Shown here: positions 1-53,303 of the stretch, one piece after another
Layout: every line of letters starts with the position of its first letter
Numbering within the stretch: the stretch's first letter is position 1
Origin: Akkermansiaceae bacterium
Lineage (GTDB): Bacteria; Verrucomicrobiota; Verrucomicrobiia; Verrucomicrobiales; Akkermansiaceae
Length of the DNA: 53,303 nt
Reading direction: 5' to 3'
Assembly (NCBI GenBank): GCA_029242935.1
Contig: JAQWSX010000116.1
Coordinates: forward strand, 1 to 53,303
Notes under the pieces: generated by a model
Database searches by the model: none
Told to the model about the DNA's origin: nothing
The model's input: only the letters and a program-made list of their open reading frames with translations
Program-made: the position numbers and the translations under genes

Positions 1-775
1 TAAGGGCAGCTTCAATCGCTTTCGGGTCACCCGATTGAAGAAGAAAGCGAAACACACTCACCTGAGGAAACTTCATTCCTGTTCCCAGCCCGCCCCAAAC
101 CGGGTCAAGCTGTGCCAAGATCTTCGGAATCGACTGATCAATAACTAAGCGACTCGGCTTCAACTCACCACCACTCTGGGATTGGAGCTTCTCAAAATAC
201 GCCTTCATTTGTCCGTGCATTTCGACCGATTGCTTCAAAACCTGCTCCTGATTCTTGTCCCAAACATTGTGAATCTGTTTCAGAACTGTCGGAAACCCGG
301 GCTGACCATCCCTATCTTCCGGGGGGAAATAAGTTCCTCCCGTTAAAGGTTTTAGATCAGGAGTCAAAAACATGTTAAGCGGCCATCCTCCAGACTGCTC
401 TGTCATTGCTTGGTATGCGGTCATGTAAACCTGATCCACGTCCGGTCGTTCTTCTCGATCGAGCTTGATCGAGACAAAATTTTCGTTCAGAAACGTCGCG
501 ACATCCTTATTTTCAAAGGATTCACGCTCCATTACATGACACCAATGGCAGGTTGAATATCCGACACTGAGGAGGATCAACTTCTTCTCTTTCCGAGCCT
601 TTTCAAAGGCTTCCTCACCCCACGGATACCAGTCGACCGGATTGTAGGCATGCTGAAGTAAATAGGGAGATTTTTCCTTGGCCAAACGATTAGGTTTACC
701 AGTCTTTTCTGCACCTAAAGCTGCTGCTCCCAACAAGGCTAGAAACAAGAAAATCCAACGTAATCCCAAGGTCAT
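1..775 (-). CDS. DUF255/YyaL-type thioredoxin-fold protein, 5' part only
   Basis: This is the N-terminal 258 codons of a gene that runs off the left edge. The ATG at 775 opens a hydrophobic signal-like segment ending in GAAALGAE. It is followed by the family signature [19 protein letters not shown] and then a thioredoxin-type motif in which CHWCH sits after LLSVGYST. Further family blocks are [14 protein letters not shown] and [11 protein letters not shown]. These are hallmarks of the YyaL/SPATA20 family, which joins an N-terminal DUF255 thioredoxin fold to an (alpha/alpha)6-barrel domain, missing here. The signal-like start suggests export, which is less usual for the family. The substrate is unknown. 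It is divergent from the PpiD-like gene at 989. Confidence 0.9.
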
Positions 776-988
776 GAGGGGAATAATAGCTTCTCCTTAT
801 GAAAACGAAACCCGAAACTCTAGCGCCCCGACTCTTTCATCTCGGTCGTTCCGGCGGCAATCAAGATTTTCGTCCTAAAAAACTTGTACGGAATTCCATC
901 CATCAGGCTTGCCCCAAGACAGGATTCCACCTTAACTCTCCGGTCTTGCGGGAGGGATTTCTTTTCCGCTTTCTGCAACCTCTGAGCC

Positions 989-3142
989 ATGATTGAAAAT
1001 ATCCGCAAATACACCGGCCTTATGGTCGTCGTTCTAGTTCTTCTCTTCGTAGGGCTTGTCTTCCTCGACGGAGGATTTTCCAAAGCATTTAACGGCAAGC
1101 CCGTGATGGAAGTTGGCGATCGGTCCATTTCAGAAAAAGAATTTAAACGCCAGCTCGCCTTGATGCAGCTCCCGAATATCCTACCCGCAGCGATTGAAAT
1201 CCCAAATAATTCGCGATTACTCGCAACACATTATCTCGGGGAAACTTTTATGGAGAGTCAAATACCAAAGACCCCCTCTCTAATTGTCAGGATTATGGCG
1301 GGCTACCTTCAGCCTTCCGCTGGAGAGCCAGAGCGCTTCATCGCAAACCGTATCAATATCCAAAAGGGTGGCATCGAATTTGGAGTGACTCCCAGCAATG
1401 ATGAAGTTGAGAACTTCGTCGAAACCGTAATCTTCACGGATACGGATGGGAACTTTGACCTGGAAGCCTACGATAAATTCACAAAATCTCGGCTTGGTAA
1501 TATCGGGGGCATTCCTGGTTTTAACAATTACATTCGTGACCTCCTAACTGCACAGAACCTTTCCAAGGTCCTTGGTGGCGGTATCTCGACTGAGATAAAT
1601 ACCGAGCGTGAACTCTTCGATGTTCAAAAGCAGGAAATTTCCGGCTCAAAAATCACCCTCGAATCCGGAGTCTACGAGGGACTCGTTAAGCCGACAGAAG
1701 AAGAAATTAGGGAATACTATGAAGAAAACAGTCAGAAGTATAAGTCTGATGAGCTTCGTAAAATCACTTATATTTCAATCGAACCAGATTGGGACAAAGC
1801 TCTAAAAAAATCAAAAGACGCGAAGGCTAAAGCCGATACGGAAGAAGCTGAACGCCTAAAGAAAGCTGAAGAGGCAAAGAAAAAAGCTGAAGAGGCTGCC
1901 CGCAAGGTAAATGAAGCTGCCAAAGCGACTGAAGAACCAAAACCTGCCGAAAAAACAGCCGAACCCCAGCCCAAAACAATTACTCCGACGGAAGGATCCA
2001 CCATTGAAACGGACGACAGCGCCAAAGAAGATACTGAAACAGAGACCCCTCGTCCTCCGGCGACTGATGGATCACAAGGTGACCCCGGCAAGTCAGGTGA
2101 ACCTGCTCCAACACCAGTCCCCTCTGATTCAACGGATCCTACCCTAGAATCAGATACAGCTCAGGATGACCCTGCCGCTGGGGAAATCGGCCAAGCCCTT
2201 GAAGACGCACTTTCCAACGAAACAAGCGTAAACCCACTGACCCCAACTCCGGCCCCTCTCAAACCTGTCGCAGAGGAAACACCTGCAAAACCTCAGACTC
2301 CAAAAGAACAACTCAACGGCGTGGAAAAACAGGAAGCTGTCGAAGCGCTCAGCAGCAGCCTCGAGGAGTTCTATCAAAAGCTGGTCGACAACGAGGGTGA
2401 GGACTTCGAAGCGATCGCAAAAGACTCAGGCTACGAAATCAAGAAATCTGAATTCTTCTCAAAGGCTGATCCACCAAAAGAGCTTTCAGGTGTGATTGAA
2501 AGCCTCCAAATTGGAAAAATTTCCGATGCCGCTTTTGAGCTTCCCGAAAACGGAGACTCTGATGAAAAACTCAGCGACCCCTACCGCACCTCTGATGGCT
2601 GGTTCCTGATTCGCCTCGACGAAGTAGAAGAATCCTTACCCCTTACCTTTGACCAAACAAAGGTCCAAGTCACAGTTGATCTGAAGAAAAAGATGGCTCG
2701 TGAGCAAATGATCAAAGAAGCAAACGAACTCTTTGGACAGCTCACTGAGAAAATCGAAGCAGGAAAGTCCTTCGTGGACGCAGCCAAAGAGCTAGACAAA
2801 GAGGTCACAGAAATCACCGGGCTTGCGGAAGGCCAAACCTTCAACTTTGGACAACGAAGTCAGAAATTACCAGACCCTCCCGAGTTCGTTGCCACCCAAT
2901 ACACAAACCCAGGAAAAATTTCTCCCGTCTACTTTTCTCCGTCAGAAGAAGAGGCAACTCAGGCCCAACTCATTTTTGTCGAGAAACGTGAACTCGCAAA
3001 GAAAGATGAATTTGAGACTGACTTCGGCACACTTTACGAGTCCATAACTAGTAGCATACGATTCGTTGCTCTATCGAACTGGCTCTATGACAGCTACAAA
3101 ACGAGCGGAGTTACCCCTCCAGAAAGAGAAAGGCAACAGTAG
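989..3142 (+). CDS. PpiD/SurA-like membrane-anchored peptidyl-prolyl isomerase/chaperone
   Basis: The 717-residue protein starts with one membrane anchor (about residues 9-27, VVVLVLLFVGLVFL), followed by a SurA/PpiD N-terminal chaperone region to about residue 230. That is the PpiD architecture, in which the protein faces the periplasm and helps outer-membrane and secreted proteins fold. A parvulin-like region starts near 233 (EEEIREYYEENSQKYK, then ELRKITYISI) but is interrupted by about 175 residues, an Ala/Lys/Glu coiled coil (about 268-312) and a Pro/Thr/Asp/Glu-rich linker (about 313-440). It resumes near 445 and ends with a block like GWFLIRLDEVEE. Catalytic parvulin residues cannot be confirmed by eye, so isomerase activity is uncertain. 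A TPR gene follows after 14 bp. Confidence 0.8.
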   Translation: MIENIRKYTGLMVVVLVLLFVGLVFLDGGFSKAFNGKPVMEVGDRSISEKEFKRQLALMQLPNILPAAIEIPNNSRLLATHYLGETFMESQIPKTPSLIVRIMAGYLQPSAGEPERFIANRINIQKGGIEFGVTPSNDEVENFVETVIFTDTDGNFDLEAYDKFTKSRLGNIGGIPGFNNYIRDLLTAQNLSKVLGGGISTEINTERELFDVQKQEISGSKITLESGVYEGLVKPTEEEIREYYEENSQKYKSDELRKITYISIEPDWDKALKKSKDAKAKADTEEAERLKKAEEAKKKAEEAARKVNEAAKATEEPKPAEKTAEPQPKTITPTEGSTIETDDSAKEDTETETPRPPATDGSQGDPGKSGEPAPTPVPSDSTDPTLESDTAQDDPAAGEIGQALEDALSNETSVNPLTPTPAPLKPVAEETPAKPQTPKEQLNGVEKQEAVEALSSSLEEFYQKLVDNEGEDFEAIAKDSGYEIKKSEFFSKADPPKELSGVIESLQIGKISDAAFELPENGDSDEKLSDPYRTSDGWFLIRLDEVEESLPLTFDQTKVQVTVDLKKKMAREQMIKEANELFGQLTEKIEAGKSFVDAAKELDKEVTEITGLAEGQTFNFGQRSQKLPDPPEFVATQYTNPGKISPVYFSPSEEEATQAQLIFVEKRELAKKDEFETDFGTLYESITSSIRFVALSNWLYDSYKTSGVTPPERERQQ

Positions 3143-3156
3143 AGCCAACCTAAGAA

Positions 3157-3498
3157 ATGTCTGATCACTCCGCGCGAGACGATGCCTTCGAGCGGGGGAA
3201 TTCCAACCTTGCTCTAGGAGAACTCGAGAAAGCCGAAAGCGCTTACCGGGAATCGGTAGAATTTGATGATAGCTTTTTCGATGGATGGCAGGCCCTCGGC
3301 ATGACTCTTCTCAAACTCGAAAAAGTAAAAGAAGCGATCGGTTGTGGGATAAAAGCAACTCTTCTTGAACCCGACGATCTCCTCGCGTGGACGGGGCTCT
3401 CTCAAATGTATGTCCGGGATGGACAAATCGCCGAGGCCGAACACGCGAAGGGAAACGCGCGGATCCTCTCTATGGGAGGGAAAGTCACTAAGCTCTGA
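3157..3498 (+). CDS. Small tetratricopeptide-repeat protein
   Basis: This 113-residue protein is built of about three TPR-like helical hairpins. The visible repeats are ALGELEKAESAYRESVEFD, then GWQALGMTLLKLEKVKEAI and LLAWTGLSQMYVRDGQIAEAE. There is no signal peptide or membrane segment, so it is probably cytoplasmic. TPRs bind other proteins, and no partner can be named. It starts 14 bp after the PpiD-like gene and is probably cotranscribed with it; metG follows after about 90 bp. Confidence 0.75.
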   Translation: MSDHSARDDAFERGNSNLALGELEKAESAYRESVEFDDSFFDGWQALGMTLLKLEKVKEAIGCGIKATLLEPDDLLAWTGLSQMYVRDGQIAEAEHAKGNARILSMGGKVTKL

Positions 3499-3590
3499 AC
3501 CTTTGTTGGGCCGCTTCATTAATCACACCTAGCCCTGCGCCAGCCCGGACACCTCTTCCGCTACTTCGCAACCCTGAACGATTTAAAACC

Positions 3591-5156
3591 ATGTTCTACG
3601 TCACTACTGCCATCGACTATCCAAACGGCAAACCGCATATCGGGCACGCCTACGAAAAAATTCTCGCCGACGTCCTAACTCGCTACCAGCGCCTCAAGGG
3701 TGTCGAATCATATTTTCTCACCGGCGTTGACCAGCATGGCCAGAAAATGGTCAAAACCGCCGAAGCCGAAGGCGTCAACGTGGCTACCCTTACCAAACGA
3801 AACACGAAGGGATTTATTCGTCTCTGGGAAAAACTTGGAGTTGAGTATGATGGTTGGGCAGAAACAACTGACGAACAGCACAAATCCTGTGTTCAGGCAA
3901 TCTTAGGTAAACTTGAAAAGGAGGGAGCTCTTTACAAAAAATCTTACGCTGGATTCTACTCCGTCCGACAGGAGCAATTCCTCACTGAGCGAGACCGTAA
4001 CGATCACGGTGAGTTCGGTGATGAATGGGGTGAGGTCATGGAAATCGAAGAGGAAAACTGGTATTTTAAACTCTCCGACCACGCCGAGTGGCTTCGCTCT
4101 ACTGTTGCGAATGATGATCTCAAAATCATTCCAGAGTTTCGCAAAAATGAAGTCCTCAACGCTATTGAAAGAGCCGGCGACACTGATCTCTGTATTTCAC
4201 GCCCGAAGGAACGGATGTCTTGGGGAATCCCACTTCCCTTCGATCCGGATTTTGTGACCTATGTTTGGTTTGACGCGCTCATTAACTACATTTCCTTCGC
4301 GGGATACCAAAAACCTGAAGGCTCCGGACTCCCCAAATTCGATTCGCTATGGCCCGCTGACCTCCAAATCATTGGAAAAGATATTCTTGTGCCAGCTCAT
4401 GCAGTTTACTGGCCTTGTATGCTCCACGCCATGGGTTTTGACGCTTCCGAAATGCCAACCCTCCTCGTTCACGGGTTCTGGAATGTGAAGGGCGACAAAA
4501 TGTCGAAGTCCCTAGGCAACATTGTTGACCCAGATGAACTTGCCGAAAAATTTGGAACTGACACTCTTCGCTACTATCTCTGCCGCGACATTCGCTCAGG
4601 AAAAGATAGCGACTTTGATATCGAGCGCCTTGTCATGCTATTCAATACCGAGCTCGCAAACGATCTAGGAAATCTACTCAATCGTTCAATCAATATGACC
4701 AAGGGCTTCTGTAACTCCACCATTAGTGTCACTAATACTAATAATGCTGAAGATATAGCCCTTCGCGACTGCTTATCGCAGTCGGTTTCCACCTATCGTG
4801 AAGCCATGGATAACTGCGAGGTCAGTGTCGCCCTGCAAGCCATTAATGACCATGTCACTCATTGCAATGGATATCTAGAAAGACACAAACCCTGGGAGAT
4901 GAAAAAAGACGAATCCAAGCTCTCTCGAGTTGGTGAGATCCTTTCCCACACCGCAGAATCATGCGCCCAGCTTGCTGTCCTTCTCCGTCCAATTCTCCCA
5001 GACGCAGCTGCCAAGATTTTTGGCCAATTAAAAAAGGACGATCTAATGAAACTCACCCTCAGCGACCTCAAATGGGGGCTCTTGGAAGCCGGACACCAAA
5101 CGGGTAAACCAAAACCTGTCTTCCCTAGAATTCAAATCGAAGAGAAAGAGTCATAA
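3591..5156 (+). CDS. metG: Methionyl-tRNA synthetase
   Basis: The 521-residue class I aminoacyl-tRNA synthetase charges tRNA-Met with methionine in the cytoplasm. The HIGH motif is at residues 16-19 (GKPHIGHAYEK) and KMSKS at 303-307 (GDKMSKSLGN), with an anticodon-binding helical domain after it. The connective-peptide region (FYSVRQEQFLTE to NWYFKLSDHAEW) has none of the zinc-binding cysteines found in the E. coli and Thermus enzymes, so it is the zinc-free form. The C-terminal EMAP-II/Trbp111-like tRNA-binding domain found in longer MetG proteins is also missing, in keeping with the short length. Confidence 0.97.
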   Translation: MFYVTTAIDYPNGKPHIGHAYEKILADVLTRYQRLKGVESYFLTGVDQHGQKMVKTAEAEGVNVATLTKRNTKGFIRLWEKLGVEYDGWAETTDEQHKSCVQAILGKLEKEGALYKKSYAGFYSVRQEQFLTERDRNDHGEFGDEWGEVMEIEEENWYFKLSDHAEWLRSTVANDDLKIIPEFRKNEVLNAIERAGDTDLCISRPKERMSWGIPLPFDPDFVTYVWFDALINYISFAGYQKPEGSGLPKFDSLWPADLQIIGKDILVPAHAVYWPCMLHAMGFDASEMPTLLVHGFWNVKGDKMSKSLGNIVDPDELAEKFGTDTLRYYLCRDIRSGKDSDFDIERLVMLFNTELANDLGNLLNRSINMTKGFCNSTISVTNTNNAEDIALRDCLSQSVSTYREAMDNCEVSVALQAINDHVTHCNGYLERHKPWEMKKDESKLSRVGEILSHTAESCAQLAVLLRPILPDAAAKIFGQLKKDDLMKLTLSDLKWGLLEAGHQTGKPKPVFPRIQIEEKES

Positions 5157-5189
5157 AAAACCGGCACACGTCATTGCGCGGGCCGGCTT
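5155..5189 (-). terminator. Intrinsic terminator for the minus-strand gene at 5219-5953
   Basis: Read on the minus strand, AAGCCGGC pairs with GCCGGTTT (8 bp with one G-T pair) and the stem runs into a T tract. It lies between the convergent ends of metG and the basic protein gene. The plus-strand reading lacks a T run after the stem, so it serves mainly the minus strand. Confidence 0.65.
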
Positions 5190-5218
5190 GAAATACTTTC
5201 GAGGAATTAGTGGCGACC

Positions 5219-5953
5219 TTATTCCTCGTCTTTTTGCGGCTTATCGTTTTCAACCTTCGCTTCCTTATCGCGCCCCTTGTTCTCAGAATTGGCCCTATTT
5301 TCGCGGCCAATCACTCTCTCCTTTTCTTCGAGAAAAAGGCGCGCCGCGTTAAAGCTACTCCGGGCATAATCACGGAGACCATTATCATCCAGCAAGGCTA
5401 GACCTTCCTCGGTGACTTCGGACTCGAAGATTTTCCAAGCCTTTTTGGCAAGATCTTTCGAATCCACGGCAACCCTTGGCTTTCCGTCACGCTTTTCACC
5501 ACGTTCCCTGCGTCCGCGTCCACGGCCCCGGCGCTCTCCGGAATCCTGTCGGACCTGACCTTGTTCCTTTGAAGGTCCAGAAGAATCATTCTTTCGAGCT
5601 TGCTTCTTCAGACCAGTTTTCTCCTTGGGTTCTGTCGAATTATCCAAATCGGGAACAAGCTTTTCGGAGACTTCATCAAGAATGGGACCATCGGCAACCT
5701 CGCGGCGGGCATCGCGAATACCCGACTTAGGCTCGCGAGCCTTACGGGTCGGCTCGACTTCATCCTTCGGCCCACCTGAGTCTTTATCATCGATCAAAGC
5801 CTCGCTTGTGGGCTTTTCTCCAAGAGAAAGCTCTTTCTCCTGATCGTCAGAGCTTGCTGACTTGCTGTTCTTTTTAGGTGCGCGCTTGGCAGCACTCTTT
5901 TTCCGCACGGTTTTACGTGCAGCCTTCTTGGCTGGTTGTGTCTCTTCGGACAT
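5219..5953 (-). CDS. Basic, largely disordered protein with histone-H1-like N-terminus
   Basis: The 244-residue protein is not a family I recognise. Residues 1-35 are Lys/Ala/Arg-rich (AKKAARKTVRKKSAAKRAPKK), like the tails of bacterial H1-like and other nucleic-acid-binding proteins. The middle is highly charged, with a short RG stretch (GERRGRGRGRRERGEK). The only part likely to fold is near 165-215 (DLAKKAWKIFESEVTEEGLALLDD to FNAARLFLEEKERV), two or three helices. The C-terminus is acidic and charged. A nucleic-acid-binding role is inferred from composition alone. A terminator follows directly, and a hairpin lies just upstream. Confidence 0.7.
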   Translation of the reverse strand: MSEETQPAKKAARKTVRKKSAAKRAPKKNSKSASSDDQEKELSLGEKPTSEALIDDKDSGGPKDEVEPTRKAREPKSGIRDARREVADGPILDEVSEKLVPDLDNSTEPKEKTGLKKQARKNDSSGPSKEQGQVRQDSGERRGRGRGRRERGEKRDGKPRVAVDSKDLAKKAWKIFESEVTEEGLALLDDNGLRDYARSSFNAARLFLEEKERVIGRENRANSENKGRDKEAKVENDKPQKDEE

Positions 5954-5970
5954 GTCTTTTTTGATTAGAA

Positions 5971-5998
5971 CAGGCGAAAGATCATAATCCCTCGCCTG
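5971..5998 (-). terminator. Hairpin between gspG and the basic protein gene; possible weak terminator
   Basis: On the minus strand CAGGCGA and TCGCCTG form a perfect 7-bp stem around a 14-nt loop, followed by TTCTAATC. It is downstream of gspG and about 18 bases before the ATG at 5953. It could end the gsp operon weakly or shape the leader of the next gene; the T run is poor. Confidence 0.35.
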
Positions 5999-6034
5999 CT
6001 TATGATTGCTTATGAAAATGAGATCAGGCAGGAA

Positions 6035-6598
6035 TTACTGCCAGATATCATCCTGTGTTTGTTCGTTATTGAGAAGCCCACTCACATTAATATCGCTAGG
6101 CTCACCATCAGGACCAACCGACCAAAGGTCGAAATCACCATCATTTCTCACATTCTGAACCGGATTCCCGTCAGTATCACTTGCAGAACGATAGCGGAGT
6201 GATTGGCCATAACCGTCAAGAATTACTCGAAAACCCTGAAAAGTGCTCACAAGTGCCGGATTTCGGTCATCATTAAGCTCTGGCCAGTAAATCGTTCCAG
6301 TCGGATCGGCTCCCTGTCCTGTCGGATCACCTGAAAGAGCCTTGTATACAGATGCACTTGTGGCGTCTTGGCCCACCGGGTAAAAACCCTGTTCATTGTA
6401 ATATGCTTCGAGCTTAGTTCTCACCATCAGAATATTTTTTTTGGTTGTTGAGGCATCTCGCTTCTGATTCACCTGACTCATGACGCCGATCGTGATTCCG
6501 GCGAGGATCACAATAATCGAAACGACTACGAGAAGTTCAATAAGCGAGAATCCAGACTTGTGAAGCCGCTTTACCTTGGGTTCTTTGACATAGTTCAT
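6035..6598 (-). CDS. gspG: Type II secretion/pilus major pseudopilin, GspG-like
   Basis: The 187-residue protein has a class III prepilin leader: a short basic segment, then G-FSLIELLVVVSIIVILAGI, with the conserved Glu at +5 after the cleavage Gly. The downstream part fits a GspG pseudopilin. It has a long helix, AYYNEQGFYP (the LExYxxxxGxYP motif), a GYGQSLRYRS block, and a C-terminal DFDLWSVGPDGE stretch that resembles the calcium-binding end of GspG. Prepilin peptidase should cleave it before assembly into a short periplasmic pseudopilus. It is last in the run gspE, gspE, gspF, gspG. No secretin, GspL/M or prepilin peptidase lies in the window. Confidence 0.9.
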   Translation of the reverse strand: MNYVKEPKVKRLHKSGFSLIELLVVVSIIVILAGITIGVMSQVNQKRDASTTKKNILMVRTKLEAYYNEQGFYPVGQDATSASVYKALSGDPTGQGADPTGTIYWPELNDDRNPALVSTFQGFRVILDGYGQSLRYRSASDTDGNPVQNVRNDGDFDLWSVGPDGEPSDINVSGLLNNEQTQDDIWQ

Positions 6599-6647
6599 CA
6601 GTTTTTATAGCTGGTTAGTTAGTAGGAATCAAATGGCGTCTTGAAGC

Positions 6648-7940
6648 CTAGCCTCCCTGCATCTTCTGAATCACGCTGATCAATGGGAGGAAGAGCGCGA
6701 AAACAATCGCACCCACAACAAGCGCAAGGATCACGATCATAATTGGCTCGAGAATTGAGGTCAGCGCAGTCACTGCGCCATCAACCTCATCATCGTAGAC
6801 ATCTGCAATCTTCAAGAGCATTTCGGGCAATTGCCCAGTCTCTTCCCCCACGTCGACCATCGATACCACGAGGTTAGGAAAAATTCCAGACCCAGTCATT
6901 GGCGTCACAATTGATTCACCCTCTTTCACGGCATCATGAACCTTATCGATCGCCTCGGCGACAACGACGTTACCCGCGGTATCTCTCGTAATATTAAGAG
7001 CCTGAAGAATTGGAACACCAGAGGTTACCAAAGTTCCGAGTGTCCGACTGAACCGGGCGATTGCACTCTTTCGTTGGATATCACCAAAGATTGGAATCTT
7101 AAGTTTGAGCCCATCGACTATACTTCGACCTTTAACCGTTCTAGCCCAGGCGCCAAAGGCAGTCCAACTTCCTACTGCGATGAAAAGGATCCATACCGCA
7201 TTTGGAAGAATGAGGGGGCGGGCTAACATCCAGTCGGAAAATCCGAAAACCACACGCGAAATTAAAGGAAGCTGAGCACCATCTCCCATGTCGCGAAACA
7301 TGTCGCGAAACTTGGGAACAATGAACAACATCAGGAAGCTCATAATTGCGACCGCGATAAACATCACGATTAGCGGATAGACCATCGCTGAAACGATCTT
7401 CCCCTTCAACTTATGGGCCTTTTCCTGATACTCGGCCAGGCGAGTGAGAACCACTTCAAGAACACCGCCAAGCTCACCAGCTTTCACCATGTTGACATAG
7501 AGCTTGTTAAACATCTTAGGGTGCTGACCTAGGCTTTCCGAGAAGGTTGAACCTCCTTGGACAGACTCCCCAATATTATTGATTGTCGCCTGAAGAACAG
7601 GATTAGGCTCCTGTTTGCCAAGAACGGTTAATCCACGAAGAAGAGGCAGTCCGGAGTCAATCAGCGTCGCCAACTGACGGGTGAAGATCATGAGAATTTT
7701 GGGCTTAACCTTACCACCTACTTTACTAGCTTTGCCACCTTTAGCTTTACGTTTTGTCTTTTTCTTCCCCTTCTTACCAGGAGTTGCCGCAATCGTCCCC
7801 TGCCCCTCAGGGACCACTTGAGTAGGGTAAAGACCTTCTCCTCGAAGGGCCTGTATCACTTCCGCATCCGAATTGCCTTGCTTGATTCCGGTCTTCTGTT
7901 CCCCCTTGGAATCGAGTGCAATGTATTGAAAATTAGCCAT
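6648..7940 (-). CDS. gspF: Type II secretion/type IV pilus inner-membrane platform protein GspF/PilC
   Basis: The 430-residue protein has the family's two repeated cytoplasmic helical domains: one near 85-200, with FTRQLATLIDSGLPLLRGL, and one near 290-400, with FSRTLGTLVTSGVPILQAL. They are separated and followed by membrane segments (VMFIAVAIMSFLMLFIVPKF; the C-terminal IMIVILALVVGAIVFALFLP). The N-terminal block MANFQYIALDSKGEQKTG is typical. A Lys/Gly-rich linker (about 55-80, KKGKKKTKRKAKGGK) is longer and more basic than usual. The protein couples GspE ATPase motion to pseudopilin extraction. It sits between the second gspE and gspG in one operon. Confidence 0.95.
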   Translation of the reverse strand: MANFQYIALDSKGEQKTGIKQGNSDAEVIQALRGEGLYPTQVVPEGQGTIAATPGKKGKKKTKRKAKGGKASKVGGKVKPKILMIFTRQLATLIDSGLPLLRGLTVLGKQEPNPVLQATINNIGESVQGGSTFSESLGQHPKMFNKLYVNMVKAGELGGVLEVVLTRLAEYQEKAHKLKGKIVSAMVYPLIVMFIAVAIMSFLMLFIVPKFRDMFRDMGDGAQLPLISRVVFGFSDWMLARPLILPNAVWILFIAVGSWTAFGAWARTVKGRSIVDGLKLKIPIFGDIQRKSAIARFSRTLGTLVTSGVPILQALNITRDTAGNVVVAEAIDKVHDAVKEGESIVTPMTGSGIFPNLVVSMVDVGEETGQLPEMLLKIADVYDDEVDGAVTALTSILEPIMIVILALVVGAIVFALFLPLISVIQKMQGG

Positions 7941-8046
7941 GAGATTTTGTGTATGTGCTTAGTTCTAAAGATTTAGAGAAAGGTTGGGGAAGCTCCAAAT
8001 GACGAAATCTTAATTGAATTCGCCGAAGTGCCCCGTGTTGAGTTGG

Positions 8047-9720
8047 TTAGGTATACTTTAAAACCTCCTCGATTGTCGTGCGACCTTCGTAAATACAACG
8101 AAGACCGTCTTCACGGAGAGTGGTCATGCCAAGCTCGATTGCTTTTTGTTTGATCACCACTGCCGGTGCCCTGTCAATGATAAGTTCACGAATAGGATCA
8201 CTGATATTCAAGAGTTCGTAAAGACCGGCTCGGCCTTTATAGCCGGAATCAGCACAAGTCTTACAGCCCTTACCAGTGAAAAAGCTTTTGTCCCCGAGTT
8301 CGTGTGGAGCCACCCCGAGTTGAGTGAGAATAGCTTCGCTCGGCTCGTAGGGAGACTTGCAATCCAGACAAATCGTTCGCAAAAGTCGCTGGGCCAGAAT
8401 CCCTTCTAGAGAAGCTGCAACCAAGAATGGTTGAGTTCCCATATCCACCAATCGAGTTACCGCTCCAGCAGCATCGTTGGTGTGCAGAGTAGAAAGCACG
8501 AGGTGACCAGTCAGTGAAGCCTGAATTGCAATTTTCGCGGTATCGAGGTCTCGCATCTCTCCCACCAAAATCTTATCTGGATCCTGACGAAGGAAGGCGC
8601 GCAGCACCCTCTCGAAAGTCATACCGATAGCGTCATTGATTGGAACCTGAATAATTCCATCCACATCGTATTCTACCGGATCCTCTGCCGTCAGAATCTT
8701 GGTATCTATCTGGTTGATTTCGCGGAGAGCTGCGTAAAGAGTGGTGGTTTTTCCCGCGCCAGTTGGCCCTGTCACGATGAAAATCCCGTTCGGCATCCGA
8801 ATCGTGTCGTGGATGTATTCATGGATATGCGGCGGTAGCCCCAAATTATCCAGATTGAGGTTCACAGAGTTTCGGTCCAAGACACGAAGCACAACACTCT
8901 CACCATACTGGGTCGGAAGCGACGAAACACGCATATCAACAGACTGATCTCCAACCTGCTTCACGATCCGCCCGTCCTGAGGAATACGGCGCTCCGCAAT
9001 GTTCATATTCGCCATCACCTTCACACGAGAAATGATCGGAAGGGCCAAGTGAACCGGCGGTGGAGTCATCTCATAAAGCGACCCGTCAACTCGGTAGCGA
9101 ATTTTAAATTCAGTTTCGAAGGGCTCGAAGTGAATATCGGAAGCTTTTTCCTTAATCGCCTGGTAAAGAACAAGGTCCACGTAGCGCACGATGGGAGCCG
9201 AGTTGGCCTCGTCTTCCATCTCTGCTTCGCCACCCTTGAAAGTCAGCCCGCCATCAAGCTGACTAAGAATGTCGTCCATTGCCTTCTCTTCTCCCCCGTA
9301 AAGCTCGTTGATTTTTTGTTCAACGAGGTGATCAGCACCCACAACTAAGGTGAGTTCATGACCAACAGCGAAACGAAGGTCCTCCAGTATTTGGGGATTA
9401 AGTGGGTCCGTGAGGGCGACTGAAATATTGCCGTCATTATAGGCAACCGGCAAAGCTCCGTGAAGTCGGGCCATCCCGGCAGGAACCAGCGATAGGAGTG
9501 CCTCGGCTGGCTCGAATTCGCTGAAATCCACAAACTCAGCTCCGAGCTCCTGGGCAATGATCGGCCAAATGTCGTCACGCGAGTTGACGACTTGGTAATC
9601 GGCAAGAATTTCAGCAGCTTCTTTTCCGCTGTTTTCGACTTCCGCGAGCACATCGGCCTTAAGGGCACCGTCAATCATGCTGCGACTCATAAAGAGATCG
9701 AGGACTTGGTTGTTATCCAT
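8047..9720 (-). CDS. gspE: GspE/PilB-family assembly ATPase (second copy)
   Basis: The 557-residue cytoplasmic hexameric ATPase has an N-terminal MshEN-like region (LVPAGMARLHGALPVAYNDGNISVALTDP), then the ATPase core. The core has Walker A GPTGAGKTTTLY, the Asp box TAEDPVEYDVDG, the Walker B-like block LRQDPDKILVGEMRD, and the His box STLHTNDAAGAVTRLVDMG. Near the C-terminus a four-cysteine zinc site is visible (CLDC about 30 residues before CKTC, then GYKGRAGLYELL). It powers pseudopilus or pilus assembly with GspF. It lies directly downstream of a close paralogue, and the two differ in Asp-box residues, so they may have different jobs. Confidence 0.95.
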   Translation of the reverse strand: MDNNQVLDLFMSRSMIDGALKADVLAEVENSGKEAAEILADYQVVNSRDDIWPIIAQELGAEFVDFSEFEPAEALLSLVPAGMARLHGALPVAYNDGNISVALTDPLNPQILEDLRFAVGHELTLVVGADHLVEQKINELYGGEEKAMDDILSQLDGGLTFKGGEAEMEDEANSAPIVRYVDLVLYQAIKEKASDIHFEPFETEFKIRYRVDGSLYEMTPPPVHLALPIISRVKVMANMNIAERRIPQDGRIVKQVGDQSVDMRVSSLPTQYGESVVLRVLDRNSVNLNLDNLGLPPHIHEYIHDTIRMPNGIFIVTGPTGAGKTTTLYAALREINQIDTKILTAEDPVEYDVDGIIQVPINDAIGMTFERVLRAFLRQDPDKILVGEMRDLDTAKIAIQASLTGHLVLSTLHTNDAAGAVTRLVDMGTQPFLVAASLEGILAQRLLRTICLDCKSPYEPSEAILTQLGVAPHELGDKSFFTGKGCKTCADSGYKGRAGLYELLNISDPIRELIIDRAPAVVIKQKAIELGMTTLREDGLRCIYEGRTTIEEVLKYT

Positions 9721-9761
9721 CGTGATGAAAAGGGTATAAGTTTATTTAGGTGTGAAAATAT

Positions 9762-11423
9762 TTAATCGGCATCGGACATGGTAACTCCGATGACTTCGGC
9801 CGCCGAAGTCATCCCAACGAGAACCTTTCGAATTCCGTCCTCTCGAAGTGTTCGCATCCCCAATTCCCGGGCGCGGCGACGGAGCTGCGGGGTACTCAGA
9901 TCCTGATTAATCAGGTGACGAACTTCGTCATCGACAAGGAAGATCTCGAAAATACCAATTCGACCGCGATAACCGGTATCCCGGCAGTTTTCGCAACCCA
10001 CCGGCCCCATGATATTGGAATCGGCCAGCTGGGAAGGATCAATGTTCAGCATGCGCAACTCCTTCTCGTCGAGGGTTGCAGGCGCCTTGCACTTGTCGCA
10101 AAGTTTACGGACCAATCGCTGGGCAAGAATTGCGCGGACCGCAGAAGCGATGAGGAACTTTTTAATCCCCATGTCTGCAAGTCGAGCCACCGAGCTGGGA
10201 GCATCATTAGTATGAAGGGTGGAGAACACCAAGTGACCGGTCAGCGACGCATTGATTGCAATATTTGCGGTTTCGCCATCTCGGATCTCACCCACCATGA
10301 TGATGTTAGGCGCCTGTCTCAGCATCGAACGAAGCGCCGCCGCGAAAGTCATTCCGATATCGGCTCGCACCATTACCTGATTGATTCCAGCAAGTTCATA
10401 TTCCACCGGATCCTCGACGGTAATGATCTTCTTGTCCGGCTGGTTGATTTCGTTCAAACAAGCATAGAGAGTTGTCGTTTTACCTGATCCAGTCGGGCCA
10501 GTCACCAGAATGATGCCATCTGGAAGTCTGAGCAGTTTTGCGAAAATTGCCTGGTCATCAGAAAGGAATCCCAACTGCGGCAGTCCGAGACTCAGAGCAG
10601 ACTTATCGAGAATACGCATAACAATACTCTCTCCATGGTTAGAAGGAACTGACGAAACACGAAGATCAACCTCCTTACCGCCCATTTTAACCTGGATTCG
10701 ACCGTCCTGCGGAATCCGCTTCTCCGCAATACTCATAGAGCTACTCATCACCTTGAGACGAGCAATGACTGCGGGCAAAAGCTTCTTGGGGTGATTAGCA
10801 ACCTCGATGAGCTTTCCGTCTAGGCGGTTTCGAATTCGTAGCGAAGTTTCAAGTGGCTCGATATGAATATCACTCGCGCGCATCTTGAAAGCATCGACCA
10901 AAATTCCGGAGACCAACTTGATGACTGGTGCATCTGAATCGTCAGACCCAATGTCCCCCACGACCTGAAGCTCGCTGGCATCAGCCTGCCCCACTTCATC
11001 TCCAAAAATCTGCTGCCACGCCGTTTGAATTGCCTTCGGCGGTGCTGCATAGAATTGACACTCACGATTCACAATGTGCGGGATTGCATCCTGAGCCTCA
11101 AAATCGAGCACGTCTGCCAGAGCAATACTAAGGTAAGAACCATCATCAAAAAATGGGACCGCATTGAAGCGACGACAATCGGTCAAGCTGAGGAAACTCT
11201 TGAAGGCTGGATCAATGAATCCATTGGCAAGATCAGCAACATGGGTCCCGACATTGGCCGCGGAAACCTCGGCAATGGCAGTCTCGGTAATATCTCCAAT
11301 ATCAAGAAAATGCTGGATCAATCCGTCGTCTCCAAGCTTCCCCCGGATCTCGGCAACATGCTCGGAGGTCAAGTGCCCCCCTTCGGTCAATAACTGAATC
11401 AAATAATCTTCGTTCGAATACAC
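9762..11423 (-). CDS. gspE: GspE/PilB-family assembly ATPase (first copy)
   Basis: The 553-residue ATPase opens the gsp operon. An N-terminal MshEN-like region (FNAVPFFDDGSYLSIALADV) precedes the core. Walker A is at about 308-315 (GPTGSGKT), followed by TVEDPVEYELAG, the block LRQAPNIIMVGEIRDGETA and the His box STLHTNDAPSSVARL. The zinc tetrad is CDKC plus CENC, near 442-482. Relative to the neighbouring copy, two acidic residues of the Asp box are replaced (RQAPN against RQDPD). It is 41 bp upstream of the second gspE. Tandem GspE/PilB genes could form a mixed hexamer or serve separate machines; the sequence does not decide. Confidence 0.95.
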   Translation of the reverse strand: MYSNEDYLIQLLTEGGHLTSEHVAEIRGKLGDDGLIQHFLDIGDITETAIAEVSAANVGTHVADLANGFIDPAFKSFLSLTDCRRFNAVPFFDDGSYLSIALADVLDFEAQDAIPHIVNRECQFYAAPPKAIQTAWQQIFGDEVGQADASELQVVGDIGSDDSDAPVIKLVSGILVDAFKMRASDIHIEPLETSLRIRNRLDGKLIEVANHPKKLLPAVIARLKVMSSSMSIAEKRIPQDGRIQVKMGGKEVDLRVSSVPSNHGESIVMRILDKSALSLGLPQLGFLSDDQAIFAKLLRLPDGIILVTGPTGSGKTTTLYACLNEINQPDKKIITVEDPVEYELAGINQVMVRADIGMTFAAALRSMLRQAPNIIMVGEIRDGETANIAINASLTGHLVFSTLHTNDAPSSVARLADMGIKKFLIASAVRAILAQRLVRKLCDKCKAPATLDEKELRMLNIDPSQLADSNIMGPVGCENCRDTGYRGRIGIFEIFLVDDEVRHLINQDLSTPQLRRRARELGMRTLREDGIRKVLVGMTSAAEVIGVTMSDAD

Positions 11424-11565
11424 GGTGTAAAATTCGGTGTGCGTTTTCAGGTGTGTGTAACACGGGGCGGTTGGTCCACCATTGTCCCTGCGTCTGAACG
11501 AGACTGCGGAAATGAGCGTAAGGTGTCAACCAGTCGGAACCGAATCAGGCAAAAAAATCTGACAA

Positions 11566-11997
11566 TCAGACAAGATCGGCAAATACCTCCCTGAAAAGGT
11601 CATTTTGACGGCTTGCCATCAACTTGGCTTCCTTTGCGTCAATATCATCAAAACCCGCAAGGTGTAGCATACCGTGAATGCCATAAAGCGCGATCTCCCC
11701 ATAGGCACTCGTCTCAAATTTAAGGGATTGTCTCTCAGCAGTCTCAACCCCAATTAGGAGTTCACCATGATCGAAGGTAATCACATCCGTTGTTGTCGCA
11801 TCTCCCAAAAACTCGCCATGCAAGCGAGCCATCTCATCGTCATCAAGCAGAGTCACCTCGATTAGTTCCATATCAGAAATGACGCCCTTGCCAATTTTAC
11901 GAAGAATCCCAAAGACTTCACTCCAGCCGGATTCCAATCGATTCAGGAACGCGCCTGAAAAACTCCGTGATAAGGATTTTAGATAAATCTCGACCAT
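11566..11997 (-). CDS. ybeY: Endoribonuclease YbeY (16S rRNA maturation)
   Basis: The 143-residue protein matches the UPF0054/YbeY family of small metal-dependent endoribonucleases, used in 16S rRNA 3'-end maturation and ribosome quality control. Family blocks are VTLLDDDEMARLHGEFLGDATTTDVITF, then GEIALYGIHGMLHLAGFDD. The metal site is normally HGxLHLxGxDH; here the last His is Asp (GFDDID). It starts 11 bp after pgpH, the same neighbour order as the Bacillus yqfF-ybeY pair. Confidence 0.93.
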   Translation of the reverse strand: MVEIYLKSLSRSFSGAFLNRLESGWSEVFGILRKIGKGVISDMELIEVTLLDDDEMARLHGEFLGDATTTDVITFDHGELLIGVETAERQSLKFETSAYGEIALYGIHGMLHLAGFDDIDAKEAKLMASRQNDLFREVFADLV

Positions 11998-12008
11998 TGG
12001 CTACACCA

Positions 12009-13661
12009 CTACCGCCCTCGGCGCACCTTTTCAATCTCCTCCGCTGAAATCAGTTTGCCACCCTTCCTAGAGAGATCTGAAGGAGCATCTTCAACCTGCT
12101 CTTTGGGATACTCGATCCGCGCGTGCAGCATGCTCCTGAGGGTCGATGTGAAAACCTTTCGAATCATTGCCAAATCGGTCATCGTCAGACCAGTTGCATC
12201 CAACTGACCGTCGCGCACCCTTTTAAAAACAATCTCGTCCACCAAAGCGCGGATCCTACTCGGAGAAGGCTTTGAAATCGTTCTGGAAGCGCTCTCTATA
12301 GCATCTGCAAGCGAAATAATCCCACTTTCGCGAGTTTGAGGAATCGGCCCCGGATAGCGAAAACTCTTCTCATCCACTTTGGGCAGATCATCGGAATCAG
12401 TGGTCCCATGATCTTCTTCAACTTGGTGCTTTTGAAGTCGCTCCTGGGCCTTGCGATAGAAATAATAAACCAACGAATCACCATGATGCTCTTGAATCAC
12501 ATCAAGAATCCTTGGGTTCAGTTTATTCTTGATGGCCATATCCACACCATCCTTCACATGCGCCACAATAATGAGCGCACTCATGGTCGGAGTGAGACCG
12601 TCATGAGGATTCAAGCCACCCTGGTTCTCAATGAAATACTCAGGCTTATTCAGTTTCCCGATATCATGAAAATAAGCACAAACACGACTCATCACCGCAT
12701 TTGCCCCAATCGCCTCCGCGGCACTTTCCGCCAGCGAAGCCACAATCAAACTGTGATGAAACGTTCCCGGTGCCTCAATCTGCATTTTTCGGAGTAGCGG
12801 ATGATTCAAATCACTAAGCTCCAACCATGAAATCTCAGTCGTCAAACCAAACAGACCCTCGAGAAGGGGAAGCACCCCACCAACGAAAAGCCCGGTCAAA
12901 AGCCCAGTCGAAAGCGCAATCAGGCAAGCTTTGCCAAAAATTGTCCAACTTTCGCCGCTCAACATTTGAAGGTCACTCAGCGGAATCTTGGCGAAAACCA
13001 AGTCGACCAAAAGCGCCATAATCCCTACCCAAAAACCAGCTCGCAAAAGACGCCCACGTTTACTCACTCGCTTCGTGGCAAAGACCGATGTCAGGCCGCA
13101 AAAAAGACTGATCGCAAAGAAAGCCCAGCGATCCTCACTCGGAATCGTCAATGCTCCAAAGAGGCTCACAAAAACCGAGGAATAAACCCCAGCACGCTGC
13201 CCTAGTAAGACAGAATGCACCATCGGAGCGAGCGCCATTGGCATCACCAAAAACTCATAATGCTCCCCTAAATCAGACCGCAAGGTCACCCCACAGGCCA
13301 ATTTGACCACCCATAAGTGAATCAAAATACCACCAAAGACCAGAAGCACACTGCCATTCCTTCGGGCCGATTGCTGATGATTAAGATGAAAAATCGCAAG
13401 ACCACAGATCAAAATCACGATCGCCTCGGGCGCCCGGGAATCGGCATCCTGAACACCAAAGAACAGACCAAACATACCGAGGCTAAACCCTAAATAAAGC
13501 GCCCCACGGACAACCAAGCTACGGTCCATTGCGCCCAACGCTCCGCCATCGGTACTGGTGCGACGCTTCTTGCCTGAAGAAAGCCCCTGCTGGACCAATC
13601 TCCAGCGTCTAATTTGATCAATAAGTCCCAAAATAACGATTCTGGTTAAGCACCCTGCCAC
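12009..13661 (-). CDS. pgpH: PgpH-type 7TM-HD phosphohydrolase (probable cyclic-di-AMP phosphodiesterase)
   Basis: The 550-residue protein has an N-terminal membrane half with about seven hydrophobic segments (near 55-260) and a C-terminal cytoplasmic HD domain. HD-type metal ligands are visible in APGTFHHSLIVA, then YFHDIGKLNKPEYF, then IQEHHGDSLVYYF. The PgpH family hydrolyses cyclic-di-AMP. Usual members are longer because a large extracytoplasmic 7TMR-HDED sensor precedes the membrane domain; here it is absent. The frame opens at a GTG at 13661, but the start is uncertain because the membrane domain begins only near residue 45 and no clear ribosome-binding site is seen. It is followed after 11 bp by ybeY. 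Confidence 0.88.
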   Translation of the reverse strand: MAGCLTRIVILGLIDQIRRWRLVQQGLSSGKKRRTSTDGGALGAMDRSLVVRGALYLGFSLGMFGLFFGVQDADSRAPEAIVILICGLAIFHLNHQQSARRNGSVLLVFGGILIHLWVVKLACGVTLRSDLGEHYEFLVMPMALAPMVHSVLLGQRAGVYSSVFVSLFGALTIPSEDRWAFFAISLFCGLTSVFATKRVSKRGRLLRAGFWVGIMALLVDLVFAKIPLSDLQMLSGESWTIFGKACLIALSTGLLTGLFVGGVLPLLEGLFGLTTEISWLELSDLNHPLLRKMQIEAPGTFHHSLIVASLAESAAEAIGANAVMSRVCAYFHDIGKLNKPEYFIENQGGLNPHDGLTPTMSALIIVAHVKDGVDMAIKNKLNPRILDVIQEHHGDSLVYYFYRKAQERLQKHQVEEDHGTTDSDDLPKVDEKSFRYPGPIPQTRESGIISLADAIESASRTISKPSPSRIRALVDEIVFKRVRDGQLDATGLTMTDLAMIRKVFTSTLRSMLHARIEYPKEQVEDAPSDLSRKGGKLISAEEIEKVRRGR

Positions 13662-13753
13662 ATAAACGGCGCGGGTTTGTTATAGAATTAGCGGGTAGCG
13701 TCCGCAAGGACGAAGACAACTAAGCCCCGCCAGATGAGACAGGGAACTGGTAG

Positions 13754-14065
13754 TTAACCAAGACGAAATACAATCCGCGCCTTGGTCGTATCATACGGAG
13801 ACATCTCCATTTTGACACGGTCGCCGACAACGAGGCGAATGAACCGTTTTCTCATTTTTCCGGAGATGTGCGCGAGAACTTCATGACCACTCGGGAGAGC
13901 CACCTTGAACATTGTTCCTGCTAGAACAGATGAGATCGTCCCTTCAATCTCGACAGACTTCTGCTCGCTGCCTTCCTCCGAATTACGATTACTCTTGTCG
14001 ACATTACGCCGGCCGCGACGCCGGCCACCGCCGCCGCCTCTTCGAAAATTTCTTGGTCTAGCGAT
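13754..14065 (-). CDS. infA: Translation initiation factor IF-1, non-canonical start, Arg/Gly-rich N-terminal extension
   Basis: The frame ending at TAA (13754-13756) encodes an unmistakable IF-1 S1/OB fold: VEIEGTISSVLAGTMFKVAL, then GHEVLAHISGKMRKRFIRL, then GDRVKMEMSPYD and KARIVFRLG. IF-1 binds the 30S A site with IF-2 and IF-3. An in-frame TAA is at 14069-14071, and there is no ATG, GTG or TTG before the ATG inside AGTMFKV, which would lose the first strand. The given start is an ATC at 14065, giving 103 residues with the extension [20 protein letters not shown]. An ATT at 13948 would give a 64-residue minimal form. No Shine-Dalgarno site precedes either codon at normal spacing. The Gly/Arg codons read as genuine coding sequence, which favours the long form. 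Confidence 0.85.
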   Translation of the reverse strand: MARPRNFRRGGGGGRRRGRRNVDKSNRNSEEGSEQKSVEIEGTISSVLAGTMFKVALPSGHEVLAHISGKMRKRFIRLVVGDRVKMEMSPYDTTKARIVFRLG

Positions 14066-14192
14066 AACTTAAAATAGTTGGATTTGTGCAGGGCAAAGTG
14101 CGCCGCCGGCGGACTATGTGGTCTCAAAACTTCCTTAGCAATGGAAAAAAAGGTGATTTAATGGCCTGTTTATCGGAAACAGAATATCCCCA

Positions 14193-14222
14193 TTGAATCT
14201 TATCAACATATCGCGATATGTA
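14193..14222 (+). promoter_or_regulatory. Candidate sigma-70 promoter of metH
   Basis: TTGAAT (14193-14198), an 18-bp spacer and TATGTA (14217-14222) give a plausible vegetative promoter with four matches in each box. The predicted leader to the ATG at 14277 is only about 50 bases, too short for a cobalamin or SAM riboswitch. A perfect palindrome lies inside the spacer and covers the -10 box. Confidence 0.4.
14206..14221. promoter_or_regulatory. 16-bp perfect palindrome, probable repressor operator of metH
   Basis: ACATATCGCGATATGT equals its own reverse complement over all 16 bases and lies 55 bases before the metH start, between and over the predicted -35 and -10 boxes. Perfect AT-flanked palindromes of this size are typical sites for ArsR-like dimeric winged-helix repressors. 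SAH-responsive ArsR-family regulators of the methionine cycle are known in Proteobacteria. No regulator gene lies nearby, so its identity is inference. Confidence 0.55.
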
Positions 14223-14276
14223 GATTTGAACTTGAAAATCATTTCATTCTTCCGAAAGTCCGCACAAGACGAGCCA

Positions 14277-15365
14277 ATGACAACTCACCTTAGCGAAGAA
14301 CTCAAATCAGCCCTCTGCGAGCGTATCCTAGTCCTCGATGGAGCCATGGGCACGACTATCCGTGGTTATGGACTCTGCGAATCAGATGCCCGTGGCGAAC
14401 GTTTTCAGGACAATCGCGAGGACCTCTTGAATAACGGCGACATCCTTTCCATCACCCAACCTGACGTGATTGGCGACATCCACAAACGTTTTTACGAAGC
14501 CGGATCTGACATCTGCGAAACAAATACCTTCTCTGGCACTGTTTTGGCTCAATCTGAATTTTTCGTCGAAGATCCCCGGAAAACCGGCGGCACCAAAGAT
14601 CCTGAATTCTTTGAGAAACAAGTTCTCAACAACAGCGAACTTCAGGACCTAGTCCACGAACTTAATATAAAATCGGTCCAGCTTGCCAAAGAGCAAGCCA
14701 ACCGAGTTTCCCAAAACGACGGACGTAAACGTTATGTCGCCGGAGCCATAGGCCCTTTGACTGTTTCCCTCACCAACGTCGTCGACCCGAATGACACCTC
14801 ATTCCGCCCCGTCACCTTCGATCAGGTCAAACAAACCTACCGCCACCAAATCGATGCTCTCTTGGAAGCAAACTGCGATATTCTCATGGTTGAAACCATC
14901 TTTGACTCCCTTAACGCCAAAGCAGCTCTGGTTGCGATCAAGGAATCGAGAACCGAAGCTCCCGTCATCATTTCGGCCGCCGTTGGTCGTGGTGGCGAAA
15001 CCATGATCTCTGCCCAAAAAGTCGAAGCGCTCTGGAACACCTTCGCTCATATCGATCCCCTCGCGATTGGCCTCAACTGCTCTCTTGGTCCAGATCTCAT
15101 GGAGCCCTTTCTCCGCGACCTCGGAAAAGCAGCCACCACTCACATCTCGTGCTACCCCAATGCCGGACTCCCAAACCCGCTTGCTCCGACAGGTTTCGAC
15201 CTCGAACCACAGGATATGCACGATTACATTGCCGCCTTTGCCGATGCCGGACTCCTCAACCTGGCTGGCGGATGTTGCGGAAACACTCCCGAACACATCG
15301 CCGCCATCGCCAAATCAGTACAAGGCAAATCCCCACGTCCCGTCCCCACACTTGCCACCGCGTAG
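14277..15365 (+). CDS. metH: Methionine synthase, homocysteine-binding module (split MetH, part 1)
   Basis: This 362-residue protein equals the N-terminal homocysteine methyltransferase barrel of cobalamin-dependent MetH. It opens with ERILVLDGAMGTTIRGYGL. Later come ETIFDSLNAKAAL, the first zinc cysteine in IGLNCSLGP, and the paired zinc cysteines in LAGGCCGNTPEHI. It holds homocysteine as a zinc thiolate for methylation by methylcobalamin. The ATG at 14277 is chosen because it begins the conserved part; a TTG at 14193 overlaps the promoter. It stops at 15365, and the remaining domains lie in the next gene 46 bp away. Confidence 0.95.
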   Translation: MTTHLSEELKSALCERILVLDGAMGTTIRGYGLCESDARGERFQDNREDLLNNGDILSITQPDVIGDIHKRFYEAGSDICETNTFSGTVLAQSEFFVEDPRKTGGTKDPEFFEKQVLNNSELQDLVHELNIKSVQLAKEQANRVSQNDGRKRYVAGAIGPLTVSLTNVVDPNDTSFRPVTFDQVKQTYRHQIDALLEANCDILMVETIFDSLNAKAALVAIKESRTEAPVIISAAVGRGGETMISAQKVEALWNTFAHIDPLAIGLNCSLGPDLMEPFLRDLGKAATTHISCYPNAGLPNPLAPTGFDLEPQDMHDYIAAFADAGLLNLAGGCCGNTPEHIAAIAKSVQGKSPRPVPTLATA

Positions 15366-15411
15366 ATTACCAGCCTGATTCACAGTTAAAATTTTACTGC
15401 TCAAATTTCAA

Positions 15412-18150
15412 ATGTCCCCTGTCCCACGTTTCCTTCGACTCTCCGGTACCGAAGCTTACAATCATACTCCTGACAAAAATTTCCTAATGATCGGAGAGCG
15501 GACCAACGTCGCCGGCTCTCCTCGCTTCCGAAAATTGATTAAGGAAAACAAGCTGGAAGACGCTCTCGAAGTCGCTCGCCAGCAGGTCGAAAATGGTGCA
15601 AACGTCATCGACATTTGCTTCGACGACGGCCTGATCGACGGGAAATTCATGATGGCCAAATTCCTCGACCTTATTCAGGCCGAACCCGACATTCAGGCCG
15701 TCCCTATCATGGTCGATTCCTCAAAATGGGAAATCATTGAAGAAGGCCTCAAACACCTTCAGGGCAAGGGCATCGTCAACTCCATCTCTCTCAAAGAAGG
15801 CGAAGAAGCTTTTATAACCAACGCGAGACACATCCTCAACTACGGAGCGGCCGTCGTTGTCATGGCCTTCGACGAACAAGGTCAGGCCGCCACCTACGAG
15901 GACAAATGTCGTATCTGCAAACGCGCCTACGACATCCTTGTTGATGAGGTCCGCTTTCCACCCCAAGACATCATCTTCGACCCCAACATTCTCACTGTTG
16001 CCACTGGCATCGAAGAGCACAACAACTACGCCCTCGATTTCATCAACGCCACTCGCTGGATAAAGAAGAACCTTCCCTTCGCAAAAGTCTCCGGAGGCGT
16101 CTCCAATATCTCTTTCTCATTCCGCGGTAACAACGCCGTTCGCGAAGCCATGCATTCGGCCTTTCTTTACCACGCCACTCAAGCCGGAATGGACATGGGT
16201 ATTGTCAACGCCGGCATGCTCGAGGTTTACGATGAGATTCCAGAGAACCTTCTCACCGCAGTCGAAGATGTCCTTCTCAACAAGGACGATGAAGCAACCG
16301 AACGCCTTCTCGACCTAGCTGAAGAATTTAAAGGCCAAGGATCCAAGAAGCTCGTTGAAGATCTCAGTTGGCGAGAACAACCCGTCGAAAAACGTCTCGA
16401 ACACTCCCTATTGAGGGGTATTGATAAATTTATTGACCAAGACACTGAAGAAGCCCTTTCAAAGTACGAGAAACCTCTGACCGTCATCGAGGGACCTCTT
16501 ATGGATGGTATGGGCATTGTGGGCGACCTCTTCGGAGCCGGGAAAATGTTCCTGCCGCAGGTCGTTAAATCCGCCCGAGTTATGAAGAAATCCGTAGCGT
16601 GGCTTGAGCCACTTATGGAAGAGGAACGCGAGGAGAAAATTATCGCGCAAGCGTCCCGCCTTTGTTCGGAGGACTCCACTCTCTCCATATCAGAAGCACG
16701 CGCTATCGCCACCAAGTCCTTTTCGAACGGTAAAGTCATCATGGCCACCGTTAAAGGGGATGTTCACGACATTGGCAAAAACATCGTCGGTGTAGTACTC
16801 TCCTGCAACGGCTTTGATGTTGTCGACATGGGTGTGATGGTCTCCTGCGATAAGATCCTCGATGCAGTCGAAGAGCATGACGCTGATATCATCGGTCTCT
16901 CCGGGCTCATTACCCCTTCGCTCGACGAAATGATTACCGTCGCCAAAGAGGCCGAAAAACGAGGCTTCGGAGAGAAAAACATCCCAATCCTGATCGGAGG
17001 AGCCACGACCAGCGCCGCCCACACCGCCATCAAAATTGCGGGACACTACACAGGCCCACTTGTTCACGTCCTCGACGCTTCCCGGTCTGTTCCCGTCACA
17101 ACCGCTCTTCTGTCCGAAGATCGACAAATTTTCATCACCACCAACGAAGAAAACCATCAAAAGGCTCGAGAAAAATTTAATGGAACAAAAAAGAAGGCCG
17201 CTCTCTCCATCGAGCAAGCCCGCGCCAATAAGGTCAGTATCGACTGGAAAAGCTACGCCCCACCCATTCCTGAATTTACCGGGACCCGCGCCATCAAGTC
17301 CCAGTCCCTGCGCGAACTCGCAACCTACATCGACTGGACCCCTTTCTTCCACACCTGGGAACTACGTGGTGTTTGGAACTCCGAAACCGAGACACTCAAA
17401 ACCCGGAATAAAGAAGGAGGAAAGGTCGCTAAAGAACTCTACTCTGAAGCAAAAGAACTTCTCGAAAAAATCATCACCGAAAAGCGCTTCACCGCCTCCG
17501 GAATTTATGGGTTTTTTCCCGCCAAAGCAGAAGGAGATGACATTCATCTTCCCGATCACAACGTCACCTTCCACACCCTTCGCCAACAAAATAAAAAGTT
17601 CGAAAAACCCAACTATGCCCTCAGCGACTACGTGGCTCCCAAGAGCGACCACCTCGGGGGCTTTGTCGTTGGCATTCACGGCGCGGATGAATGGGCGGCC
17701 GTACTTCGCGAACAGAACAACATCGACGAAGCTCTCATGGTGCAAGCGCTTGCTGACCGTTTCGCCGAAGCTTTTGCTGAACTCTTACATCACCGGGCCC
17801 GTATCGCTTGGGGAATCGAACGTCCGGGACAATTTAGCCAATCGGAACTCATCCACGAAAAATACCAGGGAATTCGCCCTGCTCCCGGCTACCCGAGCCA
17901 GCCCGACCACACCGAGAAGCGCATCCTTTTCAATCTTCTCCAAGCTAATGAGAAAGCCTCTGTCGAACTCACCGAGTCTTGTGCGATGCATCCTGGCTCG
18001 GCGGTTTGCGGGCTCTACTTCTCCCATCCCGACTCACACTACTTTATGATCGACAACCTTCAGAAGGATCAGATCAAAGACTATGCCGAGCGGAAAGAAC
18101 TGAGCATGGAAGAAGTTGAAAAGTGGCTAGGACCATGGCTAGGTTACTAG
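15412..18150 (+). CDS. metH: Methionine synthase, folate/cobalamin/activation modules (split MetH, part 2)
   Basis: The 912-residue protein carries the rest of MetH. The pterin-binding barrel begins near 20 ([20 protein letters not shown]). A helical cap follows at about 320-440. The Rossmann B12 domain has the base-off signature [14 protein letters not shown] with its Co-ligating His. The C-terminal SAM-binding reactivation domain (about 600-912) includes [12 protein letters not shown] and [19 protein letters not shown]. Methyl groups pass from methyl-tetrahydrofolate to cobalamin and on to homocysteine held by the preceding protein. Together the two make about 1275 residues, close to one-piece E. 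coli MetH (about 1227), so the split is at the Hcy/folate module boundary and nothing is lost. Confidence 0.96.
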
Positions 18151-18151
18151 C

Positions 18152-18913
18152 GTGAAATTGATCTTTATCATCGTGGTCGCCGCGCTTCCCTCCTGTTCTC
18201 AACTCAAGACGCAGGTCACAGATACCCCCCTCAATTCAATCGTCCTCGCCTCGGTAAGATCGATGCCGAAAGGCAGTGGCTACGATGCCTCACAGGCCGC
18301 GGTTGATAGGCTTGCCGCATGCGTTTCCCTCAAAAATGGAATCATCAAACAGGATCTCAAAGCGGCCAAGTCCACCTTCTGTTCCGGCGCCACTTATCTA
18401 GTCTTCCTCCGTACGATTGAACAACTTCGGCTTCACAGTTCCACCTTCTTACCGGAAGATAAATACGCCCGCTTCGCCAATCTGGGAGTCAAAGATGGTG
18501 AGGAAATCTTCGGACGCTGGAACGCCAATGGACCCGGAACTGCAAAGCTTTTTTCCGATCTGAACTGCGGAGTCAACTTCACCTCATATGACCACGCCCA
18601 GGCCGGAGACTTTATGAAAATGTGGTGGACTAATAGCATCGGAAAAAGAGAACGAGGCCACTCCGTTATCTACCTTGGCTCACATGGAGATCAGATCCAC
18701 TATTGGTCAGCAAACCAACCCGAGGGGTATGGTCGTAAGTCTGTCGCCAAATCACAAATTAAGCATGTCCTCTTTTCGCGCCTCACGAATCCAGCCCAGC
18801 TTATCAAGGCAAACCTTCTTTCTCCCAAAGACTTATTTCTCGAAGACATGCTCTACAAGGACTTTACATGGCGACAGATTTCCCAGTTCTGCAATGTCAA
18901 AGCCCACCCGTAA
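18152..18913 (+). CDS. Putative papain-like (NlpC/P60-like) lipoprotein
   Basis: The 253-residue product starts with GTG one base after the metH stop, so the two are probably translationally coupled. The N-terminus MKLIFIIVVAALPSC is a short lipoprotein signal with Cys at about residue 15. A possible catalytic layout of the NlpC/P60 or related papain-like fold is present. The Cys is in TFCSGATYLVFL, where NlpC has DCSG, the His is in RGHSVIYLG, and a further polar block is IHYWSANQPEGYG. Members cut or amidate peptide bonds, often in peptidoglycan. I do not recognise the exact family, and coupling to methionine synthase is unexplained. Confidence 0.6.
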   Translation: MKLIFIIVVAALPSCSQLKTQVTDTPLNSIVLASVRSMPKGSGYDASQAAVDRLAACVSLKNGIIKQDLKAAKSTFCSGATYLVFLRTIEQLRLHSSTFLPEDKYARFANLGVKDGEEIFGRWNANGPGTAKLFSDLNCGVNFTSYDHAQAGDFMKMWWTNSIGKRERGHSVIYLGSHGDQIHYWSANQPEGYGRKSVAKSQIKHVLFSRLTNPAQLIKANLLSPKDLFLEDMLYKDFTWRQISQFCNVKAHP

Positions 18914-18964
18914 CTTCCTTCTCTTTCGTCATCATTTCACGACCCTACCTGAGCCCAAAAAGAT

Positions 18965-19651
18965 ATGATCGATTGGCGTAGCATTCTTCAAGAAAGGGAA
19001 ACCGAAACTCACTTCATCGTCGAAGGGCAGATTCCTGTTGAGCGCCTTCAAAATTCGTCATACTCCATAGATAAGATCATTCGTATCGGCAACGATCTTT
19101 CACGTGAAGAAGCATCATTCCTTCTTGGCTTTCATTTTCACCGCGGCTATCTCGCGATTGCCCGAAAACCTGAGAACCCCCCACTTTCTGAGATGACGAA
19201 AGGAACCCTCGTTGTTCTTCCCGAAATTGCCGACCCCGGCAACCTCGGCACTATCATTCGCAACACCGCCGCACTGGGCGGAGCGGGAGTCCTCCTCGGA
19301 AAGGGAGCCTCGCCATTCAACGCCAAAGCCATCCGAGCCTCCGCCGGCAACCTTTTTCACCTTCCAGTCCGACGAGCTCCAAATCTCCTCTCAGATCTCA
19401 CCGAGATAAGTAAAACCCACACCATTCTTGGAACTAGCCTGTCTCAAAATTCCATTCCTATTAACAACCTCCCTCTAATTCCCAATAAAACTGCCCTCCT
19501 TCTGGGTCCGGAAGACTTTGGACTTAACCAGACCATTGAATCCCATTGCGATCATCTCATCCATATTCCCATGTCTCGAGGAACCGACTCGCTGAATGTT
19601 GCTTCGGCCTCGGCAATATTTCTCCATAAAATCCAACAACATCTTCTCTGA
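18965..19651 (+). CDS. SpoU/TrmH-family RNA 2'-O-methyltransferase
   Basis: The 228-residue SPOUT enzyme transfers a methyl group from SAM to a ribose 2'-OH of rRNA or tRNA. An N-terminal substrate-binding segment (HFIVEGQIPVERL) precedes the knotted catalytic domain. All three SpoU motifs are visible: motif 1 EIADPGNLGTIIRNTAALG, motif 2 LLLGPEDFGLNQ, motif 3 IPMSRGTDSLNVASASAIFL. The architecture is closest to RlmB/TsnR-like enzymes, but the target nucleotide cannot be read from sequence. It is 51 bp after the lipoprotein gene on the same strand, and its SAM use may tie it loosely to the upstream methionine genes. Confidence 0.93.
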   Translation: MIDWRSILQERETETHFIVEGQIPVERLQNSSYSIDKIIRIGNDLSREEASFLLGFHFHRGYLAIARKPENPPLSEMTKGTLVVLPEIADPGNLGTIIRNTAALGGAGVLLGKGASPFNAKAIRASAGNLFHLPVRRAPNLLSDLTEISKTHTILGTSLSQNSIPINNLPLIPNKTALLLGPEDFGLNQTIESHCDHLIHIPMSRGTDSLNVASASAIFLHKIQQHLL

Positions 19652-19893
19652 TCTACAAGATCGCTTCGAATTCCTCCTAGAAACCTCAAGCAGTGGACAA
19701 CGTAATTATTGCCCAATTCTAGCAAAACAAAAGTGGATTAGGCGCGATGACAGCATCTGCTTTTAAGAGAGTGAACCGAAGACCTCACAGATCGATTTTC
19801 TCCCGATGAGAAACTGCCCCCATCGCCCGCTTGTCGTTTGCCTGCTTTTTCGTTTCTTGCGCCTTTAGCATGATCAGTTAAGGTCCTCTTGAC

Positions 19894-20349
19894 ATGAAAA
19901 AATCAATTCTCGCTCTCTGCGCCTTTTCTTTTCTCGCTCCTGCAACGATCTCAGCTCACTGCCAGATCCCCTGTGGCATCTACAATGATGACAACGTCAT
20001 TGAGTCTATGCACACAGACTTCGAGACTATCGAAAAAGCCTCAAAACAGATCATCGAACTTTCCAAGAACCCTTCAAAAAATGCCCACCAACTGACCCGG
20101 TGGATCACGAATAAGGAGTCCCACGCACAAGCGATCCAAGAGAAAATCCTCAACTACTTTCTCGCCCAACGTCTCAAACTCGCCGAAGCAAAATCTAGCC
20201 AAGCGACCTACACGGCAAAACTCCAACTTTGCCACCAGATCATCGTGACCTCCATGAAGTGCAAACAGTCAACCGATGCTACAAACGTTGCCAAGCTTCA
20301 CGACCTGATGCACGATTTCGAAAAGCACTTCGGTACCCCAAAGAAATAG
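19894..20349 (+). CDS. sodN: Nickel superoxide dismutase with Sec signal peptide
   Basis: The 151-residue precursor has a Sec-type signal (MKKSILALCAFSFLAPATISA). Predicted cleavage after residue 21 exposes HCQIPCGIY. That is the nickel-hook consensus HCxxPCGxY, in which the new N-terminal His, Cys2 and Cys6 bind Ni. A downstream Glu (IES, about mature residue 16) and Arg (LTRW) match the residues that position His1. The rest is a four-helix bundle of about 130 residues, near the normal mature length. It dismutates superoxide to oxygen and peroxide. Known bacterial NiSODs often need the SodX protease to trim a propeptide; no sodX is nearby, and export would place this one in the periplasm. 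A peroxidase follows. Confidence 0.93.
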   Translation: MKKSILALCAFSFLAPATISAHCQIPCGIYNDDNVIESMHTDFETIEKASKQIIELSKNPSKNAHQLTRWITNKESHAQAIQEKILNYFLAQRLKLAEAKSSQATYTAKLQLCHQIIVTSMKCKQSTDATNVAKLHDLMHDFEKHFGTPKK

Positions 20350-20385
20350 CAGAGTCATATTATCTCTGACTACCCCCCCCCTTTG

Positions 20386-21519
20386 ATGCTCCGTCTCCTC
20401 GCCTTAATTTCCTGCGGAGTCAAGATAGCCCAAGCCGCGCCCGATCTCCCTGAGATCGGGCGTTCTGTTTTCACCGACAAAAACCTTTCGAATCCTCCCG
20501 GTCAGTCATGCCTGACTTGCCACAATCCCAACCACGCATTTGCTGACCCCAGACGTGTCTCTCCCGGAGCCACACCAACCCTCTCAGGCAATCGAAACGC
20601 TCCATCTCTCATGTATGCAGCGCTTATTCCTCCCTTCGCATACGAGGATATCCTACTCCCGGATGGAACCGAAATATTTGCGTGGGAAGGCGGTCTCTTT
20701 CACGACGGACGAGCCAAGGACCTCTTCGAACAAGTAGACCAACCCTTTTTTGAGGCCCATGAAATGAACCTCAAAAATAAAGCCGATCTTGCCCAGAAAA
20801 TCCGCAAATCAACCTACAAGGGAAAATTCCCAAAGGGGGCCCTAAAGGATAACAACCAACTCACTTATCTTGTCTTTCGATCTCTTGTTGAGTTTTTAAA
20901 ATCCCCATTCTTCCGCCCCTTCGATTCTCCCTTCGACCGTTACCAAGCAGGAGAGAAGAGTGCCCTATCTCTATCTCAAAAACGAGGCCTCGATATTTAC
21001 AAAACCTCGGGCGGCTGTGCCGACTGCCATTTCCTCGAACCTCAAAACTGGAACAAACCACTCCTCTCCGACTTCGGATACGATAATCTCGGAGCGCCTG
21101 CCATCGGCAGAAAAGACCCCGGCCTCTTCGTGGTCACCGGCAACCCGGAAGATCTTGGGAAATTTCGAGCTCCTAGCCTCCGCAATATTGAACTCACCGC
21201 TCCTTATCTTCACAACGGCTCAATTAAAACTCTCCGCGAAGTTCTCGAATTCTACAACAAGCGCGACCTCGAACCCGAACGTTGGGGCGTCACCGACTAC
21301 CCGGAAACTGTCAACCACGACGACCTAGGAAATCTTGGCCTAACCGACGAAGACATCACCAACCTTCTCAATTTTCTTCACGCCTTTACCGATGACAGCC
21401 TCACGAAGAAAGAAACAACTTTTCCTATTGCCCCAAAAAAGACGCCTTCCACCGAAAGCATCAGACTCAATTTCCCCGACCACACCCATCGTCTCGATCC
21501 GAACTTTGAGACAAAGTGA
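20386..21519 (+). CDS. Di-haem cytochrome c peroxidase (MauG/CCP family)
   Basis: The 377-residue periplasmic protein has a short signal (MLRLLALISCGVKIAQA) and two haem-c motifs, CLTCH near residue 45 and CADCH near 210. Other CCP blocks are the region containing WEGGLFHDGRA, then EAHEMN and the C-terminal APSLRNIELTAPYLHNGS. The family reduces hydrogen peroxide to water with electrons from small cytochromes. The ATG at 20386 is preferred over a TTG three bases earlier. It lies 36 bp after sodN, so the product of the dismutase (peroxide) is the substrate here. A run of nine C (20373-20381) sits in the gap. The protein is short for some CCPs but complete. Confidence 0.93.
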   Translation: MLRLLALISCGVKIAQAAPDLPEIGRSVFTDKNLSNPPGQSCLTCHNPNHAFADPRRVSPGATPTLSGNRNAPSLMYAALIPPFAYEDILLPDGTEIFAWEGGLFHDGRAKDLFEQVDQPFFEAHEMNLKNKADLAQKIRKSTYKGKFPKGALKDNNQLTYLVFRSLVEFLKSPFFRPFDSPFDRYQAGEKSALSLSQKRGLDIYKTSGGCADCHFLEPQNWNKPLLSDFGYDNLGAPAIGRKDPGLFVVTGNPEDLGKFRAPSLRNIELTAPYLHNGSIKTLREVLEFYNKRDLEPERWGVTDYPETVNHDDLGNLGLTDEDITNLLNFLHAFTDDSLTKKETTFPIAPKKTPSTESIRLNFPDHTHRLDPNFETK

Positions 21520-21598
21520 TCATTTCTCAAGTTTCAATTGCTTTGGCAGCGGCGGGGAAGGCTAGTAGGTTTTTATAGACGAAATATTTGATTTCCAC

Positions 21599-22582
21599 CT
21601 AATGATCTTGTGATGGTTGTTCACTGTCCCCTCGTCGCCGCCACAAGCTCGCAAGAAAACTCCCGATCATGCAGTGGTAAAAAGCCGAAATTGCACATGG
21701 TGCCGCAGCCATCAGGGTGAAATGCGTTTTTGCCAGTTGTGAACCGAGGCCAGAATTTTGCATTCCAACCTCAATCGAAAACGTCCGACATTCCTTTTCC
21801 TTCAGACCAAAAATCCTTCCCCAAAGGTATCCCAAAACGAATCCAAAAGCGTGCACAATGAAGACCGCGGGAAGCAAGGTCTGCCAATGCATTTGAATGT
21901 CTGATTTTGTGGCACCAACCACTGCCGCAACAATCAGCACAATCACAAAGACCGAGACCAGAGGTGACCCCTTCTTAATCGCTTCCAGCCTCTTGCCTGC
22001 AAGCGAGTTCAAAATCAATCCAACAATGATCGGCAGAAGAACAATCATCACCATCGAGACGACCATCTTCCATGCCTCAACTTCAAGGATTGCAGATGCG
22101 TAGGTCTTCGTCAGCAACGGAGTCAATCCTATCGCCAAAAGAGTCGAGCACATCGTCATCATAACGCTCAATGCAAGGTTTCCGCGCGCCAGATAAGTCA
22201 CCACATTCGACGCCGTCCCCCCCGGACAACAACTCACCAAGATGATACCAAGCTTGAATTGGGCCGGCAGCGAAAAGATTGTGGCAACTCCCCACCCAAT
22301 CAGCGGCATGATTAAAAACTGGGCGACAATCCCAAGCACAACCCACTTGGGCATTGTCAAAACCTCCCGAAAATCTGCAAAAGTCAGGGTCATACCCATT
22401 CCAAGCATAATGATCCCCAATCCTAACGGCACCCACTTTAGTTCAGTTCCGGGAATCACCCCGAGAAACCACGTGAAATGCTCCGGCACAATCCAAGCCC
22501 ATCCAGTCCCCAAAAGGGTCCACAACCAGAAAAAATTCACAAAGCGAGCGAACATGCCAAAACTCTTAACGATTCCAGCCAT
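21599..22582 (-). CDS. BASS-family (bile acid:sodium symporter-like) transporter
   Basis: The 327-residue membrane protein has about nine or ten hydrophobic segments. The family hallmark is visible as SCCPGGTASNVVTYLARGNLALSV, the core crossover region of the SBF/BASS fold, and later a conserved IEVGMQNSGLGSQLA. BASS members use sodium to move organic anions such as bile acids, pyruvate or pantothenate; the substrate here is unknown. The ATG at 22582 is chosen because a TTG at 22618 only adds a polar stretch and extends towards the divergent gene at 22639. It converges on the peroxidase gene with about 80 bp between. Confidence 0.9.
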   Translation of the reverse strand: MAGIVKSFGMFARFVNFFWLWTLLGTGWAWIVPEHFTWFLGVIPGTELKWVPLGLGIIMLGMGMTLTFADFREVLTMPKWVVLGIVAQFLIMPLIGWGVATIFSLPAQFKLGIILVSCCPGGTASNVVTYLARGNLALSVMMTMCSTLLAIGLTPLLTKTYASAILEVEAWKMVVSMVMIVLLPIIVGLILNSLAGKRLEAIKKGSPLVSVFVIVLIVAAVVGATKSDIQMHWQTLLPAVFIVHAFGFVLGYLWGRIFGLKEKECRTFSIEVGMQNSGLGSQLAKTHFTLMAAAPCAISAFYHCMIGSFLASLWRRRGDSEQPSQDH

Positions 22583-22638
22583 CCTGAATACCTTATTCTC
22601 CCGTTGCCTGAGATTCAAAAGCCTCCATAATCACCTCA

Positions 22639-23862
22639 ATGAAGCGACTTATTCTGCTTTCCCTTCTCATCCCACTCCACGCCGCCGATTGGCCCCAGTG
22701 GCGTGGTCCGGACCAAAACAATCACGCTCCGAGCGGAGCTAAGCCGCCTCTCGAGTGGTCAGAAAATACGAACGTAAGCTGGAAAACCGCTATTCCTGGC
22801 CGCGGTCATTCCACCCCGATTTTTGTAAAAGGAAAAATTTATCTAACCTCCGCTGAGAAGAACAACTCAACCCAGTCACTTCTTTGCCTCGATCGAAAAA
22901 CCGGAAAACTTATCTGGTCCAAGGTCGTCCATCAAGGGGGCTTTCCAACGCAACTCCATTCCGAGAACTCTCCTGCTTCAGCATCCCCCCAGTGGGATGG
23001 TCAAAACATTCTCGTCATTTTCCAGAACGATAAAAAAATAAAAGCCACAGCCATTTCGCCCGATGGGACAATCATCTGGTCCAAGACCGTGGGGGATTAC
23101 CGTCCCTCATACCCATTTGGATTTGGCTCCACTCCTGTTCTCTACAAAGAGAATCTCATCATCGTGATTGGAACTAAAGAAGGCGGCTTTCTAACAGCTC
23201 TCAAATCTTCCAATGGTAAGGAGGTTTGGAAAACTCCAAGAGCCGGTCATGACTACTGGGCCACCCCTGTCGTCGCAACTGTTGGGGGCAAGGAACAGCT
23301 ACTCATTTCTGGAATTAACAAGTTCTCGAGCTACGAACCCGCTACCGGGAAACTGAACTGGGAAACTGAAGCCGGAGCTAAATCGATGTGTGGGACTATC
23401 GTGTGGACAGATGATATGATCTTTGCCAGCGGCGGCTTTCCCGAGAAAGAAACCGCCGGCATCAAGGCCGATGGAACCGGCATCAAAGTCTGGCAGAACA
23501 AAGTCGTCTGCTACGAACAATCTCTTCTCTCGCACAACAACTTGATTTACGCCATCGCTGATGATGGCAGAGCTTATTGCTGGGGTGCCGAAACTGGAGA
23601 GAAGAAGTGGTCTGAAAAAATTGGCCGCCGGGGCGTGATGGCTTCACCACTGGCAGTTGGCGACCACATTTACGCCACCCTTAAGAATGGCACTAGCGTG
23701 GTCTTCAAAGCATCCGGAGACAGCTTTCAAAAAATCGCAGAAAACAAGCTTGGGGATGACACCTATGCCAGCCCCGTTGCTCTAGACAACCAACTTTTCC
23801 TGAGGGTTGGGAAGGTTGACCGCGGAAAGCGCCAAGAGTTCCTCTATTGCCTCCAAAAGTAG
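22639..23862 (+). CDS. Exported PQQ-type beta-propeller protein
   Basis: The 407-residue protein has a signal peptide (MKRLILLSLLIPLHAA) and then the WPQWRGPDQNN start found in many planctomycete and verrucomicrobial PQQ-propeller proteins. Repeating blade motifs are visible, for example CLDRKTGKLIWSK, ALKSSNGKEVWKTP, YEPATGKLNWETEAG and CWGAETGEKKWSE. These make an eight-bladed propeller fold like BamB or quinoprotein dehydrogenases. No metal or quinone-binding residue set can be confirmed, so it could be a scaffold. It is divergent from the BASS gene and convergent with uvrC. Confidence 0.9.
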   Translation: MKRLILLSLLIPLHAADWPQWRGPDQNNHAPSGAKPPLEWSENTNVSWKTAIPGRGHSTPIFVKGKIYLTSAEKNNSTQSLLCLDRKTGKLIWSKVVHQGGFPTQLHSENSPASASPQWDGQNILVIFQNDKKIKATAISPDGTIIWSKTVGDYRPSYPFGFGSTPVLYKENLIIVIGTKEGGFLTALKSSNGKEVWKTPRAGHDYWATPVVATVGGKEQLLISGINKFSSYEPATGKLNWETEAGAKSMCGTIVWTDDMIFASGGFPEKETAGIKADGTGIKVWQNKVVCYEQSLLSHNNLIYAIADDGRAYCWGAETGEKKWSEKIGRRGVMASPLAVGDHIYATLKNGTSVVFKASGDSFQKIAENKLGDDTYASPVALDNQLFLRVGKVDRGKRQEFLYCLQK

Positions 23863-23893
23863 CTTCCCCTACCCTTTGGAGAAAAGACCCAAA

Positions 23894-25456
23894 CTAGGAT
23901 CTTCCTTTAAGAAAGGCCAAAATCTCGACAGCTGATTTTAGTGAGAAGCCCGTAAGATCAGCGATCTGATCCGCCGTTGCTTCCTTTATCCGCGCCACTG
24001 AACCAAACCGCTTCAGGAGCGCTTTCTTCTTTGCCGGGGACACACTAGGACAATCATCCAGCAAGCTTTCCTTTACCCGTTTTCGTAGCAATAACTCGTT
24101 GTAGCGATTCGCAAAACGGTGAGCTTCGTCACGAATCCGCTGCATCAATTTAAGAGCCCCCCGATCATGTGGAATGATTACCGGCTCACCCTCGCCCGGA
24201 AAAAAAATCTCCTCCCGCTGCTTTGCCAAACCACAGATCGGTAAACCGCCCAACCCTAGTCGCTGTAACTCCGCCACCGAGACACTGAGTTGCCCATTCC
24301 CACCATCCACGATCACCAAATCAGGGAGCGTGACCGGGCTCTTCCCCTCGGATGCAAGTCGACGAAGAGTCTCGACATGACTTTCCTGCGTGCTTTCCGC
24401 AACTTCAGGATTAGCCTCCATGTTCTCCTGTAGAATTCGACCGTATCTGCGCCGAACTACTTCGGCCATACTTGCAAAATCATCCTGCCCGTCCACGGTC
24501 TTAATCCTGTATTGCCGGTAGTTCTGGTTATCCGGCAATCCATTCTTAAATCTCACCATCGAGGCCACAATGTGAGTCGACGAGATATTGGAAATATCGA
24601 AGCACTCCATAATCGTCGGTGGTCCGTTGAGTGAGAGCCAATCACCCAACTCAGCTAAATCCTCGGTTGGTTTAACTGTCGTGGGCACTCCCCGTCCCCG
24701 TGTAAACTGCCTCGTCGGGCTCAGCGCACGCTCAAGATTTACAATAACATCGCGAAGCCTAGCGGCCTTCTCGAAATTCAACTTCACCGCCGACTGCTCC
24801 ATTTCCACCTTCAGGCTCTTAAGTCGCTCGCCCTTCCCTTTTCCGCTTAACAATTCGCAAGCCTGCTCCAATTGTTCTAGGTATTCCTCGCGATTCACCT
24901 TCGCAACACAGGGAGCCATGCAATTTCGAATCACATCAGCATTACAATGTTTGTAGTCTTTCTCTCCCGGACTTCGAGGCCGACAACTCCGAAGTCCAAA
25001 ATCCTTGTTCAGCCAAGCAACTGTAGCCCGTAGCGCCCCCGAATGTGCGAATGGCCCGAAGTATCGCGCACCATCACCTTTCTTAAGACGTGTTGTCTGA
25101 AACTTCGGCCACGGATCATCGAGATTTACCTTCACGAGGAGAAAGCGTTTATCATCGCGGAAGCTCACATTGTAGCGGGGCCGATACTGCTTGATGAGCT
25201 TTCCCTCTAATAGCAGAGCTTCTTGCTCGTTTCGAACTTCGTGGACTTCAAAGTCACAGATCGAGTCGATCAGGGCTCTGGTCTTGCGGTCCGCCCGTTT
25301 CTTCCCCGATGGCATAAAGTAACTGCTTAGCCGTTTCCGAAGATCTCTCGCCTTTCCGACATAAATGATCGAGCCCAACCGATCCTTATGCAGGTAGACA
25401 CCCGGTTTATGGGGGACCTGCGAAAGCCTTGCTCGAAGTAAGGGGAGAACGGACAT
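23894..25456 (-). CDS. uvrC: Excinuclease ABC subunit C
   Basis: The 520-residue UvrC makes both incisions around DNA lesions in nucleotide excision repair with UvrA and UvrB. The N-terminal GIY-YIG nuclease is clear (KPGVYLHKD, then IIYVGKARDLRKR). A UvrB-binding UVR segment follows (LKVEMEQSAVKLNFEKAARLRD). The RNase-H-like nuclease keeps Asp in ECFDISN, Asp in IVDGGNGQLS and His in RDEAHRFA. Two helix-hairpin-helix motifs close the protein (SPAKKKALLKRFGS; ATADQIADLTGFSLKSA). The length is shorter than E. coli UvrC (about 610) but no active domain is lost. MSVLPLLRARL at 25456 is preferred as start over an in-frame site at 25477. Confidence 0.96.
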   Translation of the reverse strand: MSVLPLLRARLSQVPHKPGVYLHKDRLGSIIYVGKARDLRKRLSSYFMPSGKKRADRKTRALIDSICDFEVHEVRNEQEALLLEGKLIKQYRPRYNVSFRDDKRFLLVKVNLDDPWPKFQTTRLKKGDGARYFGPFAHSGALRATVAWLNKDFGLRSCRPRSPGEKDYKHCNADVIRNCMAPCVAKVNREEYLEQLEQACELLSGKGKGERLKSLKVEMEQSAVKLNFEKAARLRDVIVNLERALSPTRQFTRGRGVPTTVKPTEDLAELGDWLSLNGPPTIMECFDISNISSTHIVASMVRFKNGLPDNQNYRQYRIKTVDGQDDFASMAEVVRRRYGRILQENMEANPEVAESTQESHVETLRRLASEGKSPVTLPDLVIVDGGNGQLSVSVAELQRLGLGGLPICGLAKQREEIFFPGEGEPVIIPHDRGALKLMQRIRDEAHRFANRYNELLLRKRVKESLLDDCPSVSPAKKKALLKRFGSVARIKEATADQIADLTGFSLKSAVEILAFLKGRS

Positions 25457-25582
25457 TGTCTGGAAGATTCTAGGCACAAAACCCCTAATTGGTATCGTTT
25501 AAATAGGGAATAAGAGGGTTACGGTGGGTTTTCCTGCACTTGCACCTGAATAATCTCCCGCTAGACTTCGACTAACTAGCTC

Positions 25583-26362
25583 ATGAAGACCACTTTTCTC
25601 CTCGCGCTTATTTTGGCGCTGATTCCGTCCATTGCATCTGCCCAAGAGGTGGCAGATATTGCCAAAGACATCACCTTGGTCGAAATTCTGAAGAAGGGCG
25701 GTTGGGTCATGGGAGCCCTCGTCGTCCTTTCGATCTTCACCGCCATTCTCATTCTTCTTTATTTCCTGACCCTCCGTCGCAGCTCGGTCGTTTCAAATCG
25801 CTTCATGAATGCCTCGGAGGCTATGATACGAAAGCGTGATTATCTTGGACTTGTCGGCTACTGTCATGGTCGAAGAGAAGCAGTTGCTCGGGTCACCCAA
25901 AAAACCCTCGATTTTCTGACCAAAAACCCAAATGCCAGCCACCCCGAAATACGCGAAGTTGCAGAGGCCGAAGGAAATCGTCAGGCCGGAATCCTAACCC
26001 AAAGAATCAGTTACCTGGCTGATATTGGAGGGATCGCTCCGATGGTTGGTTTACTTGGAACGGTAATCGGAATGATCAAATCTTTCATGGAAATTGCCAA
26101 CGGGAACATCGAAGGAGCCAAGCAACTGGAACTGGCTCAAGGAGTCTGGGAGGCCCTAATAACCACCGCTGGTGGGCTCGTCATTAGCATCATCGCTATG
26201 ACATTTTATTCCTACTTTCGGGGCCGAGTCCAAAACCACACCGCTGAACTAGAAGCGGCCGGAACCCACATCCTCGCCTTAATTGGTTCCCAAATCCAGC
26301 AAGGCCAGACTGGATCAACGAGCCAACCTCTCCGCGACGATTTCCCAATGCGCGATCTCTAG
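25583..26362 (+). CDS. exbB: ExbB/TolQ/MotA-family proton channel
   Basis: The 259-residue protein has an N-terminal signal-like segment (MKTTFLLALILALIPSIASA) before the three membrane spans of the family. The first span is near 45-62 (VMGALVVLSIFTAILILLYF). The other two carry the conserved channel block YLADIGGIAPMVGLLGTVIGMIKSF and ALITTAGGLVISIIAMTFYSYF. ExbB and ExbD use the proton-motive force to energise an envelope partner. exbD starts 23 bp later and a large TPR protein 8 bp after that, so the three form one operon. Confidence 0.93.
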   Translation: MKTTFLLALILALIPSIASAQEVADIAKDITLVEILKKGGWVMGALVVLSIFTAILILLYFLTLRRSSVVSNRFMNASEAMIRKRDYLGLVGYCHGRREAVARVTQKTLDFLTKNPNASHPEIREVAEAEGNRQAGILTQRISYLADIGGIAPMVGLLGTVIGMIKSFMEIANGNIEGAKQLELAQGVWEALITTAGGLVISIIAMTFYSYFRGRVQNHTAELEAAGTHILALIGSQIQQGQTGSTSQPLRDDFPMRDL

Positions 26363-26385
26363 GAATCAAAGACCGCTTTAACGTC

Positions 26386-26826
26386 ATGCGCATTCGCGAT
26401 AACAATCCTCCGCCCGCCAGCTTTCAGCTGGCACCCATGATTGATATCGTCTTTCTCCTTCTGATTTTCTTCCTTGTCACCTACCAGATCACAGAACAGG
26501 AAAAGGACCTCAAAGTCGCTGTTCCCACCACCAGTGAAGGCTCTCAAAAAGCCCGTGTTGCCAATAAGATCGTAATTAACCTCTCCGCTAGCGGTGAAAT
26601 CACCATCAGCGGCGAAGTTTACACCAAAGACCAACTCAGGCAGAAACTTAAACGAATTGTGAAAGCAGCCGAACTCGCCAACGAAGACGGTGCCGATCAA
26701 CAACCAGTGCGAATCCGTGCCGACCGTGACGGCCGGAATCAGCAACTTCTCCAGCTTGTTGACGAAATCCAGAAAGCCGGTATCTGGAATATCGATTTCG
26801 CGACCCGTTCGCCCAAGAACCCTTAG
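26386..26826 (+). CDS. exbD: ExbD/TolR-family protein
   Basis: The 146-residue protein has a short cytoplasmic N-terminus, one membrane span with the essential Asp (PMIDIVFLLLIFFLVTYQI) and a periplasmic domain ending in DEIQKAGIWNIDFAT. The Asp is the proton-carrying residue of the family. It is cotranscribed with the preceding exbB and works with it as a motor. No TonB-like gene is adjacent; the partner may be the TPR protein that follows or a TonB elsewhere. Confidence 0.95.
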   Translation: MRIRDNNPPPASFQLAPMIDIVFLLLIFFLVTYQITEQEKDLKVAVPTTSEGSQKARVANKIVINLSASGEITISGEVYTKDQLRQKLKRIVKAAELANEDGADQQPVRIRADRDGRNQQLLQLVDEIQKAGIWNIDFATRSPKNP

Positions 26827-26834
26827 TTTTTCCG

Positions 26835-29162
26835 ATGAAGATCCGAGCCTTACTCGCTACTCTAATCGGGCTGTCACTTCCTTCTCCGGGACAGGCCCCA
26901 GATCAAAAGAAGGATGCCCTCCGTGTCAATCCAGCCCGCGATCTTTATGACCTCGCTACGCTAAACTACAACGACGCTAAAAACGGAAAAGATGCTAAGA
27001 AAATTGAACGGGACTATCGGATTGCCGCTAAGAAGTTCGACCAATTCCTAAGGACTTTTCCCCGCGATGAGAAAGCGATCGAAGCATGGTATTTCCTTGG
27101 TATGTCCTATCGTAAAATTGGCGAAAACGAAGCCAGCCGTACCTGCTTCAAATCCGCTGCCACAAATTGGAAGACCGGGAAATTTGTGGAAGCCTCTGCC
27201 CTCTTCCTTGCCTCCGACGATTACAAGGCTGAGAAATGGCGGGACGCGGCTAAGTGGTTTCAAATCGTCTCTACTACAACAACAAACAAAGAGATTAAAC
27301 ACCAATCACTTTATCGACGGTTCCTCTGTTTTTATAAGCTCGCAGACAAAGCCAACATGCTTCTTTCCTTGAAAGCTGTCATAGCAGATGAGAAGAGCCC
27401 ATACTCCGAAACAGCCCGACTCGCCTTGGCCAGGCTATATCGCGAATCACAAAGCACCAGACAAGCTCACGAGCAGTTTGTTATTCTGTCGAAATCAAAG
27501 GACTCGAAAATCCGCGCTGAAGCCACCTTCCAGGCGGCTCTTACCGCTCAGACACTTGGCGAAAAGACCCTCACCAAAATTTGGTTCCGAAATACCCTCT
27601 CGGAAGAACAACCGAAAGACGTTAAAGGAAAGACCCAGCTTGTTCTGATGAGCTTACACTATAAGGACATGCAATGGCAGGATGTCATTGATGTCTTTCG
27701 TATTGGAAACTTCGAACTCGAAAAACAATCCGAGCTTCAGCGCCTAATCATGGTCGCAAAATCCTACGACGCACTTGGCAAGGAGGACGAAGTAACAAAA
27801 CTCTACGAGCAGATCGCCAAGCTCTCGCCCGGATCCGCGTCAAGCTTTGAAGCCACCTATAACCTCCTTGTTCGCGACCATCAGCGAAGCGCCAATAACT
27901 TCACCAAAGACGCCGAAAGTTTTCTGAACAGCTACGCCACCACAAAGGCCAAGGATCCCAAAATTCATTCTATTCGCCTACTTCTCGCCGAAAGCTTCTA
28001 CGCAGCAAAGACCTATGAGAAAGCGATTTCACAGTATCGGTTGCTCAACCTTTCCCTTGTTGACGCTTCGAACGCTCTTGGCGTCCGCTATCACGTTGCT
28101 AAGTCACAGATCTTCCTGGAAAATGAAAAAGGAGCACTCGCTGCCATCGCCGCATTTATCGCTCAATTCCCGAAGGCAACGCAAACGACCCAGCTTCGCT
28201 TAGACCGAGCAGAACTCCTAAATGCAGCCGGTCGAGAAGGAGAAGCCGTTGGAGACTACAAAGTAATCCTTCAAAACACCACCGATCAGAAAATGAAGAG
28301 AATTCTCATTCTTCGCCTAGCATCTATCTATCAGGAGCAGGAAAAATGGGAGGAGTTTGTAGGCATGCAGGAACAAATTCTTCGGCTCCCCGCAGTTGAC
28401 CAAAAAAGCCAAGCTTCCGCAAACTTTTGGCTCGGATGGAATCAGCTTCGCCTCAAGAACAGTTCCAAAGCAGAACCTTTCCTTCGCAAAGCTCGTGCTC
28501 TCGACTCCAAAACCTTCGCTTCTAAAGTCAGCCCTATTTTGGTCAGAAATGCCTTCAAAGCTGAAAATCTTGACCTCCTTGAAGATGAAATCAACCTGGC
28601 ACGCCAAGACTCGCCCAAAACCAAACTCCCGTCCGCCATTCTGCAATGGTTAGGCGCCACTCTCATCAAAAACGGTGAAGAAGAACGCGGTTGGCCTTTT
28701 CTCCACGAAGGACTCTCGGACGAATCAACTCCGGCTAAGCATCTTGTTTGGAAACTCTACACCAAGGCATCGCTTGATTTCAAAAAGCACCCGGAAGCCT
28801 TGCGCGGAGCCAAGGCCATCCTAGAAATGGAAAAGAACGCTTACCGCAAGGCCGAAGCACTCTACTTCAAATCCCAAGCACACAACGGCCTCAAGCAATT
28901 TGATGAAGCACGTCAGGCCGCTTCTGATGCCCTCGACCTTCGCCCCGCCGGTGCACTCGATATCCGGCTCCGCATGTTTGCCGGAGATATCGACATCACA
29001 GCCGGAAAGCCCAAGGCTGCGATCCGACACTATATCATCGTTGAAAGCACTTTTGCAAAATCTGACTCCGATAAAAGGGAGGCACTTGCCAAGGTCATTT
29101 CAACGCTCAAGATCATCGGAACACCAAAAGCCTTGGAGCTGTTGAAAGACTATCAGAAGTAA
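26835..29162 (+). CDS. Large exported tetratricopeptide-repeat protein
   Basis: The 775-residue protein starts with a signal peptide (MKIRALLATLIGLSLPSPGQA) and is then almost wholly TPR-like helical repeats. Clear examples are FLRTFPRDEKAIEAWYFLGM, AKTYEKAISQYRLLNL, AFIAQFPKATQTTQLRL and GLKQFDEARQAASDALDLRP. It resembles the long YbgF/CpoB-like periplasmic TPR proteins that often follow exbB-exbD in this phylum. The 8-bp gap to exbD suggests it is the envelope partner driven or organised by that motor. Direct function is unknown. Confidence 0.85.
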   Translation: MKIRALLATLIGLSLPSPGQAPDQKKDALRVNPARDLYDLATLNYNDAKNGKDAKKIERDYRIAAKKFDQFLRTFPRDEKAIEAWYFLGMSYRKIGENEASRTCFKSAATNWKTGKFVEASALFLASDDYKAEKWRDAAKWFQIVSTTTTNKEIKHQSLYRRFLCFYKLADKANMLLSLKAVIADEKSPYSETARLALARLYRESQSTRQAHEQFVILSKSKDSKIRAEATFQAALTAQTLGEKTLTKIWFRNTLSEEQPKDVKGKTQLVLMSLHYKDMQWQDVIDVFRIGNFELEKQSELQRLIMVAKSYDALGKEDEVTKLYEQIAKLSPGSASSFEATYNLLVRDHQRSANNFTKDAESFLNSYATTKAKDPKIHSIRLLLAESFYAAKTYEKAISQYRLLNLSLVDASNALGVRYHVAKSQIFLENEKGALAAIAAFIAQFPKATQTTQLRLDRAELLNAAGREGEAVGDYKVILQNTTDQKMKRILILRLASIYQEQEKWEEFVGMQEQILRLPAVDQKSQASANFWLGWNQLRLKNSSKAEPFLRKARALDSKTFASKVSPILVRNAFKAENLDLLEDEINLARQDSPKTKLPSAILQWLGATLIKNGEEERGWPFLHEGLSDESTPAKHLVWKLYTKASLDFKKHPEALRGAKAILEMEKNAYRKAEALYFKSQAHNGLKQFDEARQAASDALDLRPAGALDIRLRMFAGDIDITAGKPKAAIRHYIIVESTFAKSDSDKREALAKVISTLKIIGTPKALELLKDYQK

Positions 29163-29170
29163 GAGAGGTT

Positions 29171-30694
29171 CTATTCCCACTCAATACTCGCGGGCGGCTT
29201 AGTCGAGATATCGTAAAGGACACGGTTAATTCCGCTGACTTCGTTCAAGATTTCCTGACTTGTCTCGCGGAGAAGTTGGGCCGGGAGGTCAACCCACTCG
29301 GCAGTCATGGCGTCTTCAGAAATCACCGCTCGCAGATTAGTGGCCCACTCGTAACTTCGTTCATCTCCTTTCACCCCGACTGTCCTAACCGGAATCAATC
29401 CGGCATAAGCCTGCCAAACCCGATCATACCATCCATGTTGTTTGAGTTTTCCGATAAAGATGGCATCACATTCGCGAATAATATCGAGCCGCTCACGATC
29501 AACCGCACCTGGACAACGAACGGCCAATCCCGGTCCCGGGAAGGGATGACGCCCAAGAATGTCCGGGGCAATTCCCAACGCCGCACCCAACTCACGAACC
29601 TCATCCTTAAAGAGTTCGGCCAGTGGCTCCAGCACCTTTCCCTGTTCCTGAAGTTCAAGAATTTTGGGAACCCTATTGTGGTGAGTCTTTATGACCGAAG
29701 CTTTTGACTTCGCATTTGAAGCACTCTCAATAACATCGGGGTAAAGGGTCCCTTGAGCCAACATTTCGGCATTCCCAACGGAATCCCAAAAAACCTTAAT
29801 GAAAAGGTTTCCAATGATCCGCCGCTTCTCCTCCGGATCTTCTTTTCCAGCCAAAGCACCTAGAAATTCGTCGGAAGCATCCACTGTTTCAATCTCTACG
29901 CCCATGCGCTGAAAATTGTTTTGCACCAAAGTTGCTTCATCTTTTCGCAGGAGTCCATTATCCACAAAAATAGGGCGGACTTTCACTCCGGCCTCTTTGA
30001 GCAGCACCGCCAGAACCGTACTATCAACTCCCCCGCTCACACCACAAACAACTTGTTTCTCGCCAACAAGTCCGCGGATTCCCTCAATCATTTCGCGCTT
30101 GAAATCCTCAATATGAAAACGTTGAAGTTTCTCTGCTTGCTGGAGGAAATTTTTAAGAATCCGCAAACCTTCGTGTGAGTGCGTCACCTCGGGGTGAAAT
30201 TGAATTCCAAAAAATCCACTCGGCCAGCGTAAACTCACCGGAGTACCATGTTGATTGGTCGCGATCACTTCGGCCTCTTCATGCAGATCCTGAACGGTAT
30301 CCGAATGACTCATCCAAACCTGAGAGTCGCTAGAAACTCCATCGTAAAGATCCTTGTGGCAGGTCGGAGTCAAAGCGGCAGCACCATATTCCCGTTTATT
30401 ACTCTTTTTCACTGAGCCCCCAAATTTGATATTCAGAAGCTGCATCCCGTAGCAAACCCCGAGAACGGGCACTCCAAAGGACTTCAATTTCTCGAAATCG
30501 ATATCAGGAGCATCCGACTCGCTGGTGCTCTTGGGGCCACCCGAAAGAATGATCGCCCCGGGCCGACCAATTTCAGCGATATCTTCTGGTGCGTAAAGCT
30601 TAGCGAAAAAACCCAATTCGCGTACCCGGCGAACAATGAGCTGGGTGTACTGCGACCCAAAATCGAAAACAGCAACATGTTGAATCTCTTGCAT
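29171..30694 (-). CDS. guaA: GMP synthase (glutamine-hydrolysing)
   Basis: The 507-residue enzyme turns XMP into GMP with ATP and glutamine. The class I amidotransferase domain (1 to about 190) shows the nucleophile in GVCYGMQLLN and the His-Glu pair in FHPEVTHSHEG. The ATP pyrophosphatase domain has the P-loop GVSGGVDSTVLAVLL, and the C-terminal dimerisation domain ends with YDISTKPPASIEWE, the usual GuaA terminus. The ATG at 30694 (MQEIQHVAVFDFGSQYTQL) is chosen; an upstream in-frame extension overlaps guaB. It starts 7 bp after guaB, so the two form a guaBA operon making GMP from IMP. Confidence 0.98.
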   Translation of the reverse strand: MQEIQHVAVFDFGSQYTQLIVRRVRELGFFAKLYAPEDIAEIGRPGAIILSGGPKSTSESDAPDIDFEKLKSFGVPVLGVCYGMQLLNIKFGGSVKKSNKREYGAAALTPTCHKDLYDGVSSDSQVWMSHSDTVQDLHEEAEVIATNQHGTPVSLRWPSGFFGIQFHPEVTHSHEGLRILKNFLQQAEKLQRFHIEDFKREMIEGIRGLVGEKQVVCGVSGGVDSTVLAVLLKEAGVKVRPIFVDNGLLRKDEATLVQNNFQRMGVEIETVDASDEFLGALAGKEDPEEKRRIIGNLFIKVFWDSVGNAEMLAQGTLYPDVIESASNAKSKASVIKTHHNRVPKILELQEQGKVLEPLAELFKDEVRELGAALGIAPDILGRHPFPGPGLAVRCPGAVDRERLDIIRECDAIFIGKLKQHGWYDRVWQAYAGLIPVRTVGVKGDERSYEWATNLRAVISEDAMTAEWVDLPAQLLRETSQEILNEVSGINRVLYDISTKPPASIEWE

Positions 30695-30701
30695 CTTAAA
30701 A

Positions 30702-32156
30702 TCAGGAAGCAGGTTGGTAGTTCGTGGGCTCCTCGGTGATGGTAACATCATGAGCGTGGCTTTCGCGAAGACCACCCGGGGTAATGCGGACGAATTCGGC
30801 CATTTCCCGAAGCTCGGTTAAGGTCCGTGCGCCAACATATCCCATTCCAGAACGAAGTCCGCCCATGAGTTGAAAAACAACATCTGCCAATGGCCCTTTG
30901 TAAGGAACGCGACCCTCCACCCCTTCGGCAACTAGCTTACCACTAGAGTTTTGTCCGTAACGATCACCCGCTCCCTTTCGCATCGCACCAATCGAACCCA
31001 TACCACGATAAGTCTTAAAACGACGACCCTGAGAATGAACGGTCTGTCCTGGACTCTCTCTCGTTCCGGCGAGCAGAGAACCTAGCATGACGAGATCGGC
31101 ACCGGCAGCAAGAGCCTTGGTGATATCACCCGAGTATCGAATTCCACCATCGGCAATAACCTGCACGCCACGCTCGTGAGCAGCATCGGCAACATTTTGA
31201 ACAGCCGTAAACTGAGGCATCCCCACCCCGGATATCACGCGGGTGGTGCAAATCGACCCGGGACCAACCCCAACTTTAAGGCAATTTGCTCCCGCGCTGA
31301 TCAAGTCCCTGGCACCTTGGGCCGTAACAACGTTACCGGCTACAACCGGAGTTTCACCGAGCTCGCGGAGCTTCTCGATCACCTCCATAACACGCGAAGT
31401 ATGCCCAGTGGCGGCGTCTATAAAGAGAGCATCAGCTCCAGCTTCAAGGAGAGCCTTAGCACGATCTAAGAATTCAGGGCCCGGTCCCACCGCCGCACCG
31501 CAACGGAGTTGGCCATTTGGATCTTTGGACGCACTGGTGAAAGTAATTCGTTTTTCAATATCAGCACCGGTAATCAATCCAGCCAAAGTCCCATCATCAT
31601 TCACCAAAGGAAGTTTTTCGATTCGGTTTTTGTAAAGAATCTCCCGAGCCTGACGTTGGTCCATATCGGCCGGCGCAGTCACCAATCGATCCATCGGCGT
31701 CATGACATCTTCGACCAGAGCTTCTTCACTTGGAATGTGACGAAGATCGCGTCCAGTGACCATTCCCTCAAGACGGCCATCCGGACCAACTACCGGGAAT
31801 CCAGAGAATCCCTCCCGCCCCATGATCCCGCGAACTTCGGCCACCGTCAGCTTTCTCGAAACTGTCAGGGGTTGGTAAATAACCGCGTTCTCGGAACGCT
31901 TCACTTTAGCCACCATCGATGTCTGCTCATCGATGGTGCACGCACGGTGAATCACCGCAATGCCACCCTCACGGGCGAGAGCCATCGCGAGTTCAGTCTC
32001 AGACACCGTATCCATGGCAGCTGAGACGACCGGGATATTTAATGGGATTCCTTTGCACAACTCAGTGCCCACATCGGATTCGGAAGGGAGCAGTCTGCTC
32101 AAACCGGGCGTCAAAAGGACGTCGTCAAAAGAAAGGGCCAAAGATGGATCCGCCAT
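30702..32156 (-). CDS. guaB: Inosine-5'-monophosphate dehydrogenase
   Basis: The 484-residue enzyme oxidises IMP to XMP with NAD, the committed step to GMP. The barrel starts with [18 protein letters not shown]. Two CBS domains (about 95-205, [12 protein letters not shown] and [12 protein letters not shown]) are inserted as usual. The catalytic loop [17 protein letters not shown] carries the active Cys, and the flap is GAGDRYGQ. The CBS pair in this family senses purine nucleotides. No strong ribosome-binding site precedes the ATG. An inverted-repeat/terminator structure lies 55-100 bases upstream and may control the operon. Confidence 0.98.
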
Positions 32157-32210
32157 GGACGATTCAAGGGAATTTGGCCTCCGAAAGCAAGCGCGATTCG
32201 GCTGTGATCG

Positions 32211-32252
32211 AAAAAAGCCCCCGAAAACCGATGAAGATCAGTTGCCGGAGGC
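32211..32252 (-). terminator. Intrinsic terminator before guaB, possible attenuator
   Basis: On the minus strand GCCTCCG (from 32252) pairs with CGGGGGC (to 32217) with one G-T pair, followed directly by TTTTTT. It ends the grx transcript and lies in front of guaB. The left arm can alternatively pair with CGGAGGCC at 32183-32176, so the terminator could be conditional. Confidence 0.6.
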
Positions 32253-32283
32253 CTAAATTATTAGGTCGGATATTAGCCTAAAA

Positions 32284-32664
32284 TCAGTCGAGGAACACAA
32301 TTTTTCCAGGCTCTCCCTTAGCCGCAGCCTCGGCCTGAGCTTGCTTCTCGTGCTGTTCGGGTGAGCAGGAGGAATCGATTGGAGCGTCAGGCTCTTCTTC
32401 GTTCACCTGCACGAGGCCCTTCTCGAGTAGAAACGCCTCCACCTCTTCTCCGCTGACATCCGGAAGCATTTGACCGTTCACTTCAACACAAGGACTGAGA
32501 GGTTGGCCGGTTTTCTGTTCCATTTCCCAACGAAAAGCGGGATTCTTGATGATATCCTTCTCATCGAATTCCAATCCATATTTTCGCATAATAGCGCGGA
32601 CGCCTTCGCTCCAGCCGCAAAAAGTCTTTAAATACGCCGTGATTTGAGGTTCTTGATCGCTCAT
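32284..32664 (-). CDS. Monothiol glutaredoxin-like protein with C-terminal extension
   Basis: The 126-residue protein is a glutaredoxin fold of about 80 residues (ITAYLKTFCGWSEGVRAIM) plus a hydrophilic tail. The active site is CGWS, a single-Cys (CxxS) form close to the CGFS class, which handles glutathione or iron-sulfur clusters rather than dithiol exchange. The cis-Pro/substrate loop is visible as GQPLSPCVEVNGQMLPDVSGEEVEAFL. The tail has one more Cys (DSSCSPEQHEKQ). The ATG at 32664 leaves 8 bp to the oxoprolinase stop; the further upstream start would overlap that gene. It is probably cotranscribed with the oxoprolinase gene, whose family touches glutathione breakdown. Confidence 0.85.
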   Translation of the reverse strand: MSDQEPQITAYLKTFCGWSEGVRAIMRKYGLEFDEKDIIKNPAFRWEMEQKTGQPLSPCVEVNGQMLPDVSGEEVEAFLLEKGLVQVNEEEPDAPIDSSCSPEQHEKQAQAEAAAKGEPGKIVFLD

Positions 32665-32672
32665 TACCGGGA

Positions 32673-35600
32673 TTATAGCGAGGTCTGGAGGTCTTGCAAC
32701 CACGCACCGCCACCAGGAGTTTCAATACGAATACGATCCCCCGTTTTGATGGCAAGTCTCTGAATCCCCCTCAACTCCTGCCACTGCCCGTCACGCAAGA
32801 GCAAATTACGCCCGGGAACACCGTTGGGGCGCGGAATAAGCTCACGCCGTTGGGTGAGTAGCGATACCGTGGTTTCCTCCAAAAACTCGATCTCCCTTAC
32901 CAAACCATCGCCACCCATCCACTCACCCTGCCCACCGGAACCGCGCCGGATTCCAAACTCACGAACCCGCACAGGAAACCTCTCCTCGAGAATTTCTACA
33001 TCAGTGATGGCGGTATTAGTCATGTGAACGTGACATCCACTCCTTCCATGCCAACCCGGACCAGCTCCAGCCCCGCCACCGATCGTTTCATAAAATCCAA
33101 AGCTCTCATTTCCAAAGAGGAAATTATTCATCGTGCCCTGTCCGTGGGCCTGTAAGCCAAGAGCTTCCAGAAGAACATCTACGATTCTTTGGCTGGTCTC
33201 GACATTACCCCCAACCACCGCTGGACACGCTTTCGGATCACGCGTAAGCGGTGGGTCCAGAATACCCGATTCGGTCACGATCTCGACCTGATCAAGAAGT
33301 CCTTCATTCAAAGGAACATCCGTCCTCACCCAAAGTCTCAAGGCATATAAAACTGCACTCCTAACAATAGCCGGAGTGGCATTCAAGTTGCCTGGATGGA
33401 CGTCGGCCGAGCCGGAGAAATCCACCACCAACTTTTTATCTTTGGATATCCTAACCCGGATTACCGAGCCGTCATCCATCGTGTCTTGCGCACTTGCCTC
33501 CCCAAATCCCTCCAAGGCTCCGGCAAGAAGAAACGAGGATCGTTCATAAACTCCCCTCATATGACAAACCACAACCTCCACCGAAGACTGTCCAACCAGC
33601 TTTCCCAGCGCTTTTACCCCATACCGATTAGCCACAACCTGCGCTTTTAAATCGGCTAAATTATCCGCAGGCGATCGAGATTCTTCGAAAGACTCTCCCC
33701 CAATGAATTCAATTGAAGTTGGAGGAATCACGATTCCCTCCTCAGCAAGGCAGCAGCCATCCGGAGGCATTGACCCCGGAGTTTTCCCTCCAATCTCAGC
33801 ATGGTGGGCACGATTAGCAACAAATCCGACTAATTGCTCATCGACAAAAACCGGACTAATCACAGTGACATCGGGCAAGTGAGATCCTCCGAACGCAGGG
33901 TGATTCACCACCACTGTATCACCTTTCTTCCAAGTTCGATCGCAAGACACCTTTCGCACACAGAGCCCTAGGGCACCCAAATGAACAGGAATGTGGGGAG
34001 CATTCACAATCAAACGGCCTTCGGCATCCAAAAGAGCACACGAGTAATCAAGCCGCTCCTTGATATTCGTAGATAGCGCAGTCCTCCTTAACAACTCCCC
34101 CATCTCCTCAACCACACCCTCAAAACGACGCCTAAAAAGCTCCGCTTCGACAACCGCGGGAGCTCTTCCTTCCAATTCATTCCGACCTTCCCAATCCAAG
34201 CGTATCGAGCCACCTGTCCCCCGAAAAACCCGCCATCCCTTCTCGAGTAGGAGAGTAGAAAACCCATCTTGCTCAAGAGTCAACTTCTCAACCAATCCTC
34301 CTCGCTCAAAACATTCGAAGTCCAAATCGGCCGATCTACCCACCAACTCCAATCTCAAGGCAACCCACTCGATTTCGCGATCAACCGGGCGGGCGTCTCC
34401 ATAAAGCTCACGATATCTCGTCTCGAAGGCTTCTCTAAGTTCCAACTCGGAAATATCCTGACCTGCCTCAATTTCGATACTAGAATCCTGCCCTTTTAAC
34501 CTGAGCTCGAACAAACTCCGATGAACTTGTCGACCTTCCCTCAACTGGTCCAATTCTTCACCGATTGAACCATCTAATAACTTCAAAACCTGTCTTACCT
34601 TGATCTCTCTATCGGCAGCTTGATGTAATCCCCACGCGCTAAGAAGTCCCGCGTCGGCCGGAATAAGAATCTTTTTCATCCCGAGTTCCCTCGCCAGTGC
34701 ACAGGCGTGTTGAGGACCAGCACCTCCAAAAGCCACGAGAGTGTGATCCCGGCAATCATATCCATCTCGAGTTGAAACCTGCCGTAAAGCTTCGGCCATG
34801 TGCCCAATCGCTATCTTTCGAAGCCCCACCAGAAGTTCACCTCGATTCACCTCTTCTCCAATTTCCTGAATCAGTTCATCCAACTTTCCTTCGGCCGCAG
34901 TTCGATCCAGTGGAATGTCAGCACGCGTTTCATCCATGAAACCCAAAAGCAAATTCACATCAGTCACCGTAAGCGGACCACCAGATCCGTAACAAGCTGG
35001 ACCCGGCGAACTTCCAGCACTTTTCGGACCTACTTGAAGTCCGCCATTTCTCCACTGACAAATTGACCCTCCTCCGGCTGCCACGGTCTCGATCTTCACC
35101 GCTGGCGCTAGAACCCTCACTGGACCGATCTCCTGTTCGTAACGATATCCTGGTTCACCAGCAATCCGAGCCACATCGGTGCTAGTTCCTCCCATATCAA
35201 AAGTCAGAACTTGCTCCAAGTCGCAGGCTCGAGCCAGCGCCGCCGCCCCAGCGATCCCACCCGCCGGACCACTAAGCAAACTATCCACGGGACGAAATGT
35301 TTCCGCAGATTTCAACTGCCCGGCACTTGTCATCAGCGAGAGCGGAACTCCAGGGAGAGCATCTTTAAGAGAGCTAAGAAAACCTCCCATCACCGGAGTC
35401 AGATAAGCATTGGCCACGGTAGTTTCCATTCTAGGCCACAGCCGAATCATGGGCGCAATTTCATGGGATACACTCACCTCCGCAAATCCGCTATCGCGTA
35501 AAATCTTAGCAACTCGTTTTTCATGACCCGGAGCCACATCCGCATGAATCATTGCAACTGCCAAAGCTTTTGCCTCTCCAGGATCCGCAAGCTCCGACTC

Positions 35601-36194
35601 ATCAAGAGGTTCTAATTCACGACCCTGCCGGTCAAACCGACCGCTCACCCCGATCACCCGCCTAGTCACTGGAACTGAAAGAGAAGGCGAGAGTTCAAAC
35701 AGATCGGGCCTCCGTTGGTCTCGGACTTCCAACAAGGACTCAAAACCCTTCGATGTATAGAGATCGACCGGGGTGCCTTTTCCCTCCAGCAAAGCATTGG
35801 TTCCTCGAGTCGTCGCAACCCTCAAATCGCCCCGGGGGAATTCAGAACCCGGCGCAGTACCGGTCAAAAGACGGGCTACAACAACAGAAGCGTCTTCACC
35901 CGAGACCAATTCAATGACTTGACCTAGCTGAAACTGACCTTCGACCTTGATCCTTCCAAGCTTGGGCACCGAGTCAGTAATCAGGACGCCATCAACCGAA
36001 AAGCCCTCAAGTCCACGATCATGATCCGAGAGAGGTCGGTCACAAACTAACCACCCATCCTCGATGGAAACCACCGAAGTACGAAGAACTCCGGAAGAAA
36101 GAACCTTACAACGAATCTGCGACCCCGACGGAGTTAATGCCCATCCGTCGGCAAATGTCCCACCGACATCGATTCGAATCTGCCAACCTGCCAT
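32673..36194 (-). CDS. 5-oxoprolinase/hydantoinase, fused HyuA-HyuB
   Basis: The 1173-residue enzyme joins both halves of the ATP-dependent hydantoinase/oxoprolinase family. The HyuA half (to about 640) starts with IRIDVGGTFADGW, an actin-like phosphate loop, and has the second nucleotide block TFDMGGTSTDVARI and later AFGGAGPQHACALARELG. The HyuB half (about 690-1165) shows NIKERLDYSCALLDAEGRL, VVVNHPAFGGSHLPDVTV and GNVETSQRIVDVL. Family members open cyclic imides such as 5-oxoproline with ATP. The fused full-length form favours 5-oxoprolinase over a split hydantoinase, and the neighbouring glutaredoxin fits glutathione turnover, but the substrate is inferred. Confidence 0.9.
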   Translation of the reverse strand: MAGWQIRIDVGGTFADGWALTPSGSQIRCKVLSSGVLRTSVVSIEDGWLVCDRPLSDHDRGLEGFSVDGVLITDSVPKLGRIKVEGQFQLGQVIELVSGEDASVVVARLLTGTAPGSEFPRGDLRVATTRGTNALLEGKGTPVDLYTSKGFESLLEVRDQRRPDLFELSPSLSVPVTRRVIGVSGRFDRQGRELEPLDESELADPGEAKALAVAMIHADVAPGHEKRVAKILRDSGFAEVSVSHEIAPMIRLWPRMETTVANAYLTPVMGGFLSSLKDALPGVPLSLMTSAGQLKSAETFRPVDSLLSGPAGGIAGAAALARACDLEQVLTFDMGGTSTDVARIAGEPGYRYEQEIGPVRVLAPAVKIETVAAGGGSICQWRNGGLQVGPKSAGSSPGPACYGSGGPLTVTDVNLLLGFMDETRADIPLDRTAAEGKLDELIQEIGEEVNRGELLVGLRKIAIGHMAEALRQVSTRDGYDCRDHTLVAFGGAGPQHACALARELGMKKILIPADAGLLSAWGLHQAADREIKVRQVLKLLDGSIGEELDQLREGRQVHRSLFELRLKGQDSSIEIEAGQDISELELREAFETRYRELYGDARPVDREIEWVALRLELVGRSADLDFECFERGGLVEKLTLEQDGFSTLLLEKGWRVFRGTGGSIRLDWEGRNELEGRAPAVVEAELFRRRFEGVVEEMGELLRRTALSTNIKERLDYSCALLDAEGRLIVNAPHIPVHLGALGLCVRKVSCDRTWKKGDTVVVNHPAFGGSHLPDVTVISPVFVDEQLVGFVANRAHHAEIGGKTPGSMPPDGCCLAEEGIVIPPTSIEFIGGESFEESRSPADNLADLKAQVVANRYGVKALGKLVGQSSVEVVVCHMRGVYERSSFLLAGALEGFGEASAQDTMDDGSVIRVRISKDKKLVVDFSGSADVHPGNLNATPAIVRSAVLYALRLWVRTDVPLNEGLLDQVEIVTESGILDPPLTRDPKACPAVVGGNVETSQRIVDVLLEALGLQAHGQGTMNNFLFGNESFGFYETIGGGAGAGPGWHGRSGCHVHMTNTAITDVEILEERFPVRVREFGIRRGSGGQGEWMGGDGLVREIEFLEETTVSLLTQRRELIPRPNGVPGRNLLLRDGQWQELRGIQRLAIKTGDRIRIETPGGGAWLQDLQTSL

Positions 36195-36231
36195 ACCTCA
36201 GTGTTATTCTCCAAAAATAGCGCAGGGACAA

Positions 36232-36996
36232 TCAATCGATTTGAGAAAACTCCCGCGCAACGATCGTCAAAATTTCGCGCACCCCAGGACGGAACTCGCC
36301 CTTATAAAAAACAACGAGGGTCGTCGCTTCACCATGAATCAACTCAACAGAAGCCTCCTCAGAAACCACATTCAAGTCAGCGCCGTGGCCAAGGCCTCGT
36401 ATTCCACCGCGCAAAACGCTGAAGGCAGCCTGCTCGGCCCGCCCAAGTAATTGCACACTCACAATTCCGGAGAGAGCCGATGCTCTTTTTAGTATCTCAT
36501 CGCGGTTCAAATTATGAGCGACTCCAAAGATTGCGCGCAACACTAACTGTCGTTCATCGATAGATTGGGGGTCCGGAACTGGATCTGACGATAGTGGAAT
36601 ATCGGACTCAGCTAAGCGCTTGAGTGCTGATTGCTCGAAGGGAGCAGGCATCACAAGCGGGTCCTGCTCCTCCATTTTAGGAGTTTCCCGGACAGGTTTG
36701 GGAGGATCCACCGGTCTGCCTGGGATCGCAAACCCTTCCATGGGCTCCGACAGACGAATTGGGGGAAGCCCTGCCTGCTTTGGCACGGAACCAGCATCAG
36801 GTGAAGAAGGTGACAGCGGAACCTCCTTCTGAATCCTCCGCTCAGGAAGCTGACTTGGTGACTTTTCCAGCGTACCTTTCTGCTGAAATGGCAACGGGGT
36901 CTCCGGCTGCTTGGGTGCTTGCTCAAAGGGATTCTCCAGCGGTCCAGACGAATCACTCTGCGCAGCTGTGAATGGATTGGAGGGATCGGGTTTCAT
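36232..36996 (-). CDS. Proline-rich protein with possible roadblock-like C-terminal domain
   Basis: I do not recognise the 254-residue protein. Residues 1 to about 145 are low-complexity and rich in Pro, Ser, Glu and Gln (NPFEQAPKQPETPLPFQQ), so probably unfolded. The last 105 residues fold as mixed alpha/beta: a helix (ERQLVLRAIFGVAHNLNRDEILKRA), strands (SGIVSVQLLGR), a helix, and strands (ASVELIHGEATTLVVFYKG) followed by a final helix (VREILTIVAREFSQ). This order resembles roadblock/LC7 (MglB-like) domains, which bind small GTPases or organise complexes. That is inference from pattern. It lies between def and the oxoprolinase gene, probably in one transcript. Confidence 0.6.
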   Translation of the reverse strand: MKPDPSNPFTAAQSDSSGPLENPFEQAPKQPETPLPFQQKGTLEKSPSQLPERRIQKEVPLSPSSPDAGSVPKQAGLPPIRLSEPMEGFAIPGRPVDPPKPVRETPKMEEQDPLVMPAPFEQSALKRLAESDIPLSSDPVPDPQSIDERQLVLRAIFGVAHNLNRDEILKRASALSGIVSVQLLGRAEQAAFSVLRGGIRGLGHGADLNVVSEEASVELIHGEATTLVVFYKGEFRPGVREILTIVAREFSQID

Positions 36997-37025
36997 AAAT
37001 AAAAGGAGGATGGAATTTTTTACTC

Positions 37026-37568
37026 TTAAACAGTCAAACGCTTGAGCTTACGCTTAATTGATAACTTGGCCGCGGTCGGCAAACGGTCCACAAAAAGAAC
37101 TCCGTTGAGGTGATCTGTTTCGTGCTGGATGGCACGGGACAACAAGCCATCAGTCTCCACGAGAATCTTACGACCATCGAGCAGCTCGAGAGTTGCCCTA
37201 ACCTTCGCCGGCCGACGGACTTCAGCATTGATCCCCTCGATACTCAGGCAGCCTTCGGTCGCCGACTCCTTCTCACTCCCAAACTCAATTGATGGATTAA
37301 TAAAAACCAATGGCATAAGATCATCGAGAGAACTTTCCTCTCCATCGACCTTCAAAAAGGTAATGCATTCGGGATCGTGGGACACATCCACCACAGCCAT
37401 TTGAATATCGCGATCGACTTGAGGCGCAGCAAGCCCAACCCCCTGGGCCTCAACCATTGTTTCAATCAAATCCTCTCCTAACTGCTTAAGCTCGTCGGTC
37501 ACCTCGGTGACCTTGCGGCATTTTTTACGAAGCACCGGATTGCCATATTGGATAATTTCAAGAATCAT
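37026..37568 (-). CDS. def: Peptide deformylase
   Basis: The 180-residue metalloenzyme removes the formyl group from the N-terminus of new proteins. All three family motifs are present: GVGLAAPQV, EGCLSIEG (metal Cys) and QHETDHLNGVLFVDRL (metal His pair and catalytic Glu). The C-terminus LSIKRKLKRLTV is a typical basic tail. It starts 2 bp after the exbD stop, so it is translated from the tonB-exbB-exbD message. That is an unusual position; def is more often next to fmt. Confidence 0.97.
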   Translation of the reverse strand: MILEIIQYGNPVLRKKCRKVTEVTDELKQLGEDLIETMVEAQGVGLAAPQVDRDIQMAVVDVSHDPECITFLKVDGEESSLDDLMPLVFINPSIEFGSEKESATEGCLSIEGINAEVRRPAKVRATLELLDGRKILVETDGLLSRAIQHETDHLNGVLFVDRLPTAAKLSIKRKLKRLTV

Positions 37569-37570
37569 AA

Positions 37571-38038
37571 TCAGGGGCTTTCGGAAGAAAAAGTACCGTT
37601 TGTTGATTGAGGTCTTTCAACCAAGTAGTAAATCTCTTTTTCGGAATAACCGGCGTCAATTGCAGCACTATGAGCCCTTAGAATCGCTTGAAATGGGCAT
37701 TCCTTGTCTACTCGAAGGGCAAGTTTTAAGCCAGCTCTCTCCTTAAGATTGGCGATAAGATATTCCTTTAACAAGCCCGGAACCACTGGCGTCCCATCAA
37801 GTTCAGCCCTACCATCTTTGCCCAGTGACAAGGTCGACCGGGTTTGCTTGGTCGTCGTAACCTTCATCGAATGCGCGGATGGCAGCGAAACTTGAATCTC
37901 CGGCTTGAGCTTCTTTTTCTCGAAATCATCCGGATCCTTCATCGTCACGATGAAAAAAAACAAAAGTGTCACCAAAATATCGATCAAGGGGACGATCGAG
38001 ACCGTGGGGGGCTTCCGGGCTGTGCGGTTGAATTCCAC
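37571..38038 (-). CDS. exbD: ExbD/TolR-family protein (second set)
   Basis: The 155-residue protein has a short N-terminal tail, the membrane span with its proton-carrying Asp (VPLIDILVTLLFFFIVTM) and a periplasmic domain. It follows the second exbB after 11 bp and precedes def by 2 bp. It differs from the exbD at 26386 in sequence and partner, so the cell has at least two such motors. This one goes with a TonB-like transducer. Confidence 0.94.
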   Translation of the reverse strand: MEFNRTARKPPTVSIVPLIDILVTLLFFFIVTMKDPDDFEKKKLKPEIQVSLPSAHSMKVTTTKQTRSTLSLGKDGRAELDGTPVVPGLLKEYLIANLKERAGLKLALRVDKECPFQAILRAHSAAIDAGYSEKEIYYLVERPQSTNGTFSSESP

Positions 38039-38049
38039 TCGATAAGATT

Positions 38050-38694
38050 TTACGATTTATCGCGAAAGAAAACGTGTTGGTGACAGGCCGAGACCACCCG
38101 CCCCAGCAGCACTTCGAGCCGCGCCGAAAACAGCTCGATTTTCCGACTAAAAACACCTTGAGCGATGACCGCCGGGACAGTAATTGCGATTCCTACAATG
38201 GTCGTGCTGAGAGCGGTCGCGATACCAGCACGAATTCGCTCGTTATCTTCCAAATCAGAGAAGGCCGTGACCAAGCCGCTCGCAGTTCCTAGCAATCCAA
38301 GGAGGGGTGAAATCGTGATGATGACATCGAGAACCGACATCCCCGCGTTCATTCGGACGATTTCTTCTCGAGCAGAGGACTGCACGGCCTCCTGGACTTC
38401 ACCCTGTGTCTTCCCCGCATTACCAAGAGCAACCGAACAGAGACGTGAGAGCGAGTTTTCCTCACGCGCAAATTCGCTTTGCAAATTGCCAAGCGTTCCT
38501 GCCTCAAGATGCTCTTCGAACCGCTCGACTTCACGTCCCAGTTCATCGGGGACAACTCGTGAACGCTTTAGGCTGATCGACTTCAGTAAGATGACTGTTA
38601 AACCAACCAAAGAACATATTCCAAGTAGGATCATAAAAAACCCCCCCCCTTTAAAAAAATCCCACGTTGTTTCGAGTGCTTCGGAAAACTCCAT
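38050..38694 (-). CDS. exbB: ExbB/TolQ-family proton channel (second set)
   Basis: The 214-residue protein has three membrane spans: MILLGICSLVGLTVILL near 21-37, then the conserved block VLDVIITISPLLGLLGTASGLVTAF and TALSTTIVGIAITVPAVIAQGVF. It forms the channel half of a Ton/Tol-like motor with the next gene. Codons 16-18 are a run of nine G in the DNA (38641-38649), between T7-A3 and T6 tracts, so the reading frame is exposed to slippage. It follows the TonB-like gene by 9 bp. Confidence 0.94.
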   Translation of the reverse strand: MEFSEALETTWDFFKGGGFFMILLGICSLVGLTVILLKSISLKRSRVVPDELGREVERFEEHLEAGTLGNLQSEFAREENSLSRLCSVALGNAGKTQGEVQEAVQSSAREEIVRMNAGMSVLDVIITISPLLGLLGTASGLVTAFSDLEDNERIRAGIATALSTTIVGIAITVPAVIAQGVFSRKIELFSARLEVLLGRVVSACHQHVFFRDKS

Positions 38695-38703
38695 ATTTTT
38701 TAC

Positions 38704-39858
38704 TTAATGATAATTGAAAGTGACGATGATCTCCAAGGGATCGCCTTTGAGTTCCGTGACAACATCTTTTGGCATCTTCGGGATATTGATCCCACTGAGC
38801 GCCCGCAAGATCATGCCCCATTGGGTCCCTGACGCTCCCACCATAGCCATTTGCTTCTGACGTGACACCTTACCGCTCTTGTTCACAACAAAGTAAAGGG
38901 TCACGTTACCAGGGGCAAGGAGTGAGCGATTGCTGATGTTTTCCATTTGCCAAGCCGTTTCGAGCTTTTTGAAAATTGCTCCTTGGTATCGGCCAATCGC
39001 TGTATTGGCGACATCGAGCGAACCTTTGCCATTCGCGCTGATCACTCCGGCGATGCGGGTCTTTCGGGATCGCGGAGCGAAGCCACCATTCTGCTCAGCC
39101 GCTTCGCGCTGATCCTTTGCTGGGCGCTCGGGCATAGTCTCTTCGGCATTCTCAATCTCCGGCTTGACCAGCTCTTTCTTCCGACCGTCACCCACTTCCT
39201 CCTCTAATAACGCCAAGGCTTCCTCAATTGAGGTCAGTTCATCCTTTGGGGTTGCAGGCGCTGCCTCCTCGACTGGAACGGGCACGGGATCTTTCACAAG
39301 CGGTTCGGCATCACCAGTCGTCTTCGCGGTCTCTTGATTAATCTGCTCATCACCTTTTCCAACATCCACCGAATCCCTCATACCGGTATTCCCGCCCACT
39401 GCATCACCTTCAGAAAAGTCGGAGTCGAAAGTTTTGGGATCATTTTTGGGCTCTTCATCTCCAGAGAGGGCCGCCCTATCTTGCTCACCCGCAATTGCAT
39501 CTTCATCGCTGCTCGCAGTCGTATCACGCTCGCCAATCAAATCTGTTTCCTTGGGAGGTTCTCCTGACTCCTGAGCCTCATTTGTCTGAACAAAAACGGG
39601 AGACGGATCTTGTTCCTCGGCTTCTTCCGGTTGCTCAGGCTGTATTGGAACAACCGACACCCCAGCGGGTTCCTCATAAACCATCTGCATTTTGATCAGA
39701 TCGGGCCTCGGCTCAGATTTCTTTTCCTCATAATCAATCCGCTCTGAAAACAAATTCGAAGCCATGAGAACAACGAAGAGGAAAAATAGGCCGATGTGTG
39801 CCCATGCCGCTATCAGCAGAGCAAAGACGAGATCACGTCGGTACATCAGACTATTCAT
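38704..39858 (-). CDS. TonB/TolA-like energy transducer
   Basis: The 384-residue protein has one N-terminal membrane span (about 10-36, FALLIAAWAHIGLFFLFVVLMA). A long acidic Pro/Glu/Asp-rich periplasmic linker follows (about 45-265). The C-terminal TonB/TolA-like domain (about 290-384) contains YQGAIFKKLETAWQ, VTLYFVVNKSGKVSR and a final GDPLEIIVTFNYH. It transmits force from ExbB-ExbD to an outer-membrane receptor or the Tol-Pal complex. The linker is more acidic than the Lys/Pro linker of classical TonB, and the final domain looks more TolA-like. It is the first gene of tonB-exbB-exbD-def. Confidence 0.85.
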   Translation of the reverse strand: MNSLMYRRDLVFALLIAAWAHIGLFFLFVVLMASNLFSERIDYEEKKSEPRPDLIKMQMVYEEPAGVSVVPIQPEQPEEAEEQDPSPVFVQTNEAQESGEPPKETDLIGERDTTASSDEDAIAGEQDRAALSGDEEPKNDPKTFDSDFSEGDAVGGNTGMRDSVDVGKGDEQINQETAKTTGDAEPLVKDPVPVPVEEAAPATPKDELTSIEEALALLEEEVGDGRKKELVKPEIENAEETMPERPAKDQREAAEQNGGFAPRSRKTRIAGVISANGKGSLDVANTAIGRYQGAIFKKLETAWQMENISNRSLLAPGNVTLYFVVNKSGKVSRQKQMAMVGASGTQWGMILRALSGINIPKMPKDVVTELKGDPLEIIVTFNYH

Positions 39859-40172
39859 CGCAACTTCGGTAGTCTCGCCAAAAAAAAATAAAAAACAACC
39901 CCTTAGGCCGCTAGGAGATAAGCTCCAACCAGTGAACCAAAGAAAATTTCGGGATTAGATCCGCCCAAACCATCTCATCATCAGAGGGATAATCCTCTGA
40001 ACTTCCTGATAAGGAGTCCTGAACCTCACTCGATGCCCCTTCCCCGAAATAGAACCCCTAAACGGTGGGACCCCAAACCGATTTCATGAGCCACTCGTCT
40101 AACACCACCTTTTCCAGCCGATACCACGCTGAACATCAAACCGCTCTTTTTGTCTTTCAAAAAAACATCGCC
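39859..40172. other. Intergenic region without a recognised gene
   Basis: This 314-base stretch separates the TonB-like gene start from the ABC permease stop, so it should hold the tonB promoter and any terminator of the ABC operon. I see no coding frame with a clear family match and no tRNA. An A-rich run (39881-39896) lies just upstream of the TonB-like start. A 7-bp hairpin TCAGAGG/CCTCTGA with a 6-base loop is at 39981-40000, without a T tract on either strand. Confidence 0.5.
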
Positions 40173-41018
40173 TTACGTCTTGAAATCGCGCGATTGAAAT
40201 ACCATCCATCCCAAAATAAAAAGACTCACACATAGTCCCATCAAAATTGAGTAACTTTCCACAATTCGTTCCCAAGGGATATTTTCCTGAAGGACATAAA
40301 TCCAGTTCGCCATTCGGAAGGTAATAAAGACGTCTTTGTGATTTGCTAGAAAGGGGATGTTCTGCAAAACGAAATCTATAAAAAACACGCTCAACGCCAT
40401 CACGGAAGCAGCAGCCGGCTTAATCTTTAGGCAGGAAAAAAAGAAGCCCAGTGAGGTCACCACACACATACTCAAACCCATGAAGCAGGCCCCCGTAAAA
40501 AGCCGCTGAAAAGCTTCATCGCGATCTGGATACACGGCAAGAATATACATCTCGGGATTCCAGACAAAGAGCCCCCCTTCACTTCCCATAGCAAACAAAG
40601 CCATCCCATATCCAGTCAGTCCCACGAAGATCACAAAGGTCACAGTGTAGATAATGACGGCGCAGTATTTGAGAACTAGAATCCGCAAGCGAGACACCGG
40701 CCGCGATAGAACCATCCGCATGTTTCCATCCTCCGTTTCTTTGGCAACAATATCTCCGGCGACCAATGCGAAATAAATCGAACCCAGTAAAAACATACTA
40801 AATCCCATAATCCAATAAGTTGCCGTCAGTGATGATGAGAGAAGCTCCACCGGGATGAAGTTTCGTTTCGCCAAATCCTCGAACTGTTCACGACCAACGT
40901 AAATCCACAGAGAGAGGAGCAAGGCCTCAAAGATCAAAAATACAACATAGCCAATGTAGGTCCGCTTGCGGGCAAAGAGCTTTTTAAGCTCCCCTCGTAA
41001 TTGTCGAAGAAACATCAT
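40173..41018 (-). CDS. ABC-2-type transporter permease
   Basis: The 281-residue protein has six hydrophobic spans, starting with YIGYVVFLIFEALLLSLWIYV. The N-terminal MMFLRQLRGELKKLFARKRTY is typical of ABC-2 permeases, and the loop ETEDGNMRMVLSRPVSRLRIL matches the conserved coupling segment (GTLR-like) of NatB/BcrB-type exporters. Its start overlaps the stop of the ATPase gene by four bases (ATGA), so they are translated as a pair. The exported substrate is not known. It is last in a four-gene overlapping cluster. Confidence 0.92.
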   Translation of the reverse strand: MMFLRQLRGELKKLFARKRTYIGYVVFLIFEALLLSLWIYVGREQFEDLAKRNFIPVELLSSSLTATYWIMGFSMFLLGSIYFALVAGDIVAKETEDGNMRMVLSRPVSRLRILVLKYCAVIIYTVTFVIFVGLTGYGMALFAMGSEGGLFVWNPEMYILAVYPDRDEAFQRLFTGACFMGLSMCVVTSLGFFFSCLKIKPAAASVMALSVFFIDFVLQNIPFLANHKDVFITFRMANWIYVLQENIPWERIVESYSILMGLCVSLFILGWMVFQSRDFKT

Positions 41019-41905
41019 GGCTTGCTCAAACTACTGTGTTCCAAATAGACATCCTCTAATGAACGCCTGACCGGTGTCACTTCATTAACCTCTGCGCCCC
41101 GTTCAATTAAGGACCTCACCACATCAGAGATCTCAGTCCCCTCGGGAAAGACCCACCGGTCTCCGTTCATCTTCTCTCCTCCGAAACTACTCACGACCTC
41201 GCCAAGAATCCTAAGCGGCTTCGCTTGCAACCTAAGCCCCGGGCGGTCGTCACGAAGCTCATCCACCGCCCCCTCATAAACCAACTCGCCAGCCCGAATG
41301 ATCGCAACCCGATCGCACATTTGCTCCACCTCGGACAAAAGGTGCGAATTAAAAAGGACGGTCATTCCCCGCTCCTTTCGAAGCCCCAAAATAAAATCAC
41401 GAAACCACTTAATTCCCTCGGGATCGAGTCCATCGGTCGGTTCGTCCAATAAAAGAATTTCCGGCTCGGGCAGCAAGGCTTGCGCCAGGGCAAGTCGCTG
41501 CCTCATTCCATGACTGTAGGCGCCAACCTTTGAATGAATCCGGTCGCTCAAATCCACCCGCTCAACAACTTCCATAGCCGCTGCCCTGTCAAAGCGTCCG
41601 CTTAAACCGACCAACACTTTGAGATTATCCCAACCGCTCATGTAATCGTAGAATGCTGGGGCCTCAAAAATCGAGCCCACCTTACGGAGAGCCTTTTGTG
41701 GGTTTTCCCGGACCGAGATATCACCGATAAAAACCTCCCCGCTTCCAGCGGCCACCATACTTAAGATGATCCCAAGCGTGGTGCTTTTCCCTGCGCCATT
41801 GTGACCAAGAAGACCATAGATTTCTCCCCGATCGACCTCAAATGAGACGCCCTTCAGAGCATCCTTTCCTGCGAACTTCTTGGTGAGATTTTGAACCTTA
41901 AGCAT
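41015..41905 (-). CDS. ABC transporter ATP-binding protein
   Basis: The 296-residue ATPase has Walker A GHNGAGKSTTLG, the signature YSHGMRQRLALAQALL (the form usual for ABC-2 exporters), Walker B EILLLDEPTDGLDP and the H-loop LFNSHLLSEVEQMCD. It pairs with the permease gene, which overlaps it by four bases. The ATG at 41905 overlaps the pseudopilin stop by one base (TGATG); a GTG one codon earlier is possible. Such ATPases drive export of drugs, peptides or envelope components. The link with a pseudopilin gene is unusual. Confidence 0.95.
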   Translation of the reverse strand: MLKVQNLTKKFAGKDALKGVSFEVDRGEIYGLLGHNGAGKSTTLGIILSMVAAGSGEVFIGDISVRENPQKALRKVGSIFEAPAFYDYMSGWDNLKVLVGLSGRFDRAAAMEVVERVDLSDRIHSKVGAYSHGMRQRLALAQALLPEPEILLLDEPTDGLDPEGIKWFRDFILGLRKERGMTVLFNSHLLSEVEQMCDRVAIIRAGELVYEGAVDELRDDRPGLRLQAKPLRILGEVVSSFGGEKMNGDRWVFPEGTEISDVVRSLIERGAEVNEVTPVRRSLEDVYLEHSSLSKP

Positions 41906-42420
41906 CACTCAGTCTCCACATCAAAGTCCAAATCCTTCCCCGCCGACAAATCAAGAAAAAGGAAATTTGTGCCATTTTCAGCCCCATGATAAGCTTCTTT
42001 GTCGTGAATTAAGGGAATCTTCGAACTACCACGAGACATTCCCATCATGACCACTCTGGTTCGTTTTAAGCCACTGGCACGGTGATTCCAGAAATAACTC
42101 GATCCAGTCTGGCGATAATCCTCGTGATCAGCCGGACATTGAAAAACCTCAGGCCCATCCACATAGGGACGAAGGACTTCTTCAAGAACATTGTTTCCAC
42201 CGGAGTGCGACTTCCGCCCCATCTTAATCCCTGGGAAAAGGTTGCCGTTTTCACCAAGATAACTTTCAAGAGCTATACCCAAACCCCGGAGTCTTGAAAG
42301 GCATTTTGTCGATTGCGCAGTGGATTTCATCCCCCCAAAAATGGGCAAGCCAACACCTGCAAGCGCAATCATGATACCAACCACCACAACGAGTTCCGTC
42401 ATCGTAAAACCTCGCCTCAT
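41905..42420 (-). CDS. Type II secretion-like pseudopilin (prepilin-type leader)
   Basis: The 171-residue protein has a class III leader MRRG followed by FTMTELVVVVGIMIALAGVGLPIFGG, with Glu at +5 and a hydrophobic helix. The soluble part (KCLSRLRGLGIALESYLGENGNLFP, then FQCPADHEDYRQTGSSYFWNH) matches the large family of prepilin-type proteins common in Verrucomicrobia and Planctomycetes. Two Cys could form a disulfide. It is not near the main gsp genes. Instead it overlaps an unknown membrane protein gene (4 bp) and an ABC exporter gene. Confidence 0.88.
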   Translation of the reverse strand: MRRGFTMTELVVVVGIMIALAGVGLPIFGGMKSTAQSTKCLSRLRGLGIALESYLGENGNLFPGIKMGRKSHSGGNNVLEEVLRPYVDGPEVFQCPADHEDYRQTGSSYFWNHRASGLKRTRVVMMGMSRGSSKIPLIHDKEAYHGAENGTNFLFLDLSAGKDLDFDVETE

Positions 42421-43040
42421 AGCCCTACTTTTGGTTTGGCAAATCCCTGAACAACTTCACCAACAGCATCCATGAATGGAAGGAGCGACATCTTGATGTC
42501 AGCGGAAGCCCCCTGATAATAGGCGCTAAAACCCTTACTAATGACCACTTTTAAAATCTCAGGATCTTCTTCCTTTAAACGGGCAAGGGCCTCAGCACCT
42601 TTTCCGTCCGACATATCCCGAACCGATCTCTCCACCATTTTTTGACGCTCTTCGGAAGGCATTTCATCGAGTGATTCCATGAGTCTCTCCATGTTCTCGT
42701 TGAAAATCAAATCGACGAAGTGGAGCTTTTCCTCCTTGGAAAAGCGAAAAAACATTTCGATAACATCTCCCTGCTCGTCGAGCTGCTTTCGCTGTCTCAA
42801 ATCAAGCCGGTTGAGTGTCCCGGCAATTTCATCGATCCTTTCTAAACGCTTCTCACTTCTCACTTCCGAGTAGTTGGCCGTTCCCTCAACCGACCAGTCC
42901 TCAAACTCGGCTTGGTTAATCATCCCTGACACCTTCCCCGGAGTCGCTTTCCTGGCACCACTCCAACTAGTAATCCCCCATACCCCAGCCCAGATTAAAC
43001 CCAGTACAATTGCGCCCCGAATCAGAGTTTCTTTGTTCAT
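42417..43040 (-). CDS. Membrane-anchored protein of unknown function
   Basis: I do not recognise this 207-residue protein. It has one N-terminal membrane span (about 8-26, RGAIVLGLIWAGVWGITSW) and an otherwise soluble helical part with many charged residues (DLRQRKQLDEQGDVIEMFF, KLHFVDLIFNENMERLMESL, EERQKMVERSVRDM). The soluble part should face the periplasm. It is the first gene of the overlapping cluster with a pseudopilin and an ABC-2 exporter and follows murJ by 53 bp. A role with those neighbours is inferred from the overlaps only. Confidence 0.65.
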   Translation of the reverse strand: MNKETLIRGAIVLGLIWAGVWGITSWSGARKATPGKVSGMINQAEFEDWSVEGTANYSEVRSEKRLERIDEIAGTLNRLDLRQRKQLDEQGDVIEMFFRFSKEEKLHFVDLIFNENMERLMESLDEMPSEERQKMVERSVRDMSDGKGAEALARLKEEDPEILKVVISKGFSAYYQGASADIKMSLLPFMDAVGEVVQGFAKPKVGL

Positions 43041-43093
43041 TTCAGTTGAATTCTAACCTCATTCTCTAACGGCGCAAACGATCATCGAGGTCG

Positions 43094-45079
43094 TTACTTT
43101 CGAAAGGCGGACTTGAGCTCAGCGATACTGGTCACCCTTAAAGAAAGCACTCCAATCCCATAAATGGTAGCCCCAAAGCCCACCAATATTGCTGTCGAAA
43201 TCGCTTTCGCCCATGGCCCTGCATCCATCCAGCCAGCCATCAGTGCTTTTACCCCCAACAATCCGAGAGCCATCACTAGGCTAGCGACCACCATTCCACG
43301 AAGCCGCCGCCAATTCTCGCTCTCCAAGGTCACAAATCCCCGCAAACCAATCCAAAGTAAAACAACATTTACCCAGGCCGAAATCGAGGTCGCGATCGCG
43401 ATCCCAACATGCCCAAAAAAGGGAAAGAGAAACAAACTGCATACAATATTCACAAGCACCGTAATTCCAGCCATCCACATCGGCGACTTGGTATTCTCTC
43501 GCGCGAAGTATCCCGGCTGCAGTACTTTGATTAGCACATACCCCGGTAATCCTATCGCAAAAGCTCCAAGCGCTCGTCCAGTTTGGAAAGAATCCGAAGC
43601 GGTAAATGTTCCCCTCTCGAAAATGACCGAGATAATCTCTTGCGGAATCACCATCAACGCAATCGCCGCTGGCACGGTCACAATCATCGCCAACTCCAGC
43701 CCACTTACCATTGTTGCACGTGCTTCACTCTCCTTGTCACTGTGAAGCAATCTCGTGATTTCTGGTAGCAGAACCATACCAAAAGCAATTCCAATCATCC
43801 CAAGCGGCAGTTGGTAGATCCGATCCGCATAGTAAATGTAAGAAATCGCTCCCTGTTGAAACGACGCCACGATTCCCCCGACCAGCAAGTTGATTTGCTG
43901 AATTCCAGCGGCTATGACGCCGGGACCCATTAGGACCAAAAGCCTCTTAAATCCGGGATCAAAAACTGGCTTCTTCAAAACCACAGGCAAACCGGCTCGT
44001 AAACACACCCACCAAAGCACACCCAACTGCAAGAATCCCGCGAGCGCCACGCAGCAAGCCAGCGCAACTCCTCGCCACTCGACAAACTGCACCAGTCCCA
44101 ACAACCCACAAAGGAAAACCAAGTTTAGGATAACGGGCGAAAAAGCTGGCGCTGCAAACTTTTTCAAGGTCGTCAACACTCCGCTAAGATGCGCCACCAG
44201 CGCCATACAAAGCAGATAAACGAAGGTGATTTGTGATAGCTTAACTGTCAGATCATAGGCTCCCGGATCATTGTTATAGATCGCCAGCTCTCCGTCTCCC
44301 GATGCCATCCCCTTGAACACCGCATAATCGTGATCCGGAGGAAGAGGGACCCGTAGGAGCCCCTCGTCATTCACAAGCCAGCTCCCATCTTTAAATATCT
44401 GATCACGGGCAGCTTCTATCTTGAATTTTTGATCTTCCTCGGTATCAGTCTCCCTCCACTCAACCTCTCCGTTATTCTTAAGGCTCTCGAAAATGATCGA
44501 AGCCAGCTCAACTTCTTTACCTTCCGCTTTGACCTCTCCACCGAAAACCTCACCAAGAACATCAAAGAAAGCAGGATTACCTCGTCTAACTACGCTTAGA
44601 TTTTCAAAACTGGCTTCACCTTCTTTCGTCTCCAAATAAACCGCTTTGGCACCTCGCAAAGGAATCCGAAACTCTATCGCCTCACCACCAAGCCTTTCTT
44701 CAGCTTTAGGCAAAAACCCAGGCACTACCACCAACATGATCGCGGCCATCAGGGGAATTGCCAAAAGAGTTAGCAGCCCAAGTGTCCCTAACAAAATCGT
44801 GAAGGCATTATTGGCAAACTGCATTGCCGAATTACACCCGTCCATCGTGACCCTTTTCCCGAACAAAGGGATGAAAGCCGCATTGAAGGCACCTTCGCCG
44901 AAAATACGGCGAAACATGTTCGGAAAACGAAAAGCTGCAAAAAAGGCATCCGCCACAACCCCGGTCCCCAAAAACCGCGCGATCAAGATATCACGCATCA
45001 CGCCCAAGATCCGGCTCATCAGGGTGAACCCGGAGATCGTCATCAAAGAGCGAAGCATGCGGGGGAAGAATGGATTCAA
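43094..45079 (-). CDS. murJ: Lipid II flippase MurJ with a large periplasmic insertion
   Basis: The 661-residue membrane protein belongs to the MOP-type MurJ family, which flips the peptidoglycan precursor lipid II across the inner membrane. The start SLMTISGFTLMSRILGVMRD and ADAFFAAFRFPNMFRRIFGEGAFNAAFIP are strong MurJ signatures, with positively charged residues lining the cavity. Usual members have about 510-530 residues. The excess is a charged insertion at about 122-273, in the external loop between TM3 and TM4 (after VVVPGF, before LTVKLSQITFVYLL). It looks soluble and mixed alpha/beta. The remaining 11-12 spans are intact. Confidence 0.95.
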   Translation of the reverse strand: MNPFFPRMLRSLMTISGFTLMSRILGVMRDILIARFLGTGVVADAFFAAFRFPNMFRRIFGEGAFNAAFIPLFGKRVTMDGCNSAMQFANNAFTILLGTLGLLTLLAIPLMAAIMLVVVPGFLPKAEERLGGEAIEFRIPLRGAKAVYLETKEGEASFENLSVVRRGNPAFFDVLGEVFGGEVKAEGKEVELASIIFESLKNNGEVEWRETDTEEDQKFKIEAARDQIFKDGSWLVNDEGLLRVPLPPDHDYAVFKGMASGDGELAIYNNDPGAYDLTVKLSQITFVYLLCMALVAHLSGVLTTLKKFAAPAFSPVILNLVFLCGLLGLVQFVEWRGVALACCVALAGFLQLGVLWWVCLRAGLPVVLKKPVFDPGFKRLLVLMGPGVIAAGIQQINLLVGGIVASFQQGAISYIYYADRIYQLPLGMIGIAFGMVLLPEITRLLHSDKESEARATMVSGLELAMIVTVPAAIALMVIPQEIISVIFERGTFTASDSFQTGRALGAFAIGLPGYVLIKVLQPGYFARENTKSPMWMAGITVLVNIVCSLFLFPFFGHVGIAIATSISAWVNVVLLWIGLRGFVTLESENWRRLRGMVVASLVMALGLLGVKALMAGWMDAGPWAKAISTAILVGFGATIYGIGVLSLRVTSIAELKSAFRK

Positions 45080-45122
45080 CCCGCATCAAGCTCAAGCAAG
45101 GCTTTGCTAAAAGGCAAAATGC

Positions 45123-45638
45123 CTAAAATGGCCAGAACCAGAATTTACGGCCAGGCGCCTTCCGTTGGTATTGTCCATCGCCCACGCTTAACACCTCTAC
45201 CCTTACTTGGGTCAGTCCATCATCCTTAAAGCCAAGTTTCGAGGCAGCCCGGGGTGTCACATCGATGATTCGGCCTGCAATGAAGGGTCCACGGTCGTTG
45301 AGCCGCATTTTGAGAACTTTTCCGTTGTAAAGATTGGTCACTTTTACGCGGCAAGGAATCGGAAGCGTTTTGTGAGCGCCTGAGATATCGAAACGCCCCA
45401 CCCGCTCTCCGAGGGAGGTGTTTCCCCGTTTGAGGCCAAAAAACTTACTCTCGTCATACCACGAGGCAACGCCCTCTTCTGAATAGTGGAGAGCACGCTC
45501 CACACTCATTGGTTGATAATGTTGCCCGCGAATATTGTAACCACGGGTTTGATAGCCGCTGTAATCAGGAGATCCGCATGAAACCAGAAGCAAGGCCAAC
45601 GGCAAAGTTACCACGGCAAATAGTGGAGGGACTCTCAT
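45123..45638 (-). CDS. rlpA: RlpA-like lipoprotein (double-psi beta-barrel)
   Basis: The 171-residue lipoprotein has the signal MRVPPLFAVVTLPLALLLVSC with a good lipobox (LVSC). The mature part has the RlpA double-psi barrel: EGVASWYDESKFFGLKRGNT, then LPIPCRVKVTNLYNGK and RLNDRGPFIAGRIIDVT. In RlpA the conserved Asp and the DRGPF region form the site that cuts naked glycan strands at the septum. The ATG at 45638 starts 1 bp after the hup stop and gives a proper signal; an ATG at 45650 is possible. It lacks the C-terminal SPOR domain of E. coli RlpA. murJ follows by 43 bp. Confidence 0.92.
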   Translation of the reverse strand: MRVPPLFAVVTLPLALLLVSCGSPDYSGYQTRGYNIRGQHYQPMSVERALHYSEEGVASWYDESKFFGLKRGNTSLGERVGRFDISGAHKTLPIPCRVKVTNLYNGKVLKMRLNDRGPFIAGRIIDVTPRAASKLGFKDDGLTQVRVEVLSVGDGQYQRKAPGRKFWFWPF

Positions 45639-45639
45639 C

Positions 45640-45960
45640 CTATCCAACATCCCTCGCCTTGATCTCAGGCAACGTCCGAGCCACCTTCTCCTTGAGAGCT
45701 TTTCCGACCTGAAACTTGACCACGGCGCGGTCGGGAATTTTGATCGTCGTAGCAGGATCCTTAGGATTTCGCCCGGGCCTTCCCTTAGCGATCCTAGTTT
45801 CAAAGGTTCCAAAATCACGAATAACGACATTATTTGCAGTCGCCAGTTCGCGTGAAACAATATCGACGACGAGGTGTAGCATCTTTGAGGAGAGAGCCTG
45901 AGTCACTCCTAACTCGTCGCTTACTTCTTGGATAATTTCTTTTTTAGTAAAATTTGCCAT
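45640..45960 (-). CDS. HU/IHF-family DNA-binding protein
   Basis: The 106-residue protein is a full HU/IHF fold: TKKEIIQEVSDELGVTQALSSKM, then NNVVIRDFGTFETRIAKGRPGRNPKDP (the DNA-clasping arm with its conserved GRNP tip) and FQVGKALKEKV. It packages and bends DNA as a dimer. It is about 12-15 residues longer than E. coli HU at the C-terminus (ARTLPEIKARDVG). A near-consensus promoter lies just upstream. Confidence 0.95.
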   Translation of the reverse strand: MANFTKKEIIQEVSDELGVTQALSSKMLHLVVDIVSRELATANNVVIRDFGTFETRIAKGRPGRNPKDPATTIKIPDRAVVKFQVGKALKEKVARTLPEIKARDVG

Positions 45961-45987
45961 AATTTGGGGAAGAATTACCGCAACATT

Positions 45988-46015
45988 ACGATACTAGCAA
46001 GGGGCACTCTGTCAA
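45988..46015 (-). promoter_or_regulatory. Sigma-70 promoter of the HU gene
   Basis: On the minus strand a perfect TTGACA (46015-46010), a 16-base spacer and TATCGT (45993-45988) lie about 28 bases before the HU ATG at 45960. This is the best vegetative promoter seen in the window. It probably drives hup and rlpA. Confidence 0.6.
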
Positions 46016-46058
46016 AAAACTTAAGAAACCTAACATATTGTTTTGATGAGGCTACTGA

Positions 46059-46964
46059 TCAGATCTCTTCAGTCGTTCTGAAGTGAAGCTTTACGACTTC
46101 CACCAGCTTTTCTTTGCCGAATTTCCGTATGAATTCACGCGCGATTTCTTTGACGGCAGAGCCAGCTCCCAACGAGAGTTCCAAGCCTACTTTTTCGGAC
46201 ACTCGATCCATCCAGTCCAAAAAACTTTCCCGAGCCAAAATAGATGCGGCCGCTACCGCGATGTCATTTTCCGCTTTGGTTCGTTCTTCAAGCTTCAGCC
46301 GCACACCCCGATTTTTCAGCTCTCTTGTGATCAAGGGAGCTTTGGTGAATTGATCCGACAAAGCCCTACCACAGGATGGAACCCGAACTGACAAATCCTT
46401 AATTACCGTTGCGTGCCCTCTCGCCAGCATACGATTCACGTTATGATACTCCTCGTAGAGCAAGTTATACCGAGCGGGAGCCCATCTGACCACCTTGTAT
46501 CCACCTCCAACTTCAGCCCGAATCCTAGTAGCCAGTTCCCGAATCCTCTTCCCCGAGCCAATTCTTTTGCTGTCCATAATACCAGCATCTAGGAGAGCGC
46601 GCGTGATCTCACGATTCGTATAAACTCCGGCCACCACAAGCGGCCCAAAATAATCCCCCTTGCCGCTCTCATCAATTCCGAAGTGAGGCTCAAACATCTC
46701 CGCCTGCCAATGCTCCTCATACCCCAAACGCGCCTCCCCCACCACTTCGGGCTCGAGAATAAATTTCACAAAATCTTCAGTCTCCTTTCCTTGCACCAAA
46801 ACTTTCGGCCCTTTCCGATAAACCGTGACGTTAAGTTTCCCTCTTTTGGCCGAATAAAGAGCATGCTCCTTCTCCTGAAAATCAAAGCCGTCCCTCGACA
46901 AGCAGTCCTTCAAAATCGCAACCTGCTCATCTGACAGAGCCAGAGTATAAGTGACTTTTCCCAT
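46059..46964 (-). CDS. rnhC: Ribonuclease HIII
   Basis: The 301-residue enzyme cuts RNA in RNA-DNA hybrids. The N-terminal TBP-like substrate-binding domain (VTYTLALSDEQVAILKDCL to ALYSAKRGKLNVTVYRKG) marks RNase HIII rather than HII. The catalytic domain has the Asp-Glu site in GIDESGKGDYFGPLVVAG, a further Asp in GIMDSKRIG, and KAENDIAVAAASILAR. The ATG at 46964 begins the TBP-like domain; upstream in-frame ATGs and other starts only add a basic stretch. It is divergent from mutY with 92 bp between. Confidence 0.96.
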   Translation of the reverse strand: MGKVTYTLALSDEQVAILKDCLSRDGFDFQEKEHALYSAKRGKLNVTVYRKGPKVLVQGKETEDFVKFILEPEVVGEARLGYEEHWQAEMFEPHFGIDESGKGDYFGPLVVAGVYTNREITRALLDAGIMDSKRIGSGKRIRELATRIRAEVGGGYKVVRWAPARYNLLYEEYHNVNRMLARGHATVIKDLSVRVPSCGRALSDQFTKAPLITRELKNRGVRLKLEERTKAENDIAVAAASILARESFLDWMDRVSEKVGLELSLGAGSAVKEIAREFIRKFGKEKLVEVVKLHFRTTEEI

Positions 46965-47056
46965 TCGCAGAAGAATCCTAGCGCGCTTTACCCGAATTCC
47001 CAATGCTGGATTTGCGTTGGCCCGTATAGCCTCCATCCTTAAGCTTCCAACGAAGC

Positions 47057-48082
47057 ATGGAAAAACCCAGCGCACAACACCATCCAGTTAAGAATAAGCG
47101 ACGATTCCGGAACACTCTCCTCAAGTGGTTTCAAGCAAACGCCAAATCCTATCCTTGGAGAGAAACAACCGATCCATGGTCAATCCTCGTATCCGAGATC
47201 ATGCTTCAGCAGACCACCGTGACCTCAGTTCTCGCCAATCGCCGCTTCGAAAATTTTCTACAAGAATTTCCTAATATCAAAACTATCGCTATTGCGTCGG
47301 AAGAGAAAATTCTACGGGCTTGGGAAGGCCTCGGTTATTACAATCGCGTTCGCAATCTTCAAAAAGCTGCCCAAACCGTCTTGCATGATTTTGAAGGTAA
47401 ATTTCCCTCCGACGCTGAGACCCTCGAAACCCTTCCCGGAATTGGCCGCTACACTGCCGGAGCTGTGAGTAGCTTTGCCTTCGATCACCCCGCCCCCATC
47501 GTCGATGGCAACATCGCTCGAGTCCTTTCCCGACTTTTGGATTACCACAAAGAAGTCGACTCCACCGAAGGACAAAAAATCATCTGGGAGACCGCCACCG
47601 AACTCCTCGATCCATCAAAGGCTAGACTTTTTAATTCGGCCCTCATGGAACTCGGCCAAACAATTTGCTCTCCCAAATCTCCGACCTGTCTCATCTGTCC
47701 GGTCCGTAACTTTTGTCAGACAAAAACCCCTAGTTGCCTTCCCGTCAAAAAGCCTCGTAAAAAATTCGTCCAAATTGATGAACATGCTTTTTTCTGGTTT
47801 GAGAAGAACCAGATTCTCCTTTCAAAAGGCCATGATTCTCGCCGTAAAGGATTTTGGAAGCTTCCTCTTCGCTCACCGGAGGAGTGCGCACACTTAGAGC
47901 TTCTCAGCCAGCATTGCTACACCATTACCCACCACAAAGTCACCTTACACCTTTATCACGCTCAACCGCCCCACCTTCTCGAGGGCGAAAAATACCACCT
48001 TATTTCAGAACTTTCGAACCTACCCATCGCCACCCCCATCCGAAAGATCCTCGACCAAAAAGCTATGGAGCTTGGGCTCTAG
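47057..48082 (+). CDS. mutY: A/G-specific adenine DNA glycosylase
   Basis: The 341-residue glycosylase removes adenine paired with 8-oxoguanine. The HhH-GPD domain has the catalytic Glu in VSEIMLQQTTVTSV, LPGIGRYTAGAVSSFAF and the catalytic Asp in PIVDGNIARVLSR. The iron-sulfur ligands follow as CSPKSPTCLICPVRNFC. The C-terminal MutT-like lesion-recognition domain (about 240-335, HAFFWFEKNQILLSKG and CYTITHHKVTLHLY) is present. E. coli has QTQV where this has QTTV, a small change in the DNA-binding loop. Confidence 0.97.
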   Translation: MEKPSAQHHPVKNKRRFRNTLLKWFQANAKSYPWRETTDPWSILVSEIMLQQTTVTSVLANRRFENFLQEFPNIKTIAIASEEKILRAWEGLGYYNRVRNLQKAAQTVLHDFEGKFPSDAETLETLPGIGRYTAGAVSSFAFDHPAPIVDGNIARVLSRLLDYHKEVDSTEGQKIIWETATELLDPSKARLFNSALMELGQTICSPKSPTCLICPVRNFCQTKTPSCLPVKKPRKKFVQIDEHAFFWFEKNQILLSKGHDSRRKGFWKLPLRSPEECAHLELLSQHCYTITHHKVTLHLYHAQPPHLLEGEKYHLISELSNLPIATPIRKILDQKAMELGL

Positions 48083-48257
48083 TCCGAGTAAAACTTACCT
48101 ATCATGCCGCTTCGCCAAGTTTCCCTAATCTTGGTATAACATCTTGAAAAAACTCTCAGAGTAAGCCGGCCGTATCAGACCGAGTTGGTGTAAGAGCTGA
48201 TGGTAAGAATTGCGACAGAGCAGCTGAAAAGCCAAAGAAGGAACCAGAAAACAGAGC

Positions 48258-48986
48258 TCATGATTGGAATTGGTAGCGCACTGCCGCCGCCATCCAAATC
48301 ACAGCAGTCTCGGTCCGCAAAACAAGTTCACCCAAACTTACCGGGGTAAATCCCGATTCAAAAATCCTTTGATATTCTTCTGACGAGAAATCGCCCTCCG
48401 GACCCACCATCATCACCACGCGTTCCGGAACCTCCAATTCTGCAAGTAGTGCCTTCAGCGCCTTGGTCTCGGAAGTCAGAGCTCCGACAATTCTAGTTCC
48501 ACCGGATTCAATTTCCTCCAAGTAATCATCAAGCGATGCGGGCACCATCACTTCAGGTAAATAATTCTGCCCACACTGCTTGCAAGCCTCAAGCAATGTC
48601 CGCTGCCACTTATCCCGCTTCGACAAGGCCTCGCCAGCCATAAATCGAACGTTCCCTTGATCACTTACCAGTGGCTGAATCCGGTTCACTCCCATCTCAA
48701 CCGCTTTCTGTAAAATGAGGTCAAAACTCTTCCCCTTCGGAATCCCAACCGCAACCTCAAGCTGCGGCAACACTGCTGGAAACCTTCTCGTATCGAATAA
48801 TTCCAGACGCGATTCATTTTTGGAAATCGCGGAAATCCTAGCGTCAGCTTCTCTCCCATTCCCATCAAAAATGGTAACATTATCCCCGACCTGCTTTCGC
48901 ATCACCCGAAAACAATGATGCGCCTCGTCACCTCTTAATGTGGGATCTTCACCCCACTGGTCAGACGATAGAAAAAAGCGATCCAT
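48258..48986 (-). CDS. rsmE: 16S rRNA m3U1498 methyltransferase
   Basis: The 242-residue SPOUT enzyme methylates 16S rRNA U1498. The N-terminal PUA-like domain includes GDEAHHCFRVMRKQVGD and IFDGNGREADARI. The knotted C-terminal domain carries the SAM site MVGPEGDFSSEEYQ and SLGELVLRTETAVIWMAAAV. The ATG at 48986 is preferred; a GTG overlapping the dnaJ stop by one base is also in frame. It follows dnaJ directly, an order common in many bacteria. Confidence 0.96.
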   Translation of the reverse strand: MDRFFLSSDQWGEDPTLRGDEAHHCFRVMRKQVGDNVTIFDGNGREADARISAISKNESRLELFDTRRFPAVLPQLEVAVGIPKGKSFDLILQKAVEMGVNRIQPLVSDQGNVRFMAGEALSKRDKWQRTLLEACKQCGQNYLPEVMVPASLDDYLEEIESGGTRIVGALTSETKALKALLAELEVPERVVMMVGPEGDFSSEEYQRIFESGFTPVSLGELVLRTETAVIWMAAAVRYQFQS

Positions 48987-48994
48987 CTTACGCA

Positions 48995-50149
48995 CTAGCT
49001 ATCGAAAAAGCGTTTTGCCTTTTCAAAAAACGACTCCTGCACCGGCGAATTCTTCTCGCCAATCGACTCAGTGAACGCCTCCAGCCTTTCACGCTGATCA
49101 GAGCTAAGTCTAGTGGGAACCTCTACCTGGACCTCAACATGAAGATCACCTTTACCCCGTCCATTTAGAGCAGGCATTCCACGATCACGCAGCCGGAAGG
49201 TCGTTCCGCCTTGCGTGCCAGCAGGAACTTTCATAGTTGCACTCCCAGTCAAAGTTGGCACCTCCAACTCACCACCCAGAGCAGCCGTTGAAAATGGCAA
49301 GGGAACCTCGCAATAAAGATCATCACCGTCACGCTGAAACACATCGTGATCGCGAAGATGCAGGAAAACATACAAATCTCCCGCCGAACCACCACGCATC
49401 CCCGCATCGCCTTTACCGGTCGAACGAAGTCGAGTCCCGTCATCAACTCCAGCCGGAATTCGGATGCTCACCCGCTCGGGCGCTTGCTTGCGACCATCAC
49501 CCCCACAGTTCCCGCAAGGATCCGCAATATTTTGGCCAGCGCCCCGGCAATCAGGGCAAGTCGCCTGCTGAATGAAAATCCCGCGTTGTTGCCCCACCAC
49601 ACCTCGTCCGCCGCATGTGCTACAGGTATTAGTCCCGGCGCTGCCCGATTTCGACCCTGAACCAGAACACTTTCCGCAACTCGCGTACTTTTCAATTTCA
49701 AGCTCCTTCTCGACCCCTTCGGCCGCCTCTTCCAAAGTGATTTCAAGATCATATCGCAAATCACTTCCGCGTTTCTTCCCAGACCGATCTCGGCGACGAC
49801 CTCCCCCACCTCCGAACAGATCATCGAACATACTTCCACCACCTCCTCCACCGAAGACTTGACTAAAGATGTCCATTGGATCGTGGAACCCTCCACGACC
49901 TCCTCCTCCGCCCCCGCCCCCGCTCTTGAAGGCCGCGTGACCGTAGCGATCATAGGCAGCCCGCTTCTCCTCATCGCTAATCACCTCGTAGGCTTCGCCA
50001 ATCTCTTTGAACTTTTCCTCAGCCTTCGGATCGTCCGGATTCTGATCCGGGTGATGTTTCATCGCTAACTTGCGATAAGACTTCTTAATTTCGCCTTGGG
50101 AGGCATCCCGAGCAACCCCCAGCACCTCGTAATAATCGCGCTCAGCCAT
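48995..50149 (-). CDS. dnaJ: Chaperone DnaJ
   Basis: The 384-residue co-chaperone delivers unfolded proteins to DnaK and stimulates its ATPase. The J domain has the HPD triad ([11 protein letters not shown]). A Gly-rich linker follows ([14 protein letters not shown]). Four zinc-binding CxxCxGxG repeats are visible ([32 protein letters not shown]). The C-terminal substrate domains and dimerisation end complete the protein. Its ATG overlaps the grpE stop by one base (TAATG). No CIRCE element is seen before grpE. Confidence 0.98.
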
Positions 50150-50748
50150 TACTCAGGTCCCCCTTCATTTTCAGCTCCCTCTTCGGAAGATTTCTCCATC
50201 CCCTTGGCCACAATCACCGCTGCTGCTCGTAACAAACGATCATGCAGCATATAGCCCTTACGCTTTACAAAAAGAATCTCTCCCGCCTCGGCTCCTTCTT
50301 TTTCTTCCTCGGCGACCGCCTCATGGTAATTGGGATCAAAAACTCCCTCGGCACCGACTTCTTTCACACCCTGGGCAGAAAGAAAATCATCCAGCTGGCC
50401 TTGCACCATCGCCATTCCCTTGTAAATCATCGAATCCTGCTCCTGCTCCGCCATCTGCAGACCCATCGAGAAATTATCGAAAACCGGGAGCAATTCCTCG
50501 ATTAAACCGGACCGTGCAAATCGCAAATCCTCGGAACGCTCGCGAGCCATTCGCTTGCGGTAGTTATCCAGATCGGCTGCCGCACGGATCGCCGCTTCCT
50601 TCCACTTCATCGCCTCAGCTTCTGGAGTCAAGGGAACCTCAGGAGCCTCCTCCTCAGGATTCTCTTCATTTTCATTGTCTTTAACAACTTCTTCGGTCGC
50701 TTCGGCGTCTTCCTCAACGACTTCAGTTTCCTGATCGTGATCTTGCAT
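50149..50748 (-). CDS. grpE: Nucleotide exchange factor GrpE
   Basis: The 199-residue protein helps DnaK release ADP. A long acidic disordered tail (about 1-45) precedes the dimer-forming helix with [26 protein letters not shown] and the C-terminal beta domain ([33 protein letters not shown]), both diagnostic for GrpE. The ATG at 50748 is chosen over a TTG four codons upstream. It is translationally coupled to dnaJ. Confidence 0.97.
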
Positions 50749-50795
50749 GGCGGGAACCAATACCGTCCCCCCACCAATGTCAACCCGTCGCTTTA

Positions 50796-53258
50796 CTACA
50801 AAATAAAACCCTCCTCATCCAACGGACCGAATTTCTCTCCCTCCCAACCCGGCAACAACTTCCCGCGCTTGCCCTCTCGCCAGCCACTTTGAGGGAGCAT
50901 CGTCGTCGTTTCGTAATCCGGATCAGGCCGCGCAAAGCTTACCACCCGACCGTCATTCACCAGACAACCGAAGTAATTTCCGTCACTCAAACCCACCTCA
51001 TCAAAGCTCCACACGATCACTTTCTTTCTCCGCAAACATCTCACTAAATCATCCCGACCTGCCACTCCGCGCAGCGCCACTGAATCGATCCCCTCCCGTG
51101 CCACTTTCGCCAAAATCGCGGTATCGCTCAAACCATCAGCAAAAGAAACCGTCGCCCCCACACTCAGTGGCCACAGCACGCCCAAAATCCCGCTTAAATC
51201 ATCTTCCGGTAACCATTCAACCAGTAAGCGTGTCTGACGATGAGCCATATTCACTTGGCTCAACTGCATTGCATTGATTCTCATTCCACGCCCCACTTCA
51301 TTCTTCCCAAAACAACGCTCCCTCATCTCGGTCCACCCCCGTGGCAAATCACCAGAAATCTCTGGCTCCCGATTCTCCTTCACAAGAAGCCCCTCTTCCC
51401 GGTCCGCTGCAGTCTTAACCGACAAGCCACGCAACGCCTCTCCAATATCAACATTCCAAGGGATCGGCGGCCCAAACGCCACCGTCACTCCGTAACGTAA
51501 AGTCTGAGGAAACTTTCTTAGAAAATTCCCTTCCGAAAATGACCACATCGAGCCCCAAAGCCCGTCCATGTAGGCTGGCAAAACCTCCGTATTTCCTTTT
51601 TTTGCCATCATCTGATAGCCACGTTTAATTTCACAAAGAGCCCCTGTTCGCGAAAGCTGTCCTTCTGCAAACACACAAACAACCGTGCCTTCTTTCAACG
51701 CATTTGCCGTAATCCGTATTCCATCCCGCGCTTTGCTCGGAGAAATTGCAACTGCATCAAAAAGCCGTGCAAATCCACCAACCCACTTACTCTCAAAACA
51801 ATCCGCAAAAAGCACAAATCGAATCGGCCTTGGACAAGCTGCCGATAACACAAAAGCATCGATATAACTCAGATGATTTGGCACCATCAGCACCCCACCT
51901 TCCTTCGGAATCTGATCAGCTCCTAGCGTTCGAATTTTGTATATCGAACGAAAGATCCCAAGAAAAACCAGGCGAATAAAATCCTTTGGCAACAAACGCA
52001 TAATATGAATCGTCGCCCAACCGCAGATCCCTGATATTAAGACAAATTGGAACCAGAACGGTATCCCCAAGAACGATAAAAGAAACTGGATTCCCACCGC
52101 TAGAACCAAGCCTAGATTGATGCATAAGTTAGATGCCGATAGCACCATGCCCCTCTGATTTTCAGGAGCCCGATCTTGCAAAAAAGCATTCAGAGGAACC
52201 AAATAAAGGGCCCCTCCAAAGCCTGCCAAACCGAGCAGCAAGAACGAAATGGTCCCCACTTGAAAAATCGCCAAGAACCCGGTCGCCAAGCACATCACAC
52301 CCCCGCCAATCACAATCAATCCCAGTTCATTTCGACGATTACAAATCCAACTCGCAAGCAAACTCCCCACCACAATCCCTACTACAACCGGTATCCAGAG
52401 AACCGCCGCTCCCACCCCTAACCCTTCCAAACTACCCCACCGATCCTCGGCAATCTGAATCAACAGCATTTGTAGAAACCCTCCAAAACCCCAAAAAAAA
52501 GCAATGCCCAAAGCGCACCGCCACAAAGCCTCGTTTTTTCTTAACTCCCGCAAATCCCCGAAATGTCGGACCGTCATCGCCCACGAAAAAACCTCATCCG
52601 ACTGCGATTTTGTTTTCTGGATCAGATGAGAAAAACAAAGGGATAAAACAGCTCCGATCAGAATCCAAATTACCGGAATCATCGCCGCGGCCCATGGGGC
52701 CAGTCCGTTTTGCAAACCCCAAGCATCATACCAAAACCCTCCAATAATTTGCCCCAACAGAATCATCAAGATCACAGATCCTTCCATCACTCCATTCGCA
52801 AATCCCAACCTCTCACCTCCAACCAACTCCTTGACCACACCCATTTTTGAAGGGCTTAAAAGAGCCGACTGCATCGCCAAAAGAAAGAAGGCAAACATCA
52901 CCACGTAAAGCGGCCACGAAGCCCCCTCCTGCGTCGATCCCAGCCACAACCCACCACCCATCAAAAGAAGCACTAACAACTGAAACCAAGATGAAAGCTT
53001 AATAATTAGACTCTTTGAAAACCGATCACCCAACCAGCCAGCAATCGGAGCAAACAAGATAAAAGGAAGGATCGCTAAAAGAGCGAAGAGATGTTCCACC
53101 TTGCTAGGCGCCAGGCCCATCGACGCCAATCCCATTCCCAGCGGAATCAAAATAAACTTAGTAAAGCTATCATTGAAAGCATTCGTCGACTGCATCCCGA
53201 TCAAAGACCAAAATGACACCCATTCTCGTCTCCGAGGCTTCACTGAATCACCGCTCAC
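50796..53258 (-). CDS. MFS lysophospholipid transporter-acyltransferase fusion with relict AMP-binding tail
   Basis: The 820-residue protein joins three parts. Residues 1 to about 425 form a 12-span MFS domain like LplT (SLIGMQSTNAFNDSFTKFILIP; IAGWLGDRFSKSL). About 435-640 is a PlsC-type acyltransferase with the HX4D motif in VPNHLSYIDAFVLS and the substrate block FAEGQLSRTG. The last 170 residues resemble pieces of an AMP-forming acyl-ACP synthetase (GVLWPLSVGATVSFADGL; GKLLPGWEGEKFG) but lack its ATP motif. The closest known design is the LplT-Aas system, which imports lysophospholipid and re-acylates it. The start is a GTG at 53258; GTG at 53243 is possible. Confidence 0.85.
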   Translation of the reverse strand: MSGDSVKPRRREWVSFWSLIGMQSTNAFNDSFTKFILIPLGMGLASMGLAPSKVEHLFALLAILPFILFAPIAGWLGDRFSKSLIIKLSSWFQLLVLLLMGGGLWLGSTQEGASWPLYVVMFAFFLLAMQSALLSPSKMGVVKELVGGERLGFANGVMEGSVILMILLGQIIGGFWYDAWGLQNGLAPWAAAMIPVIWILIGAVLSLCFSHLIQKTKSQSDEVFSWAMTVRHFGDLRELRKNEALWRCALGIAFFWGFGGFLQMLLIQIAEDRWGSLEGLGVGAAVLWIPVVVGIVVGSLLASWICNRRNELGLIVIGGGVMCLATGFLAIFQVGTISFLLLGLAGFGGALYLVPLNAFLQDRAPENQRGMVLSASNLCINLGLVLAVGIQFLLSFLGIPFWFQFVLISGICGWATIHIMRLLPKDFIRLVFLGIFRSIYKIRTLGADQIPKEGGVLMVPNHLSYIDAFVLSAACPRPIRFVLFADCFESKWVGGFARLFDAVAISPSKARDGIRITANALKEGTVVCVFAEGQLSRTGALCEIKRGYQMMAKKGNTEVLPAYMDGLWGSMWSFSEGNFLRKFPQTLRYGVTVAFGPPIPWNVDIGEALRGLSVKTAADREEGLLVKENREPEISGDLPRGWTEMRERCFGKNEVGRGMRINAMQLSQVNMAHRQTRLLVEWLPEDDLSGILGVLWPLSVGATVSFADGLSDTAILAKVAREGIDSVALRGVAGRDDLVRCLRRKKVIVWSFDEVGLSDGNYFGCLVNDGRVVSFARPDPDYETTTMLPQSGWREGKRGKLLPGWEGEKFGPLDEEGFIL

Positions 53259-53303
53259 GACGCAACCATGATCCAATCTTGGCTTTTTTGAAAATCGATA
53301 ATC

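Follow-up and report, generated by a model that had tools for sequence, protein, structure and literature searches.

Introduction

The start codon of a bacterial gene can itself be an element of control when the gene encodes an initiation factor. According to the sections of the papers cited here, IF-3 rejects start codons other than AUG, GUG and UUG, with IF-1 supporting the fidelity of IF-3 (PMC4611024), and the presence of AUU (E. coli) or ATC (Streptomyces) at the start of infC, the gene of IF-3, leads to a homeostatic feedback (PMC5472188). In a reconstituted system, the reading of AUU by a CAU anticodon is disfavoured as IF-3 rises (PMC10158994, in the part cited). The infA gene described below, which encodes IF-1, resembles these infC genes in being an initiation-factor gene with an evolutionarily conserved putative start of the class rejected by IF-3. 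It differs from the autocontrolled infC in that its product is not IF-3, and its putative control would be exerted by IF-3 in trans with the assistance of IF-1 (PMC5472188, in part).

Two further systems are close enough to be compared. Streptomyces sigR, whose GTC start is repressed by IF-3, is another gene with a non-canonical start and, like infA, was mis-annotated for that reason; it encodes a sigma factor, however, its codon is GTC rather than AUC, AUU or AUA, and its control has been shown by experiment (PMC5472188, in part). The chloroplast infA of Chlorella and tobacco shares a non-AUG start with the gene studied here, but it is an organelle gene and its UUG lies outside the class discriminated by IF-3 (PMC9845219, in part, citing Hirose 1999). 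As regards the joint supply of these proteins, the initiation factors are approximately equimolar and the mechanism of their coordination in E. coli 'is not obvious' since the genes are scattered, as an excerpt from 2019 puts it (PMC6511841).

Among the literature matches listed, whose coverage of the literature is incomplete, no bacterial infA starting with AUC, AUU or AUA (hereafter AUH) is named, and no autoregulation of infA by IF-1 is documented in the literature covered. A survey of genes biased toward non-AUG starts reportedly has infC among them and may list infA with GUG or UUG.

The infA locus in the window

The window is a stretch of 53,303 nucleotides from an Akkermansiaceae bacterium (assembly GCA_029242935.1, contig JAQWSX010000116.1), in which infA lies on the minus strand. 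The features referred to in the text are the following.

13754..14065, minus strand: infA coding sequence when read with ATC as first codon, 103 aa and the TAA stop
14063..14065, minus strand: ATC, proposed start codon (fMet); the coding signature begins after it
14066, minus strand: T at -1 (U-1), which might pair with A37 in the initiator tRNA, from base counts
14069..14071, minus strand: in-frame TAA two codons 5' of ATC
13964..14062, minus strand: Arg/Gly-rich N-terminal extension of IF-1, from reading of the sequence
13760..13963, minus strand: IF-1 OB-fold domain, matching TIGR00008 at residues 36-103 of the 104-residue frame
13910..13912, minus strand: first in-frame ATG, within the OB fold (GTMFKV), an implausible start
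14088..14106, minus strand: small hairpin predicted within the putative leader, weak
14113..14141, minus strand: promoter-like TTGCTA-17-CATAGT, for which the leader would be about 40 nt

Read on the minus strand, the gene begins TAA (14071-14069) GTT (14068-14066) ATC (14065-14063) GCT AGA CCA AGA AAT TTT and ends with TAA (13756-13754). The product passes the IF-1 equivalog model (TIGR00008, 90.2 bits against a cut-off of 61.15), the frame scores 78 bits against the Pfam eIF-1a model, and the HISGKMRK segment is present in the OB fold. Codon-by-codon reading of the window confirmed the central claim of the earlier note, namely that no ATG, GTG or TTG occurs in the infA frame between the TAA and the OB fold; the ATT that it placed at 13948 is in frame as well. 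Its statement that the gene escapes the usual ORF callers also holds: the standard ORF list gives nothing for infA but a 52-aa fragment (13754..13912), because the first in-frame ATG is that at 13912. This ATG was rejected as a start owing to its location inside the OB fold.

The assembly is a MAG, 85.5% complete with 4.5% contamination, and infA is the sole convincing IF-1 gene found in it. A second match, on contig C131 of the same assembly, narrowly exceeds the Pfam cut-off (32.8 against 30.2). It was rejected as a real IF-1, being below the TIGR00008 cut-off (42.3 against 61.15), devoid of HISGKMR and adjacent to a selB-like gene. This diverged IF-1-like OB-fold gene (L002, 1501-1707, in G000) lies directly 5' of its neighbour, which reads like selB and which we take to be selB-like on that reading. 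A weak second match resembling it is present in many genomes of the same family.

Two further observations concern the proteins encoded at the locus. In many members of the order, IF-1 has an N-terminal extension rich in Arg and Gly, of about 35 residues in the window and about 100 in Akkermansia muciniphila (L060, L190-L204); the whole of E. coli IF-1 is 71 residues long (PMC4611024, in the part cited). Divergent from infA, methionine synthase is apparently encoded by two ORFs on the plus strand (14193-15365 and 15412-18150), the homocysteine methyltransferase domain being separate from the pterin/B12/activation part.

Start codons across the order

The searches covered 145 genomes of the family, of which 138 gave an infA match at E 1e-15, and 112 genomes of the order, 108 with infA. 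The 204 infA loci that were read comprise 64 delivered by the searches, the window's own included, and 140 fetched stretches, the matches of the order search being covered in part. AUH starts are present at 90 of these 204 loci (75 AUC, 8 AUU and 7 AUA), 111 loci start with ATG and three are without a call (G020, at a contig edge, G427 and G482). Most calls were made by script, with 87 AUH (74/6/7) and 110 ATG; one ATC (G286), two ATT (both in genus code g5) and one ATG (G041) were added by eye. The AUH caller checked just AUC, AUU and AUA at the aligned place, and its motif rule also matched 11 loci that were counted as ATG after reading. The ATG caller picks the ATG nearest to the OB fold, and some of its 110 calls may therefore be off in families f2-f4.

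The 90 AUH loci belong to 13 genus codes of the window's family (g1, g2, part of g3, g4, g5, g6, g8, g9, g28, g171, g172, g173 and g174) and to two of family f6, where all three loci are of this class. ATG is found within the window's family in g7, g10, g27 and the remainder of g3. An ordinary ATG at the same place in relatives had been named in the earlier note as an argument against a non-canonical start; this argument does not apply to the window's genus and 14 other genus codes, but an ATG does occupy that place in three sister genera (g7, g10 and g27) and in part of the Akkermansia-like genus. In a phylum-wide search, the 30 best-scoring loci delivered, which are not a random sample, all have a canonical codon (ATG, GTG or TTG) where the start is expected.

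Among 80 loci from named genomes, which overlap the main set, 35 are AUH, 43 are ATG and two are undecided. Seven named cultured strains divide into three with an AUH start preceded by a Shine-Dalgarno sequence and four with ATG and no such sequence.

Akkermansia muciniphila CSUN-56: AAGGAG-6-ATC
Roseibacillus persicicus KCTC 12988: AAGGA-5-ATC
Persicirhabdus sediminis KCTC 22039: AAGGAG-7-ATA
A. glycaniphila, Haloferula luteola, H. rosea and Luteolibacter marinus: ATG, without Shine-Dalgarno

At the infA start, A. muciniphila has ATC AGC CCG in the place of the ATG AGT CCA of A. glycaniphila.

Sequence context of the start codon

Shine-Dalgarno sequences of at least four bases, 4-12 nt from the start, precede 53 of the 87 script-called AUH infA genes (54 of 88 with G286) against only one of the 110 ATG genes. 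None of the 20 loci of the window's genus has one, so that a ribosome-binding site of this kind is not seen there; among the 39 larger ORFs of the window, listed mechanically from their most upstream start, five have one, each of four bases. The base preceding the codon shows a second difference. T is found at -1 in 85 of 87 AUH genes (86 of 88 with G286) and in 53 of 110 ATG genes, for a Fisher value of 4e-16 that ignores kinship. We presume that base pairing between this U-1 and A37 in the initiator tRNA is possible, and for infA such pairing is an extension of ours.

A motif chosen post hoc, AACC[CA]A within 30 nt before the start, is present in several genera, at 31 of 87 AUH and 2 of 110 ATG infA genes. 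It also precedes one of the 39 window ORFs and some infC genes.

Upstream of the start, a promoter-like layout 45-50 nt 5' of the ATC occurs at 17 of the 20 same-genus loci against 5 of 1000 single-base shuffles, the pattern having been chosen post hoc; the TTGCTA-17-CATAGT of the window is not listed by a generic promoter scan. Folded singly, 17 leaders form small hairpins with a mean z of -1.5 (z below -1 in 11 of 17), but the leader alignment yields no consensus pairs. A conserved RNA structure at the infA start was rejected (z 0.72, alignment without consensus pairs), and Rfam has no match in the window.

infC in the same genomes

The infC gene was found in 56 genomes and 45 of its loci were read, with a script that ignored codons less than five from the N-E/D-x-I-R motif. 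At 44 of the 45 loci an AUC, AUU or AUA is present where the N-terminal basic segment begins. Nine of these 44 have a canonical codon as well, either upstream or in between. The genome of the window has ATA at the expected place, and its infC appears to start at AUA. This start is itself deduced, because in many infC frames, including that of the window's genome, an ATG that the script disregarded lies four codons ahead of the motif.

The single exception, G028, has GTG. This genome is Akkermansia-like and its infA starts with ATG (L156), and the two genes may have left non-canonical starts together. The start classes of infA and infC are not strictly coupled, since G032 and G035 combine an ATG infA with an AUH infC.

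Proposed mechanism

By comparison of sequences, infA has a start of the infC type, that is AUC with no usable canonical codon. The reading that we favour, with a probability of about 0.62, is that infA is subject to start codon discrimination by IF-3 and IF-1 jointly with infC, both the AUC start and the feedback being deduced. What the comparison shows is the lack of other good starts, the conservation of the codon and its context, the codon class of infC and a CAU initiator tRNA in a relative. The proposal can be briefly summarized as follows. The gene would encode a functional IF-1 and would be translated from AUC, or from AUU or AUA in some relatives. The ordinary initiator tRNA would read the first two bases of the codon, and initiation would be aided by the U at -1 and, in many relatives outside the window's genus, by a Shine-Dalgarno sequence as well. 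The output of infA would decrease when IF-3 and IF-1 are abundant compared with 30S subunits and increase when they are in short supply, because IF-3, helped by IF-1, discriminates against AUC, AUU and AUA. As infC apparently starts with AUA in the same genome, IF-1 and IF-3 would share one translational feedback and be matched to each other and to the ribosomes. An extension of the logic of infC autocontrol to infA is plausible in this setting.

The most serious alternative accepts AUC as the real start but gives it the role of a fixed brake: being weak, the codon would keep the level of IF-1 low, with no feedback from IF-3 or IF-1. Such a brake would agree with the range of Shine-Dalgarno strengths in relatives, from none to AAGGAG, which looks as if a set-point had been tuned, and with the incomplete coupling of infA and infC starts in G032 and G035. 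GUG or UUG would suffice for this purpose, however, yet the codons called are AUC, AUU and AUA, which are those discriminated by IF-3 (PMC4611024, in the part cited), with the proviso that the caller checked these three only; and infC has the same codon class. A fixed brake is considered less likely, at something over one chance in four.

Position of the start codon

Initiation at the ATC was evaluated by comparing loci of the same genus. The search of 58 related genomes gave a match at E <= 1e-3 in 57, in some through the weak second gene only. ATC is kept at 20 of the 21 same-genus infA loci read; the remaining one, G020, is close to the beginning of its contig and seems to be misassembled in its N-terminal part. 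In the 20 other rows, the ATC and the preceding T are invariant. Mean column entropy 5' of the ATC is 1.42, 1.43 and 1.39 bits at codon positions 1, 2 and 3, against 0.17, 0.07 and 0.72 bits over the 11 codons that follow it, so that the sequence behaves as coding after the ATC and not before. Of the two features whose conservation the earlier note had proposed to compare, the ATC is conserved and the TAA only in part, the latter being kept two codons upstream at only 8 of 20 loci.

A start elsewhere, whether further upstream, at the GTT before the ATC, at ATT 13948 or in an upstream frame joined by a frameshift, is improbable. What speaks for it is that at 31 of the 87 script-called AUH loci at least one canonical codon precedes the OB fold within the open frame, the other 56 having none. 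The upstream canonical codons mostly lack a Shine-Dalgarno sequence, however, whereas AAGGAG-type sequences are found about 5-8 nt 5' of ATC, ATT or ATA in many genera. In the window, the in-frame TAA at 14071-14069 precludes a more distant start in the infA frame, and the GTT is replaced by GCT, ATT, CTT or ACT at other loci of the genus. The case for 13948 is somewhat different. The aligned codon is ATT at 11 of 21 loci, ATC at 6, GTG at 2 and GTC or GTA at 2, so that a codon usable as AUU, AUC or GTG is available at 19 of 21, and most of the OB fold would be retained. The segment from the ATC to 13948 evolves as coding sequence, which disfavours this start, and 13948 was rejected as the sole start for that reason; it could serve as a second one. 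The earlier note had named AUC, or else AUU, as the probable start, and the comparison strongly supports AUC as the codon from which infA translation would begin, AUU at 13948 being less likely.

Initiator tRNA

Decoding of AUH codons by the ordinary initiator was weighed against the existence of a special initiator tRNA that reads AUC, AUU and AUA, which would make these codons normal starts for the lineage. In a complete Akkermansia-like genome whose infA starts at AUC, the initiator tRNA has the anticodon CAU and an A29-U41 pair, and by reading it has C1 opposite A72 and A37 (L446). No other initiator-like tRNA is present among the 38 loci of this genome that were run in ARAGORN; this set derives from 52 tRNA matches, the other fourteen being ten long ones and four duplicates. 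Across the phylum, the initiator core was matched with at most three mismatches in 56 of 60 genomes, the window's included, and exactly in 51. A search pattern for the initiator tRNA, GGGNTNATNACCC, returned mostly chance occurrences among the matches listed.

The usual pair at the first position of the anticodon stem in the initiator tRNA of most bacteria is G29-C41. Its replacement by A29-U41 could be taken as a sign of a special initiator, as could the fact that the four genomes without a core match (G027, G029, G033 and G346) all have an AUH infA, two of them, G033 and G346, being 94% and 97% complete. The A29-U41 stem is also seen among the listed core matches, which span the phylum. Given the CAU anticodon and the spread of the same core, a special initiator tRNA was rejected as very improbable, with the four AUH genomes lacking a core match left over.

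Evolutionary history

That the codon reflects an error of sequencing or assembly, or that the gene is decaying, is the least credible explanation, with a negligible chance of being correct: although the window comes from an incomplete MAG, ATC at 20 of 21 same-genus loci argues against a sequencing slip, three cultured strains from other genera have a codon of the same class, the OB fold is intact and conserved, the assembly has no better IF-1, and error is in the main refuted by this comparison across genus and cultured strains.

The history of the start was followed on an rpoB tree of 43 genomes, on which the division between AUH and AUG requires three changes with G286 scored AUC and four with it scored ATG. 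The tree was built with a quick method, has three partial rows and does not contain A. glycaniphila under that name. With the other families as outgroup, the distribution reads as one gain of AUH before the window's family and f6 parted, followed by its loss both in a subclade of Akkermansia-like genomes and in the clade of g7, g10 and g27. The codon class has in any case been long conserved in infA, being present at 90 of 204 loci in two families with three changes on the tree.

A broader proposal would be that Akkermansiaceae and its sister family produce both IF-1 and IF-3 from starts that these factors themselves proofread, with extended U-1:A37 pairing and the strength of the Shine-Dalgarno sequence tuning the leak, the whole acting as an ancient joint thermostat that matches IF-1, IF-3 and 30S subunits. 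We hold this wider version at even odds.

Significance

In a much studied family, IF-1 genes may be missed or shortened by gene callers restricted to ATG, GTG and TTG. If the joint control of infA and infC is true, a start codon class common to both genes and proofread by IF-3 and IF-1 would constitute a simple mechanism for the coordination of these factors. Such control could be put to the test in Akkermansia muciniphila, a species of the human gut that is available in culture.

What the first reader, a model, noticed from the sequence alone, without database searches (positions are those of the whole stretch)
19894..20349. Nickel SOD matured by signal peptidase rather than SodX
The nickel hook HCxxPCGxY must begin with a free N-terminal His. 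Here a Sec signal ends exactly before that His, so leader peptidase would create the active terminus and the enzyme would be periplasmic. Most studied NiSODs are cytoplasmic and need SodX. No sodX-like gene is in the window.
Basis: partly seen in the sequence, partly recalled or inferred. Interest (0 to 1): 0.6.

Follow-up and report, generated by a model that had tools for sequence, protein, structure and literature searches.

The report
Secreted nickel superoxide dismutase without SodX
The gene encodes a nickel superoxide dismutase with an export signal that ends exactly at its nickel-binding histidine, so ordinary secretion probably both exports it and exposes its active end; hundreds of bacteria from many phyla carry this version, yet it is almost undescribed.

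Summary
Confirmed. Window 19894-20349 (+) encodes a 151-aa Sod_Ni protein (PF09055, 103 bits): MKKSILALCAFSFLAPATISA|HCQIPCGIY. The only start codon before the hook yields a typical Sec signal peptide ending exactly before nickel ligand His1. It is not a one-off: in 167 distinct NiSODs from Verrucomicrobiota and about 16 other phyla an export signal ends at the hook His; the -3/-1 signal-peptidase rule holds there in 165, against 0-38% when the boundary is slid. SodX (TIGR02754) is absent from this genome (E up to 10), from 117 family genomes at 1e-5 (62 carry NiSOD), and above cut-off from 387 genomes of the phylum. SodX-type controls (Nonomuraea, Novosphingobium) have short non-hydrophobic leaders and an adjacent sodX. 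In this family NiSOD coexists with Fe/Mn-SOD (leaderless where read) but never with Cu/Zn-SOD (0/62 v 7/55), as expected of a periplasmic SOD. AlphaFold2 gives the NiSOD fold. Best reading: Sec export, cleavage by signal peptidase I, nickel loading in the periplasm; these steps are inferred, not measured. A 2025 paper used a planctomycete NiSOD signal peptide as bait, so the class was glimpsed but not described.

The parts
19894..20349 (+). Nickel superoxide dismutase pre-protein, 151 aa
   Evidence: Open frame; Pfam Sod_Ni 102.6-102.9 bits; fold match to Streptomyces NiSOD
19894..19956 (+). Sec-type signal peptide, 21 residues MKKSILALCAFSFLAPATISA; predicted signal peptidase I cut between 19956 and 19957
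   Evidence: Composition and -3/-1 rule; same boundary in 165 of 167 relatives
19957..19983 (+). Nickel hook HCQIPCGIY (ligands His1, Cys2, Cys6 of the mature protein)
   Evidence: His1, Cys2, Pro5, Cys6 invariant in the aligned relatives
19984..20346 (+). Four-helix-bundle body of the mature enzyme
   Evidence: AlphaFold2 pLDDT 93.5; PDB NiSOD best matches
20386..21519 (+). Neighbour 37 bp downstream: exported di-haem enzyme of the MauG/MbnH/cytochrome c peroxidase superfamily (two CxxCH, own signal peptide); possible user of the peroxide, link not shown
   Evidence: CCP_MauG PF03150; best NCBIfam match MbnH family, below cut-off; pair kept in 8 close relatives only

Best explanation
It is a Sec-exported nickel superoxide dismutase. 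The pre-protein is threaded unfolded through Sec; signal peptidase I (LepB) cuts A21|H22 on the periplasmic side; this frees the His1 amine, and the hook His1-Cys2-Cys6 then takes up nickel in the periplasm, where the enzyme removes superoxide arising outside the cytoplasm. The general signal peptidase thus does the job that SodX, a dedicated peptidase of the same S26 type, does for cytoplasmic NiSODs. Shown by sequence: signal peptide, exact boundary, intact hook, fold, no SodX, and conservation of all of these. Inferred: the cut by LepB, residence in the periplasm, nickel loading there (the N-terminal amine ligand does not exist until after the cut), and SOD activity.
For: Leader and exact boundary in 165 of 167 distinct relatives. 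No SodX in own genome, in 117 family genomes at 1e-5, above cut-off in 48 genomes or records, nearly all of distant signal-peptide carriers, or in 387 genomes of the phylum, while SodX-type controls have adjacent sodX and non-hydrophobic leaders. LepB in 27 of 29 relatives, all 18 good assemblies. NiSOD coexists with Fe/Mn-SOD (leaderless in the eight read) in 55 of 62 genomes and never with Cu/Zn-SOD. Fold match.
Against: No experiment. LepB itself was not found in this incomplete assembly. An alternative A-P-A|T site exists in the leader of this protein (residues 15-17), which would leave TISA in front of His1; conservation favours A21. Two thiol ligands in an oxidising periplasm are chemically awkward and no chaperone or nickel-delivery gene was identified.
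Confidence: 0.87

Rival explanations
1. Cytoplasmic NiSOD whose leader is removed inside the cell by an unrecognised SodX-like S26 protease; the hydrophobic leader is a pro-peptide, not an export signal.
For: SodX-type leaders also end in Ala before His, so the residues next to the cut do not by themselves tell the two enzymes apart; a true SodX can score below the curated cut-off (44 of 63 bits); some relatives hold extra small S26 proteases.
Against: A K/R n-region plus strong hydrophobic core in nearly all 167 leaders, absent from SodX-type leaders (2.56 against 0.07 and 0.69); no TIGR02754 match at E 10 in this genome or at 1e-5 in the family; no S26 gene recurs beside these NiSODs; a cytoplasmic Fe/Mn-SOD is already present in most genomes.
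Confidence: 0.06
2. An exported hook protein that is not a working NiSOD: a periplasmic nickel or copper binder that kept the NiSOD fold and hook.
For: The equivalog model for sodN scores only 38 of the 90 bits required; positions aligned with Streptomyces E17 and R47 are replaced; exported N-terminal-His metal binders of other families exist (PMC12537917); about 11% of the class has Phe at position 9.
Against: Hook ligands and Pro5 are invariant, Gly7 99%, Tyr9 89%, Tyr62 equivalent 99%; same fold; the distribution against Cu/Zn-SOD fits a SOD role.
Confidence: 0.07

Closest known systems
Streptomyces NiSOD (SodN; PDB 1T6U, 1Q0D) matured by SodX
   Same: Hook HCxxPCGxY, four-helix bundle (Foldseek TM about 0.7, VIA Z 14.1), need for a free N-terminal His
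   Different: Only 16-21% identical; the known one is cytoplasmic with a short pro-peptide cut by a dedicated adjacent SodX; aligned E17/R47 positions differ
Roseiconus lacunae NiSOD WP_230780104.1 (planctomycete; signal peptide MTRLLTATLALMFTASIASA|H used as bait in PMC12537917)
   Same: Sec signal peptide ending at the hook His; same Pfam family
   Different: The paper used only the signal peptide to find other proteins; it did not characterise NiSOD, SodX loss, distribution or location in the text read
Periplasmic Cu/Zn-SOD (SodC)
   Same: Presumed role: exported SOD beside a cytoplasmic Fe/Mn-SOD
   Different: Unrelated fold and metal; never found in the same genome as NiSOD in this family sample
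Lytic polysaccharide monooxygenases and other histidine-brace proteins
   Same: Signal peptidase cut creates the metal-binding N-terminal His (as described in PMC12537917)
   Different: Different fold, metal and reaction; here the hook also needs two cysteine thiols

Membership tests
Nickel superoxide dismutase (PF09055) | Match to the family profile over the curated cut-off | tested here: met
   102.6-102.9 bits against 25
Nickel superoxide dismutase (PF09055) | Nickel hook HCxxPCGxY | tested here: met
   HCQIPCGIY at 19957-19983
Nickel superoxide dismutase (PF09055) | Four-helix-bundle fold of the solved enzymes | tested here: met
   16 best Foldseek matches are NiSOD chains, prob 1.00; VIA Z 14.1
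Nickel superoxide dismutase (PF09055) | Nickel binding and superoxide dismutation | not testable with these tools
   Needs purified protein
SodX-dependent sodN (NCBIfam TIGR02753 / TIGR02754 pair) | Score over the sodN equivalog cut-off | tested here: not met
   38.4 of 90 bits
SodX-dependent sodN (NCBIfam TIGR02753 / TIGR02754 pair) | sodX in the genome | tested here: not met
   No TIGR02754 match up to E 10 in an 85.5% complete genome; none at 1e-5 in 117 family genomes
Sec / signal peptidase I substrate | Positive n-region and hydrophobic core | tested here: met
   MKKSILALCAFSFL; best 9-residue hydropathy 2.56
Sec / signal peptidase I substrate | Small residues at -3 and -1 of the site, in the right place for function | tested here: met
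   I-S-A|H; rule met in 165 of 167 relatives at this boundary
Sec / signal peptidase I substrate | Signal peptidase I present in the organism | tested here: inconclusive
   Not found over cut-off in this incomplete assembly; present in 27 of 29 relatives, all 18 good assemblies
Sec / signal peptidase I substrate | Periplasmic location of the mature protein with His22 as residue 1 | not testable with these tools
   Needs fractionation and N-terminal sequencing

The most novel reading that the evidence does not exclude
The secreted NiSODs are a distinct major branch of the family that serves as the periplasmic SOD across many phyla, loads nickel outside the cytoplasm on thiols kept reduced there by an unknown route, and may be the older form, with SodX arising later from a signal peptidase when the enzyme moved into the cytoplasm.
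Probability: 0.3. Interest if true: 0.75.

Novelty: new variant of a known kind. Interest (0 to 1): 0.52.

Why it matters
Published work places NiSOD in the cytoplasm and treats sodN without sodX as possibly unusable (PMC8346466, on cyanobacteria). If the signal-peptide class is active, NiSOD is a periplasmic enzyme in many phyla, SodX is not a general marker of a working NiSOD, and a clear question follows: how nickel reaches a thiol-ligated site in an oxidising compartment. It also suggests a simple way to make correctly processed recombinant NiSOD, by periplasmic export.

Tried and rejected
Lipoprotein signal: rejected, L-A-L-C9 is no lipobox (Leu at -1) and lies too near the start. Tat signal: no twin arginine. 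Downstream alternative start: none exists. Chance placement: rejected by the slide test. SodX elsewhere in the genome: none. In distant signal-peptide genomes 17 of 48 records (controls included) have TIGR02754 hits, all below cut-off; the best (44 bits) is the true SodX of the Novosphingobium control, next is 42.7 bits in a 557-aa frame of an acidobacterial genome, so the bit cut-off alone does not separate SodX from other S26 proteases outside this family. Viral or phage carriage: no relatives. PDB by sequence: no match for the protein or its profile. A conserved maturation neighbour: none found. The weak Peptidase_S26 hit on contig C81 is not LepB. Four leaders failed the strict rule: two lack K/R near the start, one (contig L075) has Leu and one (L228) Pro before His. 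Bias check: one of two patterns contained the Ala before His, but the profile searches had no such bias and give the same picture.

Full report
WHAT IS THERE. The window is contig C171 of a 3.16 Mb, 219-contig, 85.5% complete assembly; the nearest named relatives are Akkermansiaceae / Verrucomicrobiales metagenome genomes (up to 93% protein identity). ORF 19894-20349 (+) encodes MKKSILALCAFSFLAPATISA HCQIPCGIYNDDNVIES... (151 aa). It matches Pfam Sod_Ni at about 103 bits but the NCBI equivalog sodN only weakly (38 of 90 bits). No solved structure is found by sequence. An AlphaFold2 model of the mature part with 53 sequences is confident (pLDDT 93.5, pTM 0.86; the first ten residues, which hold the hook, about 59). 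Its 16 best Foldseek matches in the PDB are all Streptomyces NiSOD chains (TM 0.65-0.71 by query length, best E 3e-3). VIA-align gives Z 14.1 over 115 residues against 12.1 for the next fold, which is a modest gap, as usual for helical bundles.

THE SIGNAL PEPTIDE. ATG 19894 is the only start codon between the upstream in-frame stop and the hook. The 21-residue leader has two lysines, a hydrophobic core and I-S-A at -3 to -1. I collected NiSODs from a family sample (62 of 117 genomes), a phylum sample (62 of 387), 80 named loci of genome contigs (567 confirmed relatives existed, the best 80 were kept) and a Fusobacteriota plasmid. Among 167 distinct sequences every hook begins with His. The residue before it is Ala in 90% and Ala/Gly/Ser in 99%. 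The -3/-1 rule is met in 165 of 167 at that boundary, in 15-38% when slid upstream and in 0% when slid downstream. 163 pass a strict export-signal rule; the other four differ in small ways. The named carriers are filed under Verrucomicrobiota, Kiritimatiellota, Lentisphaerota, Planctomycetota, Latescibacterota, Thermodesulfobacteriota, Calditrichota, Zixiibacteriota, Gemmatimonadota, Hydrogenedentota, Sumerlaeota, Bacteroidota, Acidobacteriota, Nitrospirota, Fidelibacterota, Myxococcota and Fusobacteriota; most are metagenome assemblies, so single assignments may be wrong.

NO SODX. TIGR02754 has no match in this genome even at E 10, none at 1e-5 in 117 genomes of the family, and none above cut-off in 387 genomes of the phylum. 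There 23 have weak S26 hits, and only one of these also carries NiSOD, on another contig. Positive controls: Novosphingobium NiSOD (leader MFFIRNMLDRIPGIEEAQA) has sodX directly downstream, and a Nonomuraea NiSOD (leader MLARLLRPKHVASA) has sodX divergently adjacent. Their leaders have no comparable hydrophobic core (0.69 and 0.07 against 2.56). No S26-like gene recurs beside signal-peptide NiSODs. Signal peptidase I is found in 27 of 29 relatives and in all 18 good assemblies. It is missing from this incomplete assembly, as is Fe/Mn-SOD, most simply because about 15% of the genome is not assembled.

COMPARTMENT. In the 117 family genomes Fe/Mn-SOD is nearly universal (109), and in eight members of the genus it has no leader, so the cytoplasm is already served: 55 of the 62 NiSOD genomes also have it. 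Cu/Zn-SOD occurs in 7 genomes, none of them among the 62 with NiSOD (Fisher p 0.004 overall, 0.10 within genus g7, which holds five of the seven, so common descent is a confounder). This is what one expects if NiSOD fills the periplasmic place.

HOW IT MOST LIKELY WORKS. Sec export, cut by signal peptidase I at A21|H22, then nickel binding. Because the N-terminal amine that ligates nickel exists only after the cut, and the cut happens outside the inner membrane, nickel must be bound in the periplasm (inference from the known mechanism of signal peptidase I and the solved NiSOD site). Peroxide formed there could be used by the di-haem enzyme encoded 37 bp downstream (20386-21519). That protein belongs to the MauG / MbnH / cytochrome c peroxidase superfamily and scores best against the MbnH family, below its cut-off. 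The pair is kept in 8 close relatives only, so the coupling is a local hint and not part of the core claim.

RELATION TO KNOWN THINGS. On a tree of 107 sequences the 103 signal-peptide NiSODs and the 4 SodX-type NiSODs lie on opposite sides of one branch (SH-aLRT 95; quick, unrooted, few SodX-type rows). Tyr9 and the Tyr62 equivalent are mostly kept; positions aligned with Streptomyces E17 and R47 hold Met/Leu and an almost invariant His. That E17 and R47 form the hydrogen-bond network of His1 is from memory (R47 is named in that role in PMC5722923), and the alignment is weak there. [quoted passage not shown] A 2025 paper used the signal peptide of a planctomycete NiSOD as bait for other N-terminal-His proteins and remarks that the search retrieved many NiSODs (PMC12537917). 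Other searches found no account of this class. The 2008 NiSOD diversity paper by Dupont and colleagues is not held and may mention it.

VERDICT. The gene represents a broad, hardly described secreted class of NiSOD: a new variant of a known kind. Enzyme activity, the actual cut and the place of nickel loading remain to be shown.

Noticed in passing
window 14193-15365 and 15412-18150 (+): Methionine synthase MetH is split into two ORFs (homocysteine-binding part; pterin, cobalamin and activation part). The same split is present in four relatives of the genus (L230-L233), so it is a real two-gene form rather than a sequencing error.
   Followed up: partly
window 20386-21519 (+): Di-haem MauG/MbnH-like enzyme with its own signal peptide, 37 bp downstream of the NiSOD; kept next to NiSOD in 8 close relatives but not beyond. 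Whether it is a peroxidase or modifies a protein is open.
   Followed up: partly
mature NiSOD residues Cys92 and Cys102 (window about 20230-20262): Two extra cysteines; the second lies in a K-C-K-Q motif common in relatives, the first mainly in near relatives. In an oxidising periplasm they could form a disulfide or affect the hook thiols.
   Followed up: no
L050, L055, L087, L097 and other relatives: 18 of 167 secreted NiSODs have Phe in place of Tyr at hook position 9; a Y9F mutant of Streptomyces NiSOD has been crystallised (3G4X), so nature has made the same change.
   Followed up: no
L007 and L014 (C-terminal ends of the NiSOD): His-rich tails (KPHTHADGTTHSH; GKSGHSH) on two relatives, possibly metal-gathering.
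   Followed up: no
family genomes: NiSOD and Cu/Zn-SOD never co-occur in 117 genomes, while Fe/Mn-SOD is nearly universal; seen also within genus g7, though not significant there.
   Followed up: partly
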